In this document: one piece after another, positions 1 to 54,399 of the stretch
How positions within the stretch are numbered: position 1 is the first letter of the stretch
How the letters are laid out: every line of letters starts with the position of its first letter
Assembly: GCA_903830945.1 (NCBI GenBank)
Contig: CAIKVT010000063.1
Coordinates: 1-54,399, forward strand
Reading direction: 5' to 3'
Source: an uncultured Elusimicrobia bacterium
Lineage (GTDB): Bacteria; Elusimicrobiota; Elusimicrobia; UBA1565; UBA9628
Length of the DNA stretch: 54,399 nucleotides
Made by a program: the position numbers and the translations under genes
Notes under the pieces: generated by a model
What the model saw: the letters and a program-made list of their open reading frames with translations, nothing else
What the model was told of the DNA's origin: nothing
Database searches by the model: none

Positions 1-351
1 ACTCCAACACCGACCCCTACCCCCACACCCACTCCTACCCCGGTCCCTTGCCAGGTGCTTCCCTGGGCTTTCCCCAATCCCTTCAAGTTGACCAAAGAGC
101 AGATCGAGATCGCCTATGAGTTGTCGCAAAATGCCCAGGTGGATATCAACATCTACGGCCCAGGCGGAGCCTTGGTGCGGACCTTGAGCTACACTCCCGG
201 CTCTTCCGGAGGCGCGGCCGGGGTCAACAATGTGTCGTGGGACGGGAAGGACGGGCAGTCCCAGTACGTCTCGCCGGGGACATACGACGGGGACCTGGTC
301 GTCAGCAAACCGATGACGTGCCGCGCCTTGATCCGGATGGGAGCGCGGTGA
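1..351 (+). CDS. C-terminal end of a large surface protein with FlgD-like Ig domain (5' partial)
   Basis: The frame is open from base 1, so the gene begins upstream of the window. The first 14 codons are a Thr-Pro repeat linker (TPTPTP...). A single domain of about 95 residues follows, starting with the AFPNPF motif and containing IAYELS, INIYGPGGALVRTL, a WDGKDG turn and SPGTYDGDLVVS. This is the pattern of the FlgD-type Ig-like fold found at the C-terminus of many large secreted or surface proteins, where it often acts as a sorting or anchoring module. The Thr-Pro tract probably spaces it from the upstream domains. What the whole protein does cannot be told from this piece. The stop codon is at 349-351 and the next gene is convergent. 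Confidence 0.75.
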   Translation, partial: TPTPTPTPTPTPTPVPCQVLPWAFPNPFKLTKEQIEIAYELSQNAQVDINIYGPGGALVRTLSYTPGSSGGAAGVNNVSWDGKDGQSQYVSPGTYDGDLVVSKPMTCRALIRMGAR

Positions 352-377
352 GGCCAAGGCCCCGGTTTCTTGGGGTC

Positions 378-1547
378 TTATTTCAGGCGCGCTGCATTTT
401 TCTGCCGCATCGGACGAGCCAGCAGCCAGGCGCCGATGACCACCGAGGAAATCCCAAAGGCCAGCAGGACGCCGAGGTTTCGAGCTAGGCCGGGCATTTC
501 CGTGTAGAACAGCGCCTCGCGAAGTCCCTCCACCGCGTAGTAGGTAGGCGTCGCCCGGGCGGCGGCTTGCAGGAACGGGGGCAAAAAGGCGACGGTCGTA
601 AAGCCCCCGCCGAGCAGGAATGACGCCGACGCGACGTTGACGCCCAGGAGAACCGTGGTCGTGACCCGGCGGGTGGCAAGGCCGACCAGCACGCCGACCC
701 CGGTCGAACCCATGGCCGTCGCCAGCAGCAGCGCGGCGATCGCCGGCCAACGGCTCGGCGGCGCGTTCAGCGCGCCCGCCAGCGCCAGCGGCACCAGAAG
801 CGACGTCGTCAGCAGCATCGCCGCCGCCACGCCCGCGGCGAGATGCCCGCAGACGACGGCCAGGCGCGACGCGGGAGCCAGGGCCAGTATGCGCAATGTT
901 CCGCTTTCGCGGTCGCCTGCGATAGAGAGCGCGGTCACGAGCAGTCCGGCGGTCAGCGCCAGGAGCGCGAACACCGACACCATCTGGTAGATGAGGAATG
1001 GGACGTCCGGCCTGCGCAGATCGATCTCGGAGAGGTCCACCAGGTAAGGGTTGGCCTCGGGGCGGGACTTGACCTTGCCGCCCAGGTTTGTTTCGGACTC
1101 GTCTTCCTGCCCAGCCAGCGACGGCGCGTCGAGCGATACGGCGGCCTTTGAAACCGAGCGCCGGATATCGTCTGAAAAATCGAGATCGACATTGTTGATG
1201 AGGGCGTCCAGATGCCCCTTGTTGCCGGCCGCCGCCTCTTCGATGTCCGCCGGTATGGTGATTGCGCCCGCCACCCACTGTTTCCGCAGGGCCCGGGCGG
1301 CCTGCTCCGGCGTATAGGGCTTGAGCCAAAAACCGTCCGACTCGCGGAGGATGCGCTCGAGACGCTTGGCCGTCGGTCCGTGGCCGAGCTGCACCAATGC
1401 CACCGGCTGCCGGCCGACGGCGTACGTCAAGGCCAGCACCATCAGGGTCATCCCCAGAGCGGGGATCAGAGTCGCCGCCAGAAGTGTTGGAGAACGGAGC
1501 CAGCGCGCCACGTCGCAGCGGGCGACCGCGAATGCGACGCGGATCAT
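378..1547 (-). CDS. ABC-2 type transporter permease (NatB-like)
   Basis: Predicted protein of 389 residues. It has an N-terminal transmembrane segment (about residues 20-42), a large extracytoplasmic region, and about five C-terminal membrane helices. Between the first helix and the rest is the ABC-2 signature layout ending in AGDRESGTLRILALAP, a sequence typical of NatB/YhaP-type permeases. The ATG at 1547 is chosen over longer upstream frames because it overlaps the previous gene's stop by 4 bp (ATGA). The upstream extension is an out-of-frame reading of the neighbouring permease. It is the last gene of a three-gene exporter operon. The substrate is unknown; sodium, drugs or a lipid-linked molecule are possible for this family. 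Confidence 0.85.
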   Translation of the reverse strand: MIRVAFAVARCDVARWLRSPTLLAATLIPALGMTLMVLALTYAVGRQPVALVQLGHGPTAKRLERILRESDGFWLKPYTPEQAARALRKQWVAGAITIPADIEEAAAGNKGHLDALINNVDLDFSDDIRRSVSKAAVSLDAPSLAGQEDESETNLGGKVKSRPEANPYLVDLSEIDLRRPDVPFLIYQMVSVFALLALTAGLLVTALSIAGDRESGTLRILALAPASRLAVVCGHLAAGVAAAMLLTTSLLVPLALAGALNAPPSRWPAIAALLLATAMGSTGVGVLVGLATRRVTTTVLLGVNVASASFLLGGGFTTVAFLPPFLQAAARATPTYYAVEGLREALFYTEMPGLARNLGVLLAFGISSVVIGAWLLARPMRQKNAARLK

Positions 1548-2635
1548 CGCCGCGCCAGCTTCCCGACGAGCAGCGTCGCCGAGGCCGCGACCAGCGCCAG
1601 GACAGCGTATAACGACCAGAGCGGCTCCGGGGTCACGATAAGACCGTGGCAGGCATGCTCCATGATGCCGACGCCGTAATAGGCGGGGGAAAGATGGGAG
1701 AGCCAGAACAAGACCTTGCCGTCGAACCGCTGCGGCTCGAGCGCGCCGCTGTCGAGATAGAATGGGAGGGTGATCCCCAGGATGAGCGGCGTGATGGGCA
1801 GGGTGCGGCGAAGGAGGACCCCGACCAGGCCGCCCAGCGCGGCGGCGGCTACGACCGTGAACACGATGCCTCCCGCCAGCTCGATCGGGTGGGCCGCTGG
1901 CACGCGGAATCCAAAGACCACGACCAGCGCGCTGACGCTGCTCGCCAGCGCGGCCCAACCCGCGGCCGCGGCTAAGCGGCCGATCAGCACGGGGCCCAGG
2001 CCGCAGGGCGCCAGCCGCATCAGCCGCGCCGTGCCGGCCTCCCATTCGCGCGCGGTCACCAGTCCTCCCAGGATGGCGCCGGCGATGACGGCGGCCAGCG
2101 CGATGGAGCTGGCCGCCAGGTATGCGATGTAGCCGGTGTCCTGGGCCAGCATGTCGGTGAGTCTTGGCCGCACCGAGATCGCCGGGAGGCTCAACCGCGT
2201 GGCGAATATCGAGACCGCCGCGGGAAACGCCCGGCGCACGTCTTCCGCCATGTCCAAGTTGACGTTGTCCACCGTGAATCGGACCAAGGCCGTACGGCCT
2301 GAGCCTACGAGGGCGTCGAACCCGCGCGGGATCTCGACGGCCGCGACGATCCGGCCCCGTCTTAGCAGCCGATCCGCCTGCGCGCGGTCCATCGGCCGCA
2401 GGTCGAATGAATGGTAGGCGTCGCGCAGCGAGTCCACGAAGGCGTGCGCCCGCGGTGTGTCCTCTTCCAGCACCAGCCCGGTGGGGGCGTTGTAGCCCGT
2501 GAGCGCGAAGAGGCTCATGAGCAGCAGCAGGTTCACCGGCAGGATGAAGACTAAAATCGCCGTGGCCGGGGACCGGAGCAGCGAAAGCGCCTGGACACGC
2601 GCGGCTGCGCCCGCCACCCGCAGCGTCGTCCTCAT
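1544..2635 (-). CDS. ABC-2 type transporter permease (YbhR/YhhJ-like)
   Basis: Predicted protein of 363 residues. It has one N-terminal transmembrane helix (about residues 22-42, rich in Leu/Val/Ile), an extracytoplasmic domain of about 130 residues, then five or six helices containing the ABC-2 motif REWEAGTARLMRLAP. The start ATG at 2635 overlaps the stop of the ATPase gene by 4 bp, and its own stop overlaps the next permease start by 4 bp, so the three are translationally coupled. Two non-identical permeases plus one ATPase form a plausible heteromeric exporter of the YbhFSR or NatAB sort. The substrate cannot be inferred. Confidence 0.85.
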   Translation of the reverse strand: MRTTLRVAGAAARVQALSLLRSPATAILVFILPVNLLLLMSLFALTGYNAPTGLVLEEDTPRAHAFVDSLRDAYHSFDLRPMDRAQADRLLRRGRIVAAVEIPRGFDALVGSGRTALVRFTVDNVNLDMAEDVRRAFPAAVSIFATRLSLPAISVRPRLTDMLAQDTGYIAYLAASSIALAAVIAGAILGGLVTAREWEAGTARLMRLAPCGLGPVLIGRLAAAAGWAALASSVSALVVVFGFRVPAAHPIELAGGIVFTVVAAAALGGLVGVLLRRTLPITPLILGITLPFYLDSGALEPQRFDGKVLFWLSHLSPAYYGVGIMEHACHGLIVTPEPLWSLYAVLALVAASATLLVGKLARR

Positions 2636-3618
2636 TCCCGCAGCGCTTTCCCCGTGAGCGCCAGGAACACATCCTCCAGGTTCGGTTCCTCCACTCGCAC
2701 TGAAGTGACCTTTGCGATGGCGTCCGCGGCCGCCACGATCTGCGCCGTCGCGGCCTCGTTGACCGGACGCACTCGCACGCAATGGCTCGATTCCGCCACG
2801 TGGAGCACGTCTGCGCGCGCGCGCAGCGACGCGGCCACCTGCGCCGTTGCGGATGCGCAGGCCAGAACGAGAGCGACGCCGGCGCCGCGGCGCAGTTCCG
2901 CCGGCGAACTGCAGATGAGCGTCCGTCCGCGATCCATGATCGCCACGCGGTCGCAGAGCGCGGAGGCCTCATCGAGGTAATTGGTCGTCAGCAGCACGCT
3001 GCGCCCTTCCTCGCGTAGGCGCAAGATGTGCTCCCAGAGCGCCCGCCGCCCTTGGACATCCACGCCTAGCGTGGGCTCATCAAGGAACAGAAGCGCAGGA
3101 TCGTGGAGCAGCGCGCGGGCCAGAGCCAGCCGGCGGCGCATGCCTTTTGAAAGCGTGGAGACTCGCTGGCCACGACGGTCCCATAGCCCCATGAGCCGCA
3201 GCGTGCCCTCGATGCGGGCTTTGGGCTGGCGGAGGTCGTAGAGGGCGGCGGCGAAATGGAGATGCTCGTAGGGACTTAACTCCGGATATAACCCTGAATC
3301 CTGCGGAACGACGCCGATGTTCGCGCGCAACTGGCGCGGCGACTTCACGGCGTCTAAGTCCAATACGCGGGCGGTGCCGGAGGCCGGGACGCGCAGCCCG
3401 CAGCATACGTCCATAGTGGTGGTTTTGCCAGCGCCGTTGGGCCCCAGCAGGCCGACGATCTCGCCGGGCGCGACGCTGAGGGTGAGCCCGTCGAGAGCGA
3501 CCAGGTCTCCAAAGACCACGCGGACTTCGTTCAATTCTACGACGTTGCCGGCCGAGCCGGCTCTTCCTGGCGTTGAGATTGTCGAGGACATCGCTTCCCG
3601 GGGCATGGAAAGATCCAT
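2632..3618 (-). CDS. ABC transporter ATP-binding protein (NatA/CcmA-like)
   Basis: Predicted 328-residue nucleotide-binding subunit of the exporter. Walker A GPNGAGKT is at residues 59-66, the Q-loop lies near VVPQDSG (104-110), the signature LSKGM is at 156-160, and Walker B LLFLDEP is at 176-182. After the ABC core comes a C-terminal extension of about 90 residues ending in NLEDVFLALTGK, which is typical of ABC-2 drug/Na exporters (DUF4162-like region). The start at 3618 gives a short unconserved N-tail; M5 at 3606 or M10 would also be possible, and no clear Shine-Dalgarno sequence supports one over another. It is the first gene of the operon, which probably starts in the AT-rich 3619-3720 stretch. 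Confidence 0.9.
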   Translation of the reverse strand: MDLSMPREAMSSTISTPGRAGSAGNVVELNEVRVVFGDLVALDGLTLSVAPGEIVGLLGPNGAGKTTTMDVCCGLRVPASGTARVLDLDAVKSPRQLRANIGVVPQDSGLYPELSPYEHLHFAAALYDLRQPKARIEGTLRLMGLWDRRGQRVSTLSKGMRRRLALARALLHDPALLFLDEPTLGVDVQGRRALWEHILRLREEGRSVLLTTNYLDEASALCDRVAIMDRGRTLICSSPAELRRGAGVALVLACASATAQVAASLRARADVLHVAESSHCVRVRPVNEAATAQIVAAADAIAKVTSVRVEEPNLEDVFLALTGKALRE

Positions 3619-3785
3619 AAGATGCTATCAAAAATCCAAGGTTTCATGTTCCGGGTGACGTACCCCTTTCTTAACATGGCTTAACAATAAATAATCACGC
3701 CTTAACTTCTGGCGCCTATGCTATGGCATATGAACCCTTCGACACGCGCCGGAGCCTTATCGTCGGGTTCGCGAGGTGCACTTCG

Positions 3786-4223
3786 ATGAAAATATTCGCC
3801 GCCGCAGCCGCCTTAGCCAGCATCGCCTTCGCCGCGCCCGCGATATATCAAGAGTCCCAAAGCCATCAGGACCAAGCGCGCCTGCTCAGCGAGGAGCGGC
3901 AGGTGCTGCGCGACGCCCCGAATTCCGACCCGGCCGAGATGGCCAGACTCCGGCCGGCGAGCTGCGAGATGCAAACGATCGCGGCAGGACAGGAGGCGGC
4001 GGTGACCCTCCCCGCCGGCGGCGACAATGATCTCTGGTGGTTCCCGGACTCGCATAGCTCCAGCATGTTCTCCATCACGGGATACCGGCGCGGCCAGGGA
4101 GTCGAGAACTACACCCTGCACGGCCTCAAAAAGGGACAAACCGGAGTGTGGTTCAAGTTGATCAGGGAAACCGATGAAAACGGTGTTTTCGGCACTAAAT
4201 GCTTCGCGCTCAACATCGAATGA
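3786..4223 (+). CDS. small exported protein, possibly chagasin-like fold
   Basis: Predicted protein of 145 residues. Residues 1-18 (Met-Lys then Ala/Leu-rich) form a signal peptide. The ATG at 3786 is preceded by GAGGTG at a normal distance, so it is preferred over the upstream ATG at 3723. The mature part carries two Cys residues, which could form a disulfide, a segment LPAGGDNDLWWF, and a GLKKGQTGVWFKLIRE stretch. That order loosely recalls chagasin (I42) cysteine-protease inhibitors, where an NPTTG-like loop precedes a G.T.I.F strand, but the classical NPTTGY loop is not present, so this is weak. Expected location: periplasm or outside the cell. Confidence 0.6.
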   Translation: MKIFAAAAALASIAFAAPAIYQESQSHQDQARLLSEERQVLRDAPNSDPAEMARLRPASCEMQTIAAGQEAAVTLPAGGDNDLWWFPDSHSSSMFSITGYRRGQGVENYTLHGLKKGQTGVWFKLIRETDENGVFGTKCFALNIE

Positions 4224-4305
4224 AGCATAGGCCGTGGCCCAAGGATGCCATTTGTCTTTGTAAAGTGACCAAAAAAAACTAGAATAATCAGGATTCGGAG
4301 GTGCC

Positions 4306-5037
4306 ATGAGGCTATCTATCGCGGCGTTTTTACTGTTGTGTCTCGTTTTTGGAACGGGGAGCGGCTACGGCCAGACTCAGGCTGCCGGCCCATTGAGCGC
4401 TCACGTCAAGTGCTATCAGACCTTGCGCGGTTATTCCCAGGGAGCGGGGGTCGATCTTGACGACAGCGGCAACATCCTGCTGCCGGCAAAGCAAGGCTCC
4501 GATTATGGATTTTACATCATAAATCCCCAGGGGACATTGTTCCAGAAGTTCCCGCAATCGTCGAACGCCCCGGCATCCATTCGGGCTATGAGCTCGAAAT
4601 ATAGACATTTCTTTTATAAGGTGCCTATCAAATCGCAAAGCATGCGCAGCGACGTCCTTTATGTCGCCTATTCCGTCCCGATCGACAATCCATTGGATAA
4701 TCCAGGGATCGTCTCCATGGGACATCCTGATCCTAGTATCAATTACATCTCGCTGACCCTACCTTCAGGCGATAAGCCGACCGATACTGCTGGCGTGGCG
4801 GAACTTTCCGATGAACTGCTGCGCCGAGTGCCCACCGTCGATCAGATGTCCCAGGCTCGTGTGGCTGCAGAAAAAGGGGAGCGGGACACTGCGCGCGCGC
4901 CCGTCAATGAGGAAGCGAGGGAAATGCTGGATATGCGCAAAAAGGCGGCCCGTTCCTTGGATGGTTGCGCGAACGTCAAGCATGCCGGCTTGCAGAAAAA
5001 AGTGGCGGCTGAAAGATCCAAATTCAACGGCCAGTGA
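4306..5037 (+). CDS. exported protein of unknown function
   Basis: Predicted protein of 243 residues with a clear signal peptide (about residues 1-22, ending near GYGQTQA). The ATG at 4306 is preceded by GGAGGTGCC, a good Shine-Dalgarno sequence. The central part (residues 35-150) looks like a beta-rich globular domain with no family I recognise. The C-terminal 70 residues are rich in Lys, Arg, Glu and Ala (VAAEKGERDTARAPVNEEA) and probably form a long helix. A single Cys in each half could pair. It lies 82 bases after another small secreted protein and 49 bases before the DUF2298-like membrane protein, and the three may be co-transcribed. Confidence 0.7.
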   Translation: MRLSIAAFLLLCLVFGTGSGYGQTQAAGPLSAHVKCYQTLRGYSQGAGVDLDDSGNILLPAKQGSDYGFYIINPQGTLFQKFPQSSNAPASIRAMSSKYRHFFYKVPIKSQSMRSDVLYVAYSVPIDNPLDNPGIVSMGHPDPSINYISLTLPSGDKPTDTAGVAELSDELLRRVPTVDQMSQARVAAEKGERDTARAPVNEEAREMLDMRKKAARSLDGCANVKHAGLQKKVAAERSKFNGQ

Positions 5038-5086
5038 ACTGCCGGCTAAGTCAAACGGCCGCCTGGACTTCCCTAATGAGGTGATC

Positions 5087-7069
5087 ATGATCGATTTTGG
5101 AACATTTTTGCTCTCCGCCGCCTGGCTCTATGCCGGCAGCCTCCTCTTGGCGCTGGCTTGCCTGCCTTTTTGCCGGAATTACGCCCTGGCTCGCGTCGCC
5201 GCCCCGGTGGCTTTCGTCCTGGCCTTCCAATTCATCGAGCATTTCATCGGGCTGGGCAGCCTGTTCTGGCTGAGCCCCGGGCTCTGCGCCGCCCTGATTT
5301 ACATCGTGTACCGTCGGCACGGATTCGCCGCGGTCAGGCATAATCTGGGCACGGAGCTGGCCGTGCTGGCCGGCTTTACCTACTGCCTGCTCTGGCGGTC
5401 GGCTTTTCCGGACATCGGTCCTTCTTCGGAAAAGATGGCGGACCTGGCCTTCATCTGCGACTATATGCGCGCGACCAAGCTGCCGCCATTGGACGGCTGG
5501 CTGCCGCCGTTCCGGTTCGATTTCTACTACAGCCTGCAGCACTACGCCGCGGCTTTGGCGGGACGGCTGCTCGATCTTAAAGCCGGCGCCGCCTTCCACC
5601 TCGGCTATTGCCTGCTCGCGGGACTCGTCGCGGCGGCGGCCTACGGCATCGCGGCGCAGTTCGCCCGGGCTCGGGCGCATCGCCTATTGGCGGTCGCCGC
5701 CCTTTTCTTGGGCGGCACGGGCGCCGTGGTGTTCGTGCCGTTCATGTGCAAGAACCACGCTCCCCTGCACGCCTCCATGCGCTTTATGGGTTCGTTCGCC
5801 AGGGCCGACATGCCGGACCTCAATGCGTTCGGTCTTAAGATAGCGGCCCTGGGAAAAGTCGTGGGCCCGGATCTGCCGGTCGAGATCTTCAGCTATCTCG
5901 TCTACCTGGGGGATTATCACGCCCCGCTGGGGGGCTTTCTTCTGCTGACCCTCGCGCTGTTGGGCATGGCTTTGGTGGAGCGCGACATGAAGGAAAGCCG
6001 CCGGCCGCCGGCCCTGCTTTACGGACTTATTCTCGCGACCGTTCCAGCGGCGCTCATCACCAATATTTGGGTCGCCCCGCTGCAGGCCGTGCTGATCGCG
6101 TCCTGGATCTGGTACCCTTTATGCCAAAGCAAGTACAGGCCTGATTGGCGCGGACCGGTCTGTGTCTTGTGCGTGGCCGTGGCTCTCATTTATCCATTCC
6201 TCAAGAATTTGGCGCCGCACACGTTGACGAGCAACTCCGGGCTCAAGCTGGTGCTCTCGGCGGATCGGCCGTCGCTCTGGCACTGGCTGATGGTTTTCTG
6301 GCCGGCCCTCACGCTCTTGCTCATCGCGGCGAGCCTGCGCAGCGACCGTCAGATCAGCCGCCGCTGGGCGCTGTCCTGGAGCTTGCTGCTGATATGGGCG
6401 GAGCTCTTTTATATCAAGGACATCTATTCCGGCCAATTCAGCCGGTTCAATACTTATTTAAAATGGATGCCTTGGATCTACAACGGTATTCTGCTGACCT
6501 TGGGGCCGCTATGTCTTGGTCAGGCGCCGAAGCTGCGCCGGTGGCTCGCCGCCGCGGTTTTAGTCTTGGTCTGCGTCTATGCCGCGGCCCTGGGCCGGCA
6601 GTTTTGGGAGACGTCAAAGCCCTTCGCGGGCCGCATGGACGGCGACACGTGGCTGACCCAGGACGCGGCTCAGCGCGCGATCATCGAGCGCTTGGCCCGC
6701 CTGCCGCAAGGCGTCGCCTTGGAGTATCCGGAAAATACCGGCTTCGCGCGGTCTCCAGGCATGGCCATGGCCGCGGGCCAGCCGGCCTTTGTCGGTTGGA
6801 TCGGCCACGAGCAGCTGTGGAGGGGCGGCCGCTACGACATCCAGAAGCGCTACGACGACGCTCAGTCTTTTTATAGAGGCCTTGGCGCAGACAGCCTTCA
6901 GTGGCTGGAGGCGAATAGGATCCGCTACATCATCTGGTTGGCGGGACAAAATACTGACCCTACGGCGTTCTCGAGGCTATCCGCCATCTTGGGCACCGGC
7001 TATCTTTGGCAGGAGACCTACCGGGCCGGAGATTTTAGGGTCGGGTTCTGGGAGAAGGCCGGGCCATGA
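5087..7069 (+). CDS. polytopic membrane protein, DUF2298/YYY-like (GT-C-like)
   Basis: Predicted protein of 660 residues with about 14 hydrophobic helices and a soluble C-terminal tail of about 120 residues. The segment around residues 110-160 (KMADLAFICDYMRA, then LPPLDGWL, FRFDFYYSLQHYAAAL and AFHLGYCLLAG) matches the hallmark of the DUF2298 'YYY' family: a P.D.W region followed by a Tyr-rich FYYS-H motif. The C-terminus (ALEYPENTGFARSPGMAMAAGQPAFVGWIGHEQLWRG shortened here to its key GWIGHE..WRG motif) is also typical of that family, which is thought to be GT-C-like. The start at 5087 follows a GAGGTGATC Shine-Dalgarno sequence; the longer frame from 4811 is an out-of-frame reading of the previous gene. 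The reaction is unknown; surface glycan or lipid modification is an inference. Confidence 0.75.
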   Translation: MIDFGTFLLSAAWLYAGSLLLALACLPFCRNYALARVAAPVAFVLAFQFIEHFIGLGSLFWLSPGLCAALIYIVYRRHGFAAVRHNLGTELAVLAGFTYCLLWRSAFPDIGPSSEKMADLAFICDYMRATKLPPLDGWLPPFRFDFYYSLQHYAAALAGRLLDLKAGAAFHLGYCLLAGLVAAAAYGIAAQFARARAHRLLAVAALFLGGTGAVVFVPFMCKNHAPLHASMRFMGSFARADMPDLNAFGLKIAALGKVVGPDLPVEIFSYLVYLGDYHAPLGGFLLLTLALLGMALVERDMKESRRPPALLYGLILATVPAALITNIWVAPLQAVLIASWIWYPLCQSKYRPDWRGPVCVLCVAVALIYPFLKNLAPHTLTSNSGLKLVLSADRPSLWHWLMVFWPALTLLLIAASLRSDRQISRRWALSWSLLLIWAELFYIKDIYSGQFSRFNTYLKWMPWIYNGILLTLGPLCLGQAPKLRRWLAAAVLVLVCVYAAALGRQFWETSKPFAGRMDGDTWLTQDAAQRAIIERLARLPQGVALEYPENTGFARSPGMAMAAGQPAFVGWIGHEQLWRGGRYDIQKRYDDAQSFYRGLGADSLQWLEANRIRYIIWLAGQNTDPTAFSRLSAILGTGYLWQETYRAGDFRVGFWEKAGP

Positions 7070-7126
7070 ATCCAGCCGCGGAGCTCATCGGTACACCTTC
7101 CCACTAGGCCGGTCAGCCGCTACGGG

Positions 7127-8026
7127 CTATTTATAGAGGCGGATGTCGTCGACGTGGACTATGTAGCCGGCATAAATAGGCGACCACGTGCCACTTTGAT
7201 CCCAAGAGTATTTTATGATCGGGACACTGTCGCTCTTAACGCCATAAGAAAGGAGGCCGACATAAGGCTGGTTCCCGACAGTCAAAGCGAGCTGCCCGTT
7301 TATGTTGAAATTCGCGCAGTAACATTTGTTGTATGGTCCCATCTCGGTCGCATCGACGCGGCAGTCGTTGTCCTGGTCCGGCGCCACGTAGAGAGAAAAA
7401 GAAGTCAGATCGGAGACGTATGTGCCGTTAATGCGCAAACGAAGCCTGAAAGAAGTCGTCTTGGCTGGGCCCATGAACGCCGTGGGAGAATTCCCGCTTG
7501 CCGGGCTGCTGCACAGCACTTCGCAGAGCCTGCCGCTGGCTGCCGCGGTATATAGCCCAGCTCGGGTGACTTTAACAGTGCTCCGAATGAAGTCATTGTA
7601 ATAATACAGCTTCCCCGTCGTGACGTTGAGGGGCCTGATCCACGCGTAGCTATTGTTCGGCTGAGGGAAATCCATCGACCCTTGCGCCAAAATATTCTCC
7701 GGTGTATCATCCAACATGATCCGGGACCACTGGGTGCTCGTGCCATTGGCCTGGCTCGCGTAATATCCGCCCGTCTCTTGACAGTACGCAAAAGTGCCGA
7801 GATCCGGCATGGGAGCGACGTCCATCTCCGCACGCGTACGGTACGGGATGAACTTGTACGTCCCCGCCCGAAGCCTCTTGTAGACGCCGGATGGAGATGG
7901 ATAGTAGGTCGTCAACGTCATGCTGTCCGCAGCCGCTTCATATCCGCCGCAGCACATAAATAACAGCACCGCGCCCCATGCGATGGCCCTGCGAGAAGCG
8001 TGGACACGAACCCCATGATTATCCAT
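7127..8026 (-). CDS. exported TTYYPSP-motif protein
   Basis: Predicted protein of 299 residues. A basic N-terminus (MDNHGVRVHASRR) is followed by a hydrophobic segment and, directly after the likely cleavage site, the sequence DSMTLTTYYPSPSGVYKRLR. That TLTTYYPSP.G.Y motif recurs after the signal peptide in secreted proteins of Elusimicrobiota and Omnitrophota genomes as I know them; its role is not established. The remainder is Tyr/Gly/Thr-rich and beta-like, with several Cys and an Asp-rich DQDNDCRVDATE segment that may bind calcium. The ATG at 8026 has a strong GGAGG eight bases upstream; the ATG at 8086 has none. Confidence 0.75.
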   Translation of the reverse strand: MDNHGVRVHASRRAIAWGAVLLFMCCGGYEAAADSMTLTTYYPSPSGVYKRLRAGTYKFIPYRTRAEMDVAPMPDLGTFAYCQETGGYYASQANGTSTQWSRIMLDDTPENILAQGSMDFPQPNNSYAWIRPLNVTTGKLYYYNDFIRSTVKVTRAGLYTAAASGRLCEVLCSSPASGNSPTAFMGPAKTTSFRLRLRINGTYVSDLTSFSLYVAPDQDNDCRVDATEMGPYNKCYCANFNINGQLALTVGNQPYVGLLSYGVKSDSVPIIKYSWDQSGTWSPIYAGYIVHVDDIRLYK

Positions 8027-8149
8027 GTTTGGCGCCTCCGAGTTTATAAAAAATATCCAGGCATCACAATGCGCGCGTGCGTTCATAGTTTAGGAGCCGG
8101 AGATGAAGGCGGGATTATTTTTTGTTAAGAGATGTTATCCTAACAAAGC

Positions 8150-8194
8150 GAGGCGCCAAGGCAAGCGTCGTTCTATCGACTGCCTTGGCGCCTC
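8150..8194 (-). terminator. perfect 14-bp inverted repeat, probable terminator of the 8200-8367 RNA
   Basis: GAGGCGCCAAGGCA at 8150-8163 is exactly complementary to 8181-8194, with a 17-base loop in which GTCG (8167-8170) can pair with CGAC (8177-8180). On the minus strand the stem is followed by GCTTTGTTA, a weak U-rich tail; on the plus strand no T-run follows. It therefore fits a minus-strand intrinsic terminator or a stable 3' end hairpin better than a plus-strand one. A second, smaller hairpin (TTTGTTA 8121-8127 with TAACAAA 8141-8147) lies just beyond it. Confidence 0.5.
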
Positions 8195-8367
8195 AGAGTC
8201 TCGGACGACCCGTCCTGAGTCCGGCATTCACCGCGACTGCAACGGCTGCTGACGTATGCTCCGATGCGGCACCGACTGCGACCTCTACGCACGGTCCGTT
8301 GAAACCACTTCTCGCTACCGACCGCTTCGACGACTCCGGACTCAGGACATTCACACGAACGTCCGAC
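8195..8367 (-). ncRNA. candidate structured non-coding RNA (minus strand)
   Basis: No convincing gene lies between 8027 and 8569. On the minus strand a strong promoter (8374-8401) would start a transcript near 8367. Seven bases at 8360-8366 pair perfectly with 8201-8207, and thirteen bases at 8336-8348 pair perfectly with 8212-8224. The two helices are nested and separated by an asymmetric internal loop (11 and 4 bases), enclosing an apical domain of about 110 bases. The 14-bp hairpin at 8150-8194 follows directly. The sequence CATTCAC occurs beside both 13-bp arms (8225-8231 and 8348-8354, plus-strand sense). The rod shape and length resemble 6S RNA in outline only; I found no RNase P, tmRNA or SRP core motifs. 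It could instead be a structured leader of the exported protein gene at 8026. Confidence 0.5.
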
Positions 8368-8373
8368 GCAATG

Positions 8374-8401
8374 AGTATAGCTGGATTCCGCGATTCGTCA
8401 A
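8374..8401 (-). promoter_or_regulatory. sigma-70-type promoter for the candidate RNA
   Basis: Minus-strand TTGACG (8401-8396), a 16-base spacer, and TATACT (8379-8374). Transcription would start near 8367, at the base of the predicted outer helix of the candidate RNA. This is one of the best promoter matches in the window and points into DNA with no plausible protein gene for more than 300 bases. Confidence 0.55.
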
Positions 8402-8428
8402 GACCCAGGGCGCACTCCGGCGGCGTTT

Positions 8429-8437
8429 TGCTATTAT
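8429..8437 (+). promoter_or_regulatory. extended -10 promoter upstream of the RRM gene
   Basis: TGC followed by TATTAT forms an extended -10 element on the plus strand; no recognisable -35 lies upstream. A start near 8444 would give the RRM gene a leader of about 125 bases that contains the hairpin at 8451-8491. Confidence 0.35.
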
Positions 8438-8450
8438 AGCCTCTGCTAGG

Positions 8451-8491
8451 CACTATCGGGGGCCTGAGCTGGCAAGTCGTGCCGGATAGTG
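8451..8491 (+). repeat. hairpin in the presumed leader of the RRM gene
   Basis: CACTATC (8451-8457) is complementary to GATAGTG (8485-8491), enclosing a GC-rich 27-base segment that can pair further (GGCA...TGCC). In bacterial RNA-binding-protein genes long structured leaders often mediate cold or autogenous regulation; for this gene that is only a possibility. Confidence 0.35.
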
Positions 8492-8569
8492 TCTGGTGTG
8501 TTTCATCGGAACCAGTTCATCTGGACTGCATTCTCTAACAAGATCAGGACTTGCCGCAGGGGGGGATAA

Positions 8570-8992
8570 ATGGGGAAGAAGCTTTATGTCGGAGGCCTAC
8601 CGTCCGAAGTCACGGACATCCAGCTCAACGCCATGTTCGCCGCTTGCGGCGTTGTTACCAGCGCCGAGATCAGGATGGAGAAAAAGACCGGACAATCACG
8701 CGGCTTCGGCTTCGTGGAAATGTCCACCTTCGCAGAAGCTCAAGAGGCCATCAAGAAGTTCCACGACACCACCCTCGGCGACAATAAGCTTGTCGTCAAC
8801 GAGGCCCGCCCCATCCCGGAGAAGCCCCAGAAAGGATTCCGCGGCTTTGACGGCGGTGGCGGAGGCTACGGCAGCCGCGGTGGAGGCTACGGCGGTCCCG
8901 CCGGGAATGTCGGCAGGTCCGGCGGCGGGTTCAATCAGAAAGGACACGACCGCAGAGGCGGCGGCGGCGGCAGCGGTAAAGGCGGCAGTTGA
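8570..8992 (+). CDS. RRM-family RNA-binding protein with Gly-rich tail
   Basis: Predicted protein of 140 residues. One RNA recognition motif spans residues 3-80, with RNP2 LYVGGL at 5-10 and RNP1 RGFGFVEM at 44-51, both with the aromatic residues that stack on RNA bases. The remaining 60 residues are an Arg/Gly/Tyr-rich tail (GGGGGYGSRGGG repeats), as in cyanobacterial Rbp proteins and eukaryotic glycine-rich RNA-binding proteins. Such proteins bind single-stranded RNA and act as chaperones, often in the cold. The ATG at 8570 follows a run of G (GCAGGGGGGG) that can serve as Shine-Dalgarno sequence. It lies next to the candidate structured RNA on the opposite strand, and any link between the two is speculative. 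Confidence 0.92.
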   Translation: MGKKLYVGGLPSEVTDIQLNAMFAACGVVTSAEIRMEKKTGQSRGFGFVEMSTFAEAQEAIKKFHDTTLGDNKLVVNEARPIPEKPQKGFRGFDGGGGGYGSRGGGYGGPAGNVGRSGGGFNQKGHDRRGGGGGSGKGGS

Positions 8993-9035
8993 CTTCAAAG
9001 TCCAAGCCCCACGACTAGCCCAAGATCCTCCGCGC

Positions 9036-9065
9036 CTGGCAGTCCCGGGATTATCCTTGTATAAT
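9036..9065 (+). promoter_or_regulatory. promoter of tRNA-Thr
   Basis: CTGGCA (9036-9041), an 18-base spacer, and a perfect TATAAT (9060-9065), ten bases before the first base of the mature tRNA at 9075. Confidence 0.55.
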
Positions 9066-9074
9066 AAGCGCACT

Positions 9075-9146
9075 GCCGACGTAGCTCAGCGGTAGAGCAA
9101 CCGCCTTGTAAGCGGTAGGTCGCCGGTTCGATCCCGGCCGTCGGCT
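9075..9146 (+). tRNA. tRNA-Thr (anticodon TGT)
   Basis: A 72-base cloverleaf. The acceptor stem GCCGACG pairs with CGTCGGC and the discriminator base is T. The D arm has AGCTCAGCGGTAGAGC, the anticodon stem ACCGC pairs with GCGGT around the loop CTTGTAA (anticodon TGT, reads ACA), and the T arm carries the GGTTCGATCC core. CCA is not encoded. Its 3' end borders the accessory island, and a degenerate copy of the whole gene lies 3.3 kb downstream at 12415-12504. Confidence 0.95.
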
Positions 9147-9227
9147 GCGATTTTAGAGCGGTTCTCGACGGAGAATCCATTTTTTCCTTTCCCGCCATTT
9201 TGACCGAGATTGATGGTTTTTGAACCA

Positions 9228-9240
9228 TTTAGGCACAGTC
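9228..9240 (+). repeat. direct repeat TTTAGGCACAGTC, left copy
   Basis: Identical to 12367-12379 in the same orientation. A related TGGCACAGTTCC lies about 33 bases downstream. On the right the motif is itself preceded by a partial tandem copy (AATTTAGGCAC from about 12354). The pair could mark inner ends of the island or be REP-like repeats. Confidence 0.5.
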
Positions 9241-9309
9241 CCCTGAGACGGGGGGGCGGAAAATGGCACAGTTCCGACTCCCGCTACGGTGCCGGCCGAG
9301 GCTGGAAAT

Positions 9310-9347
9310 GTGCCGACTTGGTGGCTTCTTCGGCACCAAGTCGGCAC
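9310..9347. repeat. perfect 14-bp inverted repeat
   Basis: GTGCCGACTTGGTG (9310-9323) and its exact complement at 9334-9347, separated by ten bases. No T-run follows on either strand, so an ordinary terminator is unlikely; a protein- or recombinase-binding site or a REP-like hairpin is more probable. Confidence 0.55.
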
Positions 9348-9374
9348 GGCCCATGTCTAGGATCTTATCCTTAG

Positions 9375-9400
9375 TTTATTCCCTAGCACTAGGGAATAAA
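9375..9400. repeat. near-perfect palindrome (12-bp arms, 2-base centre)
   Basis: TTTATTCCCTAG (9375-9386), CA, CTAGGGAATAAA (9389-9400). The short centre favours binding of a dimeric protein (operator or recombination site) over an RNA hairpin. No gene is nearby to show what it controls. Confidence 0.5.
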
Positions 9401-9445
9401 TCCTTCTCGTGCTGACGGTGGAACGTGACGATGCCGCTCTTTATG

Positions 9446-9463
9446 CTTGCCAATAATGGCAAG
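9446..9463. repeat. 7-bp inverted repeat
   Basis: CTTGCCA (9446-9452), ATAA, TGGCAAG (9457-9463). Third inverted repeat within 160 bases in the gene-free left part of the island. Confidence 0.35.
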
Positions 9464-9471
9464 TATTTTCT

Positions 9472-9528
9472 GTGAACTTTTCTGGGCATCGATCGTTCGA
9501 GTGAACTTTTGACCTGCCGTCAACTTTT
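9472..9528 (+). repeat. repeated GTGAACTTTT boxes, possible IS21-type end remnant
   Basis: GTGAACTTTT occurs at 9472-9481 and 9501-9510, and GTCAACTTTT at 9519-9528; looser forms follow (GGAACTTTT near 9610). Multiple short direct repeats of this type are known at the ends of IS21-family elements. No istA or istB gene is present, so at most a terminus remains. Confidence 0.3.
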
Positions 9529-9732
9529 CTACGACCTCCGCCGACCTTTTCGGCGCGAGGAGCCGCGGCCCGGCGGCGGTCCGGATGCAGCCTTCCGCGC
9601 GCGGGTGCGCCGAACGTCCGGAACTTTTTTAAGATTCTGCGAGCTGCTGAGTCGGGCCACGGCAGGCGGGAAAGACCTGGCTGGTGTGCGATCTGGCTTA
9701 TTTGTGATATGCTAAACTATATTTTTTAAGTA

Positions 9733-9761
9733 TTGACAAATATGTCTATACATATTAAACT
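9733..9761 (+). promoter_or_regulatory. promoter with operator palindrome for the XRE/Fic pair
   Basis: TTGACA (9733-9738), a 17-base spacer, and TAAACT (9756-9761). The spacer is almost entirely an inverted repeat: AATATGT (9739-9745), CTAT, ACATATT (9750-9756). A repressor dimer bound there would block RNA polymerase directly. The first gene encodes an HTH protein, so autoregulation is the simplest reading. Confidence 0.6.
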
Positions 9762-9789
9762 TATGGCGCACTTCGGGGGACAGCGCGCT

Positions 9790-10257
9790 ATGAAGAGAAA
9801 TAGACTGCCTGTATCGAGCGAGCATTTGCTGGACCAGATAGTTTCCTATGGGCGCAGGGCCCCGGAGGGACTGGAAGCCCTGCCGGTGCATGCTCTTATT
9901 AGGATGGTGCGAAATGCGGTTCGGATGACCCAAGCCCAACTGGCCGCGCGCGCCAACCTGCCGCAATCACACCTGGCCGTGATCGAATCCGGGAAAGTGG
10001 GCCTGAAGTTGGCGACCTTGCGAAAGATCTTTAGAGCTCTGCACGGCGACCTGGTGATCGTCGCCCGCTTCCGAAAGACGCCTGCCGCCATGGTCGCGGA
10101 ACGCATACGCGAGGTCGCGCGCAAGAAGATCGCGCGCGTCTCCGGCAGCATGGCGCTGGAAAAGCAGCTGCCGGATGACGTTATGACCAAGCGGCTGATA
10201 AAGGCGGAAGAGGAGCGTATGCTGCGCGAGCCTTCGACAGAGATTTGGGAGGAGTGA
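9790..10257 (+). CDS. XRE-family HTH regulator, mobile mystery protein A-like
   Basis: Predicted protein of 155 residues. A helix-turn-helix lies at about residues 37-95 (MTQAQLAARANLPQSHLAVIESG then LKLATLRKIFRAL), followed by VIVARF and a basic C-terminal region with VSGSMALEKQ. The domain order and the MALE..Q motif match 'mobile mystery protein A', whose gene regularly precedes a Fic protein called 'mobile mystery protein B', as here. It probably represses the pair and may act as the antitoxin. The ATG at 9790 is chosen because of a GGGGGAC element 9-15 bases upstream and because it lies downstream of the likely transcription start; earlier starts at 9733 and 9763 overlap the promoter. 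The stop TGA overlaps the next ATG by one base. Confidence 0.8.
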   Translation: MKRNRLPVSSEHLLDQIVSYGRRAPEGLEALPVHALIRMVRNAVRMTQAQLAARANLPQSHLAVIESGKVGLKLATLRKIFRALHGDLVIVARFRKTPAAMVAERIREVARKKIARVSGSMALEKQLPDDVMTKRLIKAEEERMLREPSTEIWEE

Positions 10258-10874
10258 TGGTCCACTTTGACACGCCGGAAGGCGCGACGCCAATCGAGGA
10301 CGCTTCGGGCTTGCTTATCGACGGAGTCCTCACTTATGCAGCCCTAAACGCGGTGGAAACCGAGAATATCGTGAGGGCTGTCAACGCCCATCTGCGACGC
10401 CGGAAACGGCGCGGAGCGGTTTGGCTCATCGAGGAGTATATCCGGCATGTGCATCGAGACATGTTCGACAGCGTATGGGAATGGGCCGGCCGCTACAGGG
10501 ATGCGGCGTTGAACATCGGCGTCCCGGCGTCCCGCATCCGGGAGGAAGTCGCCAAGCTTTGCCAGGACGTGGCCTTTTGGGACGCCCAACAGGATAATCC
10601 TTTGCCTGTCTTGGAGCGCGCTGTGCGGCTGCACCATCGCCTTTCCTGGATACACCCATTTCCAAACGGCAACGGCCGCCATGCGCGTCTGATGTCCGAC
10701 ATTTATCTGTACGTCAACGGCTGCCAGCAGCCGGAGTGGCCTAGTTCCGCGATGAGCGGTGCCGGAGGCGTGCGCGCGGGCTATCTCGATGCTCTGCGGA
10801 AAGCGGATGGCGGAGACTTCGGGCCGTTGATTGCCTATACACGCCGGTTTCTTCCAAAGGAAAAACATGGCTAG
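10257..10874 (+). CDS. Fic-domain protein, mobile mystery protein B
   Basis: Predicted protein of 205 residues, close to the usual size of 'mobile mystery protein B'. It begins HFDTPEGATPIEDASGLL, as family members do, and has the EEYIRHVHRDMFDSVWEWAGRYRD region and a complete Fic motif HPFPNGNGRHAR at residues 133-144 with catalytic His133. Fic enzymes usually transfer AMP from ATP to a hydroxyl of a target protein. No (S/T)xxxE(G/N) inhibitory helix is evident in this protein, so control could come from the upstream HTH protein. The ATG at 10257 overlaps the TGA of the previous gene and is preceded by GGGAGGAG; the TTG at 10245 is a less likely start. Target unknown. Confidence 0.85.
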   Translation: MVHFDTPEGATPIEDASGLLIDGVLTYAALNAVETENIVRAVNAHLRRRKRRGAVWLIEEYIRHVHRDMFDSVWEWAGRYRDAALNIGVPASRIREEVAKLCQDVAFWDAQQDNPLPVLERAVRLHHRLSWIHPFPNGNGRHARLMSDIYLYVNGCQQPEWPSSAMSGAGGVRAGYLDALRKADGGDFGPLIAYTRRFLPKEKHG

Positions 10875-10952
10875 AGCTATCGGCAGCCGAGGGGGGGGGC
10901 TCTCCAGAGACTCGACCGCGCATCACCCATTTTAAGTTTGGACTTCGATTAT

Positions 10953-10984
10953 TAAACCAAACTTACTATAATAACATTGGTTTA
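10953..10984 (+). promoter_or_regulatory. promoter region of the second Fic gene with inverted repeat around the -10
   Basis: A perfect TATAAT at 10967-10972 sits at the centre of an 8-bp inverted repeat: TAAACCAA (10953-10960) and TTGGTTTA (10977-10984). No good -35 is seen. A dimer bound here would cover the -10 and the start point. The repressor could be the HTH protein of the island or the winged-helix-like C-terminus of the Fic protein itself. Confidence 0.45.
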
Positions 10985-11004
10985 GATGCGCAAAAACAAA
11001 AGTT

Positions 11005-12294
11005 ATGAAAAGACCAGAACTGGCCGCCCCCCTTAAAGCCGCCTACGACAAACACCGCGGCTTCGGCGCGATCAAGGTCCCCGATGCTGGATACGAAAAC
11101 ATCTGGTTCATCGTTCCTCCCCCGCCGCCACGGAAACTCATCTGTGACCTGCCCCTGCGCGCCTTAGCGAAAGCCTGCTCAGTCCTGGCGCGCCAGCCGG
11201 ATTTTGCCTCCTTAACCTCCTTAGACAAACTGGTCAGCTACTACTTCGTGCGGCGCGAGGCGGTTGAGTCTTCCCGCTTGGAGGGCATATGGTCGACGAT
11301 CGATCAAATCCTCACACCTGGCACTGTCGCGGACTCTCAAGGAGCCCCGGATGGCCGACAATCCGTCAGGGGCTACGCGCACACAATTGAAAAGTATTTG
11401 GCTAGGGCTGCCGCGCTTAAGGAGCGCATATTCACGCAAGAAACCGTGCGCCAGATCCATAAGGAAATCGTAGCCAAAGATCCGCGCTTTCGAGGCGTGC
11501 CCGGAGCCCTGCGCTCCCCGGGCAAGCCCGGTGCTATCGTCCAGATCGGGGGATCGTTTCGCAAGGAGGAATCAACCTGCAATCCGGCGCCGCCCGCCTT
11601 CGTTGCTTCAAGCCTCCAGGCCGTGCTGGACTGGCTTAGCGACGAAAAATTGGCCCAGAGCGGCGATGCCGGAATAGGCGGCTTCACGCTGCCTGTGCGG
11701 CTGGCGCTGGGGCACGCCCACTTCGAGGCCGTGCACCCATTCTCCGATGGCAACGGCCGCGTCGGCCGGGCGCTCTGGCCGCTGCAAATGGTCTGCGCGG
11801 CCCATTTGCCCGTATATCTCTCGGGCTTCGTCGAGGCTTACCGCGGCGATTATGGCCGCGCCTTGCAGGCCGCGCAAAAAAAACTCGCCTACGGCGAGAT
11901 CATTGAATTCATCTGTGAGGCCATCGTCCGGGGCCAGGCTGAAGGCGCGGCCACGCGCGCCGCGATCGTTGGTATGCCCGCTCTCTGGATTAAGCGCGCT
12001 AGGTTTCGCGAGGGATCCGCCGCTCTGCGTGCTCTTGATGTGCTGCAGCGCCAACCCATAGTGACGATAGCGCTTTTGCAAGGTGAGCTAAAGATCACCA
12101 ATGAAGCGGCCCGCTTGGCCCTGGAGCAGCTCATAGAGCGAGGCGTTGCGCGCAATCGCGGCCGATTCGGCCGCGAACTGGTCTTTGCCGCGGAAGAGAT
12201 CATTGCCCTGCTCTCACGTCCCTTCGGCTCCGACGTCGTTCAGGCCCTCAAAGAAGGGCAACGAGCGCTGAAAAAAACCGTCAAGCCTAGCTAA
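11005..12294 (+). CDS. Fic-family protein with N-terminal Fic_N domain and C-terminal HTH-like region
   Basis: Predicted protein of 429 residues. The N-terminal Fic_N region (about 1-100) contains an inhibitory motif S89-x-x-x-E93-G94 in SSRLEG, so this is a class II Fic protein that would hold itself off through Glu93. The Fic core (about 120-290) has the full HPFSDGNGRVGR motif at 244-255 with catalytic His244. The C-terminal 90 residues (IALLQGELKITNEAARLALEQLIERGVARNRGR) look like a winged helix, common in this Fic subgroup. Probable activity: AMP transfer to protein targets, possibly DNA gyrase or other nucleic-acid enzymes as in some relatives, but the target cannot be told. No clear Shine-Dalgarno sequence precedes the ATG. 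Confidence 0.88.
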   Translation: MKRPELAAPLKAAYDKHRGFGAIKVPDAGYENIWFIVPPPPPRKLICDLPLRALAKACSVLARQPDFASLTSLDKLVSYYFVRREAVESSRLEGIWSTIDQILTPGTVADSQGAPDGRQSVRGYAHTIEKYLARAAALKERIFTQETVRQIHKEIVAKDPRFRGVPGALRSPGKPGAIVQIGGSFRKEESTCNPAPPAFVASSLQAVLDWLSDEKLAQSGDAGIGGFTLPVRLALGHAHFEAVHPFSDGNGRVGRALWPLQMVCAAHLPVYLSGFVEAYRGDYGRALQAAQKKLAYGEIIEFICEAIVRGQAEGAATRAAIVGMPALWIKRARFREGSAALRALDVLQRQPIVTIALLQGELKITNEAARLALEQLIERGVARNRGRFGRELVFAAEEIIALLSRPFGSDVVQALKEGQRALKKTVKPS

Positions 12295-12366
12295 TTATAT
12301 GGAAGAGCCGGCACCCTGCGTGGCATCGGGGGTTGCTCTTAGAAGCCGGAAAAAATTTAGGCACAA

Positions 12367-12379
12367 TTTAGGCACAGTC
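12367..12379 (+). repeat. direct repeat TTTAGGCACAGTC, right copy
   Basis: Identical to 9228-9240 and in the same orientation, near the right end of the island and 36 bases before the degenerate tRNA copy begins. Confidence 0.5.
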
Positions 12380-12414
12380 GGGGATTGGCGGACAGACCCG
12401 TCATCAAATTATTA

Positions 12415-12504
12415 TTGTAGAATAAACGTAACGCCAACGTCCGGATCTGGAGGGCCTAACCTCTTGTAAGCGGTAGGTCGCCGGTGTGATCCCGGCAGTC
12501 GGCT
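12415..12504 (+). pseudogene. degenerate tRNA-Thr copy at the right end of the island
   Basis: Aligns without gaps to 9057-9146, that is to the functional tRNA-Thr plus its -10 region. The last 41 bases, from the anticodon loop to the 3' end, differ at three positions, while the D arm and 5' anticodon stem are heavily altered, so no cloverleaf can form. The upstream bases are also related (TTGTATAATAAG against TTGTAGAATAAA), so the match is not limited to the 3' half of the tRNA as in a usual att site. It is either an old duplication or a tRNA replaced in part during integration. Confidence 0.8.
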
Positions 12505-12518
12505 GTGTCATCTGATCC

Positions 12519-14390
12519 ATGAAGAGCCACGCCCAGGCCCACCCTCACGAGAGCCCCCACCACCCTCATAGGCCGCTGGCCGTACTTTTGTTCGTCTTGG
12601 TCTTTTTGACGGCCGCTTACTCCGTTCACGAGACCGGAACTTGGCTGCACATTCGTACCGGAGCCGAGATGCTCGCCCGGCACGCCATCCCGGAGGCGGA
12701 CTCTTTCTCCCATACGGCCTCCGGACAGCCATGGTCCACGGACTCTTGGCTCAGCGACATCTTGTTCAAAGAGCTGGACCGCAGCGGCGGGCTGCTGGCC
12801 CTGGCCCTGCTTAAATGCAGCGTCATCGCCGCGGCCTTCGCTCTGCTCCTGCCGCTCTCGCCCGGCAGTCCCTTGCTCGCGGCCGGGGTGTTGGCCTTGG
12901 GCGCTGTCGCGGCTTGGCCGGGCATGATCGAGGCCCCTGGTTTTTTCGACTTCCTGTTCCTGGCCCTCCTCATCCGCGTGTTGCGGCCTAAGCGTTCCTT
13001 CACCTGGGCTACCGTGGTACAGGTAGGCATCGTCGAGCTGCTCTGGTCCAATCTCAACGGTTCCTCCGCGTTTATTGGCCTGGGACTGGTGGCCGTCAAG
13101 GTGGTCAAGACCTCACTCCGTGCCGGCCGGGGCGAGGGCCTGCGCTTCGTGGCGCTGATCGCCGCGGTCTTGGCCGGCATGGCCCTCAACCCTCATGGGT
13201 TCTCCATTATTAGGCACACTTTTCTCAACACGGCCCCCGTCTTGAGATCGCACTTGCCGTGGTTCAATTTCTACAGCGTTTTCGTCCTGGCCGGTGCCGC
13301 CGCGACCTGGATCTGCCTTCAGCAGGAGTTCTTCCTGTCCGTGTCCGCGGCCGGCCTGCTGGTCCTCTCCTTGGTCGCCCCGGTCCAGCAGCCGCTTTAT
13401 GTCCTGGCCGCCTGCCCGCTTATCGCCCTGGCATGCGGTCACTTCGTGCATCCGCCGCGCGACACTCTCGGCCGCGTGGCGCGCATGGCCTTGGGCTTTG
13501 CCGTTCTCTTCGCTTGGCATTGGTACACGGTCTATGTCCCTTTGGGGCGCCTTCCCGGCTACGGGAGGCCCGCTCTTGGGGGGGCGGTGAATTTCCTCAA
13601 GGCCAACGGGGTGACCGGCCGCATGTTCAACGAACCGGAGACCGGCGACGAGCTTCTGGCCCTCTCGGATCGGCCCGTGTTCGTGGATAGCCGCGCCGAT
13701 CTCTATGGGGCTTCCTTTATGAACGATGCCGAGCGCTGGCCCGCCCGCTTCCGGCAGTTGGCTGAGGCCTATCGGTTCAATTATGTCGTCATCCGCAATC
13801 GCCGCGCGGCCTATCCGGCGCGGGTGTTGGATGAGGACCCGGACTGGCGGTTGGCTTACGCCGACGACGCGGCTTTGGTTTATCTGCGCCGCTCCAGTCC
13901 GGCGGGCTGGCTGGTCGCGGGCGCTTCCCGGCGGCTGGTCGCGCCCAACCAGCTCTGGCCTGAGGCCATGGACGCGCTGTTGGTGCAGCCGTCGCGCGGG
14001 GCCAAGGTCCTGGCGGAGCTCGACGCCTGGATCGTGCAGTCCCCGGAGAGCGTCGAGCCCCTCTTGTGGAAGGCATACGCCTTGGATCGTATGCACATGT
14101 CACCGAAGGCGGAGCGGCTTCTCGAAGTGGCTCGCGACCGTATCGCCAGGCGGCGTGATCCGGAACTCATGGCCGGCCTCGGCAGTGTCCTGGAGCGGCG
14201 CGGGCTGGTTCAGGAGGCGATACGTCTCTACCAGGGCGTAGCGCTCTTGTCGCGGCGGCAGGGTGAGCGCGGCCTGGAGGCGGCGGTGAGCCTGCGTCTG
14301 GCCGCGGCTTGGCGTCAGGCCGGCGACGCGGCACGGGCGGGCCGCTGGGAGATGCGGGCAAGGGAGCTCGCATCTTTGAACGAGGATTGA
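12519..14390 (+). CDS. membrane protein with glycosyltransferase-like core and TPR-like tail
   Basis: Predicted protein of 623 residues. After a His/Pro-rich cytoplasmic tail come about ten hydrophobic helices (residues 20-350). The first extracytoplasmic loop WLHIRTGAEMLARHAIPEADSFSHT then GQPWSTDSWLSD is typical of a family of GT-C-like membrane proteins in Acidobacteria, Planctomycetes and related groups. Residues 360-430 form a small soluble domain (GRMFNEPETGDELL then DRPVFVDSRADLYG). The last 150 residues have helical repeats of TPR type. The function is unknown; a role in surface glycan assembly is an inference. The ATG starts only 14 bases after the degenerate tRNA copy and has no Shine-Dalgarno sequence, so its promoter may lie inside the island junction. 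Confidence 0.75.
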   Translation: MKSHAQAHPHESPHHPHRPLAVLLFVLVFLTAAYSVHETGTWLHIRTGAEMLARHAIPEADSFSHTASGQPWSTDSWLSDILFKELDRSGGLLALALLKCSVIAAAFALLLPLSPGSPLLAAGVLALGAVAAWPGMIEAPGFFDFLFLALLIRVLRPKRSFTWATVVQVGIVELLWSNLNGSSAFIGLGLVAVKVVKTSLRAGRGEGLRFVALIAAVLAGMALNPHGFSIIRHTFLNTAPVLRSHLPWFNFYSVFVLAGAAATWICLQQEFFLSVSAAGLLVLSLVAPVQQPLYVLAACPLIALACGHFVHPPRDTLGRVARMALGFAVLFAWHWYTVYVPLGRLPGYGRPALGGAVNFLKANGVTGRMFNEPETGDELLALSDRPVFVDSRADLYGASFMNDAERWPARFRQLAEAYRFNYVVIRNRRAAYPARVLDEDPDWRLAYADDAALVYLRRSSPAGWLVAGASRRLVAPNQLWPEAMDALLVQPSRGAKVLAELDAWIVQSPESVEPLLWKAYALDRMHMSPKAERLLEVARDRIARRRDPELMAGLGSVLERRGLVQEAIRLYQGVALLSRRQGERGLEAAVSLRLAAAWRQAGDAARAGRWEMRARELASLNED

Positions 14391-14411
14391 GGGTCAGGAG
14401 GGACCGTTTCC

Positions 14412-14440
14412 TGGACAAAGCGGTTTTCTCCTGATATACT
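14412..14440 (+). promoter_or_regulatory. sigma-70-type promoter for the lipoprotein gene
   Basis: TGGACA (14412-14417), a 17-base spacer, TATACT (14435-14440). The ATG is at 14454, so the transcript leader would be about six bases and has no Shine-Dalgarno sequence. Confidence 0.6.
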
Positions 14441-14453
14441 CACAGCGGGCTTT

Positions 14454-15122
14454 ATGAAACGGACCTTGGCGGCGGCGGTTCTGGCGCTTGGAGGACTGTT
14501 CGCCATCGGTTGCCAGCCGCCCTCTCATTCCCTCTATACGTCCCCAAATCGGGATTTCCAATGCAACGTCCCCTGGGCCTGGAACGTGATGTACGACTCC
14601 GAGGGGACGCACTTCACCAATCTCACCTTCATCGGGCCATTCGAGTCCGAGTTCTATCTGGGAGCACCGAGTTTCAGCGTGCGTTGGTACACGCGCTACG
14701 CCACGCACCGCTTGCGCGACGGGATGCTGGAGATGTACGGCAGCCCGGAAGATTTCACCAATCAGACCCTGGACGCGGTCTACGGGAAGGAGCGCCGTAT
14801 GGACCGGCCGGTCCAGGACCTGGCTGTCGAAGGACGAAGATTTAAGTATTTCGTCGTGGTCTCCGCCGGGCCCGTCCAGCCCGGGGCGCGGTGGGGCACC
14901 GCCGTGGATGGGGCCGGCAAGGTCATCAATCCGCGCAAGCACGCGTATGCGATCCTTCCAACGCCGAGCGGCTTCTACGTTCTGACCTATCCGGCCACGC
15001 GTCAAGCCTATGCGAAATATGAGACGCAGTTCGCCGCGCTGGTGAATTCATTCGTGCCGCTTAAGGACGGCCCCGGGGGAGCGCCGCTCTCGCCGCCTTC
15101 CCGGAGCAAACCTGCCCAGTAG
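14454..15122 (+). CDS. predicted lipoprotein of unknown function
   Basis: Predicted protein of 222 residues. The N-terminus MKRTLAAAVLALGGLFAIGC carries a lipobox ending in Cys20, so the mature protein should be lipid-anchored at the inner or outer membrane. The body has an alternating strand pattern (FQCNVPWAWNVMYDSEG, FIGPFESEFYLGAPSFSVRWY) resembling the small alpha/beta domain of PsbP-like or 'DUF1795'-like proteins, but I cannot assign it firmly. The C-terminal 20 residues are Pro/Ser-rich and probably disordered. A near-consensus promoter ends 13 bases before the ATG. The SRPBCC gene follows at 28 bases. Confidence 0.75.
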   Translation: MKRTLAAAVLALGGLFAIGCQPPSHSLYTSPNRDFQCNVPWAWNVMYDSEGTHFTNLTFIGPFESEFYLGAPSFSVRWYTRYATHRLRDGMLEMYGSPEDFTNQTLDAVYGKERRMDRPVQDLAVEGRRFKYFVVVSAGPVQPGARWGTAVDGAGKVINPRKHAYAILPTPSGFYVLTYPATRQAYAKYETQFAALVNSFVPLKDGPGGAPLSPPSRSKPAQ

Positions 15123-15150
15123 GACTTTGACGGGTATCGCCGAGTCTGCC

Positions 15151-15696
15151 ATGTGCGCCAAGAAGGCCCATCTCGGCATCCCTGCGCGCACTCGGTCGCG
15201 GACGCGTGATTTTCGCCTGTCCGTGAGGATCCGGGCCAAGCCTGTCGATGTTTACCGCGTGCTGACCTCCGCCCGGGAGTTGTGCCGCTGGTGGCTCACC
15301 GGCGCCGAGACCGATACGCGCAACTCGGGCCGCTTGCGCATGGTCTGGCCCAAGCGTTCCGGCTGTCGCAGCTTTTTTGGAAAGCGCGAGGGCTGCTTTG
15401 TGGACCTTGAGCCGGAGCGCAAGGTGGCCTGGATGTGGCGCACGGGCTTGCGCAAGAATAGCGTCCCGCCCTTGTGCAGCTTCTTTATCCTGGCCAAGCG
15501 GAGAGGCTGCGAGGTGACCCTGCTGCACGCGGGTTTTTCGCGTCGGGTGGCCGTGGATAAGGCCTACGCCTGCTTCGCGACGGGATGGGAGGACGCCTTG
15601 GCCAAGCTCAAGCTCTATTTGGAGACTGGCCGGACCTGCAAGCAGGAAGTCCTCACCCTGGCGGGACTTAAGATCCTCCTGCGGCCTCGTCGATAG
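15151..15696 (+). CDS. SRPBCC-fold protein, AHSA1-like
   Basis: Predicted protein of 181 residues. The pattern FRLSVRIRAKPVDVYRVLTSARELCRWWLTGA is the N-terminal strand, helix and W-containing turn of the START/SRPBCC superfamily (AHSA1 and CalC-like branch). VTLLHAGFSRR and the helix AYACFATGWEDALAKLKLYLETG are the usual C-terminal strand and long helix that roof the ligand cavity. Members bind hydrophobic ligands or act as co-chaperones; the ligand here is unknown. The central part is unusually basic (Lys/Arg/Cys-rich). The ATG at 15151 is used; a TTG at 15127 in the same frame would add eight residues. Confidence 0.7.
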   Translation: MCAKKAHLGIPARTRSRTRDFRLSVRIRAKPVDVYRVLTSARELCRWWLTGAETDTRNSGRLRMVWPKRSGCRSFFGKREGCFVDLEPERKVAWMWRTGLRKNSVPPLCSFFILAKRRGCEVTLLHAGFSRRVAVDKAYACFATGWEDALAKLKLYLETGRTCKQEVLTLAGLKILLRPRR

Positions 15697-15765
15697 CCTC
15701 GCCGTCTAGAACATGACCGTCAAAGTATTTTCTGAAGACGTTCAGTATTAGCGAGCTTCCGCGCT

Positions 15766-17292
15766 CTAGCGCAGGTCCTGGATGAGGAGTTGGCGCTGGC
15801 CTTCGGGCGGCACGAAGAGCTGAGGGCTCTGATCGCGGTTGTCGTGCCGGGCCGCGTCCTTGACCTGGGGTCGGAGGTAGTCGTAGAGGTCCTGGACGGT
15901 CATGCCTTCCTTGCTCGCGCGTGCGGCGCCATTGAGCCCCTTGAGGAAGTAGTAGGTGAATAGGCCGTGGCCCTGCTCTTTGGCCGTGCCCGTGATCTCA
16001 TCGGCGCCCGAGGCCGTGAAGAGCACCAGGTGTTTGGCCGAGCCGCGGCTGAGGTCCACCTTGGTGACCAGGGGCCGGGTGCCTTCAGCTAGGACCGAGC
16101 GGCCGCCCCACCCGGAGAAGCAGGTATCGAGCACCACGAAGACTTGCTTGGCGGGCAAGGCATCGAGCTTGGCCAGGAGCGTTTTCATTGGATAGCCGGT
16201 GTTGTCGAGGTATTTTGGATCCGCGTCCCACGGCATCAGGTAGGTTTCTCCGCTCTTGGGCTCCGGCGCGCCGTGGCCCGCGAAATAGAAGAAGACGCGC
16301 GAATCTTTGTCGACCTGCTTGGGCAGCCAGGCCTCGACGTATTTTTCCAGGCTGGAACGGACGGCTTTGTCGTCGGCCAGGAACATGGTGTTGCGCACGG
16401 GATAGCCGAGGCTCTGGAGGTGATCGCGCATGGCCCGGCCGTCGCGCGCCGCGAAATCAGCTTTGGGCAGGAGCGAATAAGTCTCGATCCCGACTACCAC
16501 GGCGAAGCTGTCGGAGTTCTCTTTGGCCTGGTAGCTGGGGGTGTCCACGTCGGATTTGTGCTCCGGCTGGGGGGGCGTCGGGTCCCCTGGGGGAGCGGGC
16601 AAGGTCGAGTTGTTCGAGATGAGCGGCGGATTCGCGGCGATGTAGGGGGCGTAGCCGTTGTCGGCATAGACGTAGACGGTCTGCGGCTGGGCCGGGTCCT
16701 GCCAGAGCCAGGAGCCGCCGCTGTAGTAAAGCCAGCGCGCCTGGTTCGGGTCGTGCCACCACCAGTGGTCGCCGTAGTAGCGTATCCAGGAGAACTGCGG
16801 CCCGTTGTGTAGCCCGTACCAGTGGGCGCCGTGCCTGTCGAAGTAGTGGCAGTAGCGCATGCCGTTGTCCGTGTGCCAGTAGCAGCGCCCGGTCTGGGCC
16901 TCGGTCTTCTGGCCAGCCGTGATGCTCCTGACCACGGCCTGGTTGTCGAGGACCTCTTGGTGCGCGGTCGGGGGCTTGGCCTTGATGGGGGATCCGTGCT
17001 CATCAAGGTCCGGCCGCTTGGGCTGATGGCGCTTGCGCAGGAGTTCCCGGAGATCATGGCTGGGCCGGGGGCGTATGACGGGACTCGGCGCGATGGCTGG
17101 GCGCGTCGGCCGGCGGACCGGGGCCACGACCTTCTGTGATGGAAAGCGAGTGGGCGCCGATCCATGCAGGCTCGGCGCAGAGCTCCGGTGTGCCCGCCGC
17201 GCTCCGTGACGATGGGTTTTCCCATCTCTTTGCGCAGCCGCGAAACTCGGGGCTAGCAGGAGCCAGGGTAGAATGACGGGGTATATCCGCAT
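15766..17292 (-). CDS. exported caspase-like (C14 family) peptidase
   Basis: Predicted protein of 508 residues. Residues 1-20 (MRIYPVILPWLLLAPSFAAA) form a signal peptide. Residues 25-110 are basic and Pro/Arg/His-rich. Residues 135-215 form an unusual Trp/Tyr/His-rich region with repeats like GxHWYGLHNGPQFSWIR and GGSWLWQDP. The caspase-like domain spans about 260-490, with catalytic His340 in YFAGHG and Cys391 in LDTCFSG, both intact. It probably cleaves after basic residues as bacterial orthocaspases do, in the periplasm or outside. The ATG at 17292 is preferred because a signal peptide starts there and a TATAAT lies 20 bases upstream; the ATG at 17430 is upstream of that promoter. Confidence 0.88.
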   Translation of the reverse strand: MRIYPVILPWLLLAPSFAAAQRDGKTHRHGARRAHRSSAPSLHGSAPTRFPSQKVVAPVRRPTRPAIAPSPVIRPRPSHDLRELLRKRHQPKRPDLDEHGSPIKAKPPTAHQEVLDNQAVVRSITAGQKTEAQTGRCYWHTDNGMRYCHYFDRHGAHWYGLHNGPQFSWIRYYGDHWWWHDPNQARWLYYSGGSWLWQDPAQPQTVYVYADNGYAPYIAANPPLISNNSTLPAPPGDPTPPQPEHKSDVDTPSYQAKENSDSFAVVVGIETYSLLPKADFAARDGRAMRDHLQSLGYPVRNTMFLADDKAVRSSLEKYVEAWLPKQVDKDSRVFFYFAGHGAPEPKSGETYLMPWDADPKYLDNTGYPMKTLLAKLDALPAKQVFVVLDTCFSGWGGRSVLAEGTRPLVTKVDLSRGSAKHLVLFTASGADEITGTAKEQGHGLFTYYFLKGLNGAARASKEGMTVQDLYDYLRPQVKDAARHDNRDQSPQLFVPPEGQRQLLIQDLR

Positions 17293-17311
17293 GCTCGGGA
17301 GATCCTCCTCT

Positions 17312-17317
17312 ATTATA
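17312..17317 (-). promoter_or_regulatory. -10 element of the caspase-like gene
   Basis: Minus-strand TATAAT, followed by AGAGGAGGATC, which holds the Shine-Dalgarno sequence of the gene starting at 17292. No convincing -35 is seen. Confidence 0.5.
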
Positions 17318-17352
17318 CTATGGACTTCCGCGGGATATGTTGTCTTGAAATA

Positions 17353-17386
17353 AGAGTCCGCCTCACTGGGACACGAGGCGGACTCT
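17353..17386. repeat. perfect 12-bp inverted repeat between divergent genes
   Basis: AGAGTCCGCCTC (17353-17364) and its exact complement (17375-17386) with a ten-base loop. The 17293-17598 stretch has no gene. On the minus strand the stem is followed by TTATTTC, weakly terminator-like, upstream of the caspase promoter; nothing obvious on the minus strand needs terminating there. It could be an operator, a terminator of an unannotated short transcript, or a REP-like hairpin. Confidence 0.5.
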
Positions 17387-17585
17387 CGTCGAATGCCTCG
17401 GAGGAGCGTCCTCTTTGGCTCGGTGGTCACCCGGGATCCCGTTCGGCCTTCTTCGTCTGCGTCCGGGTAGGAGGGTGACGACCTTCATGATCAGTATAGC
17501 CTTCGTCCTGGAGAGATCCCAGGGTCATGAGGGGAAGCGCGGCCTGGGTCCAAAGACCCATGGTCCGCTCCGGTCGCCTTTGTGG

Positions 17586-17591
17586 TAGAAT
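17586..17591 (+). promoter_or_regulatory. -10 box of the methyltransferase gene (leaderless start)
   Basis: TAGAAT, then seven bases, then the ATG at 17599. Transcription would begin at or next to the start codon; no Shine-Dalgarno sequence is available. Confidence 0.45.
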
Positions 17592-17598
17592 GCCACCA

Positions 17599-18429
17599 AT
17601 GAAGCGCAAGGAGGGCGCGGCCCAGCGGCCGCAGCCGCTGGAGGCCAGCCTGCCCCTTCCGTCCGCCGCGCAGATTTCGGCCCAGGTCGACGGGGTGGAG
17701 CGCTATATCAATCTTGAACCGCGCTCGCGCGTGCTTGACCTGGCTTGCGGCAGCGGTCGCCAGACCCTGGAACTAGCCCGGCGGGGCTATCGCGTGCTGG
17801 GTATCGATTCCCAGGAGGGGCCGCTGGCCGCGGCCCGCGCCGCGGCCCGCGAGGAGCGGCTTAACGTCCACTTCCTCCATACTGACATCCGTCAGATCTC
17901 CTACCGCGGAGAGTTCGACGTGGTGGTCAATCTTCAGACCTCCCTCGGCTGCCTGCTCAACGATCGTGACCATCTCCGGGTCCTGGAAGGGACGCATAAG
18001 GGATTGAAGGTCGGCGGTCGGCTCCTGCTCGACATGCTTAACAAGGAATGGCTCATGCGCCATTTCGAGCCCAACCACTGGGCTCCAGGAGAGAGCGCCG
18101 ACGGTTCCGTGTCCCTCGACCGCATATCTTTCGACCTTGAGACCGGCCGGATCAACGATCACCGCACCATCGTCGACTCGGTCGGCGGGAGGGTTCCCGC
18201 TTTCTTGAGTCTTCGGGTCTACACTCTCACCGAGATCAAGAGCCTCCTGGAGCGCGCCGGCCTGGCCTTCCTCAAAGTCTGGGGCGGCTATGAGGGAGAG
18301 CCCTATGGGATGGACAGCCCGCGGATGCTTGTGCTGGCGCAGCGGCCCGCCGACGCGCCTCCGCGTCCGCCCAAAGGGGAAGGTTTGGTTTCGGCCATCC
18401 GTATCAAGGGGCGCGGGAAAGGCCGATGA
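17599..18429 (+). CDS. class I SAM-dependent methyltransferase
   Basis: Predicted protein of 276 residues. The Rossmann-fold methyltransferase core begins with VLDLACGSGRQTLELARRG (motif I, SAM-binding GxGxG-like loop), continues with VLGIDSQEG (acidic residue that holds the SAM ribose), FLHTDIRQI (motif II) and FDVVVNLQTSLG (post-II). The insertion NKEWLMRHF near residues 150-160, followed by a beta-rich segment, resembles small-molecule methyltransferases of the Methyltransf_25/11 group. The C-terminal 40 residues are basic and Pro-rich. The ATG at 17599 is chosen because TAGAAT lies seven bases upstream; earlier starts overlap that promoter. The substrate is unknown and neighbours give no hint. 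Confidence 0.85.
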   Translation: MKRKEGAAQRPQPLEASLPLPSAAQISAQVDGVERYINLEPRSRVLDLACGSGRQTLELARRGYRVLGIDSQEGPLAAARAAAREERLNVHFLHTDIRQISYRGEFDVVVNLQTSLGCLLNDRDHLRVLEGTHKGLKVGGRLLLDMLNKEWLMRHFEPNHWAPGESADGSVSLDRISFDLETGRINDHRTIVDSVGGRVPAFLSLRVYTLTEIKSLLERAGLAFLKVWGGYEGEPYGMDSPRMLVLAQRPADAPPRPPKGEGLVSAIRIKGRGKGR

Positions 18430-18556
18430 GGATGGCCGGTCAAGACGGCGACTGAGGCGGTCGGGGCGCAACTCGAGCGGTCGCTTTCGGTTGTTTGGGT
18501 TTTCCGCCGGTGAGCGGATAGCTCGAGTGCTTCTGCGCGTCCTGTTCCCGATTAGC

Positions 18557-18562
18557 TAGAAT
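18557..18562 (+). promoter_or_regulatory. -10 box of the MscS-like gene (leaderless start)
   Basis: TAGAAT followed by six bases (GCTTCT) and the ATG at 18569. No Shine-Dalgarno sequence can fit. Confidence 0.45.
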
Positions 18563-18568
18563 GCTTCT

Positions 18569-20110
18569 ATGACTTTCCGGGACTGCCTGGCCGCCGTGTT
18601 CACCCCGACTTTGCTTTGGCTCTGCCCGCTGCTCGTGGCGGCTATCGTTTTTCTCTATGCCGTGGCGCCCGCGGCGCGCCGACGCTTGGCCGCCGCCACG
18701 TTTTTGGCTTTGGCCTCGGCTGTGGGCCTGCTTGCGGCCGCGGTCCTGCGTCGCGCCGGGTTCGCGCCGGATGCCGGTTTCTACCGGATCACCCACGGGC
18801 TTGCGGCCTTGCTTCTGGCCCTGGCCGCCATCAACGCCTCGGCCGCCGCAGTCTTCGACGTCGTCCTGGCGGCCATGCGCCTGTCTTTGCCCGCGCTCCT
18901 CCAGGACCTCATCCTGGCCCTGGCCTACGGCTGCGCCGCGCTGACCGTCGCTTCCCACGAAGGGGCCAACCTGACCGGGATATTGGCCACTTCGGCCATG
19001 CTCACCGCCGTGGTCGCCTTCTCTTTGCAGGATACCTTGGGCAATGTCATCGGCGGGATGGTTTTGCACTTGGAAAATTCTTTCGCTCCCGGCGACTGCA
19101 TCCGCGCCGGGGCCGCCGAAGGTGTGGTCCGTGAGATCCGCTGGCGCCAGACGACTCTTGATACGGGCTCGGGCGACCTTATCGTTATTCCGAACAGTAC
19201 CCTCATGAAGGGGGCCGTGACGGTCCTGGGCCGCGCCGGCGGGCCGCCGTTGCGCAGCCTTATGAAGGTCCCTTTCAACGTGTACTACGACCGGCCTCCC
19301 AATGAGGTCATCGCCGCCGTGGAGGCGGCCCTGCGCGCCGACCCGCCCCCGGGCGTGGCCGCTGATCCGTCGCCCTGGTGCGTGCTCCTCGATTTCGCAG
19401 AGAGCCATGCGGTCTATGCCGCGCGCTACTGGCTTGCCGCCATCGACCAGCCGGAGGCGACGGCCTCCGAGGTGCGCGTGCGCATCTACTACGCCTTGGC
19501 GCGAGTCGGTATCAAGCTCTCCATCCCCAACCGCTCCATCGTCGTCACCCAGAAGGATGCCGACATCCAGGAGAGCAGCCGGCGCATTGAGCTGGAGCGT
19601 CGTCTTGCGGCCCTGCGGGGCGTGGATATGTTCCAGAGCCTCAACGACGAGGAGGTTCGGATTTTGGCGGGCCGCTTCAAGGCTACCCCGTTCGCCCGCG
19701 GGGAGGCCCTCACCCGGCAGGGGGCCCCGGACGACTGGCTCTATATCGTCTATGATGGAGAGGCCGATGTCCGCCTGCACGCTTCCGGCGGAGCGGCCTT
19801 CCAGAGCGTGGCCCGGCTCAAGGCCGGCGCTTTCTTGGGAGAGATGAGCCTTATGACCGGCGAGCCGCGTACGGCCACGGTGGTGGCCATGACCGACATG
19901 GGCTGCTACCGCCTCGACCGGGAGAGCTTCAGGGATATCCTGGCTCACCGGCCCCAGATCGCGGAAGCCATCTCGTCGGTCTTGGCCCAGCGCAAGCTCG
20001 AGCTCCAGAGCGCGCGCGAGGGCCTTGATGAGGAAGTTGGCCGCCAGCGCCTGCGGAGCGCGCAGGGCGACCTTCTCTCGCGAATCCGCAGTATATTCGC
20101 TCTGGGCTGA
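18569..20110 (+). CDS. MscS-family channel with C-terminal cyclic-nucleotide-binding domain
   Basis: Predicted protein of 513 residues. Four or five hydrophobic helices occupy residues 8-150. The MscS pore helix and beta domain follow: AVVAFSLQDTLGNVIGGMVLHLENSFAPGD is the signature TM3/beta junction, and DLIVIPNSTLMKGAV the beta-domain motif. After a helical linker (residues 330-350, IQESSRRIELERRLAALRG) a cNMP-binding domain spans about 352-485, with a phosphate-binding-cassette sequence GEMSLMTGEPRTAT that keeps the Glu and Arg needed to bind the cyclic nucleotide. Such bCNG-type channels are MscS relatives gated or modulated by cAMP-like ligands. No nucleotide cyclase is in this window. 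Confidence 0.92.
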   Translation: MTFRDCLAAVFTPTLLWLCPLLVAAIVFLYAVAPAARRRLAAATFLALASAVGLLAAAVLRRAGFAPDAGFYRITHGLAALLLALAAINASAAAVFDVVLAAMRLSLPALLQDLILALAYGCAALTVASHEGANLTGILATSAMLTAVVAFSLQDTLGNVIGGMVLHLENSFAPGDCIRAGAAEGVVREIRWRQTTLDTGSGDLIVIPNSTLMKGAVTVLGRAGGPPLRSLMKVPFNVYYDRPPNEVIAAVEAALRADPPPGVAADPSPWCVLLDFAESHAVYAARYWLAAIDQPEATASEVRVRIYYALARVGIKLSIPNRSIVVTQKDADIQESSRRIELERRLAALRGVDMFQSLNDEEVRILAGRFKATPFARGEALTRQGAPDDWLYIVYDGEADVRLHASGGAAFQSVARLKAGAFLGEMSLMTGEPRTATVVAMTDMGCYRLDRESFRDILAHRPQIAEAISSVLAQRKLELQSAREGLDEEVGRQRLRSAQGDLLSRIRSIFALG

Positions 20111-20196
20111 TAGCTGTTTTTTGGCCTCTTTTCGTATCCATTCTTTAATCAAAGACAAATAAATCCGATACATCCTTATGCCATAAGATGAGTGCC

Positions 20197-21036
20197 ATGC
20201 GTTACGCAACCAAGACCAGGAGCATATGCGGTCATGCGAAGGCGGTTGAAATCGCCTTGGCCTTGGCGGCCTTGCTCCCGGTTGGTTCATGGGGCGGGCC
20301 TTTGTCGGGGGATGCCTCGGATCCCGTCCCGGCGCTCGGCGAGCGGTTGGGCGGAGCCGTCGAGGGGACGGTCCATCCGGCATATCGTTTCGTGGAAGGG
20401 ATATCGGACGGGATTTATGATTTCATGCGCGACCATGTCATTCGCAACATCATGCCGGGCCGCTTGAGCCGCAACCTTAGAGCCGCCCCAGGCCGGGATT
20501 CAGCCCCGTTGTTCGATAGGAACCTGCGCGAGAAGGAGTCGCGCTTCCTGCAGCGCGCGCGTGAGGCTTATCCTATTCTCGACGACAAGGCCGGCCCTTC
20601 CGATACGGTCCGGCTTCAGGAATGGCGCTCCTGGGCCGCCGAGGAGCAGGTCAGTGTGACGGTCGACGCGCTCAAGGATACCTTGCTCGAGCGCTACCAG
20701 CTCGAGCTTTTTGGCCGTTCCTCCCAAGCCTACGCCCGAGAGAGGCGCAATCTGGATCCGGGATTCATGACCATGGCCGGGCTCGTGGGAGGCGCCCTCC
20801 TTTACGCCAACGGCATGCACGCCGTCGCTCATATGGGTTGCTGGAAACTTGCCGTCGACCTACGATCCGGTGCGCGCTTGCGGCAAGCCCTGCAGGAAGG
20901 CGCGTCCTCCCGGAGGCTGGCGGGCCTGGAGCTGGGATACAAGGACAAGCCTCTCGCCTTGGCCGCGGACTGGGGGGCGCAGGGCGGCCGCTTGCGCGGC
21001 GAGCGCGTTGGACTCGTCTACCGGCTTCGCTACTGA
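20197..21036 (+). CDS. exported protein of unknown function
   Basis: Predicted protein of 279 residues. The N-terminal 33 residues are a basic start plus hydrophobic segment (VEIALALAALLPVGSWG), a likely signal peptide. Residues 40-180 appear helical and charged, with LLERYQLELFGRSSQAYARERRNLDPGF. A hydrophobic stretch near MAGLVGGALLYANGMHAV may touch the membrane. The last 70 residues alternate in a beta pattern ending in GLVYRLRY, an aromatic C-terminus as in some outer-membrane proteins. The ATG at 20197 is used because TAAGAT lies seven bases before it; an ATG at 20188 overlaps that box. I do not recognise the family. Confidence 0.65.
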   Translation: MRYATKTRSICGHAKAVEIALALAALLPVGSWGGPLSGDASDPVPALGERLGGAVEGTVHPAYRFVEGISDGIYDFMRDHVIRNIMPGRLSRNLRAAPGRDSAPLFDRNLREKESRFLQRAREAYPILDDKAGPSDTVRLQEWRSWAAEEQVSVTVDALKDTLLERYQLELFGRSSQAYARERRNLDPGFMTMAGLVGGALLYANGMHAVAHMGCWKLAVDLRSGARLRQALQEGASSRRLAGLELGYKDKPLALAADWGAQGGRLRGERVGLVYRLRY

Positions 21037-21105
21037 CCTCGGCCGGCCTTCCTGATGCCATGTTTGATATCATGGTATTCTCAGCGAGCCGGCGAGGAGG
21101 TGGCT

Positions 21106-21507
21106 ATGTCCGTCAAGATCAAGGCGCTGTATATGGGCGACGACACGGTGGAGTTGGAGCACGGCCCGAGCGGTCGGAAGATCGTGACGGACCTTCCCGT
21201 AGACAACGGGGGCAAGGGCCGGACCTTCTCGCCGACCGACCTGCTGGCCGCCGCGCTGTCTTCCTGCATCCTGACCATCATGGCCAAGGCTGCGGCTAAG
21301 GACCATTTGGACTTAAAGGGCGCCACAGTGGAAGTGGAGAAGGATATGCAGTCCAGCCCCCGTCGCGTGGCGCGTTTTATGGGCCGCATCGTGCTGCCGG
21401 CGCATTTTACCGCCCCGCAGAAGGATCGGCTCAAGGCCTACATCAAGGCCTGCCCGGTCGGCGGTAGCCTGCATCCGGACGTCAAGGTCGAGCTCGCGGT
21501 CGAATAG
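21106..21507 (+). CDS. OsmC-family protein (YhfA-like)
   Basis: Predicted protein of 133 residues, the usual OsmC length. The core motif DNGGKGRTFSPTDLLAAALSSCILTIM carries the first conserved Cys, and AYIKACPVGGSLHPDVKVE the second, the pair that reduces organic hydroperoxides in OsmC/Ohr proteins. The YhfA/OsmC-like branch often has a broader or unknown substrate range. The ATG at 21106 is set by the strong GAGGAGGTGGCT just upstream; the longer frame from 21055 is not needed. It is a dimeric cytoplasmic enzyme in known relatives. Confidence 0.88.
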   Translation: MSVKIKALYMGDDTVELEHGPSGRKIVTDLPVDNGGKGRTFSPTDLLAAALSSCILTIMAKAAAKDHLDLKGATVEVEKDMQSSPRRVARFMGRIVLPAHFTAPQKDRLKAYIKACPVGGSLHPDVKVELAVE

Positions 21508-21531
21508 GCGCACGCGCCTGTCCGGCGGGCC

Positions 21532-22116
21532 TCAGGGAGATAGCCGCGCTGCCAGTTTGCGTACGGCCTGGTGGCGGAAGCACTCCACCAGGTGGTCGTT
21601 GACCATGCCCACCGCCTGCATGTGGGAGTAGATCACAGTCGAGCCTACGAAGCTCATGCCCCGGGACTTGAGGTCCCGGCTCAAGGCATCCGATATTTTC
21701 GAATTGGCGGGAAGCCGCGAGAGACTCTTCCAGCGGTTCTGGATCTGGCGGCCGCCTACAAAACGCCACTGATAGGCGCTGAAGCTTCCGAATTCCTTTT
21801 GGATATCGAGGAAGATCCGCGCGTTGCCGATGGCGGCCCGGATCTTGAGTCGGTTGCGTATGATGCCTCGGTCTTGAAGGAGCCGCGCGACGGCGGCCTC
21901 CTCGAAGCGCGCCACTTTTTCGGGGTCGAAGCCCGCGAAAGCTTTCCGGTAGCCTTCCCGTCGGCGCAGGATTGTCAGCCAAGAGAGCCCCGCTTGCGCC
22001 CCTTCCAGGACCAAGAACTCGAAGAGCTTGCGGTCGTCCGTGACCGGAACGCCCCACTCCTGGTCGTGATAGGCCACGTAGTCGGCATGCGAGCCGCCCC
22101 AGCCGCAGCTCTTTAT
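21532..22116 (-). CDS. tag: DNA-3-methyladenine glycosylase I, apparent ATA start
   Basis: Predicted protein of 194 residues that excises 3-methyladenine from alkylated DNA. With the ATA at 22116 counted as residue 1, the zinc ligands Cys4 (KSCGW) and His17 (YHDQEW) fall at the same positions as in E. coli Tag, and the other two are in MVNDHLVEC. EGAQAGLSWLTIL and the FVGSTVIYSHMQAVG segment are also typical. No ATG, GTG or TTG lies in frame near here. The ATA follows a good GGGAGGT element and overlaps the TAA of the upstream gene by 4 bp (ATAA), exactly where an ATGA coupling would be expected. So either translation starts at ATA, or a former ATG is mutated. Confidence 0.88.
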   Translation of the reverse strand: MKSCGWGGSHADYVAYHDQEWGVPVTDDRKLFEFLVLEGAQAGLSWLTILRRREGYRKAFAGFDPEKVARFEEAAVARLLQDRGIIRNRLKIRAAIGNARIFLDIQKEFGSFSAYQWRFVGGRQIQNRWKSLSRLPANSKISDALSRDLKSRGMSFVGSTVIYSHMQAVGMVNDHLVECFRHQAVRKLAARLSP

Positions 22117-23555
22117 GGGGACCTCCCTGGCGACGATAAGCCCTGAAAAATCTGCCGGCCTGACGCGACGCCGGCCCTCTGGTCGGACAGCAGATGCCGG
22201 GGATCTACGACCACGCAGCGCTTGAGTTGGAGAAGGACCTTCTCGGTCAGGTATGGTTTGTAGCCGGGCATGGCGTCCCAATTGGCGATGTCCGCCCTGG
22301 GGCCGACGAGGTAGTGCGCTCGCTCCGGCAGATAATAATGCCGCATCGGCAGGTAGTAGAAAGGGTCCAGATAGATGATCGGGTCTCTTTTGTCTGGGTC
22401 CTGCCGGATCCATTCGCTCAAGCCCTTCAAGCGAGGATCGACGTATCGGCCTCCCGCGAAGTAGCCGATGAGGCCAACCGCCATCACGGCCGCCAAGACC
22501 GCGCGCAAGACCGCGGCGGCGCGGCCCAGCCGCGAAACCGTCAAGGCCAGCCAAAGATACAGAAAAGGTGAAATGAATATCAGGTAGCGGGCTTGGGTCA
22601 AGGCCCGGTGGACGAGAAATTCGGCAAGCCTCAGTCCTAAGAGAGGCACGGCCCATTGCACCAGACAAAAAACAGTCAAGTCATCCGCCTTCAGCCGGTT
22701 CCGCATCGAGAACAGCCCGGCTGAAGCCAGCGCCAAGCCTATAAAGCCTATGGCCAAGGTCCATGGTTCGTGCGCGAAACTCAGAAAAGAGGTGTCGAAG
22801 AGCATGGTCCCGGTCACGGAACCGAGCTGGCGCAGGTTCAGAGGCTGACGCAGCACCGAAGCCGTGGAGAGCAGTCGGACTTGCGCGCGCAGGTGCAGCA
22901 GCCAAGGCGAATAAAGGATCAGCACGGCCCCGTAGAGGATGAGCCAAGGGCGCGCCTCGCTGTAGCGGCCGCGATAAAAGAGCGCCAGGTAAACGAGATG
23001 CGCGAGCAGTAAGAGAATAAAGAAATTGTGGGTGTAGAGGCCGGCTGCGGCCAAGACGGCGTAGGCCAGGGCGGGGATCGTCCTCCACCGTTCCTTTAAA
23101 GAGAAAAGCAGAGCGCCTCCGGCTAAGGCGAGGAGCAGCAGCAGGGCATAGATCCTTCCGTCCTGCGAGAAATGGATCCAGAACGAGGAACAGGCCCCGA
23201 GGTAGCCGGCGAAGAGGGACTCTTTCGGGGCTGTCTTCTCGCAGAAAAGGATGAAGACGAGGAGCGCCGCCGTGCCGCAGAGGGCTGAGAATAGCCGCAG
23301 GCCGAGGACCGGGTCCGAGAAGAAGAAGGTCCAGACATGCATCAGGAGATAGTGCAGCGGCGGATTCTCCTCCAAAGCAGTGACGGCCGGGATGATTTGC
23401 GCCAGCGGCGAGCGCGAGAGGTAGAGGGTTGCCGCCTCGTCGAACCATAGCGACCGGGAGCCCAGCATGAACAAGCGCAGGACCAGGCCCAGGGCCGTCA
23501 GCAAGAGCGCGGCGCGGTGTTTCCGGTAGAAGCCGACGAGGCCCTGGGCGGGCAC
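22113..23555 (-). CDS. GT-C family membrane glycosyltransferase-like protein
   Basis: Predicted protein of 480 residues with about ten hydrophobic helices. The first extracytoplasmic loop has GSRSLWFDEAATL, the Asp-Glu pair that marks the catalytic loop of GT-C transferases (ArnT/PMT_2 type) using polyprenyl-phosphate sugars. ALEENPPLHYLLMHVW is the second conserved loop. The C-terminal 90 residues are soluble and periplasmic. It likely moves a sugar from a lipid carrier onto a surface glycan, lipid or protein; the acceptor is unknown. The start is GTG at 23555, five bases after a TAGAAT box, with no Shine-Dalgarno sequence. Its stop overlaps the start of tag. Confidence 0.82.
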   Translation of the reverse strand: MPAQGLVGFYRKHRAALLLTALGLVLRLFMLGSRSLWFDEAATLYLSRSPLAQIIPAVTALEENPPLHYLLMHVWTFFFSDPVLGLRLFSALCGTAALLVFILFCEKTAPKESLFAGYLGACSSFWIHFSQDGRIYALLLLLALAGGALLFSLKERWRTIPALAYAVLAAAGLYTHNFFILLLLAHLVYLALFYRGRYSEARPWLILYGAVLILYSPWLLHLRAQVRLLSTASVLRQPLNLRQLGSVTGTMLFDTSFLSFAHEPWTLAIGFIGLALASAGLFSMRNRLKADDLTVFCLVQWAVPLLGLRLAEFLVHRALTQARYLIFISPFLYLWLALTVSRLGRAAAVLRAVLAAVMAVGLIGYFAGGRYVDPRLKGLSEWIRQDPDKRDPIIYLDPFYYLPMRHYYLPERAHYLVGPRADIANWDAMPGYKPYLTEKVLLQLKRCVVVDPRHLLSDQRAGVASGRQIFQGLSSPGRSP

Positions 23556-23560
23556 AGCGA

Positions 23561-23566
23561 ATTCTA
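23561..23566 (-). promoter_or_regulatory. -10 box of the GT-C gene (leaderless start)
   Basis: Minus-strand TAGAAT followed by five bases (TCGCT) and the GTG at 23555. Confidence 0.4.
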
Positions 23567-23571
23567 TATCC

Positions 23572-24834
23572 TTATGCTCGTCGATTCTTTTCCACCCAGA
23601 CCTGGACCAGGTTGACCACGGTCAAGAGCGCTGTCTCCATGCCGCGCACGGAGACCCATTCCCTCTTGCTGTGGGCGTTGCAGCCGCCGGTCCAGAGATT
23701 CGGCGTTGGCAGGCCCATTTCCGTGAGGCGTGAGCCGTCCGTGCCGCCGCGGATGGGGACCCAGGCGGGCGTGATGCCGGCGCGCTTGGCCGCTTCCCAG
23801 AGGTTTTCCAAGACTTGGGGGTTTTTCTCCAGAAGCGGGCCCATGTTGCGGTAGGACTCGGACACCTTGATGTCGATCTGGGCTTTGGGGAAGAGGGGCT
23901 GGACTTCGTCGGCGATGGCGCGCAGGCGTTTTTCTAAGTCCCTCAAGCCTTCGGTCTTGAAATCGCGTAAGAGCACCTTGAGCGTGGCCTTGCCCACTCC
24001 CCCTTCGATGATGTAGGGATGAAGGTAGGGCTGGTAGCCGTCCGTGGTCTCGGGCGCCATGTCCCTGGGAGTGCGCGCCGCGATCTCGCAGATCACGCGG
24101 GTGGCGTTGACCATGATGTTCTTGGCCAGGCCCGGGTGGATGTCGCGGCCGGTGACGGTCACGGTGGCGCCATCGGCGCTGAAGGTCTCTTTGTTGAGCT
24201 CGGCGGGCTTCTCGCCGTCGACGGTGTAGGCGCAGGCCGCGCCGAAAGCCTTGAGGTCGAAGAATTTGGTGCCCGCGCCGACCTCCTCGTCCGGGGTGAA
24301 GGCGAGGCGGATGTCGCCGTGGAGTATGTCCGGGCCGTTGGCCAAAGACTCGGCCAAGGTCATGAGCACGGCCACGCCGGCCTTGTCATCGGCGCCCAGG
24401 AGCGTGGTGCCGTCCGTGGTCACGATGGTCTGGCCGATGTTCTCCTTGAGCTCCGGGTTTTCGTCGGCCTTGATGACGATGGCAGTGTCGCCGGGGAGAG
24501 TGATGTCGCCGCCCGGGTAGGTGATGACCTGGGGCTTGACCCCGGCGCCGGTGACTTCGGGCGAGGTATCTACGTGCGCGATGAGCCCTATCACGGGGAC
24601 TTTGCCGTAGGCCCGGTCGGATTTGGGGAGGTTGGCGGGGATGGTGGCGAACACGTAGCCATGCTTATCGAGTCGGGCATCTTTGAGGCCGAGGTCTTTG
24701 AGTTCGCTGACCAGCATCCGGGATAGGTCAAGCTGTTTGGCCGTGCTGGGATAGTCCTCGACGTCCTCCTTGGATTGGGTGTCCACGGCCACGTAGCGCA
24801 GGAAGCGGTCCAGCAATGTCTCGGTCTTGACCAT
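23572..24834 (-). CDS. pepT: peptidase T (tripeptidase, M20 family)
   Basis: Predicted protein of 420 residues, close to E. coli PepT (408). It removes the N-terminal residue of tripeptides in the cytoplasm with two zinc ions. Metal and catalytic motifs are intact: LIAHVDTSPE (His ligand and catalytic Asp), GADDKAGVA (bridging Asp), FTPDEEVGAG (catalytic Glu and Glu ligand), YTVDGE (Asp ligand) and GGCNAHSKREW (last His ligand). The dimerisation domain lies between residues 210 and 320. A good AAGGAGCT precedes the ATG. The class II aldolase gene lies 12 bases upstream and is probably co-transcribed. Confidence 0.93.
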   Translation of the reverse strand: MVKTETLLDRFLRYVAVDTQSKEDVEDYPSTAKQLDLSRMLVSELKDLGLKDARLDKHGYVFATIPANLPKSDRAYGKVPVIGLIAHVDTSPEVTGAGVKPQVITYPGGDITLPGDTAIVIKADENPELKENIGQTIVTTDGTTLLGADDKAGVAVLMTLAESLANGPDILHGDIRLAFTPDEEVGAGTKFFDLKAFGAACAYTVDGEKPAELNKETFSADGATVTVTGRDIHPGLAKNIMVNATRVICEIAARTPRDMAPETTDGYQPYLHPYIIEGGVGKATLKVLLRDFKTEGLRDLEKRLRAIADEVQPLFPKAQIDIKVSESYRNMGPLLEKNPQVLENLWEAAKRAGITPAWVPIRGGTDGSRLTEMGLPTPNLWTGGCNAHSKREWVSVRGMETALLTVVNLVQVWVEKNRRA

Positions 24835-24846
24835 CAGAGTAGCTCC

Positions 24847-25506
24847 TTAACGAGGTTTGGTCCCGGCGCTGTAGCGGACGGCGGCCTCGTTGAGCCGCCG
24901 CAGCTCTGCCGGGGCCAGCAGGTTCTGTCGGCCCGCGACGAGGGTCCCCAGCACGATCTCCGCGAAGTGTTCGATGAGTTCTATCTTGCCGTGCGCGTCA
25001 AAGAGGTCTTGTCCATACGTCACCACGCCGTGGTTGCCCATGAGGAGGGCGCTGTGGTGCGGCACGAGATAGGCCATGGCCGCGGCCAAATCCGGCGTGC
25101 CGGGGGTGCCGTATTTCGCCAGGGGCACGGAGCCTAAGGCCTGGGAGAACTCGCTGGCGATGGGTTGGTCCAAGGCGATGCCGGCGCAGGCGAAGGCCGT
25201 GGCCTTGGGCGGATGGGCGTGGACCACGGCTTTGACATCGGGGCGCAGGCGGTAGATGAGCAGGTGCATCTGCGCTTCGGAGGAGGAGTTTTTGCGGCCG
25301 AAGCGGTGCTGGCCCGTAGGCGAGATGACGGCCGGGTCCTCGGGCTTCATGTCGCCCTTGGAGACTCCCGTGGGGGTGATGAGTATGCGGCACTCGTCTA
25401 GCCGCACCGAGAGGTTGCCGGATGTGGCGGGGCAGAATCCCTTCTCGAAAAGGAGGCGGCCGTATTTGACGAGGTCGGCGCGGTGCTGAGCGTCGGTCTT
25501 GACCAT
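24847..25506 (-). CDS. class II aldolase/adducin family protein (fuculose-phosphate aldolase-like)
   Basis: Predicted protein of 219 residues, the size of L-fuculose-1-phosphate aldolase. The phosphate-binding GNLSVRL and TPTGVSKGD segments, the zinc ligands HAHPP (His93 and His95 by my count, plus a later His in IELIEHFA) and the catalytic Glu in SSSEAQMHLLIY are present. The enzyme would cleave a ketose-1-phosphate to dihydroxyacetone phosphate plus an aldehyde, or process a methylthioribulose-like sugar phosphate; the substrate is not defined by context. It precedes pepT by 12 bases. Confidence 0.88.
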   Translation of the reverse strand: MVKTDAQHRADLVKYGRLLFEKGFCPATSGNLSVRLDECRILITPTGVSKGDMKPEDPAVISPTGQHRFGRKNSSSEAQMHLLIYRLRPDVKAVVHAHPPKATAFACAGIALDQPIASEFSQALGSVPLAKYGTPGTPDLAAAMAYLVPHHSALLMGNHGVVTYGQDLFDAHGKIELIEHFAEIVLGTLVAGRQNLLAPAELRRLNEAAVRYSAGTKPR

Positions 25507-25587
25507 GTCTGGGACAAGTCTACCAATTTGCGCTCGGCCCTGAAACTTTTAGGACTCCCTCATCGGGCGAAGATAGGACGCCGACGT

Positions 25588-26016
25588 TCAGGTTGATGGC
25601 TTGTCGTCGAGTTCTGCAGTGATCCGGTGGTCCAGTGCCGCGCGCACTTGGCTCGTCAGTGTATCGAAGGAACAAGGTTTGTTGATGAAAGACACCACAT
25701 TGACGTTATCCCGCAACATATTTTCGGTCGATTTAGCCATTTTGCAGCCTGTCAGAAGGATGACCGGGATAGCGCGCGTGTCCATATCCGCCTGAAGGCC
25801 CCGCACGACTTCCAGCCCTGAAATCAGCGGCATCATCAAGTCGAGCAGGATCAGGTGGGGAAGTTCTTCGCGAGCGAGTCGCAACCCATCCGCCCCGTCC
25901 TTGGCCTGGAGAACGCGGTAATCCTTGTCGAACGTCGCGGCCAGGAGTTCCAAGAACACGGGATCGTCATCGATGGCAAGAATGGTTTCTTTCTGAGGAT
26001 TCATCGTCGAACTCAT
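25588..26016 (-). CDS. single-domain response regulator
   Basis: Predicted protein of 142 residues consisting of one receiver domain. Acidic pocket residues are in AIDDDP (about 16-18), the phospho-acceptor is Asp59 in LILLDLMMP, the switch Thr is in ILLTGCK and the conserved Lys in INKPCSF. No output domain follows, so it acts by binding a partner, as CheY-like proteins do. The ATG at 26016 lies six bases after a TATAAT, so the message is probably leaderless. No histidine kinase is nearby. Confidence 0.9.
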   Translation of the reverse strand: MSSTMNPQKETILAIDDDPVFLELLAATFDKDYRVLQAKDGADGLRLAREELPHLILLDLMMPLISGLEVVRGLQADMDTRAIPVILLTGCKMAKSTENMLRDNVNVVSFINKPCSFDTLTSQVRAALDHRITAELDDKPST

Positions 26017-26022
26017 AGTGGC

Positions 26023-26028
26023 ATTATA
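26023..26028 (-). promoter_or_regulatory. -10 box of the response regulator gene (leaderless start)
   Basis: Minus-strand TATAAT followed by six bases (GCCACT) and the ATG at 26016; the -35 region is weak. Confidence 0.45.
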
Positions 26029-26101
26029 ATACCGTAAAGGGTCGCGAGAAACAAGCCCATTGTTGATACCGGTCCTATCTCTCCCTGTGGTCGTTCATGA
26101 C

Positions 26102-27316
26102 CTATTTCCTCGGTCTAGGATAATCCTTGCCGATGTCCAGCGCCTGGGTATAGAGTGACGTCCACAACTGGGTCTGGACCTCGGCGGCTTCATGAGCCAG
26201 AGTCTCGTCTTTGACCACCACCTCGATATTGCGGGAGTCATCGAGATAGCCGCCGCTCCAGTTGCTGGTGCCCAGCCATAGGGTCTTGCCATCCACCACC
26301 ATGAACTTGGAATGCATGGTCCGAGCGAAGGGGATGGGACCTTCGGCGGCCTCTGGAATGGTGATGATGCGGATCTCGACGTTAGGGAGCAGGGAGAGGC
26401 TTTTTAAGTGGTCTATGCCGGGTTTTTCCGTGTTCCAGTGCGAGACCAGGAGTTTTACCTTGACCCCGCGCACCGCCGCGTCGCGCAGGGCATTGTCGAT
26501 GGGGGGGTAGAAGCGCCGCGGCCGGCTGAAGCTTAGCGGCGTGTAATCAAGCAGCGCGACCGCCACTTCGTTCTGGGCCGTACCGATGAGGCGGACCAGT
26601 TCGGACTGCGAGTCGCCTATACCTGGCGGGTCAAAGGCCCATGGGCTGGCCACGAGGTAGGCGCGCCGGTCGCTGGCGGCCTTGGGCGCGGTCTTATTGA
26701 GAGGCGGTACGGGATTGCCCGCCGCGGCGAGGGCCTGCGCCTTCCAGTCCTGCGCGAAGATGTCCGCCAAGCCTTTGACGATGTTCGCGTCGCTGACCAG
26801 CAGGCCCATCTCGTGGATATGCTTGAGCGATCGCCAGTCGAAGTTCTGCGAGCCGACATAACCGGTCTTGCCGTCGGCCACCATGTACTTGGCGTGGACG
26901 ATTCCGAGGCCTTCGGGGTTGACCTTGGACCATGTGATGATGCGCAGTTTGAGGTTGGGGATGGCCTTGAGGCGCTCCAGGCCCTCGGGCGAGGAGGCGC
27001 CGCTTTTCTGGACGAGGAAGCGGATCTTGACGCCGCGCGTCCCGGCTCGGCGCAGGGCGTCGATGACGAGGTCGATGGGCTCGCCGGGCTTGGGGGAGAC
27101 CGCCACATAGAACTCGGCGATGTCCAAGGATTTCTTGGCCGAGGCGATGAGCTCGGGCCACACCTCGGCGGCGCGGCGCAGTTCGGGGCGTTCCAGTGTC
27201 GTCTCGACGGGATAGCTGTAGACCAGCTCGAAGCCGGGAACCGTGAAGGCGGCGCGGGCTGAGATGGCGCAGCAACAGAGCGCCAGCGCGGTTAGGAAGC
27301 GGGATATCCTTGTCAT
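26102..27316 (-). CDS. exported phospholipase D-like protein (PLD3/4-like)
   Basis: Predicted protein of 404 residues with a signal peptide (about residues 1-22). Two HKD motifs are intact: IVHAKYMVADGKTGYVGSQN and TMHSKFMVVDGKTLWLGTSN, so two halves form one active site with a phospho-histidine intermediate. The overall layout, with NFDWRSLKHIHEMG after the first motif and NWSGGYLDDSRN after the second, resembles PLD3/PLD4 and poxvirus K4-type proteins, which include 5'-3' exonucleases, more than classical phospholipase D. A good AAGGAG precedes the ATG. It follows the MEMO-AMMECR1 gene by 16 bases and may share its transcript. Location: periplasm or outside. Confidence 0.88.
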   Translation of the reverse strand: MTRISRFLTALALCCCAISARAAFTVPGFELVYSYPVETTLERPELRRAAEVWPELIASAKKSLDIAEFYVAVSPKPGEPIDLVIDALRRAGTRGVKIRFLVQKSGASSPEGLERLKAIPNLKLRIITWSKVNPEGLGIVHAKYMVADGKTGYVGSQNFDWRSLKHIHEMGLLVSDANIVKGLADIFAQDWKAQALAAAGNPVPPLNKTAPKAASDRRAYLVASPWAFDPPGIGDSQSELVRLIGTAQNEVAVALLDYTPLSFSRPRRFYPPIDNALRDAAVRGVKVKLLVSHWNTEKPGIDHLKSLSLLPNVEIRIITIPEAAEGPIPFARTMHSKFMVVDGKTLWLGTSNWSGGYLDDSRNIEVVVKDETLAHEAAEVQTQLWTSLYTQALDIGKDYPRPRK

Positions 27317-27332
27317 TTGGTTGCTCCTTGGA

Positions 27333-28847
27333 CTATCGAGTGATTGTCTTGTGCAGGTTGACGCCGACTATGGGTTCTTCGAAAGCGCTCACCGTGAAGA
27401 CCGCGAGCCTGGTCTTGGGGTCCTTCCAGCAATCGCGCGGCAGGCCGGCTTTCTGTTCGCAGAGCTCGCTGAGGAATCCGTCCTTATCCGGAATCTGCTC
27501 CCATACTTGGGGCAAAAATAAGCCCGTGCTCCCGCCCTGGGATACGATGACGCCGTGCTTTTTGGGCACGATGCTCCCGGCGTCGGCGACCGGCCGCGCC
27601 GAGGACAGTATGGATATCTCCACATGCAGCTTGGCTACCTCGTCCTTGGTCACTGGCGCGAAACGATGGTCCTCGAAAGCGGCGGAGAAAGCTGAGGCGG
27701 CCACGGCATCGCGTAAAGTGGCGCGGGGTGCGGTGGTGCCTACGCAGCCGCGCAGGCGTCCGTCCTCCGTCAAGGTGACGAACACCGCGGACGGCAGGTT
27801 CAGGACCGGGTCATCCATGAGCTTGCCTTCGGCCTGCTTGCCTTCCGTGCCTGAGTCCACGGACTGCCGGGCCAAGGCGAGTAAGGACTTTTTTTGCTTT
27901 TCGTCGAGGGTCGTGCCCGCGGCGGGCGATCGGCCCGAGCGCACGAAAGCCACGGCGGCGTAGCCGACCGTGCGACCAGCTTCGCCGGCGGGAGAGGATC
28001 CGGAATTGGCGTAGCGCATGAGCACGGCACGGTCCGCGCCCTGCGCCCGGGCCGCGGCCATCACAGCCATGACCGCGGCTTCGCCGCACCAGGTGGTCTC
28101 GAGCCCCGGTTCGCCGTGCGCCATCATGATGCGGTTGGAGAGCCAGAAGAACTCAGGGTCGAGCCGTTCCATGGCCTTGAGCGTGGCCCGGTCCACCTTG
28201 TCGGCGACCCGGGCCGGTGGGTAGTGGGAGAGGTCCGAGGACGCGATCAAGAGGGCCTTGCGGCCTTTGATCGCCGCGGCCACGGCCAGGCCTACGCGCA
28301 GTCGGGTTTGGGGGTCGTCCGTGTTCATGATGATGGGCAGGAGTTTCCAGCCGGGCGTGAGGCGCTTGATGAGGAAAGGGAGCTGGACTTCGACGGAATG
28401 CTCACCCTCGTAGGCGTCGGGCCTATCCTGGAACAACGCCGGGGCATCCTTGAGCAGGCGCGCGGCCAGGTTCTCGTCGACCGGGACGCGGCCAAGTGGT
28501 GTGATGAAGGCGCCGTGGGCGTAGAGCGCGGCGGCGTCTACGCGCGCGCGGTGCGCCGTGCCAATCACCACGACGGTATCGAAGGCCCCTGAGACCGCCA
28601 GGTATCCTACGGCAGCCACCGGCGCGGAGTACTCGTAGCCCGCGTGGGGCACGACCAAGGCCACGAGCGGGCCGGACAGTTTTCTCTCAGGCTTGGCTTT
28701 GGTCAGGTAGCCGTCGATATCCCGGCTCAGTTCCTTGGGATCGGCGGGATAGAATTGGCCGGCCACGGCTGGAGGCCGGTCTGCCTCGAGCGCCGGGGCC
28801 GCGCCGGGGGCGCCGAGCAGCCAGAGCGTGAAGATGACCTTTCTCAT
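27333..28847 (-). CDS. exported MEMO-AMMECR1 fusion (AmmeMemoRadiSam B and A domains)
   Basis: Predicted protein of 504 residues. Residues 1-20 look like a signal peptide (hydrophobic FTLWLLGAPGAAPAL). The MEMO domain (about 24-303) begins AVAGQFYPADPKEL and keeps the metal-site residues His68 (PHAGYEYS), His99 (GTAHR), His150 (EGEHSVEVQLPF) and Cys254 (WCGE), plus SSDLSHY. The AMMECR1 domain (about 315-500) carries LRGCVGT at 365-371, the family hallmark. In most bacteria the two proteins accompany a radical SAM enzyme (AmrS); none is seen here. Secretion is odd because the known system is cytoplasmic. Human MEMO1 binds iron or copper; the bacterial reaction is not settled. Confidence 0.88.
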   Translation of the reverse strand: MRKVIFTLWLLGAPGAAPALEADRPPAVAGQFYPADPKELSRDIDGYLTKAKPERKLSGPLVALVVPHAGYEYSAPVAAVGYLAVSGAFDTVVVIGTAHRARVDAAALYAHGAFITPLGRVPVDENLAARLLKDAPALFQDRPDAYEGEHSVEVQLPFLIKRLTPGWKLLPIIMNTDDPQTRLRVGLAVAAAIKGRKALLIASSDLSHYPPARVADKVDRATLKAMERLDPEFFWLSNRIMMAHGEPGLETTWCGEAAVMAVMAAARAQGADRAVLMRYANSGSSPAGEAGRTVGYAAVAFVRSGRSPAAGTTLDEKQKKSLLALARQSVDSGTEGKQAEGKLMDDPVLNLPSAVFVTLTEDGRLRGCVGTTAPRATLRDAVAASAFSAAFEDHRFAPVTKDEVAKLHVEISILSSARPVADAGSIVPKKHGVIVSQGGSTGLFLPQVWEQIPDKDGFLSELCEQKAGLPRDCWKDPKTRLAVFTVSAFEEPIVGVNLHKTITR

Positions 28848-28962
28848 GGTGAAGCCTCCTGGGGGAAGTCTAACATTGGCCGGGCTTTTCCTTCAACTAA
28901 CGGTAATGGTATCCTTGGATGACGATCTTAAAATGACCATCTAGAGGCGTAAAGGAGGACCT

Positions 28963-30174
28963 GTGGCGCACACTTTTTCTACCCGCATACGTCCGGCCCG
29001 GCGCACGGCCGGCATCACCTACGCGGTGCGCGACGTCGTGGCCTTGGCGCACGAGGTGGCCAAGACCGGTAAGGAGATGCTTTTCCTCAATATCGGCGAC
29101 CCGAACAGATTCGACTTTGAGACGCCGCCGCACTTGATCGAGGCGGTCTTGAAGGCCATGCGCGACAACCACAACGGCTACTCGCCGTCCTCCGGTATCT
29201 CGGCCGCGGTCAAGGCCATCGAGCGCGAGGCGGCGCGCCACCATATTAGAAACATCCGCGACGTGTTCGTGACCAGCGGGGGCAGTGAGGCCATCGAGGT
29301 CTGCCTGACGGCCTTGGTGGACAAGGGCGACAACGTGCTCATTCCTTATCCGGGCTATCCGCTCTACGAGGCTGTGCTGGCCAAGCTGGAAGCTGTGGCC
29401 AAGCCGTATTTCCTCGACGAAGAGAAGGGCTGGCAGCCGGACGTGGAGGATATCCGCAAGCGCATCGATGACAAGACTCGGGCCATCGTGCTCATCAACC
29501 CGAACAATCCGACGGGCGTGGTCTATGAGCGCAAGACCTTGCGCAAGATCCTGGCGCTGGCCGCTGAGAAGGGCGTGCTGGTCTTCGCCGACGAGATCTA
29601 CGACAAGATGATCCTCAATGGGGCCGAGCATGTCTCCATCGCCGCGTTGGACCCGGAGGCGCCGGTCATCACTTTCAACGGCTTGTCCAAGGGTTTTTTG
29701 GCGCCGGGCTGGCGCATCGGCTGGGGTGTGGTGAGCGGAAACGAGGGGCTTCTGAAAGACTACGTTGCGGCTATTAACAAGCTGCTGCGCGCGCGGCTCT
29801 GCGCGAGTCATCCGATGCAGCACGCCATCACCGCGGCCTTGGACGGGCAGAGAGAGTTCATCGAGAAGACCCGCGAGAAGCTGATCCGGCGCCGCGATAT
29901 CACCCATGAGATGCTCAATTCAGCGCCCGGCATCTCCTGCGTCAAGGCCGATGCGGCTTTTTACGCCTTCCCGAAGTTGGACATCAAGGGCTCCGACGAG
30001 GAATTCGTGAAGGGGCTGCTCCGGGAGACGGGCGTGGTGACAGTGCATGGGTCGGGCTTCGGGGAGAAGCCGGGGACGAAGCATCTGCGTGTGGTGTTTT
30101 TGCCGCAGGAAGAGGTCTTGCGCAAGGCCTACGCGAACCTGCTGGCCTACCTCGTGAAGAACCGGAAGGGATGA
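28963..30174 (+). CDS. PLP-dependent aminotransferase, class I/II (AlaA-like)
   Basis: Predicted protein of 403 residues. Fold type I aminotransferase: NIGDPNRFDFETP at the N-terminus, TSGGSEAIEVCL in the PLP phosphate region, NPNNPTGVVY with the conserved Asn, ADEIYDKM with the Asp that binds the pyridine nitrogen, and the Schiff-base Lys in FNGLSKGFLAPGWRIGW. The sequence is close to archaeal and bacterial alanine/pyruvate aminotransferases that move amino groups between alanine or related amino acids and 2-oxoglutarate; exact specificity is inferred. The start is GTG at 28963 after AAAGGAGG. Its stop overlaps the next gene by 4 bp. Confidence 0.92.
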   Translation: MAHTFSTRIRPARRTAGITYAVRDVVALAHEVAKTGKEMLFLNIGDPNRFDFETPPHLIEAVLKAMRDNHNGYSPSSGISAAVKAIEREAARHHIRNIRDVFVTSGGSEAIEVCLTALVDKGDNVLIPYPGYPLYEAVLAKLEAVAKPYFLDEEKGWQPDVEDIRKRIDDKTRAIVLINPNNPTGVVYERKTLRKILALAAEKGVLVFADEIYDKMILNGAEHVSIAALDPEAPVITFNGLSKGFLAPGWRIGWGVVSGNEGLLKDYVAAINKLLRARLCASHPMQHAITAALDGQREFIEKTREKLIRRRDITHEMLNSAPGISCVKADAAFYAFPKLDIKGSDEEFVKGLLRETGVVTVHGSGFGEKPGTKHLRVVFLPQEEVLRKAYANLLAYLVKNRKG

Positions 30175-30650
30175 CCGGGTCCGCGAAGCGGCTGATACGG
30201 CTTCTGCGTCTTAAGCCGCACCCGGAGGGGGGATTTTTCCGGGAGACTTATCGCGCGGCGGGGCGGATCCCGGGACGGAAGTTTCCCGGCGGGCGGAGCT
30301 ATTCGACGGCGATCTTATTCCTGCTCCCGAAGGGTCGTGTCTCCCGTCTGCACCGGATCAAATCCGATGAGCTTTGGCATTTTTACTCAGGCGGGCCATT
30401 GATCGTAGTCGAGTTGGACCCTGCTTCCGGCCGGGCGCATCGCACTGCGCTCGGGGGCCGGAGGTTCCAGTATGTGGTGAAAGCGGGCACTTGGTTCGGG
30501 GCGTGTCTGGGGCCGGGCGCGGATTACGCTCTGGTGGGTTGTACGGTGGCGCCGGGGTTCGAGTTCATGGATTTCGAGATGGGCCGCAGGGAGGGGCTTT
30601 TGCGGCGGTTCCCGAAGAGTCGGGGGATGATTGAACGGCTCTTGCTCTAG
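30171..30650 (+). CDS. cupin-fold protein, DUF985 family
   Basis: Predicted protein of 159 residues. It has the family features LIRLLRLKPHPEGGFFRETYRA, the ST.I.FLL motif, LHRIKSDELWHFYSGGPL with cupin metal-type His and Glu, and GAKYV-like GPGADYALVGCTVAPGFEFMDFEM. DUF985 proteins form a double-stranded beta-helix and their reaction is not established; they may bind a metal or a small sugar-like ligand. The start overlaps the aminotransferase stop (ATGA), so the two are translationally coupled. Confidence 0.9.
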   Translation: MTGSAKRLIRLLRLKPHPEGGFFRETYRAAGRIPGRKFPGGRSYSTAILFLLPKGRVSRLHRIKSDELWHFYSGGPLIVVELDPASGRAHRTALGGRRFQYVVKAGTWFGACLGPGADYALVGCTVAPGFEFMDFEMGRREGLLRRFPKSRGMIERLLL

Positions 30651-30715
30651 CGCATAGGCCTATTGACCTCCAGGAATGTTCCTCTTAGACCCTTCCCGGC
30701 CAGGGCACGTTCTGT

Positions 30716-30721
30716 TAGCAT
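30716..30721 (+). promoter_or_regulatory. -10-like box before the 579-residue PLD-like gene
   Basis: TAGCAT followed by seven bases and the ATG at 30729, the same spacing as at other leaderless starts in the window. Confidence 0.3.
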
Positions 30722-30728
30722 GTGAGCA

Positions 30729-32468
30729 ATGACGCCCTGCGGTTTTAGGCGAGAACCGATTTTTTGCGATTTACCATGCTATTCGGTCCTGCTCGTCTTC
30801 GCCGTCTTGACGGTCCTGAGCGGGACCAATCAGGCTATGGCAGGCGCAGTCCTGGCTCCCGAGACAACGGGAGCCGTCAGCTTCCGAGCCATTCCGGCTG
30901 TAGCGGCTGGCTTGGCGCATTCTATCGGCACCACAATCAATGTCAATTCAATAAGGCCAGCCTTCCCGATCTTGAACGGCGTGTTGCCTCATCTGAGCCA
31001 GCTGACCCCCACTGTGCGCACTGACCTTGCACCCGTGGCTATGTCTGCCGTGAGCCCCGCACTCCCGGCGTCGGCTTTGCCGATCCCATCCCTATCCATG
31101 ACGGTCGCGCCGATACCCGCCGCGGATCCGATGTCGTTGCCGGCGGTCCAGCCCCGATCGGTCCTCTCGGTCCCCTCCTTGGCGGCAGCGAAACCGAGGT
31201 CTCCTTTGCGTCAGCTTTCAGGACTTGACTCGGCCCGGGATGCCGCTCAATGTACTTCGCGATATTTTGACGGCGCGCCGACGAGAGGAGATCTCTCGGT
31301 GTCCGGAGTCGTGGCGGCTCCTGACACCTATTCCAGTTGGACGGCCCCTCCGGCGCGATCCGATGTCGTCTCTTTTCATGGCGTCGCCCTGCCGGCGCGA
31401 GCCTTCAGCAGCACGAGTCGGATCCCGGATTCTCTGGTCGCGGCCATAGATGCGACGCGCAGCACCATGCTCCTGGCGCTTTATGAGATCAATCTCCCTG
31501 GAGTCACCGATGCCATTAAGCGCGCTAAAGCGCGCGGCGTGGATGTGAAACTCATCTATGATCAGAGCCACGGTACGGGCCAGGGTGTCGATCCGATGGA
31601 AGTGTTTTCCGGTCCTTCGGCCCAGTTCCGTGAGCTGCTCGACGCGAACGTGGATATCCGCCTGCTGAGAGGCGGCGGATCATACGGCATCATGCACAAT
31701 AAGGTCGCTATCCTTGACGGGGAGCTCGTCGAGACCGGATCTTTCAACTGGTCGGTGTCGGCCGATCAGTTGAACTTCGAGAACGCGATTTTCCGCGATG
31801 ATCTCTCCCTGGCGCAGTTCTATGCGTCGTATTGGGACTGGATGTGGGATCTGGCCCAGTCGATCGGCGCGGCTGCGCTTCAGCTGGACGTCGACCCTTC
31901 GCCCGATTTCGGAACGCCGCCGTTGGATCCCGCGCCGTCCGTGTCCTTCAAGGGCGGGAAATGGCCGCGAGTCGCCTTTTCGCCCGCGGGTGAGATCGAG
32001 GCGCGATTGGTGGATGCCATTTCCCGCTGCGAACGCACGATCGATATCGCGATCTTCAGCCTCTATTCGCGCCCCATCGCCGATGCGATCGCCGCCGCCC
32101 ATGACCGCGGCGTGGCCGTGCGGATCGCGGGAGACGTTTCGCAGGCGCGCCACTCTCCTGAGGTGGCCTCTTTGCTGAGTCGCGGCGTCGAACTGCGCTT
32201 AAGCGCCGGTCGGGGAGGCCTGGGCGTCCTGCATCATAAATTCGCCATCCTCGATGGGGAGATGCTTGCCACCGGGTCTTTTAATTTCTCCTTGAATGCG
32301 CAGCAATACAACTTCGAGAACCAGCTCTACACCACCGAGCCCGGCGACCTGGCCGGCTATCAGTCCGAATTCGAGGCCGTTTGGGGCCAAGCGCACGTCC
32401 CCGGTCCAGAAGAGACCGAGGGCGCGGCCCTCGCTTCTTTGTCCGGCTTGAAGCTGCTCGGCCCGTAG
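30729..32468 (+). CDS. exported two-domain phospholipase D-like protein
   Basis: Predicted protein of 579 residues. A hydrophobic segment near residues 18-38 (LLVFAVLTVLSGTNQAMA) is the likely signal peptide. Residues 40-200 are Ala/Pro/Ser/Val-rich with low complexity, resembling a linker or surface-exposed stalk. Two PLD repeats follow: GIMHNKVAILDGELVETGSFNWS and GVLHHKFAILDGEMLATGSFNFS, each with His-x-Lys, Asp and the GSFN step. A nuclease or phospholipase acting outside the cytoplasm is likely; the bacterial Nuc-like layout favours nuclease. It is the second PLD-type protein in 6 kb but belongs to a different subgroup from the one at 26102-27316. Confidence 0.85.
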   Translation: MTPCGFRREPIFCDLPCYSVLLVFAVLTVLSGTNQAMAGAVLAPETTGAVSFRAIPAVAAGLAHSIGTTINVNSIRPAFPILNGVLPHLSQLTPTVRTDLAPVAMSAVSPALPASALPIPSLSMTVAPIPAADPMSLPAVQPRSVLSVPSLAAAKPRSPLRQLSGLDSARDAAQCTSRYFDGAPTRGDLSVSGVVAAPDTYSSWTAPPARSDVVSFHGVALPARAFSSTSRIPDSLVAAIDATRSTMLLALYEINLPGVTDAIKRAKARGVDVKLIYDQSHGTGQGVDPMEVFSGPSAQFRELLDANVDIRLLRGGGSYGIMHNKVAILDGELVETGSFNWSVSADQLNFENAIFRDDLSLAQFYASYWDWMWDLAQSIGAAALQLDVDPSPDFGTPPLDPAPSVSFKGGKWPRVAFSPAGEIEARLVDAISRCERTIDIAIFSLYSRPIADAIAAAHDRGVAVRIAGDVSQARHSPEVASLLSRGVELRLSAGRGGLGVLHHKFAILDGEMLATGSFNFSLNAQQYNFENQLYTTEPGDLAGYQSEFEAVWGQAHVPGPEETEGAALASLSGLKLLGP

Positions 32469-32603
32469 TGCGCTTGATGGGCTGGGTACTTCGGGTCGAT
32501 ACGTTTGGGCCATTAGACTCTGGTCTGAAGTGGGCGGGAAAGTTATGCTGATAGTGATGATCCGGCTAGCGAAGTTTTTTATGCAGTTCAGGGAGAGACA
32601 ACC

Positions 32604-33341
32604 ATGACCAAATGGGGCATCCTCGTGATTGCCGTCGGAAATGCCGTGGCCGCGTATGGCGGGGCTTTGGAGCCCATCAGCGATGCTTCGTTCGGGGACA
32701 CACTGTTTCAGATGCAGCTGGGCATATCCGCTCAGGCCAGCCAGCTCCGCGAGGCCGCTGAGGATGGATCCCAGGCCAAGTGCGCGCAGATCGTCGAGAA
32801 TATCGCCACCATCGTCGATGCCGACGCGCTGGATGATTGCAGGAATTTTTATTGGCACCACGGGCAGTATGACATCGGTTGGAACAAGATGATCAAGCTG
32901 ACTTATCGGCTGAGCGCTTTGGACCCCCAGGACGCGGAGCTTTATGGCGATTGCGCCTGGCTGTTGTGGTCTAAATGGGTCAGGTGGTCCAAGGACCCGG
33001 CGGGGGAGCCGGATGGCGCTAATGGGAAGGCTGAATCCATCCAGGTTTTCGAAAACGGCTTGGCCCGCACCGATAATAATCTCGGCATCGTCGTTGCTTA
33101 TGCCAAGCACATGACCTATTTCCTCCAGGATTGGCCCAAAGGCATCGAGCTTTGGAAGGACGTCAATGCGCGCGCCGCCGACAATCAGATGAGGATCCGG
33201 GCTCGGTTGAGCCTCGGCGAGTGCTACCGGGAATCGCGCCAAGTGGAGTCCGCCAGGGGATGGTTCAAGGCCGTGCTCGAACTCGACCCTCAGAATCACA
33301 TCGCGCTCGATTATCTGCAGGAACTGGGACAGGGGAAATAA
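32604..33341 (+). CDS. exported TPR-like protein
   Basis: Predicted protein of 245 residues. A short signal peptide (residues 1-20, MTKWGILVIAVGNAVAAYGG) is followed by helical repeats. RIRARLSLGECYRESRQVESARGWFKAVLELDPQNHIALDYL is a good TPR unit at the C-terminus; earlier units are degenerate (FYWHHGQYDIGWNKMIKLTYRLSALDPQDAELYGDCAWLL). It is probably a protein-protein adaptor in the periplasm. GGGAGAG lies seven bases before the ATG. Confidence 0.8.
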   Translation: MTKWGILVIAVGNAVAAYGGALEPISDASFGDTLFQMQLGISAQASQLREAAEDGSQAKCAQIVENIATIVDADALDDCRNFYWHHGQYDIGWNKMIKLTYRLSALDPQDAELYGDCAWLLWSKWVRWSKDPAGEPDGANGKAESIQVFENGLARTDNNLGIVVAYAKHMTYFLQDWPKGIELWKDVNARAADNQMRIRARLSLGECYRESRQVESARGWFKAVLELDPQNHIALDYLQELGQGK

Positions 33342-33578
33342 GCATATCCGAGGCTTCGGCCTCGTGATGCTGCGGGGCTGCATGGAGGCATACCGATCCC
33401 GCGACCACCTCTTATGGAACACCGGGCCCCTGCCGGAGATTTCGTCGGCCTTTTAAGCCGCCATGTAAGGAGGGCCGGGCTGGTCGGTCCTCGATTCCTT
33501 GGCCGCAAGGTCTTCGCGGACTGCCGCGGCATACGTATGCGCCCCTGTCTGTAACGCGGGTTCTGGGTGTTCCGGTCC

Positions 33579-33794
33579 ATGGAGCCCCTCGATTGGCGGG
33601 GTCTGTGCAACCCCGCCGTCCGTGCCCGGCGTCTGGTCATGGACCTCGTCGGCTGCGAGAAGCCTGTCGTGGACTGGGCCTCGCCCGCCAAGCATGAAAG
33701 CTTCCGTTTCAATTACGACCATTTTTGTTCTAATCACCGGTCCGGCATCTCGGCCTGCATCCAGACCCTGACCGGATCGCGCCAAACCTGCTAG
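33579..33794 (+). CDS. small doubtful ORF in a 465-base gap
   Basis: The stretch 33342-33806 has no clear gene. The best candidate is this 71-residue frame (starting MEPLDWRGLC), which reads fairly protein-like with five Cys and the sequence KHESFRFNYDHFCSNH. It has no Shine-Dalgarno sequence, overlaps the next promoter, and matches no family I know. It may be a fragment of a decayed gene or chance. Confidence 0.2.
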   Translation: MEPLDWRGLCNPAVRARRLVMDLVGCEKPVVDWASPAKHESFRFNYDHFCSNHRSGISACIQTLTGSRQTC

Positions 33795-33797
33795 AAT
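33768..33797 (+). promoter_or_regulatory. promoter of the 2-oxoacid dehydrogenase genes
   Basis: CTGACC (33768-33773), an 18-base spacer, TAGAAT (33792-33797), then nine bases to the ATG at 33807. The leader would be at most three bases. Confidence 0.45.
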
Positions 33798-33806
33798 CTC
33801 CCAGAT

Positions 33807-35768
33807 ATGGCTCGAGACGACAAGGCCCTGGACCGCGGTGAGCTCTTCCGGCAAGGGCTGCTCATCCGGGCCGTGGAACGTAGGCTCCTGGAACTTTTCG
33901 AGGAGGGGAAGCTCTCGGGCACCGTTCACACCTGCATCGGCCAGGAGCTCTGCGCCGCTGCTTTGGGTCCGGCTTTGGGTGAGGGAGACATCGTGGTGGC
34001 TCCGCATCGCTGCCATGGCCACTACCTGGCCCGCACCGGCGACGTGGAAGGGCTTATCGCCGAGGTCATGGGAAAGCGCACCGGTGCCAGCGGCGGCCGC
34101 GGCGGCAGCCAGCACATCGGAGCCCGCAACTTCTTCAGCAGCGGGGTCCAGGGCGGCATGGTCCCGGTCACGGCCGGCATGGCTTTGGCCTTGAAGCTGG
34201 CGGGGCGCCGGGATATCGCCGTGGCCATCATCGGCGACGGGACTTTGGGCGAAGGGGTCATCTACGAGACCTTAAACATCGCGGCCAAATGGGAACTGCC
34301 TTTGCTTGTGGTCCTGGAGAACAACCTTTACGCCCAGAGCACGTCCCAATCCCAGACCTTGGCCGGCGACATCTTGAGCCGCGCCGCAGCCTTCGGCATC
34401 GGCATATTCCGTGCCGACACGTGGGACCACGCCACCTTGACCGCGCGCTGCGCCGAGGTGGTGCGTCGGGTGCGTGAGTCGGGCAAGCCGCTCTTCTTCG
34501 TGGTGGACACATATCGGCTCATGGCCCATTCCAAGGGCGACGACAACCGCGACGCGGCCGAGATCAAGAGCTATTGGGAGAAAGACCCCTTGGAGCGCTT
34601 CGTTCGCGGCGAGCCGAAAGAGGCCGAGCCGATGCTGGTCGCCGCCTCTGCTCGCGTGGAGGCCGCGGTGGTCAAGGCCGAGGCGGCCCCGGATGCCGAG
34701 CCGCACGATGACGACGAGGACCCGGAGGGCACGGCCTCCTGTGGCTGGAAGCCGGGGGGATTCTTCAGCGATGAGCGGTGTGCGGCTTTGCTCAATGAGG
34801 CCCTGCGCCGCAATCTCAAGCGCGATGAGCGCATCATCCTCATCGGTGAGGACATCGAGTCTCCCTATGGCGGAGCTTTCAAGGTCACCAAGGACCTCAG
34901 CCGTGAGTTTCCCGGCCGGGTGCGCAACACGCCGATCTCGGAGGCAGCCATCGTGGGCCTGGGCAGCGGCTTGGCCATGGAGGGGCGCCTGCCGGTCGTG
35001 GAGATCATGTTCGGTGATTTCCTGGCCTTGGCCGCGGACCAGTTCATCAACCAGGCTTCCAAGTTCCGTTTCATGTATGGATGCCGGGACCGCATGCCTC
35101 TGGTGATCCGTGCGCCCATGGGCGGCCGGCGCGGTTACGGTCCGACGCATAGCCAGTCCTTGGAGAAGCACTTCCTTGGAGTGCCCGGCACCATGGTGCT
35201 GGCGCTCAACGGCCGCTGTGATCCCAGCGCGCTCTACGATACCTTGCTCGCCATCATCGACAGGCCGACCTTGGTTGTGGAGAACAAGCTGCTTTACGGC
35301 GCGCGCTTTTCCAAGCCCGCGCCTCGGGGTTTCGTGCTGGAGATCAGCGACGAGTGCTATCCAACGGTCCGTCTGAGGCCGCAGGGCCCGGCGGACCTGA
35401 CGCTTTTCTGCTACGGCGGGATGCTCCCGGAGGCTGAGTCGGCCCTGGAGACCCTTTTCGAGGAGCATGAGCTCCTTTGCGAGCTGATCTGTCCTACTCA
35501 GCTCTATCCATTCAACTCCTGGCCGGTACTCGACTCGGTGCGGCGCACGGGGCGGCTTTTGGTGGTGGAGGAGGGCCAGGCTTTCGCGGCCTTGGGCAGC
35601 GAGGTCGTGGCTAAGGTGGCGGAGGCCGCGCCTGGCGTATTGAAGAGCGTCGGGCGCTTGGCCGCGGCGCGCCATCCTATCCCGGCCGCGCCGAATCTGG
35701 AAGCCGAGGCATTACCCGGGGCCGGGCATATCGTGCGCAAGGTAAAGGAATTGATCCATGGCCAATGA
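33807..35768 (+). CDS. fused alpha/beta E1 component of a 2-oxoacid dehydrogenase complex
   Basis: Predicted protein of 653 residues. The alpha part (about 1-265) has HRCHGHYLARTGD, SGGRGGSQHIG and the thiamine-diphosphate motif GDGTLGEG (143-150) ending in NN at 172-173. A charged linker (about 265-315, rich in Glu/Asp/Ala) leads to the beta part (about 318-650) with GEDIESPYGGAFKVTKDLSREFPGRVRNTPISE and MFGDFLALAADQFINQASKFRFMYG. It decarboxylates a 2-oxoacid and passes the acyl group to lipoyl-E2. Pyruvate, acetoin or a branched 2-oxoacid are possible; GGRRGYGPTHSQSLE favours the PDH/acetoin/BCKDH beta type. The E2 gene overlaps its end by 11 bases. Confidence 0.9.
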   Translation: MARDDKALDRGELFRQGLLIRAVERRLLELFEEGKLSGTVHTCIGQELCAAALGPALGEGDIVVAPHRCHGHYLARTGDVEGLIAEVMGKRTGASGGRGGSQHIGARNFFSSGVQGGMVPVTAGMALALKLAGRRDIAVAIIGDGTLGEGVIYETLNIAAKWELPLLVVLENNLYAQSTSQSQTLAGDILSRAAAFGIGIFRADTWDHATLTARCAEVVRRVRESGKPLFFVVDTYRLMAHSKGDDNRDAAEIKSYWEKDPLERFVRGEPKEAEPMLVAASARVEAAVVKAEAAPDAEPHDDDEDPEGTASCGWKPGGFFSDERCAALLNEALRRNLKRDERIILIGEDIESPYGGAFKVTKDLSREFPGRVRNTPISEAAIVGLGSGLAMEGRLPVVEIMFGDFLALAADQFINQASKFRFMYGCRDRMPLVIRAPMGGRRGYGPTHSQSLEKHFLGVPGTMVLALNGRCDPSALYDTLLAIIDRPTLVVENKLLYGARFSKPAPRGFVLEISDECYPTVRLRPQGPADLTLFCYGGMLPEAESALETLFEEHELLCELICPTQLYPFNSWPVLDSVRRTGRLLVVEEGQAFAALGSEVVAKVAEAAPGVLKSVGRLAAARHPIPAAPNLEAEALPGAGHIVRKVKELIHGQ

Positions 35769-36873
35769 GGCTTTGACGGTCTTCATCCCCAAGGAAGCGG
35801 TCAACGATCTGACCGTGCGGCTCGCGGCTTGGCGCGCCGCGGATAAGGAGAAGGTCGAGGCCGGCCGGGTGATCGCGGAGATCGAGACGAGCAAGGCGGT
35901 GCTGGAGCTGCGCGCTCCGGCACCGGGCTTCCTGAGGTATTCGCTCAAGGAAGGCAGCGATGTGCCGGTGGGAAGTCCGCTGTGCTTCATCTCGCAGGGC
36001 CCTGAGGATCCGGTGCCGGAGCTCGAAGCCGAGACCGCAGCTGCAACCGAGGGCGGGCTGGTGGCGCGCCTGAGCCGCAAAGCGGCCGAACTAGTCAAAC
36101 AGCACGGCATCTCCTTGGATCAATTCGCGGGTAAGGGTCTCGTCCGGGAGGCGGACGTGCTGGCTCTCTTGGGCCTGCCCGTGCACCGCCCCGACATGGC
36201 TGCCGGGGTGGCGGCCAAGGCCGTGACTTTCAAGCGCGAGGTATTGGCCAAAACCAAGGTGGCTGAAGCGCGCTATTTGCTCTCAGGCTCCAACGCCTTG
36301 GCGAGCTCGGTGAGCGTCGCCTGCCCGACGCGGGGCCTGCGCGCCGCGGCGGCGCGCCATCCCGAGTGGGGCTCTAGCCCGGCGGCCATTATCGTATTTG
36401 AGGCGGCACGGCTTTTGCGCACGCATCCGGTCTTCAACGCCTTTTACGAAGACGGAGCCGTGAACTATTATGATGAGGTCAACGTGGGATTTGCAGTGGA
36501 CGCGGGCGAGGGCTTGAAGGTGCCGGTGATCCGCGACGCGGATAAAAAAGATCTGGGCGCCATCGCGCGCGGGATCCAGGACCTTCTGCTGGCTTATAGT
36601 AACGGCGAGATCACACTGGAGGCGGCTTCAGGGGGGACTTTTACGGTGACGGATCTTTCCGGTGAGGGAGTGTTTTCTTTCCAGCCGCTCATCAACCACC
36701 GGCAGTCCGCGATTCTGGGCGTGGGCGCGGAGTTCTTTGCGCCGAGGAGTTCCGAGGGGTTCTACCAGCTCATACTGGCTTTCGATCACCGATTGACAGA
36801 GGGTCGGGCCGCGGCGCAGTTTCTGAAGGATTTGCGCGATAAGTTATTTTCATATGAAGGGCGCAATCCGTAA
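35758..36873 (+). CDS. E2 dihydrolipoamide acyltransferase-like protein
   Basis: Predicted protein of 371 residues. The lipoyl domain (1-80) has the modified Lys46 in EIETSKAVLE. A peripheral-subunit-binding domain follows (about 100-140: LSRKAAELVKQHGISLDQFAGKGLVREADVLAL). The acyltransferase core occupies about 185-365. The catalytic region reads FDHRLTEG, so the usual Asp of DHRxxDG is replaced by Glu, and ALASSVSVACPT takes the place of the usual N-terminal core strand. It passes acyl groups from E1 to CoA if active. No E3 gene is in the window. It overlaps the E1 gene by 11 bases. Confidence 0.85.
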   Translation: MANEALTVFIPKEAVNDLTVRLAAWRAADKEKVEAGRVIAEIETSKAVLELRAPAPGFLRYSLKEGSDVPVGSPLCFISQGPEDPVPELEAETAAATEGGLVARLSRKAAELVKQHGISLDQFAGKGLVREADVLALLGLPVHRPDMAAGVAAKAVTFKREVLAKTKVAEARYLLSGSNALASSVSVACPTRGLRAAAARHPEWGSSPAAIIVFEAARLLRTHPVFNAFYEDGAVNYYDEVNVGFAVDAGEGLKVPVIRDADKKDLGAIARGIQDLLLAYSNGEITLEAASGGTFTVTDLSGEGVFSFQPLINHRQSAILGVGAEFFAPRSSEGFYQLILAFDHRLTEGRAAAQFLKDLRDKLFSYEGRNP

Positions 36874-36896
36874 AATTCGTAAAGGCCTGACCCCAT
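36871..36896 (+). repeat. REP-like sequence between E2 and its downstream gene
   Basis: TAAAATTCGTAAAGGCCTGA continuing with CCCCATTC. The GTAAAGGCCTGACCCC string is one I know as a recurring intergenic repeat in other bacterial genomes, often near RAYT-type transposases. Only one copy is seen here. Confidence 0.25.
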
Positions 36897-36898
36897 TC

Positions 36899-37702
36899 AT
36901 GGCTGAGGAGGCGATCCCTTACGTGGTCCTCCTGCGTCAGCCAGAGAAGATTGCTTTCCCCGCTTTGGCCGCAGTCCTGGCGCGCGCCCGCGGCTGTCCG
37001 ACGCTGGACGCCCTGGCCGTAGCCCGCTCCTGCTGGGGCATCCTGGAAGAGGATCACGCCGAGGCCGCGGCCCAGAGGTTGTCCGCATCCTTGATCGCGG
37101 CCGGCTTCGAGTCGTTGGCGTTGCCGCAGAATCTTATTGCGGACCTGCCCCCGGAAGTCGCGGTGGTCAAGGCGGATTTGGCATCGCAGACATCGGGATT
37201 CTGTACTGCCGACGGAGAGCTTCATCCCGCAGTCGACACCAGGCTCCTCTGTGCCGCCATCTTCAAACGCAGCGTGACTCAGACCATCAAGGTCCAGAAA
37301 GACATCAGCTTCACGGACAAGGCTCTGCAAGTGGGCCTGCTTATGGCCACGGGTTTGCCAATCGGGATGTCCCGTATGAGGAAAGAGGTGGACAAGACCG
37401 TCGTTGGTTCCGAGCTTTGGGGTGTCTTGGACCTCATCCTCATGGCTCCGCTGCGCCGTTTGCGCGTGCTGTCCGATGGCTTCGACTACTCCTGTCTTAA
37501 TGAAGACAAGGCCTATGATACCATGAGCAATTTCCGCGTCCTGGCCTGTCGGCTGGCCGCGCTCTGGCCCGAGGCGGGACGCAACCGCGGCTTGCGCTTC
37601 ATCCTGGACAGCCGGCCCCAGCGGGACATGGGCTACGAGTCCTTGGCGGATTTGGAGCGGGAGAGCCGCGCGCTGCTGACGGTGAGTGGGCTACGGTCCT
37701 AG
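36899..37702 (+). CDS. protein of unknown function linked to E1/E2
   Basis: Predicted protein of 267 residues, mostly helical, no membrane segment. It starts MAEEAIPYVVLLRQPEKIAFPALAAVLARARGCPTLDALAVARSCWGILEEDHAEAAA, which has a repeat-free alpha-helical look; the middle has KRSVTQTIKVQKDISFTDKALQVGLLMATGLPIGMSRMRKEVDKTV. I do not recognise a family, though the N-terminal pattern suggests an Elusimicrobiota-type conserved hypothetical. The ATG at 36899 is preferred because the upstream codons coincide with a REP-like sequence; an ATG at 36854 would overlap E2 by 20 bases. Position suggests the same operon as E1/E2. Confidence 0.6.
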   Translation: MAEEAIPYVVLLRQPEKIAFPALAAVLARARGCPTLDALAVARSCWGILEEDHAEAAAQRLSASLIAAGFESLALPQNLIADLPPEVAVVKADLASQTSGFCTADGELHPAVDTRLLCAAIFKRSVTQTIKVQKDISFTDKALQVGLLMATGLPIGMSRMRKEVDKTVVGSELWGVLDLILMAPLRRLRVLSDGFDYSCLNEDKAYDTMSNFRVLACRLAALWPEAGRNRGLRFILDSRPQRDMGYESLADLERESRALLTVSGLRS

Positions 37703-37757
37703 CGCAATATCGTGTCAGGGACCTGCGGCAAGGAATCGGTCCGCTTTCGCAGGGTGT

Positions 37758-37786
37758 TTGACGCCCTCTGGACAAACTGTTAGAAT
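37758..37786 (+). promoter_or_regulatory. near-consensus promoter giving a leaderless mRNA
   Basis: TTGACG (37758-37763), a 17-base spacer, TAGAAT (37781-37786), then CCTGAC and the ATG at 37793. Transcription should start at the A of the ATG. It drives two response regulators, lysS, the lolE/lolD pair and probably the ExoIII gene. Confidence 0.7.
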
Positions 37787-37792
37787 CCTGAC

Positions 37793-38182
37793 ATGGCTCA
37801 TATCATGGTCGTCGACGACGAACGAGACGTCGTGACTTTGGTCAGATTTTTGCTCGAGCGCGACGGGCATCTGGTCACTACGGCTTACGACGGCGGCGAA
37901 GCCCTGGCCAAGCTGGGAGTTGAGCCTGCCGATCCGGCGGCCTCCTTGCCGGACCTCATCGTGCTCGACGTGATGATGCCTATATTCGACGGCTTCACGG
38001 TCAGCGCCCGGCTCGCCGATAATGAGCGGACCAAGGCCATCCCCCTCATCATCCTGACCGCTAAGGGCGAGATGCGCGACCTCTTCCAGGCCGCCGCTAA
38101 CGTGGCGTGCTACTTGGCTAAGCCCTTCGACCCCAAAAACCTGCGCGCGCGCATCACCGAAATCCTCGCCCGGCAGAAGTAG
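37793..38182 (+). CDS. single-domain response regulator, first of a tandem pair
   Basis: Predicted protein of 129 residues, a receiver domain only. Acidic pocket VVDDE (7-10), phospho-acceptor Asp59 in LIVLDVMMP, switch Thr in IILTAKGE, Lys in LAKPFDPKNL. The loop after beta3 is of a special type with KGEMRDLFQAAANVACYLAKPFDP, shared with the next gene. The two genes are paralogues separated by three bases. The start codon lies six bases after the -10. The partner kinase is unknown. Confidence 0.9.
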   Translation: MAHIMVVDDERDVVTLVRFLLERDGHLVTTAYDGGEALAKLGVEPADPAASLPDLIVLDVMMPIFDGFTVSARLADNERTKAIPLIILTAKGEMRDLFQAAANVACYLAKPFDPKNLRARITEILARQK

Positions 38183-38185
38183 CTC

Positions 38186-38578
38186 GTGGGCAATATCCTC
38201 GTCGTCGACGACGAGTCCGAGGTCGTCACCTTGTTGCGCTTGCTCTTGGAGAGGGATGGTCATGCCGTGGCCGCGGCCACTAATGGGGTCGATGCCCTGC
38301 GGGCCCTTGGGCTGGAGCCTATTGACTCTGCGGTCGCGCTTCCGGACCTGATGATCCTTGACATTATGATGCCGGTCATGGACGGCTTCACCCTCAACAG
38401 TCGCCTGCGGGGATTTCCGGTGGCCCAGAACCTGCCTGTCATCGTTCTGACCGCAAAGGGCCAGAAGATGCGTGACCTCTTCCAGAGTTCGCCCAACGTG
38501 GCGGCCTACGTCCAGAAGCCTTTCGATCCTCAGATGCTGTGCGACCTTATCACCGGGATACTCGCCCGTAAGAGGTGA
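38186..38578 (+). CDS. single-domain response regulator, second of a tandem pair
   Basis: Predicted protein of 130 residues, paralogue of the preceding gene across its whole length. Acidic residues VVDDE, phospho-acceptor Asp59 in LMILDIMMP, switch Thr in VLTAKGQK and Lys in VQKPFDPQML. The start is GTG at 38186. The two receivers could form a heterodimer or share one kinase. Its stop is followed after two bases by the start of lysS. Confidence 0.9.
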   Translation: MGNILVVDDESEVVTLLRLLLERDGHAVAAATNGVDALRALGLEPIDSAVALPDLMILDIMMPVMDGFTLNSRLRGFPVAQNLPVIVLTAKGQKMRDLFQSSPNVAAYVQKPFDPQMLCDLITGILARKR

Positions 38579-38580
38579 CC

Positions 38581-40149
38581 ATGCCCGAAGCCGGCGGTTC
38601 TCTCGAAGACATCCTCGCCGCCAAGCGCGCTAAGGTGGCGGAGTTGCGCGCCCGGGGCCTTGACCCATACCCCTCGCGCAGCGTCAAAACCCATTCCACG
38701 GTAGACGTCCTGCGTCTGGGCGCGACCCTCTCCGGTTCCGAGCATTCGAGCCAGAGCGTGTCCTGCGCCGGGCGCATTCTGCAGCTTCGGGACATGGGCA
38801 AGTCCATCTTCGCCCATGTGTCGGACGCCGCGGGTCGCTGTCAGGTCTATTTCAAGAAGGACGCTTTGCCAGAGCTCGAATTCCTTCTGGTCAAGAAGGA
38901 CCTCCAGGTCGGGGATTTTATCGGCGTCTCCGGTAACGTATTCAAGACCAAGACCGGTGAGACCACCGTGGCCGTGGCCTCGGTCGTCCTTCTGGCCAAG
39001 GCCCTGCGTCCCTTGCCGGAGAAATGGCACGGTCTCAAGGACGTGGAGATCCGCTATCGGCATCGCCACCTCGACCTCGTCGCCAGCGAGGACGTGCGCA
39101 AGAAGTTTGAGCAGCGTTCGCTGATTATCTCGACCATCCGTCGGACCATGGATCGACTGGGATTCCTGGAGGTTGAGACGCCGATCCTCCTGCCCCAGGC
39201 CGGCGGCGCCGCGGCACGGCCCTTCCATACCCACCACAACGCCCTGGACGCCGACCTGGTGATGCGCATCGCCATCGAGCTTTATTTGAAGCGTCTCATT
39301 ATCGGCGGCTTCGAGCGGGTCTATGAGATCGGCCGTATCTTCCGCAACGAGGGCATCGACACCCGCCACAACCCAGAGTTCACCATGATGGAGGCTTACC
39401 AGGCCTACAGTGACTACAACGGCATGGCCGAGCTCTTCGAGACCCTGGTGGCCGAGTGCGCCGAGGCCCTGAAGATCTCAGAGGTCGTCTATGGCGAGCA
39501 TAAGATATCTCTTAAGCCTCCGTTCCGCCGTGTATTCCTGCCTGAACTTTGGGAAAAACAGTGCGGCGATCGGATGGAGAATATCCTGCAGGGTAAAGGT
39601 TTTAATCGGGAATGCCTGATGTTATGCGCCGGGAAATTGAATATTCCTGTCGGCGGCAAGACGCCGTCCGCCAAGGTCTTCGAGCGCATCTTCGACGCGA
39701 AGATCCTGCCGCTGCTCGATCAGCTTACCTTTGTCTTCGACCATCCCACGGCGATCACGCCCTTGGCCAAGCTCAAGTGCGGCAGTCAGGGATTGGTTGA
39801 GCGCTTCGAGGTCTTCGCCGCCGGTCAGGAATACGCCAACGCTTACACCGAGCTCAATGACCCCCAGGACCAGCGTGAGCGCCTGCAAGAGCAGGCCCGC
39901 CAGCGCCGCGAGGAGGGAGATGATGAGGCCGACGTCCTCGATGAGGATTTCGTGCAGGCTATGGAGTGCGGCATGCCCCCCATGGGCGGCATCGGTGTGG
40001 GCATCGACCGGCTGGTGATGCTCCTGACCGGTCAGCCTTCCATCCGGGACGTCATCCTTTTCCCCACGCTCAAACGTGAAGTCGCGCCGCTCCCTTCGGG
40101 AGTGGAGAATAGCCGATCTTCGGGGACGACGCCTCCAGGGGCGTTGTGA
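38581..40149 (+). CDS. lysS: lysine--tRNA ligase, class II
   Basis: Predicted protein of 522 residues, typical length. It charges tRNA-Lys with lysine. The N-terminal OB-fold anticodon-binding domain spans about 55-165. The class II catalytic domain has motif 2 (GRIFRNEGIDTRHNPEFTMME) and motif 3 (GGIGVGIDRLVMLLTGQPSIRDVILFP). The C-terminal tail of about 25 residues is extra and Ser/Gly-rich. The ATG at 38581 follows AGAGGTGACC; a GTG at 38575 is an alternative. The last 4 bp overlap the next gene (GTGA). Confidence 0.95.
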   Translation: MPEAGGSLEDILAAKRAKVAELRARGLDPYPSRSVKTHSTVDVLRLGATLSGSEHSSQSVSCAGRILQLRDMGKSIFAHVSDAAGRCQVYFKKDALPELEFLLVKKDLQVGDFIGVSGNVFKTKTGETTVAVASVVLLAKALRPLPEKWHGLKDVEIRYRHRHLDLVASEDVRKKFEQRSLIISTIRRTMDRLGFLEVETPILLPQAGGAAARPFHTHHNALDADLVMRIAIELYLKRLIIGGFERVYEIGRIFRNEGIDTRHNPEFTMMEAYQAYSDYNGMAELFETLVAECAEALKISEVVYGEHKISLKPPFRRVFLPELWEKQCGDRMENILQGKGFNRECLMLCAGKLNIPVGGKTPSAKVFERIFDAKILPLLDQLTFVFDHPTAITPLAKLKCGSQGLVERFEVFAAGQEYANAYTELNDPQDQRERLQEQARQRREEGDDEADVLDEDFVQAMECGMPPMGGIGVGIDRLVMLLTGQPSIRDVILFPTLKREVAPLPSGVENSRSSGTTPPGAL

Positions 40150-41387
40150 GCTTCGAGCTGTTCATCGCCTGGCGCTACCTTAAGGCCGAACGTAAGGGCC
40201 TTTTCGCCGTGGTCACCACGGCCATCGGCGTGGCAGGAGTCATGGTGGGCGTGGCCGCGCTGATCACCACGCTTTCGGTTATGAATGGATTCCAGACCGA
40301 CATTCAGAAGAAGGTCATCGGCGCCCAGGCGCACCTGATGGTCTACGGGGCTCGTACGGCCGGTGAGTTCAGCCGCGCCGCGGAGGTTTTGCGCTCCGAC
40401 CCGGAAGTGAGCGCGACCGCGCCTTTCGTCATGGGTCAGGCCATCCTTTCTGTCGGGGACCGCACTATGGGCATCGTCTTGAAGGGCCTCGATCCACAGC
40501 AGGAGTTCAAGGTCAATAGCCTGGCCTCGTCCTTGAGCGAGGGGTCCTGGCAGGGCCTCAAGCCTTCGGCCCGATCTGATTCAGGCAAGCCGACCCTTCC
40601 TGGAATCGTCCTTGGAGAAGAGTTGGCTCGCAACGTGGGCGTCTGGGTCGGGGGGCAAGTGGTCCTGGTCTCGCCTAAGAGCGTGGCCACTCCCTTGGGC
40701 ATGATGCCTAAGATGCAGAAGTTCGAGGTCAAGGGCCTGTTGCACACGGGCTACTACGAGTATGACAGCACCACTGGTTACGCGGACATCTCCGCGGCCG
40801 CTAAGTTCTTCGGGGTAGAGGCCGGGGCCACGGGCCTCAGCGCCCGCCTGCGCGACCTCGATCGCGCCGAGATCGTGGCCAAGCGTCTGCAATCGAGCTT
40901 TGGTTCGGGGTATCTGGTGCGCACCTTTAACGACATGAACCGCACGCTCTTCGCCGCGCTCAAGCTTGAGAAGGGGGTCATGTTCATCATCCTGACCCTC
41001 ATTACCTTGGTCGCCTCGCTCAATATCGCTTCGACCTTGATACTGCGAAGCGTGGAGAAGACCAAGGACATCGGGCTCCTTAAGGCCATGGGCGCCACGC
41101 CCCGGCAGATCCGGCGCATCTTTTGGATAGAGGGCTCAATCATCGGCGGGGCGGGGGTAGTCATGGGCCTGGTCCTGGGTCTGATTCTGTGCTGGGTCAT
41201 CTGGCGCTTTCCCATCGTGGAACTGCCTTCGGACATCTACTATCTTTCGCGCGTGCCGGTCCACGTCAAGCTCTGGGACGTGGTCGCGGTTGTCTCCATG
41301 GGCGCGCTGCTATCGCTTTTGGCCACTGTCTATCCCGCGTTTCGCGCCGCCAAGGTCAATCCTGTGGAGGCTATCCACTATGGCTGA
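40146..41387 (+). CDS. lipoprotein-releasing ABC transporter permease (LolC/LolE type)
   Basis: Predicted protein of 413 residues. An N-terminal cytoplasmic start FELFIAWRYLKAERKG is followed by one transmembrane helix (about 24-48), a large periplasmic MacB_PCD-like domain, and three C-terminal helices with the LolC/E region ILRSVEKTKDIGLLKAMGATPRQIRRIFWIEG. It pulls mature lipoproteins from the inner membrane for delivery to LolA. Only one permease gene is present, so it probably forms a homodimer (LolF-like) with LolD. The start is GTG at 40146, overlapping lysS; its end overlaps lolD by 8 bases. Confidence 0.9.
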   Translation: MSFELFIAWRYLKAERKGLFAVVTTAIGVAGVMVGVAALITTLSVMNGFQTDIQKKVIGAQAHLMVYGARTAGEFSRAAEVLRSDPEVSATAPFVMGQAILSVGDRTMGIVLKGLDPQQEFKVNSLASSLSEGSWQGLKPSARSDSGKPTLPGIVLGEELARNVGVWVGGQVVLVSPKSVATPLGMMPKMQKFEVKGLLHTGYYEYDSTTGYADISAAAKFFGVEAGATGLSARLRDLDRAEIVAKRLQSSFGSGYLVRTFNDMNRTLFAALKLEKGVMFIILTLITLVASLNIASTLILRSVEKTKDIGLLKAMGATPRQIRRIFWIEGSIIGGAGVVMGLVLGLILCWVIWRFPIVELPSDIYYLSRVPVHVKLWDVVAVVSMGALLSLLATVYPAFRAAKVNPVEAIHYG

Positions 41388-42090
41388 GCTTGCCTTGCAG
41401 GCCCAGGGCTTGCGCAAGTCCTACGGCTCGGGCGAGACCGCGGTGGCCGTGCTTAAAGGCCTCGATCTGGCCGTCTCGGCCGGGGAATTTGTGGCCGTGT
41501 TGGGTCCCAGCGGCTGCGGCAAGTCCACCTTGCTCAACGTGCTGGGACTCATGGACGTTCCGGATACGGGTGAGATCTTCTTCCGGGGGAGGCCGACGGC
41601 CGGCCTGCCGGAGGAGGAGCGCTCGCTGCTGCGCAATGAGGCGCTGGGCTTCATCTTCCAGTTCGATTCGCTGTTGCCTGAGTTCACCATCCTTGAGAAC
41701 GTGATGATGCCGGCGCGCGTGGCTATCGCCAGTGGCCGCAGCCGCGAGACTTTGCTCCAGGCTCGGGAGAGAGCCATGGCTTTTCTGCGGGGCTTGAACC
41801 TAGTATCCCTGCAGGGGCGCTTTCCGGCGCAGACTTCGGGTGGGGAGCGCCAGCGTGCGGCCTTGTGCCGGGCGCTGATCAATCGCCCCGCTCTGCTCCT
41901 GGCCGATGAGCTCACCGGCAATCTCGACCGTAAGAACGGTGAGCGGGTGTTCCAGGACCTGAAGGATCTCGCGCGTGAGCACGGCACGGCCGTGGTCATG
42001 GTGACCCACAACGAAGCGGCCTGCCGCTGGGCCAGCCGCACTGTGCACATGAGCGACGGGCTTATCTTCGAAGGGGCCGCGCCCGCATGA
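41380..42090 (+). CDS. lolD: lipoprotein-releasing ABC transporter ATPase
   Basis: Predicted protein of 236 residues, standard for LolD. Walker A GPSGCGKST, the Q-loop in FIFQFDSLLPEFTILENV (the FQ..LLPEFT string is typical of LolD/MacB), signature TSGGERQ, Walker B LLLADELTGNLD. It powers the permease encoded just upstream. The ATG at 41380 overlaps the permease stop by 8 bases; the longer frame from 41290 is out of frame with it. Confidence 0.93.
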   Translation: MAELALQAQGLRKSYGSGETAVAVLKGLDLAVSAGEFVAVLGPSGCGKSTLLNVLGLMDVPDTGEIFFRGRPTAGLPEEERSLLRNEALGFIFQFDSLLPEFTILENVMMPARVAIASGRSRETLLQARERAMAFLRGLNLVSLQGRFPAQTSGGERQRAALCRALINRPALLLADELTGNLDRKNGERVFQDLKDLAREHGTAVVMVTHNEAACRWASRTVHMSDGLIFEGAAPA

Positions 42091-42099
42091 AGATCCACG

Positions 42100-42882
42100 G
42101 TGGCCAATAAGAACCTGACGTTGTTGTCCTGGAACGTCAACGGCGTGCGTGCCGCCTATAAGAAGGGGCTGCTGGGCTGGCTCAAGACCGAGTCGCCGGA
42201 CATCCTCTGCCTGCAGGAGACCAAGGCCCAGCCGGATCAGCTGCCTGACGATCTGCTTGAGCCTCCGGGCTATCATGTCGTGTGGCATTGGGGGCAGCGC
42301 AAAGGGTATGCCGGTGTGGCGACCTTCCACAAGAAGACTCCTTTGGACCTGCGTCGTGACTTCGACATGTCCGAGTTCGACGGGGAGGGCCGCGTTTTGG
42401 CCTCGGTCTATGAGGATTTCGTCCTTTTCAATATCTACTTTCCCAACGGCCGGAAAGACGAGACGCGTTTGAAGTTCAAGTTGGATTTTTACGAGGCTTT
42501 TTTGAAGGTCGTAGACCGCTGCCGTCGGCAGGGCGAGGAGCGCATCATCGTCTGTGGCGACGTTAATACGGCGCATCAGGAGATCGACCTCGCTCGGCCC
42601 CAGGAGAACAGCACGGTGTCAGGATTCTTGCCGGTGGAGCGGGCCTGGATCGACAAGTTTCTGGCCCATGGATTCGTCGACACGTTCCGGGAGTTCGAGT
42701 CAGGCGGCGAGCGCTACACCTGGTGGGACACCATGACTCGGGCGCGGGAGCGCAACGTGGGCTGGCGGTTGGACTATTTCTTCGTGACCGAGAACCTGCG
42801 GCCGCGCCTGAGGCGCGCTTTCATCCTCGACAAGGTGATGGGCTCGGATCACTGTCCGGTGGGCATCGAACTGGCCGCCTGA
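42100..42882 (+). CDS. exodeoxyribonuclease III / AP endonuclease
   Basis: Predicted protein of 260 residues, normal for ExoIII. Motifs: LLSWNVNGVRAAYKKG, ILCLQETKA (metal Glu), GYAGVATFHKK, FNIYFPNG, CGDVNTAHQEIDLA (catalytic Asp/Asn), TWWDT, and GSDHCPVGIEL with the catalytic His. It cuts 5' to abasic sites and removes 3' blocking groups in base excision repair. The start is GTG at 42100, ten bases after lolD, with no clear Shine-Dalgarno sequence. Confidence 0.92.
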   Translation: MANKNLTLLSWNVNGVRAAYKKGLLGWLKTESPDILCLQETKAQPDQLPDDLLEPPGYHVVWHWGQRKGYAGVATFHKKTPLDLRRDFDMSEFDGEGRVLASVYEDFVLFNIYFPNGRKDETRLKFKLDFYEAFLKVVDRCRRQGEERIIVCGDVNTAHQEIDLARPQENSTVSGFLPVERAWIDKFLAHGFVDTFREFESGGERYTWWDTMTRARERNVGWRLDYFFVTENLRPRLRRAFILDKVMGSDHCPVGIELAA

Positions 42883-42918
42883 TACGCGTCGGGTGGGCAC
42901 TTCACATTGTCAGCCCCC

Positions 42919-43863
42919 CTATGGGACTACGTGGGTTCCGGTCTTGCCGGCTAAGGCCAGTTCCAGGTGTTCAGGATCTGTGATGATGGCTTCTTTGCCG
43001 CCGCCTTCGAGGAAGTCCACGATAGCCTGGATCTTCGGCAGCATGCTGCCGGGCTTGAAATGGCCTTTCTGGATGTACTGTTTTGCTTCGGTCACGGTCA
43101 TGCGGTCGAGCGCTTTCTGCTCCGGTTTTCCGAAGTCCAGACAGACCTTTTCCACGGCCGTGGAGATGATGAGATAGTCGGCGTTGATCTGCCGGGCCAG
43201 GAGGCTGGATGCCAGGTCCTTGTCTATGACCGCAGCCGCGCCGTAGAGCTGACCCTGATCGTCTTCGATGACCGCCACCCCGCCGCCGCCCACGGCCACC
43301 ACCACGAAATCCCGCGCCAGCAGGTCCTTGATGGCGTCGAGCTCCAGGATCTTTTTGGGGATGGGTGAGGCCACGACCCGACGCCAGCCTCGGCCGGCGT
43401 CCTCGACCACGTCCCACTGGTCTTGGTTCTTGTGCTCCGCCGCTTTTTCCTTAGACATGAAGGAGCCGATGGGCTTGTTTGGCTTTTTGAAAGCCGGGTC
43501 GTTCTTGTCGACCAGGACCTGTGTGACCACGGTCACCGCGGTCTTGGCCAAGCCCCGTCGTTGGAACTCGTTGCGCAGGGCTCTCTGGATGTGGTAGCCC
43601 AGGGCTCCCTGGGTGTCGGCTACGCAGGAGTCCAGCGGTACCATGTGCAGTTCTTGGGCGGCCAGCTCCGCGCGGCGCAGGATGAAGCCCACCTGCGGGC
43701 CGTTTCCGTGGGTGATGACCAGGCGCACACCCGTGCGCTGGATCATGCTTGCGATGCGCTCGCAGGTCTGGGCGCAGGCCTGGTACTGGTCGGGCACGGT
43801 CTGGTGCTCACGATCCGTGATGAGGGAGTTGCCGCCTATCGCGATGACCGCGGTCTGGGTCAT
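42919..43863 (-). CDS. arcC: carbamate kinase
   Basis: Predicted protein of 314 residues, the usual length. Motifs: AIGGNSL (ATP phosphate loop), ITHGNGPQVG, LDSCVADTQGALGY, and VVAVGGGGVAVIED. It interconverts carbamoyl phosphate plus ADP with ATP plus carbamate, usually making ATP from carbamoyl phosphate in catabolism. It follows the aspartate carbamoyltransferase gene by 12 bases, in the same operon. The nearby YgeW- and YgeY-type genes point to a nitrogen-compound breakdown pathway in which it would recover ATP. Confidence 0.92.
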   Translation of the reverse strand: MTQTAVIAIGGNSLITDREHQTVPDQYQACAQTCERIASMIQRTGVRLVITHGNGPQVGFILRRAELAAQELHMVPLDSCVADTQGALGYHIQRALRNEFQRRGLAKTAVTVVTQVLVDKNDPAFKKPNKPIGSFMSKEKAAEHKNQDQWDVVEDAGRGWRRVVASPIPKKILELDAIKDLLARDFVVVAVGGGGVAVIEDDQGQLYGAAAVIDKDLASSLLARQINADYLIISTAVEKVCLDFGKPEQKALDRMTVTEAKQYIQKGHFKPGSMLPKIQAIVDFLEGGGKEAIITDPEHLELALAGKTGTHVVP

Positions 43864-43875
43864 GGGGAGTCCTCC

Positions 43876-44952
43876 TTAGGTTTTTCCGGGAGCTGGGATC
43901 TGGCCGTCAACGCCGAAGATGTAGGAGATCAGCGCCGCGCGGATCCACATGCCGTTACGCTCCTGGCGCCAGAACACGGCCCGGTCGTCATCATCGACTA
44001 CGGGCTCGATCTCGTGGCGGCGGGGCAGAGGATGCATGATGATGGCGTTGGGCTTGATGACCTTGAGGTCCTGGGCGCGGAAGTGGAAGCGGCTCAGGTC
44101 CAGGGACTTGGATTCTTCGGCCTGGTCGTGCTCGTCCTGAATGCGGGTCATGTAGATGGCATCCGCCTCGGGCATGACCGAGGCGAAGTCATCGGTTTCC
44201 CGGTAGGGGATGGCGTGGCGCTGGAGGAATTCGAGGATGTCGGCCTCCATGCGCAACTGAGGCGGAGAGACGAATACCAGCTTGACGCCTCGGTAGTTCT
44301 TCATGAGGTAGGAGAGCGAGCGCACGGTGCGGCCGCGTTTTAAGTCCCCGACCATGACGATAGTTTTGCCTTCCGGACCGCCTGGCAGGCTGCGGTGTAA
44401 AGTGTAGACGTCGAGGAGGGCCTGGGTCGGATGTTGGTCTTTCCCCGAGCCTCCGTTGATGACCGGCACCGGCCGCTTGATCCGATTCATGAACCAGGCC
44501 GTCTTTTCCACAAAGCCCGGGGTCGGGTGGCGCATGATGATGAGGTCCACGTAGCTCGAAAAGGTGCGCACCGTGTCTTCCGGGGATTCGCCTTTCATCT
44601 CCGAGGATGTGGAGGTGTCTCTGATCTCCGAGGTCTTAAGTCCCAGGATGTGGCAGGCGTTGAGGAAGGAGAGGAAGGTTCGCGTCGAAGGCTGGACGAA
44701 GTAGAGCATGGCGCGCTTGTGGGCTAGCAGCTGGGATACGGTGTCGGCCCCAGTCTTGTTCTGGGTGACCGCGCGCAGGCGGTCGGCCACGGCAAAAAGG
44801 TAATCTAACAGCGCCCGGTCGAATTGTTGGGAGAATAGGCAGTCATGGAGGCGGTTCTCTCGGGAGAAGAATGGCAGCTTGCGTGCGATGTCTGACGCGT
44901 GGAATTTGTCCCAGTCGCGGCCCATCTCGGTCATGAGCGCTGTCTGTTCCAT
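43876..44952 (-). CDS. aspartate carbamoyltransferase-type enzyme
   Basis: Predicted protein of 358 residues, about 45 longer than typical PyrB, mostly at the N-terminus. Carbamoyl-phosphate site STRTFLSF at 89-96 (usual STRTRxSF), the mobile-loop Lys120 in SEMKGES, QHPTQALLDVYTL with His174, GDLKRGRTVRSL, YMTRIQDEH and HPLPRRHEI are present, so it should be active and is of the aspartate rather than ornithine type. It forms an operon with carbamate kinase. A catabolic role running backward, or de novo pyrimidine synthesis, are both open. Just upstream lies the left end of a RAYT element, 42 bases from the ATG. Confidence 0.85.
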   Translation of the reverse strand: MEQTALMTEMGRDWDKFHASDIARKLPFFSRENRLHDCLFSQQFDRALLDYLFAVADRLRAVTQNKTGADTVSQLLAHKRAMLYFVQPSTRTFLSFLNACHILGLKTSEIRDTSTSSEMKGESPEDTVRTFSSYVDLIIMRHPTPGFVEKTAWFMNRIKRPVPVINGGSGKDQHPTQALLDVYTLHRSLPGGPEGKTIVMVGDLKRGRTVRSLSYLMKNYRGVKLVFVSPPQLRMEADILEFLQRHAIPYRETDDFASVMPEADAIYMTRIQDEHDQAEESKSLDLSRFHFRAQDLKVIKPNAIIMHPLPRRHEIEPVVDDDDRAVFWRQERNGMWIRAALISYIFGVDGQIPAPGKT

Positions 44953-44993
44953 GGTACCCTCCCTTTTGGTCGCTATAATATCATTTTGTATCT

Positions 44994-45013
44994 GGTGCCC
45001 TGCTTTAACTTTT
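44994..45013 (+). repeat. left inverted end of the RAYT element
   Basis: Begins GGTGCCCTGC and ends CTTTT; complementary to 45947-45966 with one mismatch (T against C at the eighth base). Confidence 0.8.
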
Positions 45014-45043
45014 ATTTATTAACTCTGTGGATGATGGCGACCG

Positions 45044-45898
45044 TCAGCGAGTCACTTTGGTGATCAGCGCTGTCGAGAGATTTAATAGTTTGGCTACGTG
45101 GGAGGGGCGTATCCCTCCCGCCACGAGTTCGCGGATGAGGATATGGCGCGCTCGCGAAATCATGCGTGTTCGCCTGGCCCCCAAGAGATCGCAAAGTTGG
45201 ATTCCGTTTGCGGCAGCGATTTTGCATCCGATAGTCTGCCATGTTCCTTCATCGATGGTCTGGGGGAGGATGGTATCTGCAGAGGTGTCTTTCGGAACCA
45301 TGGGCGCAATTCTGCCCTGGGATGGCGCTGGCATCTCCGCATCAAAGCGGGGATTCATCCCCGCGGCCAAGAAATGGTCGTAGAGAGTGATGGCATTCTG
45401 ACGGCATGGGGAGAACATATCGAGGGGGAAACCTACATCAATTAAGCCGCCGCGTTTGTCCTTGCTCAATTCATCATGACCGCTCCAAGGCCATTCCTCA
45501 GGACGTGAAACCACTCCGGCCCGAACAGGATTTAGATGGATATACCTGAGTAATTCGAGGAAGTATGCGTCATCTACGCAGAATATCTCTTTATATCTCT
45601 CCTGAAATACATGCCCCCAACGTTTTCGCCGGAAGTTGAAATCTTTGGCGTACGACGTCAAGAGTGACTGCATGATGTCGTAAATGGGCTTTTGCGCGAC
45701 GCGGAGCAGCAAGTGCAAGTGGTTTGGCATTAAGCAGTAGGCATAAAGACGGAATTGAAATCGGGCCTTGACGCGCTGGAGTGAGTGGAGTAAATGGAGA
45801 TAATCCTCCTTGTTCTCGAAAATGCACTTACCTCCGTCGCCTCTAGTCATGGCGTGGTAAATGCCATTCTCTACATGAATGCGCGGTGGGCGAGGCAT
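45044..45898 (-). CDS. REP-associated tyrosine transposase (Y1_Tnp, IS200-like)
   Basis: Predicted protein of 284 residues. The HUH endonuclease site is complete: His60-Leu-His62 in PNHLHLLL and catalytic Tyr83 in TSYAKDF, with the helper motif LRYIHLNPVRAG downstream. The last 70 residues (IQLCDLLGARRTRMISRARHILIRELVAGGIRPSHVAKLLNLS) form an added helix-turn-helix of the type seen in longer RAYTs. The start MPRPPRIHVENGIYHAM at 45898 matches other RAYTs; the longer frame from 45976 runs into the repeat. RAYTs cut single-stranded hairpins at REP sequences, here presumably the inverted ends. Confidence 0.9.
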   Translation of the reverse strand: MPRPPRIHVENGIYHAMTRGDGGKCIFENKEDYLHLLHSLQRVKARFQFRLYAYCLMPNHLHLLLRVAQKPIYDIMQSLLTSYAKDFNFRRKRWGHVFQERYKEIFCVDDAYFLELLRYIHLNPVRAGVVSRPEEWPWSGHDELSKDKRGGLIDVGFPLDMFSPCRQNAITLYDHFLAAGMNPRFDAEMPAPSQGRIAPMVPKDTSADTILPQTIDEGTWQTIGCKIAAANGIQLCDLLGARRTRMISRARHILIRELVAGGIRPSHVAKLLNLSTALITKVTR

Positions 45899-45946
45899 CA
45901 CTATATATACGATTGTGACCGGGGTTTTGTTCCCACCAAAAAAGTG

Positions 45947-45966
45947 AAAAGTTAAAGCGGGGCACC
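45947..45966 (-). repeat. right inverted end of the RAYT element
   Basis: Complement of the left end (44994-45013) with one mismatch; CACCAATTCACCAATTCAAT-type short repeats follow outside. Confidence 0.8.
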
Positions 45967-46049
45967 AATTCACCAATTCAATTCAATTCCGATTCGATTG
46001 CCGATTGGCTAATTGTGGTAGAATTCATCGAAGCTCTTAGGAGGACCTC

Positions 46050-47246
46050 GTGACCGACACCGCACTGATGCATAAGACCGCCAAGACGTACGAGAAGGAT
46101 ATGGTTCGTTTTGCCCGCGACATCGTCTCTATTCCTAGTTTTTCCTGCCAAGAAGGTCGTCTTGTTGCCCGCATCAGAAGCGAGATGCGGAAAGTCGGAT
46201 TCGATTCGGTCAAGGTCGACCGCATGGGCAACATTATTGGCCGCATCGGAAAGGGCCGCACCAAGATCATGGTCGACGCGCATATCGACACGGTGGGTAT
46301 CGGCGATCGTAAGGCCTGGAAGTGGGACCCGTTCAAGGGCAAGTTCGAGGGCGGCAAGATTTACGGGCGTGGTGCCACGGACCAGAAGCTCTCCATGGTG
46401 CCCATGGTCTACGCGGGCAAGATGCTCAAGGAGTTGGGACTGCTCGGCGATTTTACCTATTGGGCCGTGGGCTCCTGCATGGAAGAAGACTGCGACGGTC
46501 TACCGCTGCTCCATCTTATACAGAAAGAGGGATATAAGCCCGATTACGTGGTTATCACGGAGCCGACCAACCTCGCGGTCTACCGCGGCCATCGCGGCCG
46601 TATGGAGATGAAGGTGGTGACCAAGGGCCGCTCCTGCCACGCTTCGGCCCCGGAGCGCGGCGTCAACGCGGTGGTCAATATGGCCGACATTGCCAAGGAG
46701 GTTACCGAGCTCAATAAGCGCCTCAAAGATGACAAGTTCCTGGGCAAGGGCACGGTGGCCGTGACCAAGATTGAGTGCCAGACTCCGTCCTTGAACGCGG
46801 TGCCCGACGAGTGCACCATCTACCTGGATCGCCGTCTCACCGCGGGCGAGACCAAGCAGCTGGCGGTCTCCCAGATCGCATCGCTTCCCAGCGTGCGCAG
46901 GCATAAGGGAAAGGTGGAGGTCCTGCAGTATGACGCGGTGGCCTGGACGGGGCTGAAGGTCGGGCAGGAGAAGTACTACCCCACCTGGGTTCTGCCCGAG
47001 AATCATAAGCTGGTGCAGGCCGCTGTCAAGGCCGGCCGCATCGCCTTGAAGGGCGAGCCCAAGGTGGACAAGTGGGTGTTCTCGACCAACGGGGTGGCCT
47101 CGGCCGGACGTCTGGGCATACCAACCGTGGGCTTCGGGCCGTCCAACGAGGTGTACGCGCATACGGTCAACGAGTTCATGCCCGTGGACCATCTACTTAA
47201 GTCCGCGGTGTTCTACGCGTCCATCATGCGCTACCTGGCGCCTTGA
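46050..47246 (+). CDS. M20 family metallohydrolase, YgeY-like
   Basis: Predicted protein of 398 residues, near the E. coli YgeY length. M20 metal motifs: VDAHIDTVGIGD (His and catalytic Asp), YGRGATDQKLSM (bridging Asp), GSCMEEDCDGLP (catalytic and ligand Glu), and VNEFMPVDHLL at the end. Unlike most M20 enzymes the sequence SCMEEDCDG is characteristic of the YgeY branch. In E. coli and gut anaerobes ygeY belongs to a cluster for anaerobic purine/urate breakdown, where it removes a carboxylated or ureido group. The start is GTG at 46050 after GGAGGACCTC. Confidence 0.88.
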   Translation: MTDTALMHKTAKTYEKDMVRFARDIVSIPSFSCQEGRLVARIRSEMRKVGFDSVKVDRMGNIIGRIGKGRTKIMVDAHIDTVGIGDRKAWKWDPFKGKFEGGKIYGRGATDQKLSMVPMVYAGKMLKELGLLGDFTYWAVGSCMEEDCDGLPLLHLIQKEGYKPDYVVITEPTNLAVYRGHRGRMEMKVVTKGRSCHASAPERGVNAVVNMADIAKEVTELNKRLKDDKFLGKGTVAVTKIECQTPSLNAVPDECTIYLDRRLTAGETKQLAVSQIASLPSVRRHKGKVEVLQYDAVAWTGLKVGQEKYYPTWVLPENHKLVQAAVKAGRIALKGEPKVDKWVFSTNGVASAGRLGIPTVGFGPSNEVYAHTVNEFMPVDHLLKSAVFYASIMRYLAP

Positions 47247-47269
47247 GCGTCCCGGGGTCAGCCGCGGGG

Positions 47270-48460
47270 TTACAGCACGCGCTTGAGCCCTGACGTATAC
47301 AGCGTCTCTATCACTTTGGCGGGGTGCTTCTTCGTGCAGGCGGCTATCATGGCCGCTATCACGAAGGGCTTGTAACCGGCTTCCTTGTAGGTGCCAATGC
47401 GGTATTTTTCGAATACCTTCGCGGACACCTCTCCCTGCTTGCAGGAGACGTCGGTGATGTCGGCGGGCAGGCAGTGCAGGTACAGGCCCCTGCCGTCTTT
47501 GCTCAGCTTCATCTTAGCCTCGTCGCATTCCCAGTCGGTGTGCCGGGCGTTTTGGGCCAGGCATTCCTTTTCGAGCTCCTTGAGGCCGGGGTGGTCGCCA
47601 TCTTCGAGTAGCGCCGTGCGGCGCTCCATGACCTTGTAGGGGGCCCAGCTCTTGGGATAGACGATGTCCGCGTTCTTGAAGGCGCTCTTCATGCTGTTGG
47701 AAACATTGAACGAGCCGCCGGAGTCCTGCGCGTTCTTCTTCGCCACCTCTATGGTCTCGGGCAGCAGGTCGTAGCCTTCCGGGTAGGCCAGTTCGACGTT
47801 CATGCCGAAGCGCGTCATCAGGCAGATGACGCCCTGCGGCACTGAAAGAGGCTTGCCGTAGCTGGGAGAGTACGCCCAGGTCATGGCGATCTTCTTGCCC
47901 TTCAGCATGTCGAAGCCGCCGAAATGGTTCTTGATGAACAGCAGGTCCGACATGCTCTGCGTCGGGTGGTCTAGGTCGCACTGTAGGTTCACCACGGCGG
48001 GGCGCTGGTTGAGCACGCCCTGCTTGAATCCATCGTCGAGGGCTTCGGCCACTTCTTTCATGTAGGTGTGGCCCTTGCCGATGAACATGTCGTCGCGTAT
48101 GCCGATGGCTTCGGTCAGGAAGGAGATCATGTTCGCCGTTTCGCGCACGGTCTCGCCGTGGGCTATCTGGCTCTTGCCCTCGTCCAGGTCCTGCACGGCG
48201 AGGCCCAGCAGGTTGCAGGCAGAGGCGAAGGAGAACCTGGTCCTGGTTGAATTGTCCCGGAAGTTCGAGACGGCGAGGCCGGTCTTGAACATATCGAGCG
48301 GGATATTCTTGGCGTGGATCCCCTTCAGCAGCTCGGCTATTGCCAGCACTGCCCTGAGCTCCGCGTCGCTCTTCTCCCAGGTCAGCAGGAAGTCCTTCCC
48401 GTAGAGATCTGCGTTGAGGGTTTTGAGTTCGTTAAGTAAGATTTTTATTTCAGCGGACAT
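47270..48460 (-). CDS. YgeW-type knotted carbamoyltransferase
   Basis: Predicted protein of 396 residues, the same length as E. coli YgeW. STRTRFSF at 71-78 binds carbamoyl phosphate; DLDHPTQSMSD and LHCLPADITDVSCKQGEVS match the knotted carbamoyltransferases, where the substrate loop differs from ornithine and aspartate enzymes. The true substrate is probably a ureido compound in purine degradation (2,3-ureidopropionate-type intermediates have been proposed). The ATG at 48460 follows GGAGG by eight bases; a much longer open frame upstream is the antisense of the amylase gene. It converges on the YgeY-type gene with 23 bases between the stops. Confidence 0.88.
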   Translation of the reverse strand: MSAEIKILLNELKTLNADLYGKDFLLTWEKSDAELRAVLAIAELLKGIHAKNIPLDMFKTGLAVSNFRDNSTRTRFSFASACNLLGLAVQDLDEGKSQIAHGETVRETANMISFLTEAIGIRDDMFIGKGHTYMKEVAEALDDGFKQGVLNQRPAVVNLQCDLDHPTQSMSDLLFIKNHFGGFDMLKGKKIAMTWAYSPSYGKPLSVPQGVICLMTRFGMNVELAYPEGYDLLPETIEVAKKNAQDSGGSFNVSNSMKSAFKNADIVYPKSWAPYKVMERRTALLEDGDHPGLKELEKECLAQNARHTDWECDEAKMKLSKDGRGLYLHCLPADITDVSCKQGEVSAKVFEKYRIGTYKEAGYKPFVIAAMIAACTKKHPAKVIETLYTSGLKRVL

Positions 48461-48511
48461 TATATCGCCTCCAGGTGGTGGGACATTATACTTCGTTGGG
48501 GCCTGTTTATG

Positions 48512-48517
48512 TATCAT
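48512..48517 (+). promoter_or_regulatory. -10 box of the GH13 gene (leaderless start)
   Basis: TATCAT followed by six bases (GATGAC) and the ATG at 48524. Confidence 0.4.
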
Positions 48518-48523
48518 GATGAC

Positions 48524-50356
48524 ATGCGCTGTCAGACCGCGCTGCTCCTTTCCGTCGGCCTCGCTTTGGCCGCCTGCTTCGCCCCGGCTTTTAAGACGGC
48601 CGCCCCCTCTCCTGGAGCCGCTGACACGGCTGACGACGGCTTGGGCTGGGCCCGCGGCAAGGTCTGGTACCAGGTATTCCCCGAACGCTTCCGCAACGGC
48701 GATCCGTCCAACGACCCTGGCGCGGCCGACGTCCTGGAGAACGACGGCAAGCACAGATGGCACCTCTTGCCCTGGACCAGCGACTGGTATGAGCTCCAGC
48801 CCTGGGAGGTCAAGCGCTCCACCGACTTCTATAACGCTGGAGTCGTCTTCGCCCGGCGCTACGGCGGCGACCTCCAGGGCGTCATCGATAAGCTCGATTA
48901 CCTCAAGGACCTCGGCGTGGATGTCATCTACCTCAATCCCGTCTTCGAGGCCCCCAGCCTGCACAAATACGACGCCTCCAGTCTCCACCATGTGGACCTC
49001 CATTTTGGCCCCGACCCTGCCGGGGACAGACAACTTCTGGTCGAAGCTCGCGAGACCGAGGATCCTGACTCCTGGATCTGGACCAAGGCGGACATTCTTT
49101 TCCTCCGGTTCATAAGGGAAGCGCACAGCCGTGGCCTTAAGGTCGTCATAGACGGCGTCTTTAACCATACGGGCCGACGGTTTTTCGCCTTCAAGGACCT
49201 GCTCAAGAAGGGCCAGAAGTCGCGTTATGCCGACTGGTACATGGTGACCAAGTGGGGGGGGAAGCTCGGCGACGAGTTCGAGTACAAGGCTTGGTGGGAT
49301 GTCAAATCCCTGCCCATCTTCGCTCGGGACAGCCATGGCCTCTTGCCTGGTCCCAAAAAATACGTCTTCGCCATCACCAAGAGATGGCTGGCTCCTAACG
49401 GCAGCACCAAGGACGGCGTGGACGGTTTTCGCCTTGACGTCATTGAGGAGGTTCCTGCCCCCTTCTGGAAGGAGTGGCGAGCTGAGGTCAGGGCCATCAA
49501 GCCGGAAGCCATGACCGTGGGCGAGATCTGGGGCGACGCCTCGGGCTGGGTCAAGGATGGCCGCATCGACTCCACCATGAACTATCAGTTTGCCCAGGCC
49601 GCGGTCGGCTTCTTCGTGGACCGCAAGACCGCGGTCTCGGGCAGCGCCTTCGCGGCGCGCCTCAATAAGTTGCTGGATTCCTATGACCCGCAAAAGGCCC
49701 AGCTGCTTTTGAACCTCATGGACTCTCACGATACGGACCGAGTCGTCAGTATGATCGCTAATCCCGACCGTCCCTACGGCCGGCGCCATGGCCCTCGTTC
49801 CAACCCGGATTATGATGTGCGCAAGCCCGGAGCCGAGGCTCTGCAGGTTCAGAAACAGATCGCCGCCTTCCAGATGACTTTTCTGGGCGCGCCCATGGTC
49901 TACTATGGAGACGAGGCCGGCCTGTGGGGCGCCACCGACCCGGATGACCGCAAACCCATGCTGTGGCCGGATTCGGCATACGCGCCGGAGTCCCGGCATC
50001 CGTTGGGCAAGCCTAGGCCTGCAGACCCGGTGGGCTTTGACGCCGGCTTGTGGGGCTTTTATCGGAGCCTGATGCGCGTACGCCATGAAAGCCCGGCGCT
50101 CTCCGGCGGTGACCTGAGCTTCCTGGGCGCCGCGGTGTCGCGCGACCTGGTGGGATTCTCGCGCCGCGCCGGGGATTCCGAGGCGCTCGCGCTTTTCAAC
50201 CGGGCGGATCAGCCGCACGCGGTGGTCCTGCCCGTCATCCATGCCGGCTACCGCGATGCGCTCGCCGACAAGACGCTGGCCGCGGACAAGGGGCGGCTGC
50301 GCGTCGAGATCCCGGCCCATGGCTTCCTGATTCTGGTCTCCGGGCCTGGGACTTAG
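48524..50356 (+). CDS. lipoprotein alpha-amylase family glycoside hydrolase (GH13)
   Basis: Predicted protein of 610 residues. MRCQTALLLSVGLALAAC ends in lipobox Cys18, so it should be a lipoprotein. The GH13 barrel has WYQVFPERFRNGDPSN at its start, DVIYLNPVF, DGVFNHTG (region I His), the nucleophile Asp305 in DGFRLD, the acid Glu334 in VGEIWGD, and Asp403 in MDSHDTDR. NRNGDPSN-type entry and the RRYGGDLQGVIDKLDYLKDLG pattern resemble cyclomaltodextrinase/neopullulanase-like enzymes, which hydrolyse small maltodextrins. The C-terminal 90 residues form the usual beta domain. Start at M6 of the longer frame because the lipobox begins there and a -10 lies six bases upstream. Confidence 0.9.
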   Translation: MRCQTALLLSVGLALAACFAPAFKTAAPSPGAADTADDGLGWARGKVWYQVFPERFRNGDPSNDPGAADVLENDGKHRWHLLPWTSDWYELQPWEVKRSTDFYNAGVVFARRYGGDLQGVIDKLDYLKDLGVDVIYLNPVFEAPSLHKYDASSLHHVDLHFGPDPAGDRQLLVEARETEDPDSWIWTKADILFLRFIREAHSRGLKVVIDGVFNHTGRRFFAFKDLLKKGQKSRYADWYMVTKWGGKLGDEFEYKAWWDVKSLPIFARDSHGLLPGPKKYVFAITKRWLAPNGSTKDGVDGFRLDVIEEVPAPFWKEWRAEVRAIKPEAMTVGEIWGDASGWVKDGRIDSTMNYQFAQAAVGFFVDRKTAVSGSAFAARLNKLLDSYDPQKAQLLLNLMDSHDTDRVVSMIANPDRPYGRRHGPRSNPDYDVRKPGAEALQVQKQIAAFQMTFLGAPMVYYGDEAGLWGATDPDDRKPMLWPDSAYAPESRHPLGKPRPADPVGFDAGLWGFYRSLMRVRHESPALSGGDLSFLGAAVSRDLVGFSRRAGDSEALALFNRADQPHAVVLPVIHAGYRDALADKTLAADKGRLRVEIPAHGFLILVSGPGT

Positions 50357-50394
50357 GTCCCGCGTCCGTTCTGGGCCTTCGGGCTCCGGTGCTG

Positions 50395-50403
50395 TGCTAT
50401 AAT
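50395..50403 (+). promoter_or_regulatory. extended -10 promoter of the carboxypeptidase gene
   Basis: TGC followed by a perfect TATAAT (50398-50403). The leader has AAGGAG at 50425-50430, eight bases before the ATG at 50437. Confidence 0.5.
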
Positions 50404-50436
50404 AAATCGGTCCGCTCCATTCTTAAGGAGACTTCG

Positions 50437-51741
50437 ATGCCGAGATTTCTGCTCGCTCTAGCTTTCGCTGCCTGCGCCGCCCTCCCTGCGTCCGCTGACT
50501 CCGGCATTCCTTCCGACAAGTCCCCCAAGGCCCTCTCTGAGCTCAAGGACGCCGCTCGAGTCGATGAGCTGCCGCCCGTTCTGAAGCCTGAGGGAGCGGC
50601 CGTGGACCAGCGCTATTGGGTGGTGGTGAAAGCCGCCTCGCGCGCGGAGCGCACCGCCATCGCTACTGCCGGGCTGGCCATCGAGGAGGAACATGCCGAC
50701 TGCGTGGCCGGCACCGCTCATATTAAGACCATCGAGAAGTTGCAGGCTTTGGGCTACGAGGTCATGTTCCAGGAATCCTTGGTCAAATTGGCTAAGGACT
50801 TCCCGTCACAGGATAAGGCTTACCACAACTACGACCGCATGAAGGCCGCGCTCGACGTCCTGGTCAAGGCCAACCCCAAGTTGGTCTCTCTCTTCTCTAT
50901 CGGCAAGGGCTGGCAGGGGCGCAACATCTGGGTCGTGCGCTTCAACACCACGGAGTCCGGGACCAAGCCCAGCCGCAAGCCCGGCGCCTTCATCGTGGGC
51001 GACCACCACGCCCGGGAGCATCTGAGTGTCGAGATGCCCATCAAGATAGCCGAGTACCTGGCCGCGCACAGAGACGCCGCGGCGGTGCGTAAGCTTCTCG
51101 AGACCCGCGACATCTACATCGTCCCCATGCTCAACCCCGACGGGGCCGAGTACGACATCTCCACGGGCCAGTACAAGTGGCACCGCAAGAACATGCGAGT
51201 CAACTCGGACCAGGAATTGGGCGTGGACCTCAATCGCAACTGCGATTTCATCTTCGGCGGCGAAGGCTCCTCCGGCGACACCTACAGCGACACCTATCAC
51301 GGCCCCAGCGCCTTCTCCGAGCCGGAGACCCGGGCCTTCAAGGATTTCTTGGACGCGCGGCCCAACATCAGGACGTTGAACTCCTTCCACAGCTACGCGG
51401 GGCTGGTCATGTATCCCTGGGGCGGCAAGGACGGCGCCGTGGATAATGCCGAGGACCTCAAGGCCTTCCGGACCATGGCCGGGGCCATGGCCCAGTTGGC
51501 CGGTCTGCGGTCTGAGCAGTCTAATGAGATGTACATCGCCACGGGCGACTGCGCGGACTGGGCCTATGCCGCGCATAAGATATTCGCCTTCACCACGGAA
51601 CTCAATGGCGGCAGCTTCTACCCCGGCGCGGCTGAGATCGACCAGGAGGCCCCGGGCGAGATTCAGGCTGCCCTCTACATGATCGAGTATTCGGACGACC
51701 CGCACCGGGCCGTGGGCGCTGGTTTTTCTGCCGCGCGATAG
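50437..51741 (+). CDS. exported zinc carboxypeptidase (M14 family)
   Basis: Predicted protein of 434 residues with a signal peptide (residues 1-20, ending ASA). Residues 25-125 resemble an N-terminal propeptide (VKLAKDFPSQ boundary). The M14 catalytic domain follows: zinc ligands His191 and Glu194 in HHAREHLS, MLNPDGAEYD, RKNMR, NRNCDFIFGG, the third zinc His in NSFHSYAG, and the catalytic Glu in FTTELNGG. It resembles the carboxypeptidase T/A group, which removes hydrophobic or basic C-terminal residues. Start at M17 of the longer frame because of the strong AAGGAG. Confidence 0.92.
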   Translation: MPRFLLALAFAACAALPASADSGIPSDKSPKALSELKDAARVDELPPVLKPEGAAVDQRYWVVVKAASRAERTAIATAGLAIEEEHADCVAGTAHIKTIEKLQALGYEVMFQESLVKLAKDFPSQDKAYHNYDRMKAALDVLVKANPKLVSLFSIGKGWQGRNIWVVRFNTTESGTKPSRKPGAFIVGDHHAREHLSVEMPIKIAEYLAAHRDAAAVRKLLETRDIYIVPMLNPDGAEYDISTGQYKWHRKNMRVNSDQELGVDLNRNCDFIFGGEGSSGDTYSDTYHGPSAFSEPETRAFKDFLDARPNIRTLNSFHSYAGLVMYPWGGKDGAVDNAEDLKAFRTMAGAMAQLAGLRSEQSNEMYIATGDCADWAYAAHKIFAFTTELNGGSFYPGAAEIDQEAPGEIQAALYMIEYSDDPHRAVGAGFSAAR

Positions 51742-51754
51742 GCCCTGCGAGCGC

Positions 51755-53038
51755 CTACAGGTTAAGCAGTTCTTCCTGCCCCTGCAGCCGCACTCCGGCT
51801 TTGACTGTCTTTAGGAACCCTGAGCGCAGGGTATCCGAGGCCAGAGCCTTCTTCACCGGGTCGAGCCGCAGGAAGCCGCCGACGAAAGCCCGCAGGAACC
51901 GGTGCGTGACGCTCTTGGGTTCGTCGAAGAACTGGCCGCCCAAAGTCCCTTTTTCCAGCGCCTGGAGGATTACTTTTTCGAACATGGTCTCCGGCGGGAT
52001 CACCCTCTGGGGGCGACGCTCCAGTCGTAGGGTCTTGCGGCCGCACTTCACCACGCAGACCCCGCAGCCCAGACAGGATTCCCCGTCAATGTGGGCGCGT
52101 TTTCCCTCCATCCGGATGGCGTTGACCGGGCAGAGCTTGGCGCAGAGCCCGCAGCCGATACAGCGGTCTTCCGTGGTCTTGGCCAGGAAGCCGGAGGTCA
52201 CCACGGAATTCGGATAGCCGTGTTGGGTTATCCCGCTCAAAGCCGAGCAGCAGCATTTGCAGCAGTGGCAGACATAGGAGACCTTGCGCTGCACGTTGTC
52301 CGCGCAGAGTACCAGACCTTGTTCGCGCGATGCGGTGAAGATCTCGCGCATCTCTGGCTTGCCGATCTCTCGGGCCAGGTCGTGACGGATGAGATAATCC
52401 GCGGCGAAGCCGAAGGATGTGCATGTCTCCAAAGGCACGTCGCAAGTTTTGGTCCCCAGGTGGAGTTTTTCGTGTCGGCAGGCGCAGATGCTAACGGCGC
52501 AGAGTTTGGCTTGCTCGATAAAGGTTGATGCCTTCTCGTAGTCCAGGATTTCGAGATGCCCCTCCGCGGGGAAGGCCTCCTCCCGGGCCACGGTGCGCAG
52601 GACCTGGACCTTTTCTCCGTGGCTTAGATTCGCATTCCAGAACGCATCTCCATCCATGTAATCGTGGAAGAGGCGAGCCCATTCTTTCGTGTTGAGCTTG
52701 CCTTGCGTGCGCATCAAGGTGAACTCGAAGATTCCTATGACGAGTGGCGAGGGCGAGTAGCGGTACTCACTTTGGACCCAGAGGTCCAGGACCAAGCCCT
52801 TGGAGGTCAGAGTCTCCAGTAGGGCCTTGAGGCGCTCGCGCGCGATGCCGGTGGTCTTCTCCAGACGTTCGAGGTTGGAGAGTCCGGTTGGCATGCTGCT
52901 GACCAAGTTCGCTTCCTCTTCGGTGTAGAGTTCATTGAGGATGGCGCGGAAGGCCTTATTGTAAGGCACGCGGCAGGTCAGGCTGTCGAGCTTGCCGCCT
53001 AATTCCTTATAGACGTCTTTGGCTGCGAGATGGCCCAT
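51755..53038 (-). CDS. Cys-rich 4Fe-4S protein with N-terminal HTH-like region
   Basis: Predicted protein of 427 residues. Residues 35-90 form a MarR/winged-helix-like region (SSMPTGLSNLERLEKTTGIARERLKALLETLTSKGLVLDL). Residues 180-265 hold an unusual Cys array, CACRHE, CDVPLETC and CHCCKCCC, which could bind a metal or cluster. Two ferredoxin motifs follow: CIGCGLCAKLCPVNAI (293-308) and CLGCGVCVVKCGRKTL (322-337). It is related to a group of 4Fe-4S proteins of unknown role in anaerobes; a redox- or metal-linked function is inferred. It lies ten bases after the amino-acid permease gene, in the same operon. Confidence 0.85.
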   Translation of the reverse strand: MGHLAAKDVYKELGGKLDSLTCRVPYNKAFRAILNELYTEEEANLVSSMPTGLSNLERLEKTTGIARERLKALLETLTSKGLVLDLWVQSEYRYSPSPLVIGIFEFTLMRTQGKLNTKEWARLFHDYMDGDAFWNANLSHGEKVQVLRTVAREEAFPAEGHLEILDYEKASTFIEQAKLCAVSICACRHEKLHLGTKTCDVPLETCTSFGFAADYLIRHDLAREIGKPEMREIFTASREQGLVLCADNVQRKVSYVCHCCKCCCSALSGITQHGYPNSVVTSGFLAKTTEDRCIGCGLCAKLCPVNAIRMEGKRAHIDGESCLGCGVCVVKCGRKTLRLERRPQRVIPPETMFEKVILQALEKGTLGGQFFDEPKSVTHRFLRAFVGGFLRLDPVKKALASDTLRSGFLKTVKAGVRLQGQEELLNL

Positions 53039-53048
53039 CAGCGTACGG

Positions 53049-54317
53049 TCAAGTGTTGCGCAATACGGACTTCTTGGAGCCGTAGAGGAAGTAGATGACC
53101 AGTCCGACTACCAGCCAGGCCCCGAATCGGACCCAGCTAATCCAACCCAGGCCGAGCATGAGATAGAGGCAGAAACCGATGCCCAAGACCGGCATGAGCG
53201 CGCCGCCAGGCAGGCGGAAGGGCCGGTGTCGGTGGGGGTCCGTGGCGCGCAAGATTATGACCCCGCCGCAGACCAGAACGAAAGCGAAGAGGGTCCCGAT
53301 GTTGCAGAGATTAGCCATCTCGTCGATGTTGCACACGGCTGCAAGCCCGCCCACGATCACCCCGGTCCAAATGGTGGTGACGTAGGGGGTCTTGAAGCGT
53401 GGATGGACCTTGGCGAAGTATGGGGGCAGCAGGCCGTCGCGGCTCATGGCGAAGAAGATGCGGGGCTGGCCCATCTGGAAGACCAGAAGGACCGCGGTGT
53501 GCGCGATGACAGAGCCCAGGGAGATGGTGCCGATGATCCAAGCCGCGGCATGGTTGTACTCTAGGGCCGCGATCAGAGGCTCGGCGATCTTGCTTTTGAG
53601 TGCCATGACCGGGATCATCCCGGTCATGGCCACGGTCACGAGTATGTAGACCACGGTGCAGATGGCCAGGGAGCCGATGATGCCTATGGGCATGTCCCGT
53701 TTCGGGTCCTTGGTCTCCTCAGCTACGGTGGAGACCGCGTCGAAGCCGATATAGGCGAAGAAGACCGTGGCCGCGCCAACCTGGATGCCCTTCCAGCCGC
53801 CGGGCGCGAAGGGTTTCCAGTACTGTGGGTGGAAGTAGTGGATGCCGACCCCGATGAAGAGCGCCAGCACCACGAGCTTAAGCCCGACCATGACGTTGTT
53901 GCAGGCCGTGCTCTCTTTGATGCCGACGACCAGTAGAGCGGTCAAGGCCAGGACGATGCATAGGGCTGGCAGGTTGAAGACCACGGGCAGGCCCAGCACG
54001 TGCGGCACCGCGGCCAGGTCCAGGCCTTTCTGCACGAAGGTGCGGTAATCGATGCGCAGCCAGATCGGGATGTCCCAGCCGAAGGCGGTCTTGACGAAAT
54101 CGGTGAAGTAGCCGGCCCAGGAGATGGCCACGGCCACGTTGCCGATGGCGTACTCAAGGATGAGGTCCCAGCCGATGATCCAGGCCACTAGCTCGCCCAT
54201 GGTGGCGTATGAGTATGTGTAGGCGCTGCCCGAGATGGGGACCATGGCCGAGAGCTCGGCGTAGCACAGGGCCGTGAAGCCGCAGGCGATGGCGGTGATG
54301 ATGAAGGAGATCGGCAC
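53049..54317 (-). CDS. cationic amino acid transporter (APC superfamily), N-terminally truncated
   Basis: 422 residues are readable, beginning with GTG at 54317 (VPISFIITAIACGFTALCYAEL). In CAT-type permeases this is the end of TM2; about 60 N-terminal residues that normally precede it are missing here, including GIGAIIGAGIF, part of the substrate site. The remainder has ten or so helices, EETKDPKRDMPIG, and FFAMSRDGLLPPYFAKVHPRFKTP, all typical. The missing start is found on the other strand, directly abutting (54318 onward). So the gene is broken or the sequence is chimeric. If whole, it would import amino acids by proton or facilitated transport. Confidence 0.88.
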   Translation of the reverse strand: MPISFIITAIACGFTALCYAELSAMVPISGSAYTYSYATMGELVAWIIGWDLILEYAIGNVAVAISWAGYFTDFVKTAFGWDIPIWLRIDYRTFVQKGLDLAAVPHVLGLPVVFNLPALCIVLALTALLVVGIKESTACNNVMVGLKLVVLALFIGVGIHYFHPQYWKPFAPGGWKGIQVGAATVFFAYIGFDAVSTVAEETKDPKRDMPIGIIGSLAICTVVYILVTVAMTGMIPVMALKSKIAEPLIAALEYNHAAAWIIGTISLGSVIAHTAVLLVFQMGQPRIFFAMSRDGLLPPYFAKVHPRFKTPYVTTIWTGVIVGGLAAVCNIDEMANLCNIGTLFAFVLVCGGVIILRATDPHRHRPFRLPGGALMPVLGIGFCLYLMLGLGWISWVRFGAWLVVGLVIYFLYGSKKSVLRNT

Positions 54318-54399
54318 ATGAACCGCTGGCGCGGTCTATGGCGGACCAAATCCGTCGACGCCCTCATCCACGAATCTGAGGTCCGAGGCCACAAGCTCG
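54318..54399 (+). CDS. N-terminus of a CAT-type permease, head to head with the truncated gene (3' partial)
   Basis: Reads MNRWRGLWRTKSVDALIHES then EVRGHKL and runs off the window. RTKS.D.LI.ES....HKL is the standard cytoplasmic N-terminus of CAT-family amino acid permeases, the very part that the adjacent minus-strand gene lacks. AAGGAG lies eight bases before the ATG, though those bases are also the complement of the other gene's codons. It is either the start of a second permease or the displaced start of the first. Confidence 0.75.
   Translation, partial: MNRWRGLWRTKSVDALIHESEVRGHKL

Follow-up and report, generated by a model that had tools for sequence, protein, structure and literature searches.

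The 54,399-nt stretch of uncultured Elusimicrobia DNA analysed here (the window) contains one member of a family of small structured RNA genes that had not been catalogued before; they have their own promoter and a shared 3' hairpin, and that this is an RNA gene family at all is very likely. Computation showed that a strong promoter, an optional 5' domain with a long closing helix and a hairpin with a bulged core are inherited together, that the helices covary, and that no conserved protein is encoded. An Rfam search with the window copy returned no match at the gathering score and nothing credible at E-values up to 5, and the family matches none of those catalogued in Rfam 15, to which it is a candidate addition. 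The original prediction of a structured RNA with its own promoter, a 3' hairpin and no protein gene stood, whereas its proposals that the RNA is 6S-like, a leader of the adjacent exported-protein gene or a partner of the RRM protein encoded next door found no support. The elements of the window copy are the following.

8396 to 8406, minus strand: −35 region GGGTCTTGACG, with TTGACG at 8401-8396
8374 to 8379, minus strand: −10 element TATACT (8379-8374), separated from TTGACG by a 16-base spacer
8366-8360 with 8207-8201, minus strand: outer helix, perfect 7 bp (TCGGACG/CGTCCGA), variable among copies
8348-8336 with 8224-8212, minus strand: closing helix of the long form, perfect 13 bp (GTCCTGAGTCCGG/CCGGACTCAGGAC)
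8225 to 8335, minus strand: interior of the 5' domain, G+C-rich and repeat-like, with frequent indels between copies
8194-8181 with 8163-8150, minus strand: 3' hairpin, 14 bp (GAGGCGCCAAGGCA/TGCCTTGGCGCCTC), the defining module of the family
8150 to 8194, minus strand: parts of this hairpin, namely stem, one-base bulge (8163), single pair A8181-U8164, GC bulge (8165-8166), four-pair stem GUCG/CGAC and six-base loop (8171-8176)
8142 to 8149, minus strand: imperfect U-tract GCTTTGTT 3' of the hairpin, weaker than in most other copies

The promoter, the two nested helices and the 14-bp hairpin were all found where they had been predicted, and from the position of the −10 element the transcription start is expected at about 8367-8369. 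The minus strand between 8140 and 8380 folds at −109.4 kcal/mol (z = −4.0) and none of 200 dinucleotide shuffles folded as well; the single-copy fold scores of relatives were mostly strong as well, with z ranging from −1.6 to −7.5. Because the plus strand of the same region also folds well (z = −5.4), the strand is not assignable by folding alone, and it was the promoter together with the asymmetric bulge of the hairpin core that identified the minus strand; the hairpin covariance model scored 81 bits on the minus strand of the window copy versus 31 on the plus strand. It is more accurate to draw the innermost of the 14 hairpin pairs as A8181-U8164 flanked by bulges (U8163 and GC 8166-8165), a version of the core that we preferred because it covaries. 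The hairpin at 8150-8194 is probably also the transcription terminator. The interior of the 5' domain (8225-8335) has no secure consensus structure, and the short form of the RNA lacks it entirely.

Four copies of the unit, that of the window included, are present in its own genome, where a nucleotide search recovered a second long copy on contig C81 (79% identity), a partial match (C69:89887) and a hairpin-only copy (C69:48387). The same type of search found copies in all six congeneric genomes searched, two to six in each and up to 88% identical. Compared side by side, the copies revealed a common plan, in which the promoter is followed by a 5' domain of very variable length (about 200 nt, short or missing, depending on the copy), the hairpin, whose core is conserved, and a U-tract. 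The hairpin core of long copies is found about 160-290 nt downstream of the −10 element; consensus folds of the long forms from the genera g1 and g9 place a long closing helix over several hairpins, with a weakly determined interior structure, and the g9 long form contains a conserved internal hairpin. Elsewhere the 5' domain is a small hairpin (L042, with two near-identical copies) or another short structure (L102, L103 and L047), and in the long copy at L037 (~200-380) it is enlarged by a run of CGTTCGTCGC-like repeats, which suggests growth of the interior by slippage. Short copies consist of promoter, hairpin and U-tract only, which makes the hairpin sufficient as a unit; it begins about 6-12 bases past the −10 element and takes up nearly all of the predicted transcript of about 55-60 nt.

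Compensatory changes among relatives, which the original prediction had named as its test, place the pairing beyond chance and were found in homologous units from many genomes, with changes on both sides in 12 of the 18 hairpin pairs (26 distinct hairpins from the genus of the window and other genera of its family) and in 9 of the 16 pairs of the closing helix. For the hairpin, 98.5% of the cells in the 18 pairs are standard pairs, 58 double-change cells were observed versus 16 in shuffles, none of 500 shuffles reached the covariation score, and at most 49% of the cells paired when the structure was slid by one to three columns. The pair beside the GC bulge is A-U in 13 sequences and G-C in 13, a swap that fixes the bulge geometry as stem, one-base bulge, one pair, GC bulge, four-pair stem and loop. 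Between genera, the four-pair stem switches from GUCG/CGAC to GUCC/GGAC; the GC bulge is conserved, and the loop (AUAGAA, AUUGAA, AUUCAA and similar) and the lower stem vary. In g1, g9 and g11 the long form retains its closing helix with differing sequence, and as the arms of this helix were placed in register by hand, the percentage of paired cells leans towards the helix and more weight rests on the double changes. Between these arms the interior changes fast and, in g1, is poorly conserved and rich in indels; relative to the window copy, 52 of 63 indels have lengths not divisible by three, which argues against a conserved protein. Overlapping open reading frames exist, and a protein-coding reading was rejected on the basis of these indels and of stops in most frames of most copies, as the prediction that no protein gene lies here had anticipated.

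Many copies across genera sit after mutL and/or opposite queE (L030, L033, L040, L041, L046, L047, L069, L076, L077, L078, L091, L103 and others). Since this position is retained across genera and families, while L135 and L139 have queE directly after mutL with no RNA between them and other copies lie in assorted, often convergent gaps, the RNA is an independent transcription unit. Its own promoter, a covarying structure, no common downstream gene and no reading frame characterise it as an independent structured RNA gene. Within g1 the copies occupy varied sites. On one side of the window copy, an exported protein of the TTYYP type is encoded on the minus strand (7127-8086), with a signal-like segment followed by the motif MTLTTYYPSPSGVYKRLR and no Pfam match; on the other, an RRM-domain protein with a glycine-rich tail (8570-8992, plus strand) represents one of three RRM loci in the genome. 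The exported neighbour was not found beside any other copy fetched, and no RRM gene was seen in the ORF tables beside other copies.

The family promoter is strong and of the sigma-70 type (GGGTCTTGAC-N17-TATACT), and in most copies it is close to GGGTCTTGACA-N16-TATACT. Where enough upstream sequence is available, nearly all copies have a promoter of this type, in most cases with a 16-base spacer, and the pattern occurs 5-12 times per genome versus 0-1 times for a reversed control. As it also stands upstream of lexA, a pilB-like gene and c-di-GMP aptamer RNAs, we rejected the idea of a special regulon; the GGGTCTTGACA element looks like a general strong promoter that is not specific to the hairpin RNA. 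At L107, L122 and L133, the same promoter precedes a lexA-like gene (identified by eye), and its −35 and −10 elements flank a palindrome such as CACTACAAATGTAGTG, probably the operator of that gene itself.

With a covariance model of the hairpin (R2), 31 of the 56 genomes of the order were positive at E ≤ 0.001, bearing in mind that E-values of home-made models are rough and that the search may overlook copies close to contig ends where assemblies are fragmented. Among 295 genomes sampled across the phylum Elusimicrobiota, within which the R2 search was run, 24 were positive and 23 of these belong to the same order; the weakest genome matches, G025 within the order and G056 outside it, were accepted on model score. 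Copy number ranges from two to six per genome in g1 and is mostly one in g9. About 45% of the genomes of the order lack the RNA, which is therefore not essential there. Of 26 genomes without a good R2 match, 24 gave a mutL match, and the readable regions downstream of mutL held no promoter-hairpin unit; in at least some genomes the absence is real. Exact-pattern matches outside Elusimicrobia (Dermacoccus, Anoxybacillus and others) were, by our estimate, about as many as expected by chance, and a viral origin was discarded after viral contigs gave no exact pattern match.

Regarding function, we tentatively propose, at not quite even chances, that the family encodes a trans-acting small RNA whose hairpin docks a putative protein and whose 5' domain is optional or exchangeable. 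Because short copies are nothing but the hairpin and a few flanking bases, the hairpin is the functional core, and given the variability of its loop and lower stem, a recognition site is possible only in the bulged core. The invariant part being a bulged stem and not a loop or a single-stranded seed, we infer recognition by a protein over antisense pairing. Acting in trans, the RNA would use its bulged hairpin both to terminate transcription and to dock a protein other than Hfq and CsrA; expressed at a high level from its strong promoters, it would titrate, tether or modulate the docked protein, with the 5' domain adding or tuning an activity and being open to loss, shortening or replacement. 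The strong promoters in several copies suggest a high abundance. A G+C-rich hairpin followed by a U-tract could also be only a terminator.

The protein-titrating RNAs CsrB/CsrC/RsmX-Y-Z occur as structured, fast-evolving copies with strong promoters and a common protein-binding hairpin. The hairpin RNA likewise comes in several structured, fast-evolving copies with strong promoters and a common hairpin and, by analogy, may work as a titrating or tethering RNA; however, its 3' hairpin lacks repeated GGA loops and 55 of the 56 genomes of the order have no CsrA (PF02599), the sole carrier being G007, which is without the RNA. A CsrA sponge was dropped on both counts. Hfq-dependent small RNAs end in a terminator hairpin with a U-tract, and the hairpin RNA shares with them an independent promoter, this 3' end and a variable 5' part; in contrast to them, it has a conserved bulged core, needless in ordinary terminators, and belongs to an order in which Hfq (PF17209) was detected in none of 56 genomes (control genomes: 5 of 14 positive), for which reason an Hfq-type small RNA was dropped as well. 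These counts exclude the two usual partners. RRM proteins were found in 40 of the 56 genomes and co-occur with the RNA (29 of 31 genomes with the RNA versus 11 of 25 without, p = 6e-5), but the association is weak once counted by genus (p = 0.18), RNA-bearing G008 has no detectable RRM protein, and the copies examined elsewhere do not adjoin an RRM gene. The suggestion that the RRM protein next door is the partner of the RNA was accordingly set aside as a finding, and it is a candidate only.

A full-text literature search found no paper treating the small-RNA biology of Elusimicrobiota, which is apparently unstudied. A multicopy, covarying hairpin RNA in an order without Hfq and nearly without CsrA offers a handle on the protein that organises small RNAs there, with the hairpin-only copies (~58 nt) as a minimal bait.

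An antisense small RNA, whose loop, interior or stem strands pair with mRNAs in trans, is an unlikely alternative to protein docking. The 3' arm UUGGCGCCUC of the window copy is complementary to GAGGCGCCAA, which lies within the ribosome-binding region (about 8026-8042) immediately upstream of the exported-protein gene, with a perfect 10-base complement (CGGAGGCGCCAAACATG) in the sequence, and the fast-changing interior could carry lineage-specific targets. However, this match was noticed post hoc and includes a palindrome (GGCGCC), a stable G+C-rich stem keeps the arm locked, and stem sequences and neighbours differ in other copies. In addition, short copies have almost no unpaired bases, which leaves next to no room for antisense pairing, and the order lacks Hfq.

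About as unlikely is a repeated promoter-terminator element without RNA function, be it selfish, MITE-like or a mere terminator. The multicopy, scattered and patchy occurrence, the hairpin with its U-tract and the near-identical pair at L042 fit this description; yet the ends of the repeat fall at the promoter and the terminator, covariation across genera extends to the bulge geometry and to a non-terminal helix, orthologous positions are retained, and viral contigs gave no matches.

That the long 5' domain is an aptamer for a small molecule, altering the state of the 3' hairpin in a stand-alone ligand sensor with no attached gene, is likewise improbable. The stable closing helix of the long form and the conserved internal hairpin of g9 would suit such a sensor, and another RNA family of these genomes, which shares the promoter type, has a c-di-GMP-I-GGC aptamer in L105. 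On the other side, the g1 interior shows little conservation and many indels, in contrast to ligand pockets, the 5' domain is missing from short copies, and Rfam gave no known riboswitch match.

A functional counterpart of 6S RNA (SsrS, RF00013) that binds RNA polymerase and is too diverged for Rfam appears quite improbable. The slot is open, as RF00013 matched none of the 44 family genomes (control genomes: 5 of 14 positive), and the resemblance extends to a long form of about 200-250 nt, a closing helix joining the ends, a strong promoter, independence as a gene, and near-universal single-copy presence in g9. However, the 6S-like outline that had been noted found no support: no 6S score was obtained even at E up to 5, the closing helix encloses a fast-changing, multi-branched interior with no central bubble, and the hairpin RNA has a conserved separate 3' hairpin, several copies per genome including hairpin-only versions, and is absent from many genomes of the order.

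A cis-acting leader (riboswitch or attenuator) of the exported-protein gene, suggested by a same-strand start about 65-125 bases past the window hairpin, depending on the start codon, is highly implausible and for the family contradicted, as homologous units recur with different, convergent or no downstream neighbours, hold no conserved same-strand position upstream of one kind of gene, and are conserved in their association with a preceding mutL and an oppositely oriented queE.

Searching the genus for the promoter also revealed a second RNA family (L105, L110, L121, L123 and L127, of which L110 is G000:C55:21817-21849, minus strand), located after purA and characterised by a conserved 3' hairpin GCCCGGCCUUAACUAGCUAUCUUCGGGAUAGAGGGGUAAGAUAGUUGGUAAGGCCGGGC and a U-tract; in several genomes it adjoins a gene for a HEAT-repeat or cyclase-like protein, neighbours that were identified by eye. 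The two families occur in the same genomes and have in common the type of promoter, a U-tract after a conserved 3' hairpin, and an optional 5' domain, but the hairpin of the second differs in sequence and shape. Between promoter and hairpin, L105 has a c-di-GMP-I-GGC aptamer recognised by Rfam (RF03167) and L123 a sequence that resembles one by eye, whereas L110, L121 and L127 are without it. A broader reading, in which both the absence of Hfq and the near-absence of CsrA are accompanied by a modular class of small RNAs whose bulged 3' hairpin docks a putative RNA-binding protein and whose 5' part is an exchangeable sensor or effector, is rather doubtful; if true, the second family, with an aptamer present or absent before its own hairpin, would be a parallel case of a sensor-fused trans-acting RNA. 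Two further loci, L112 (G006:C134) and L130 (G003:C70), have c-di-GMP-I aptamers (RF01051, RF03167) directly 3' of a GGGTCTTGACA-type promoter.

Elsewhere in the window, a tRNA gene at 9075-9146 on the plus strand is the sole Rfam match, and a helix-turn-helix gene with an overlapping Fic/DOC gene (9733-10874, plus strand) looks like a pair of the toxin-antitoxin type.
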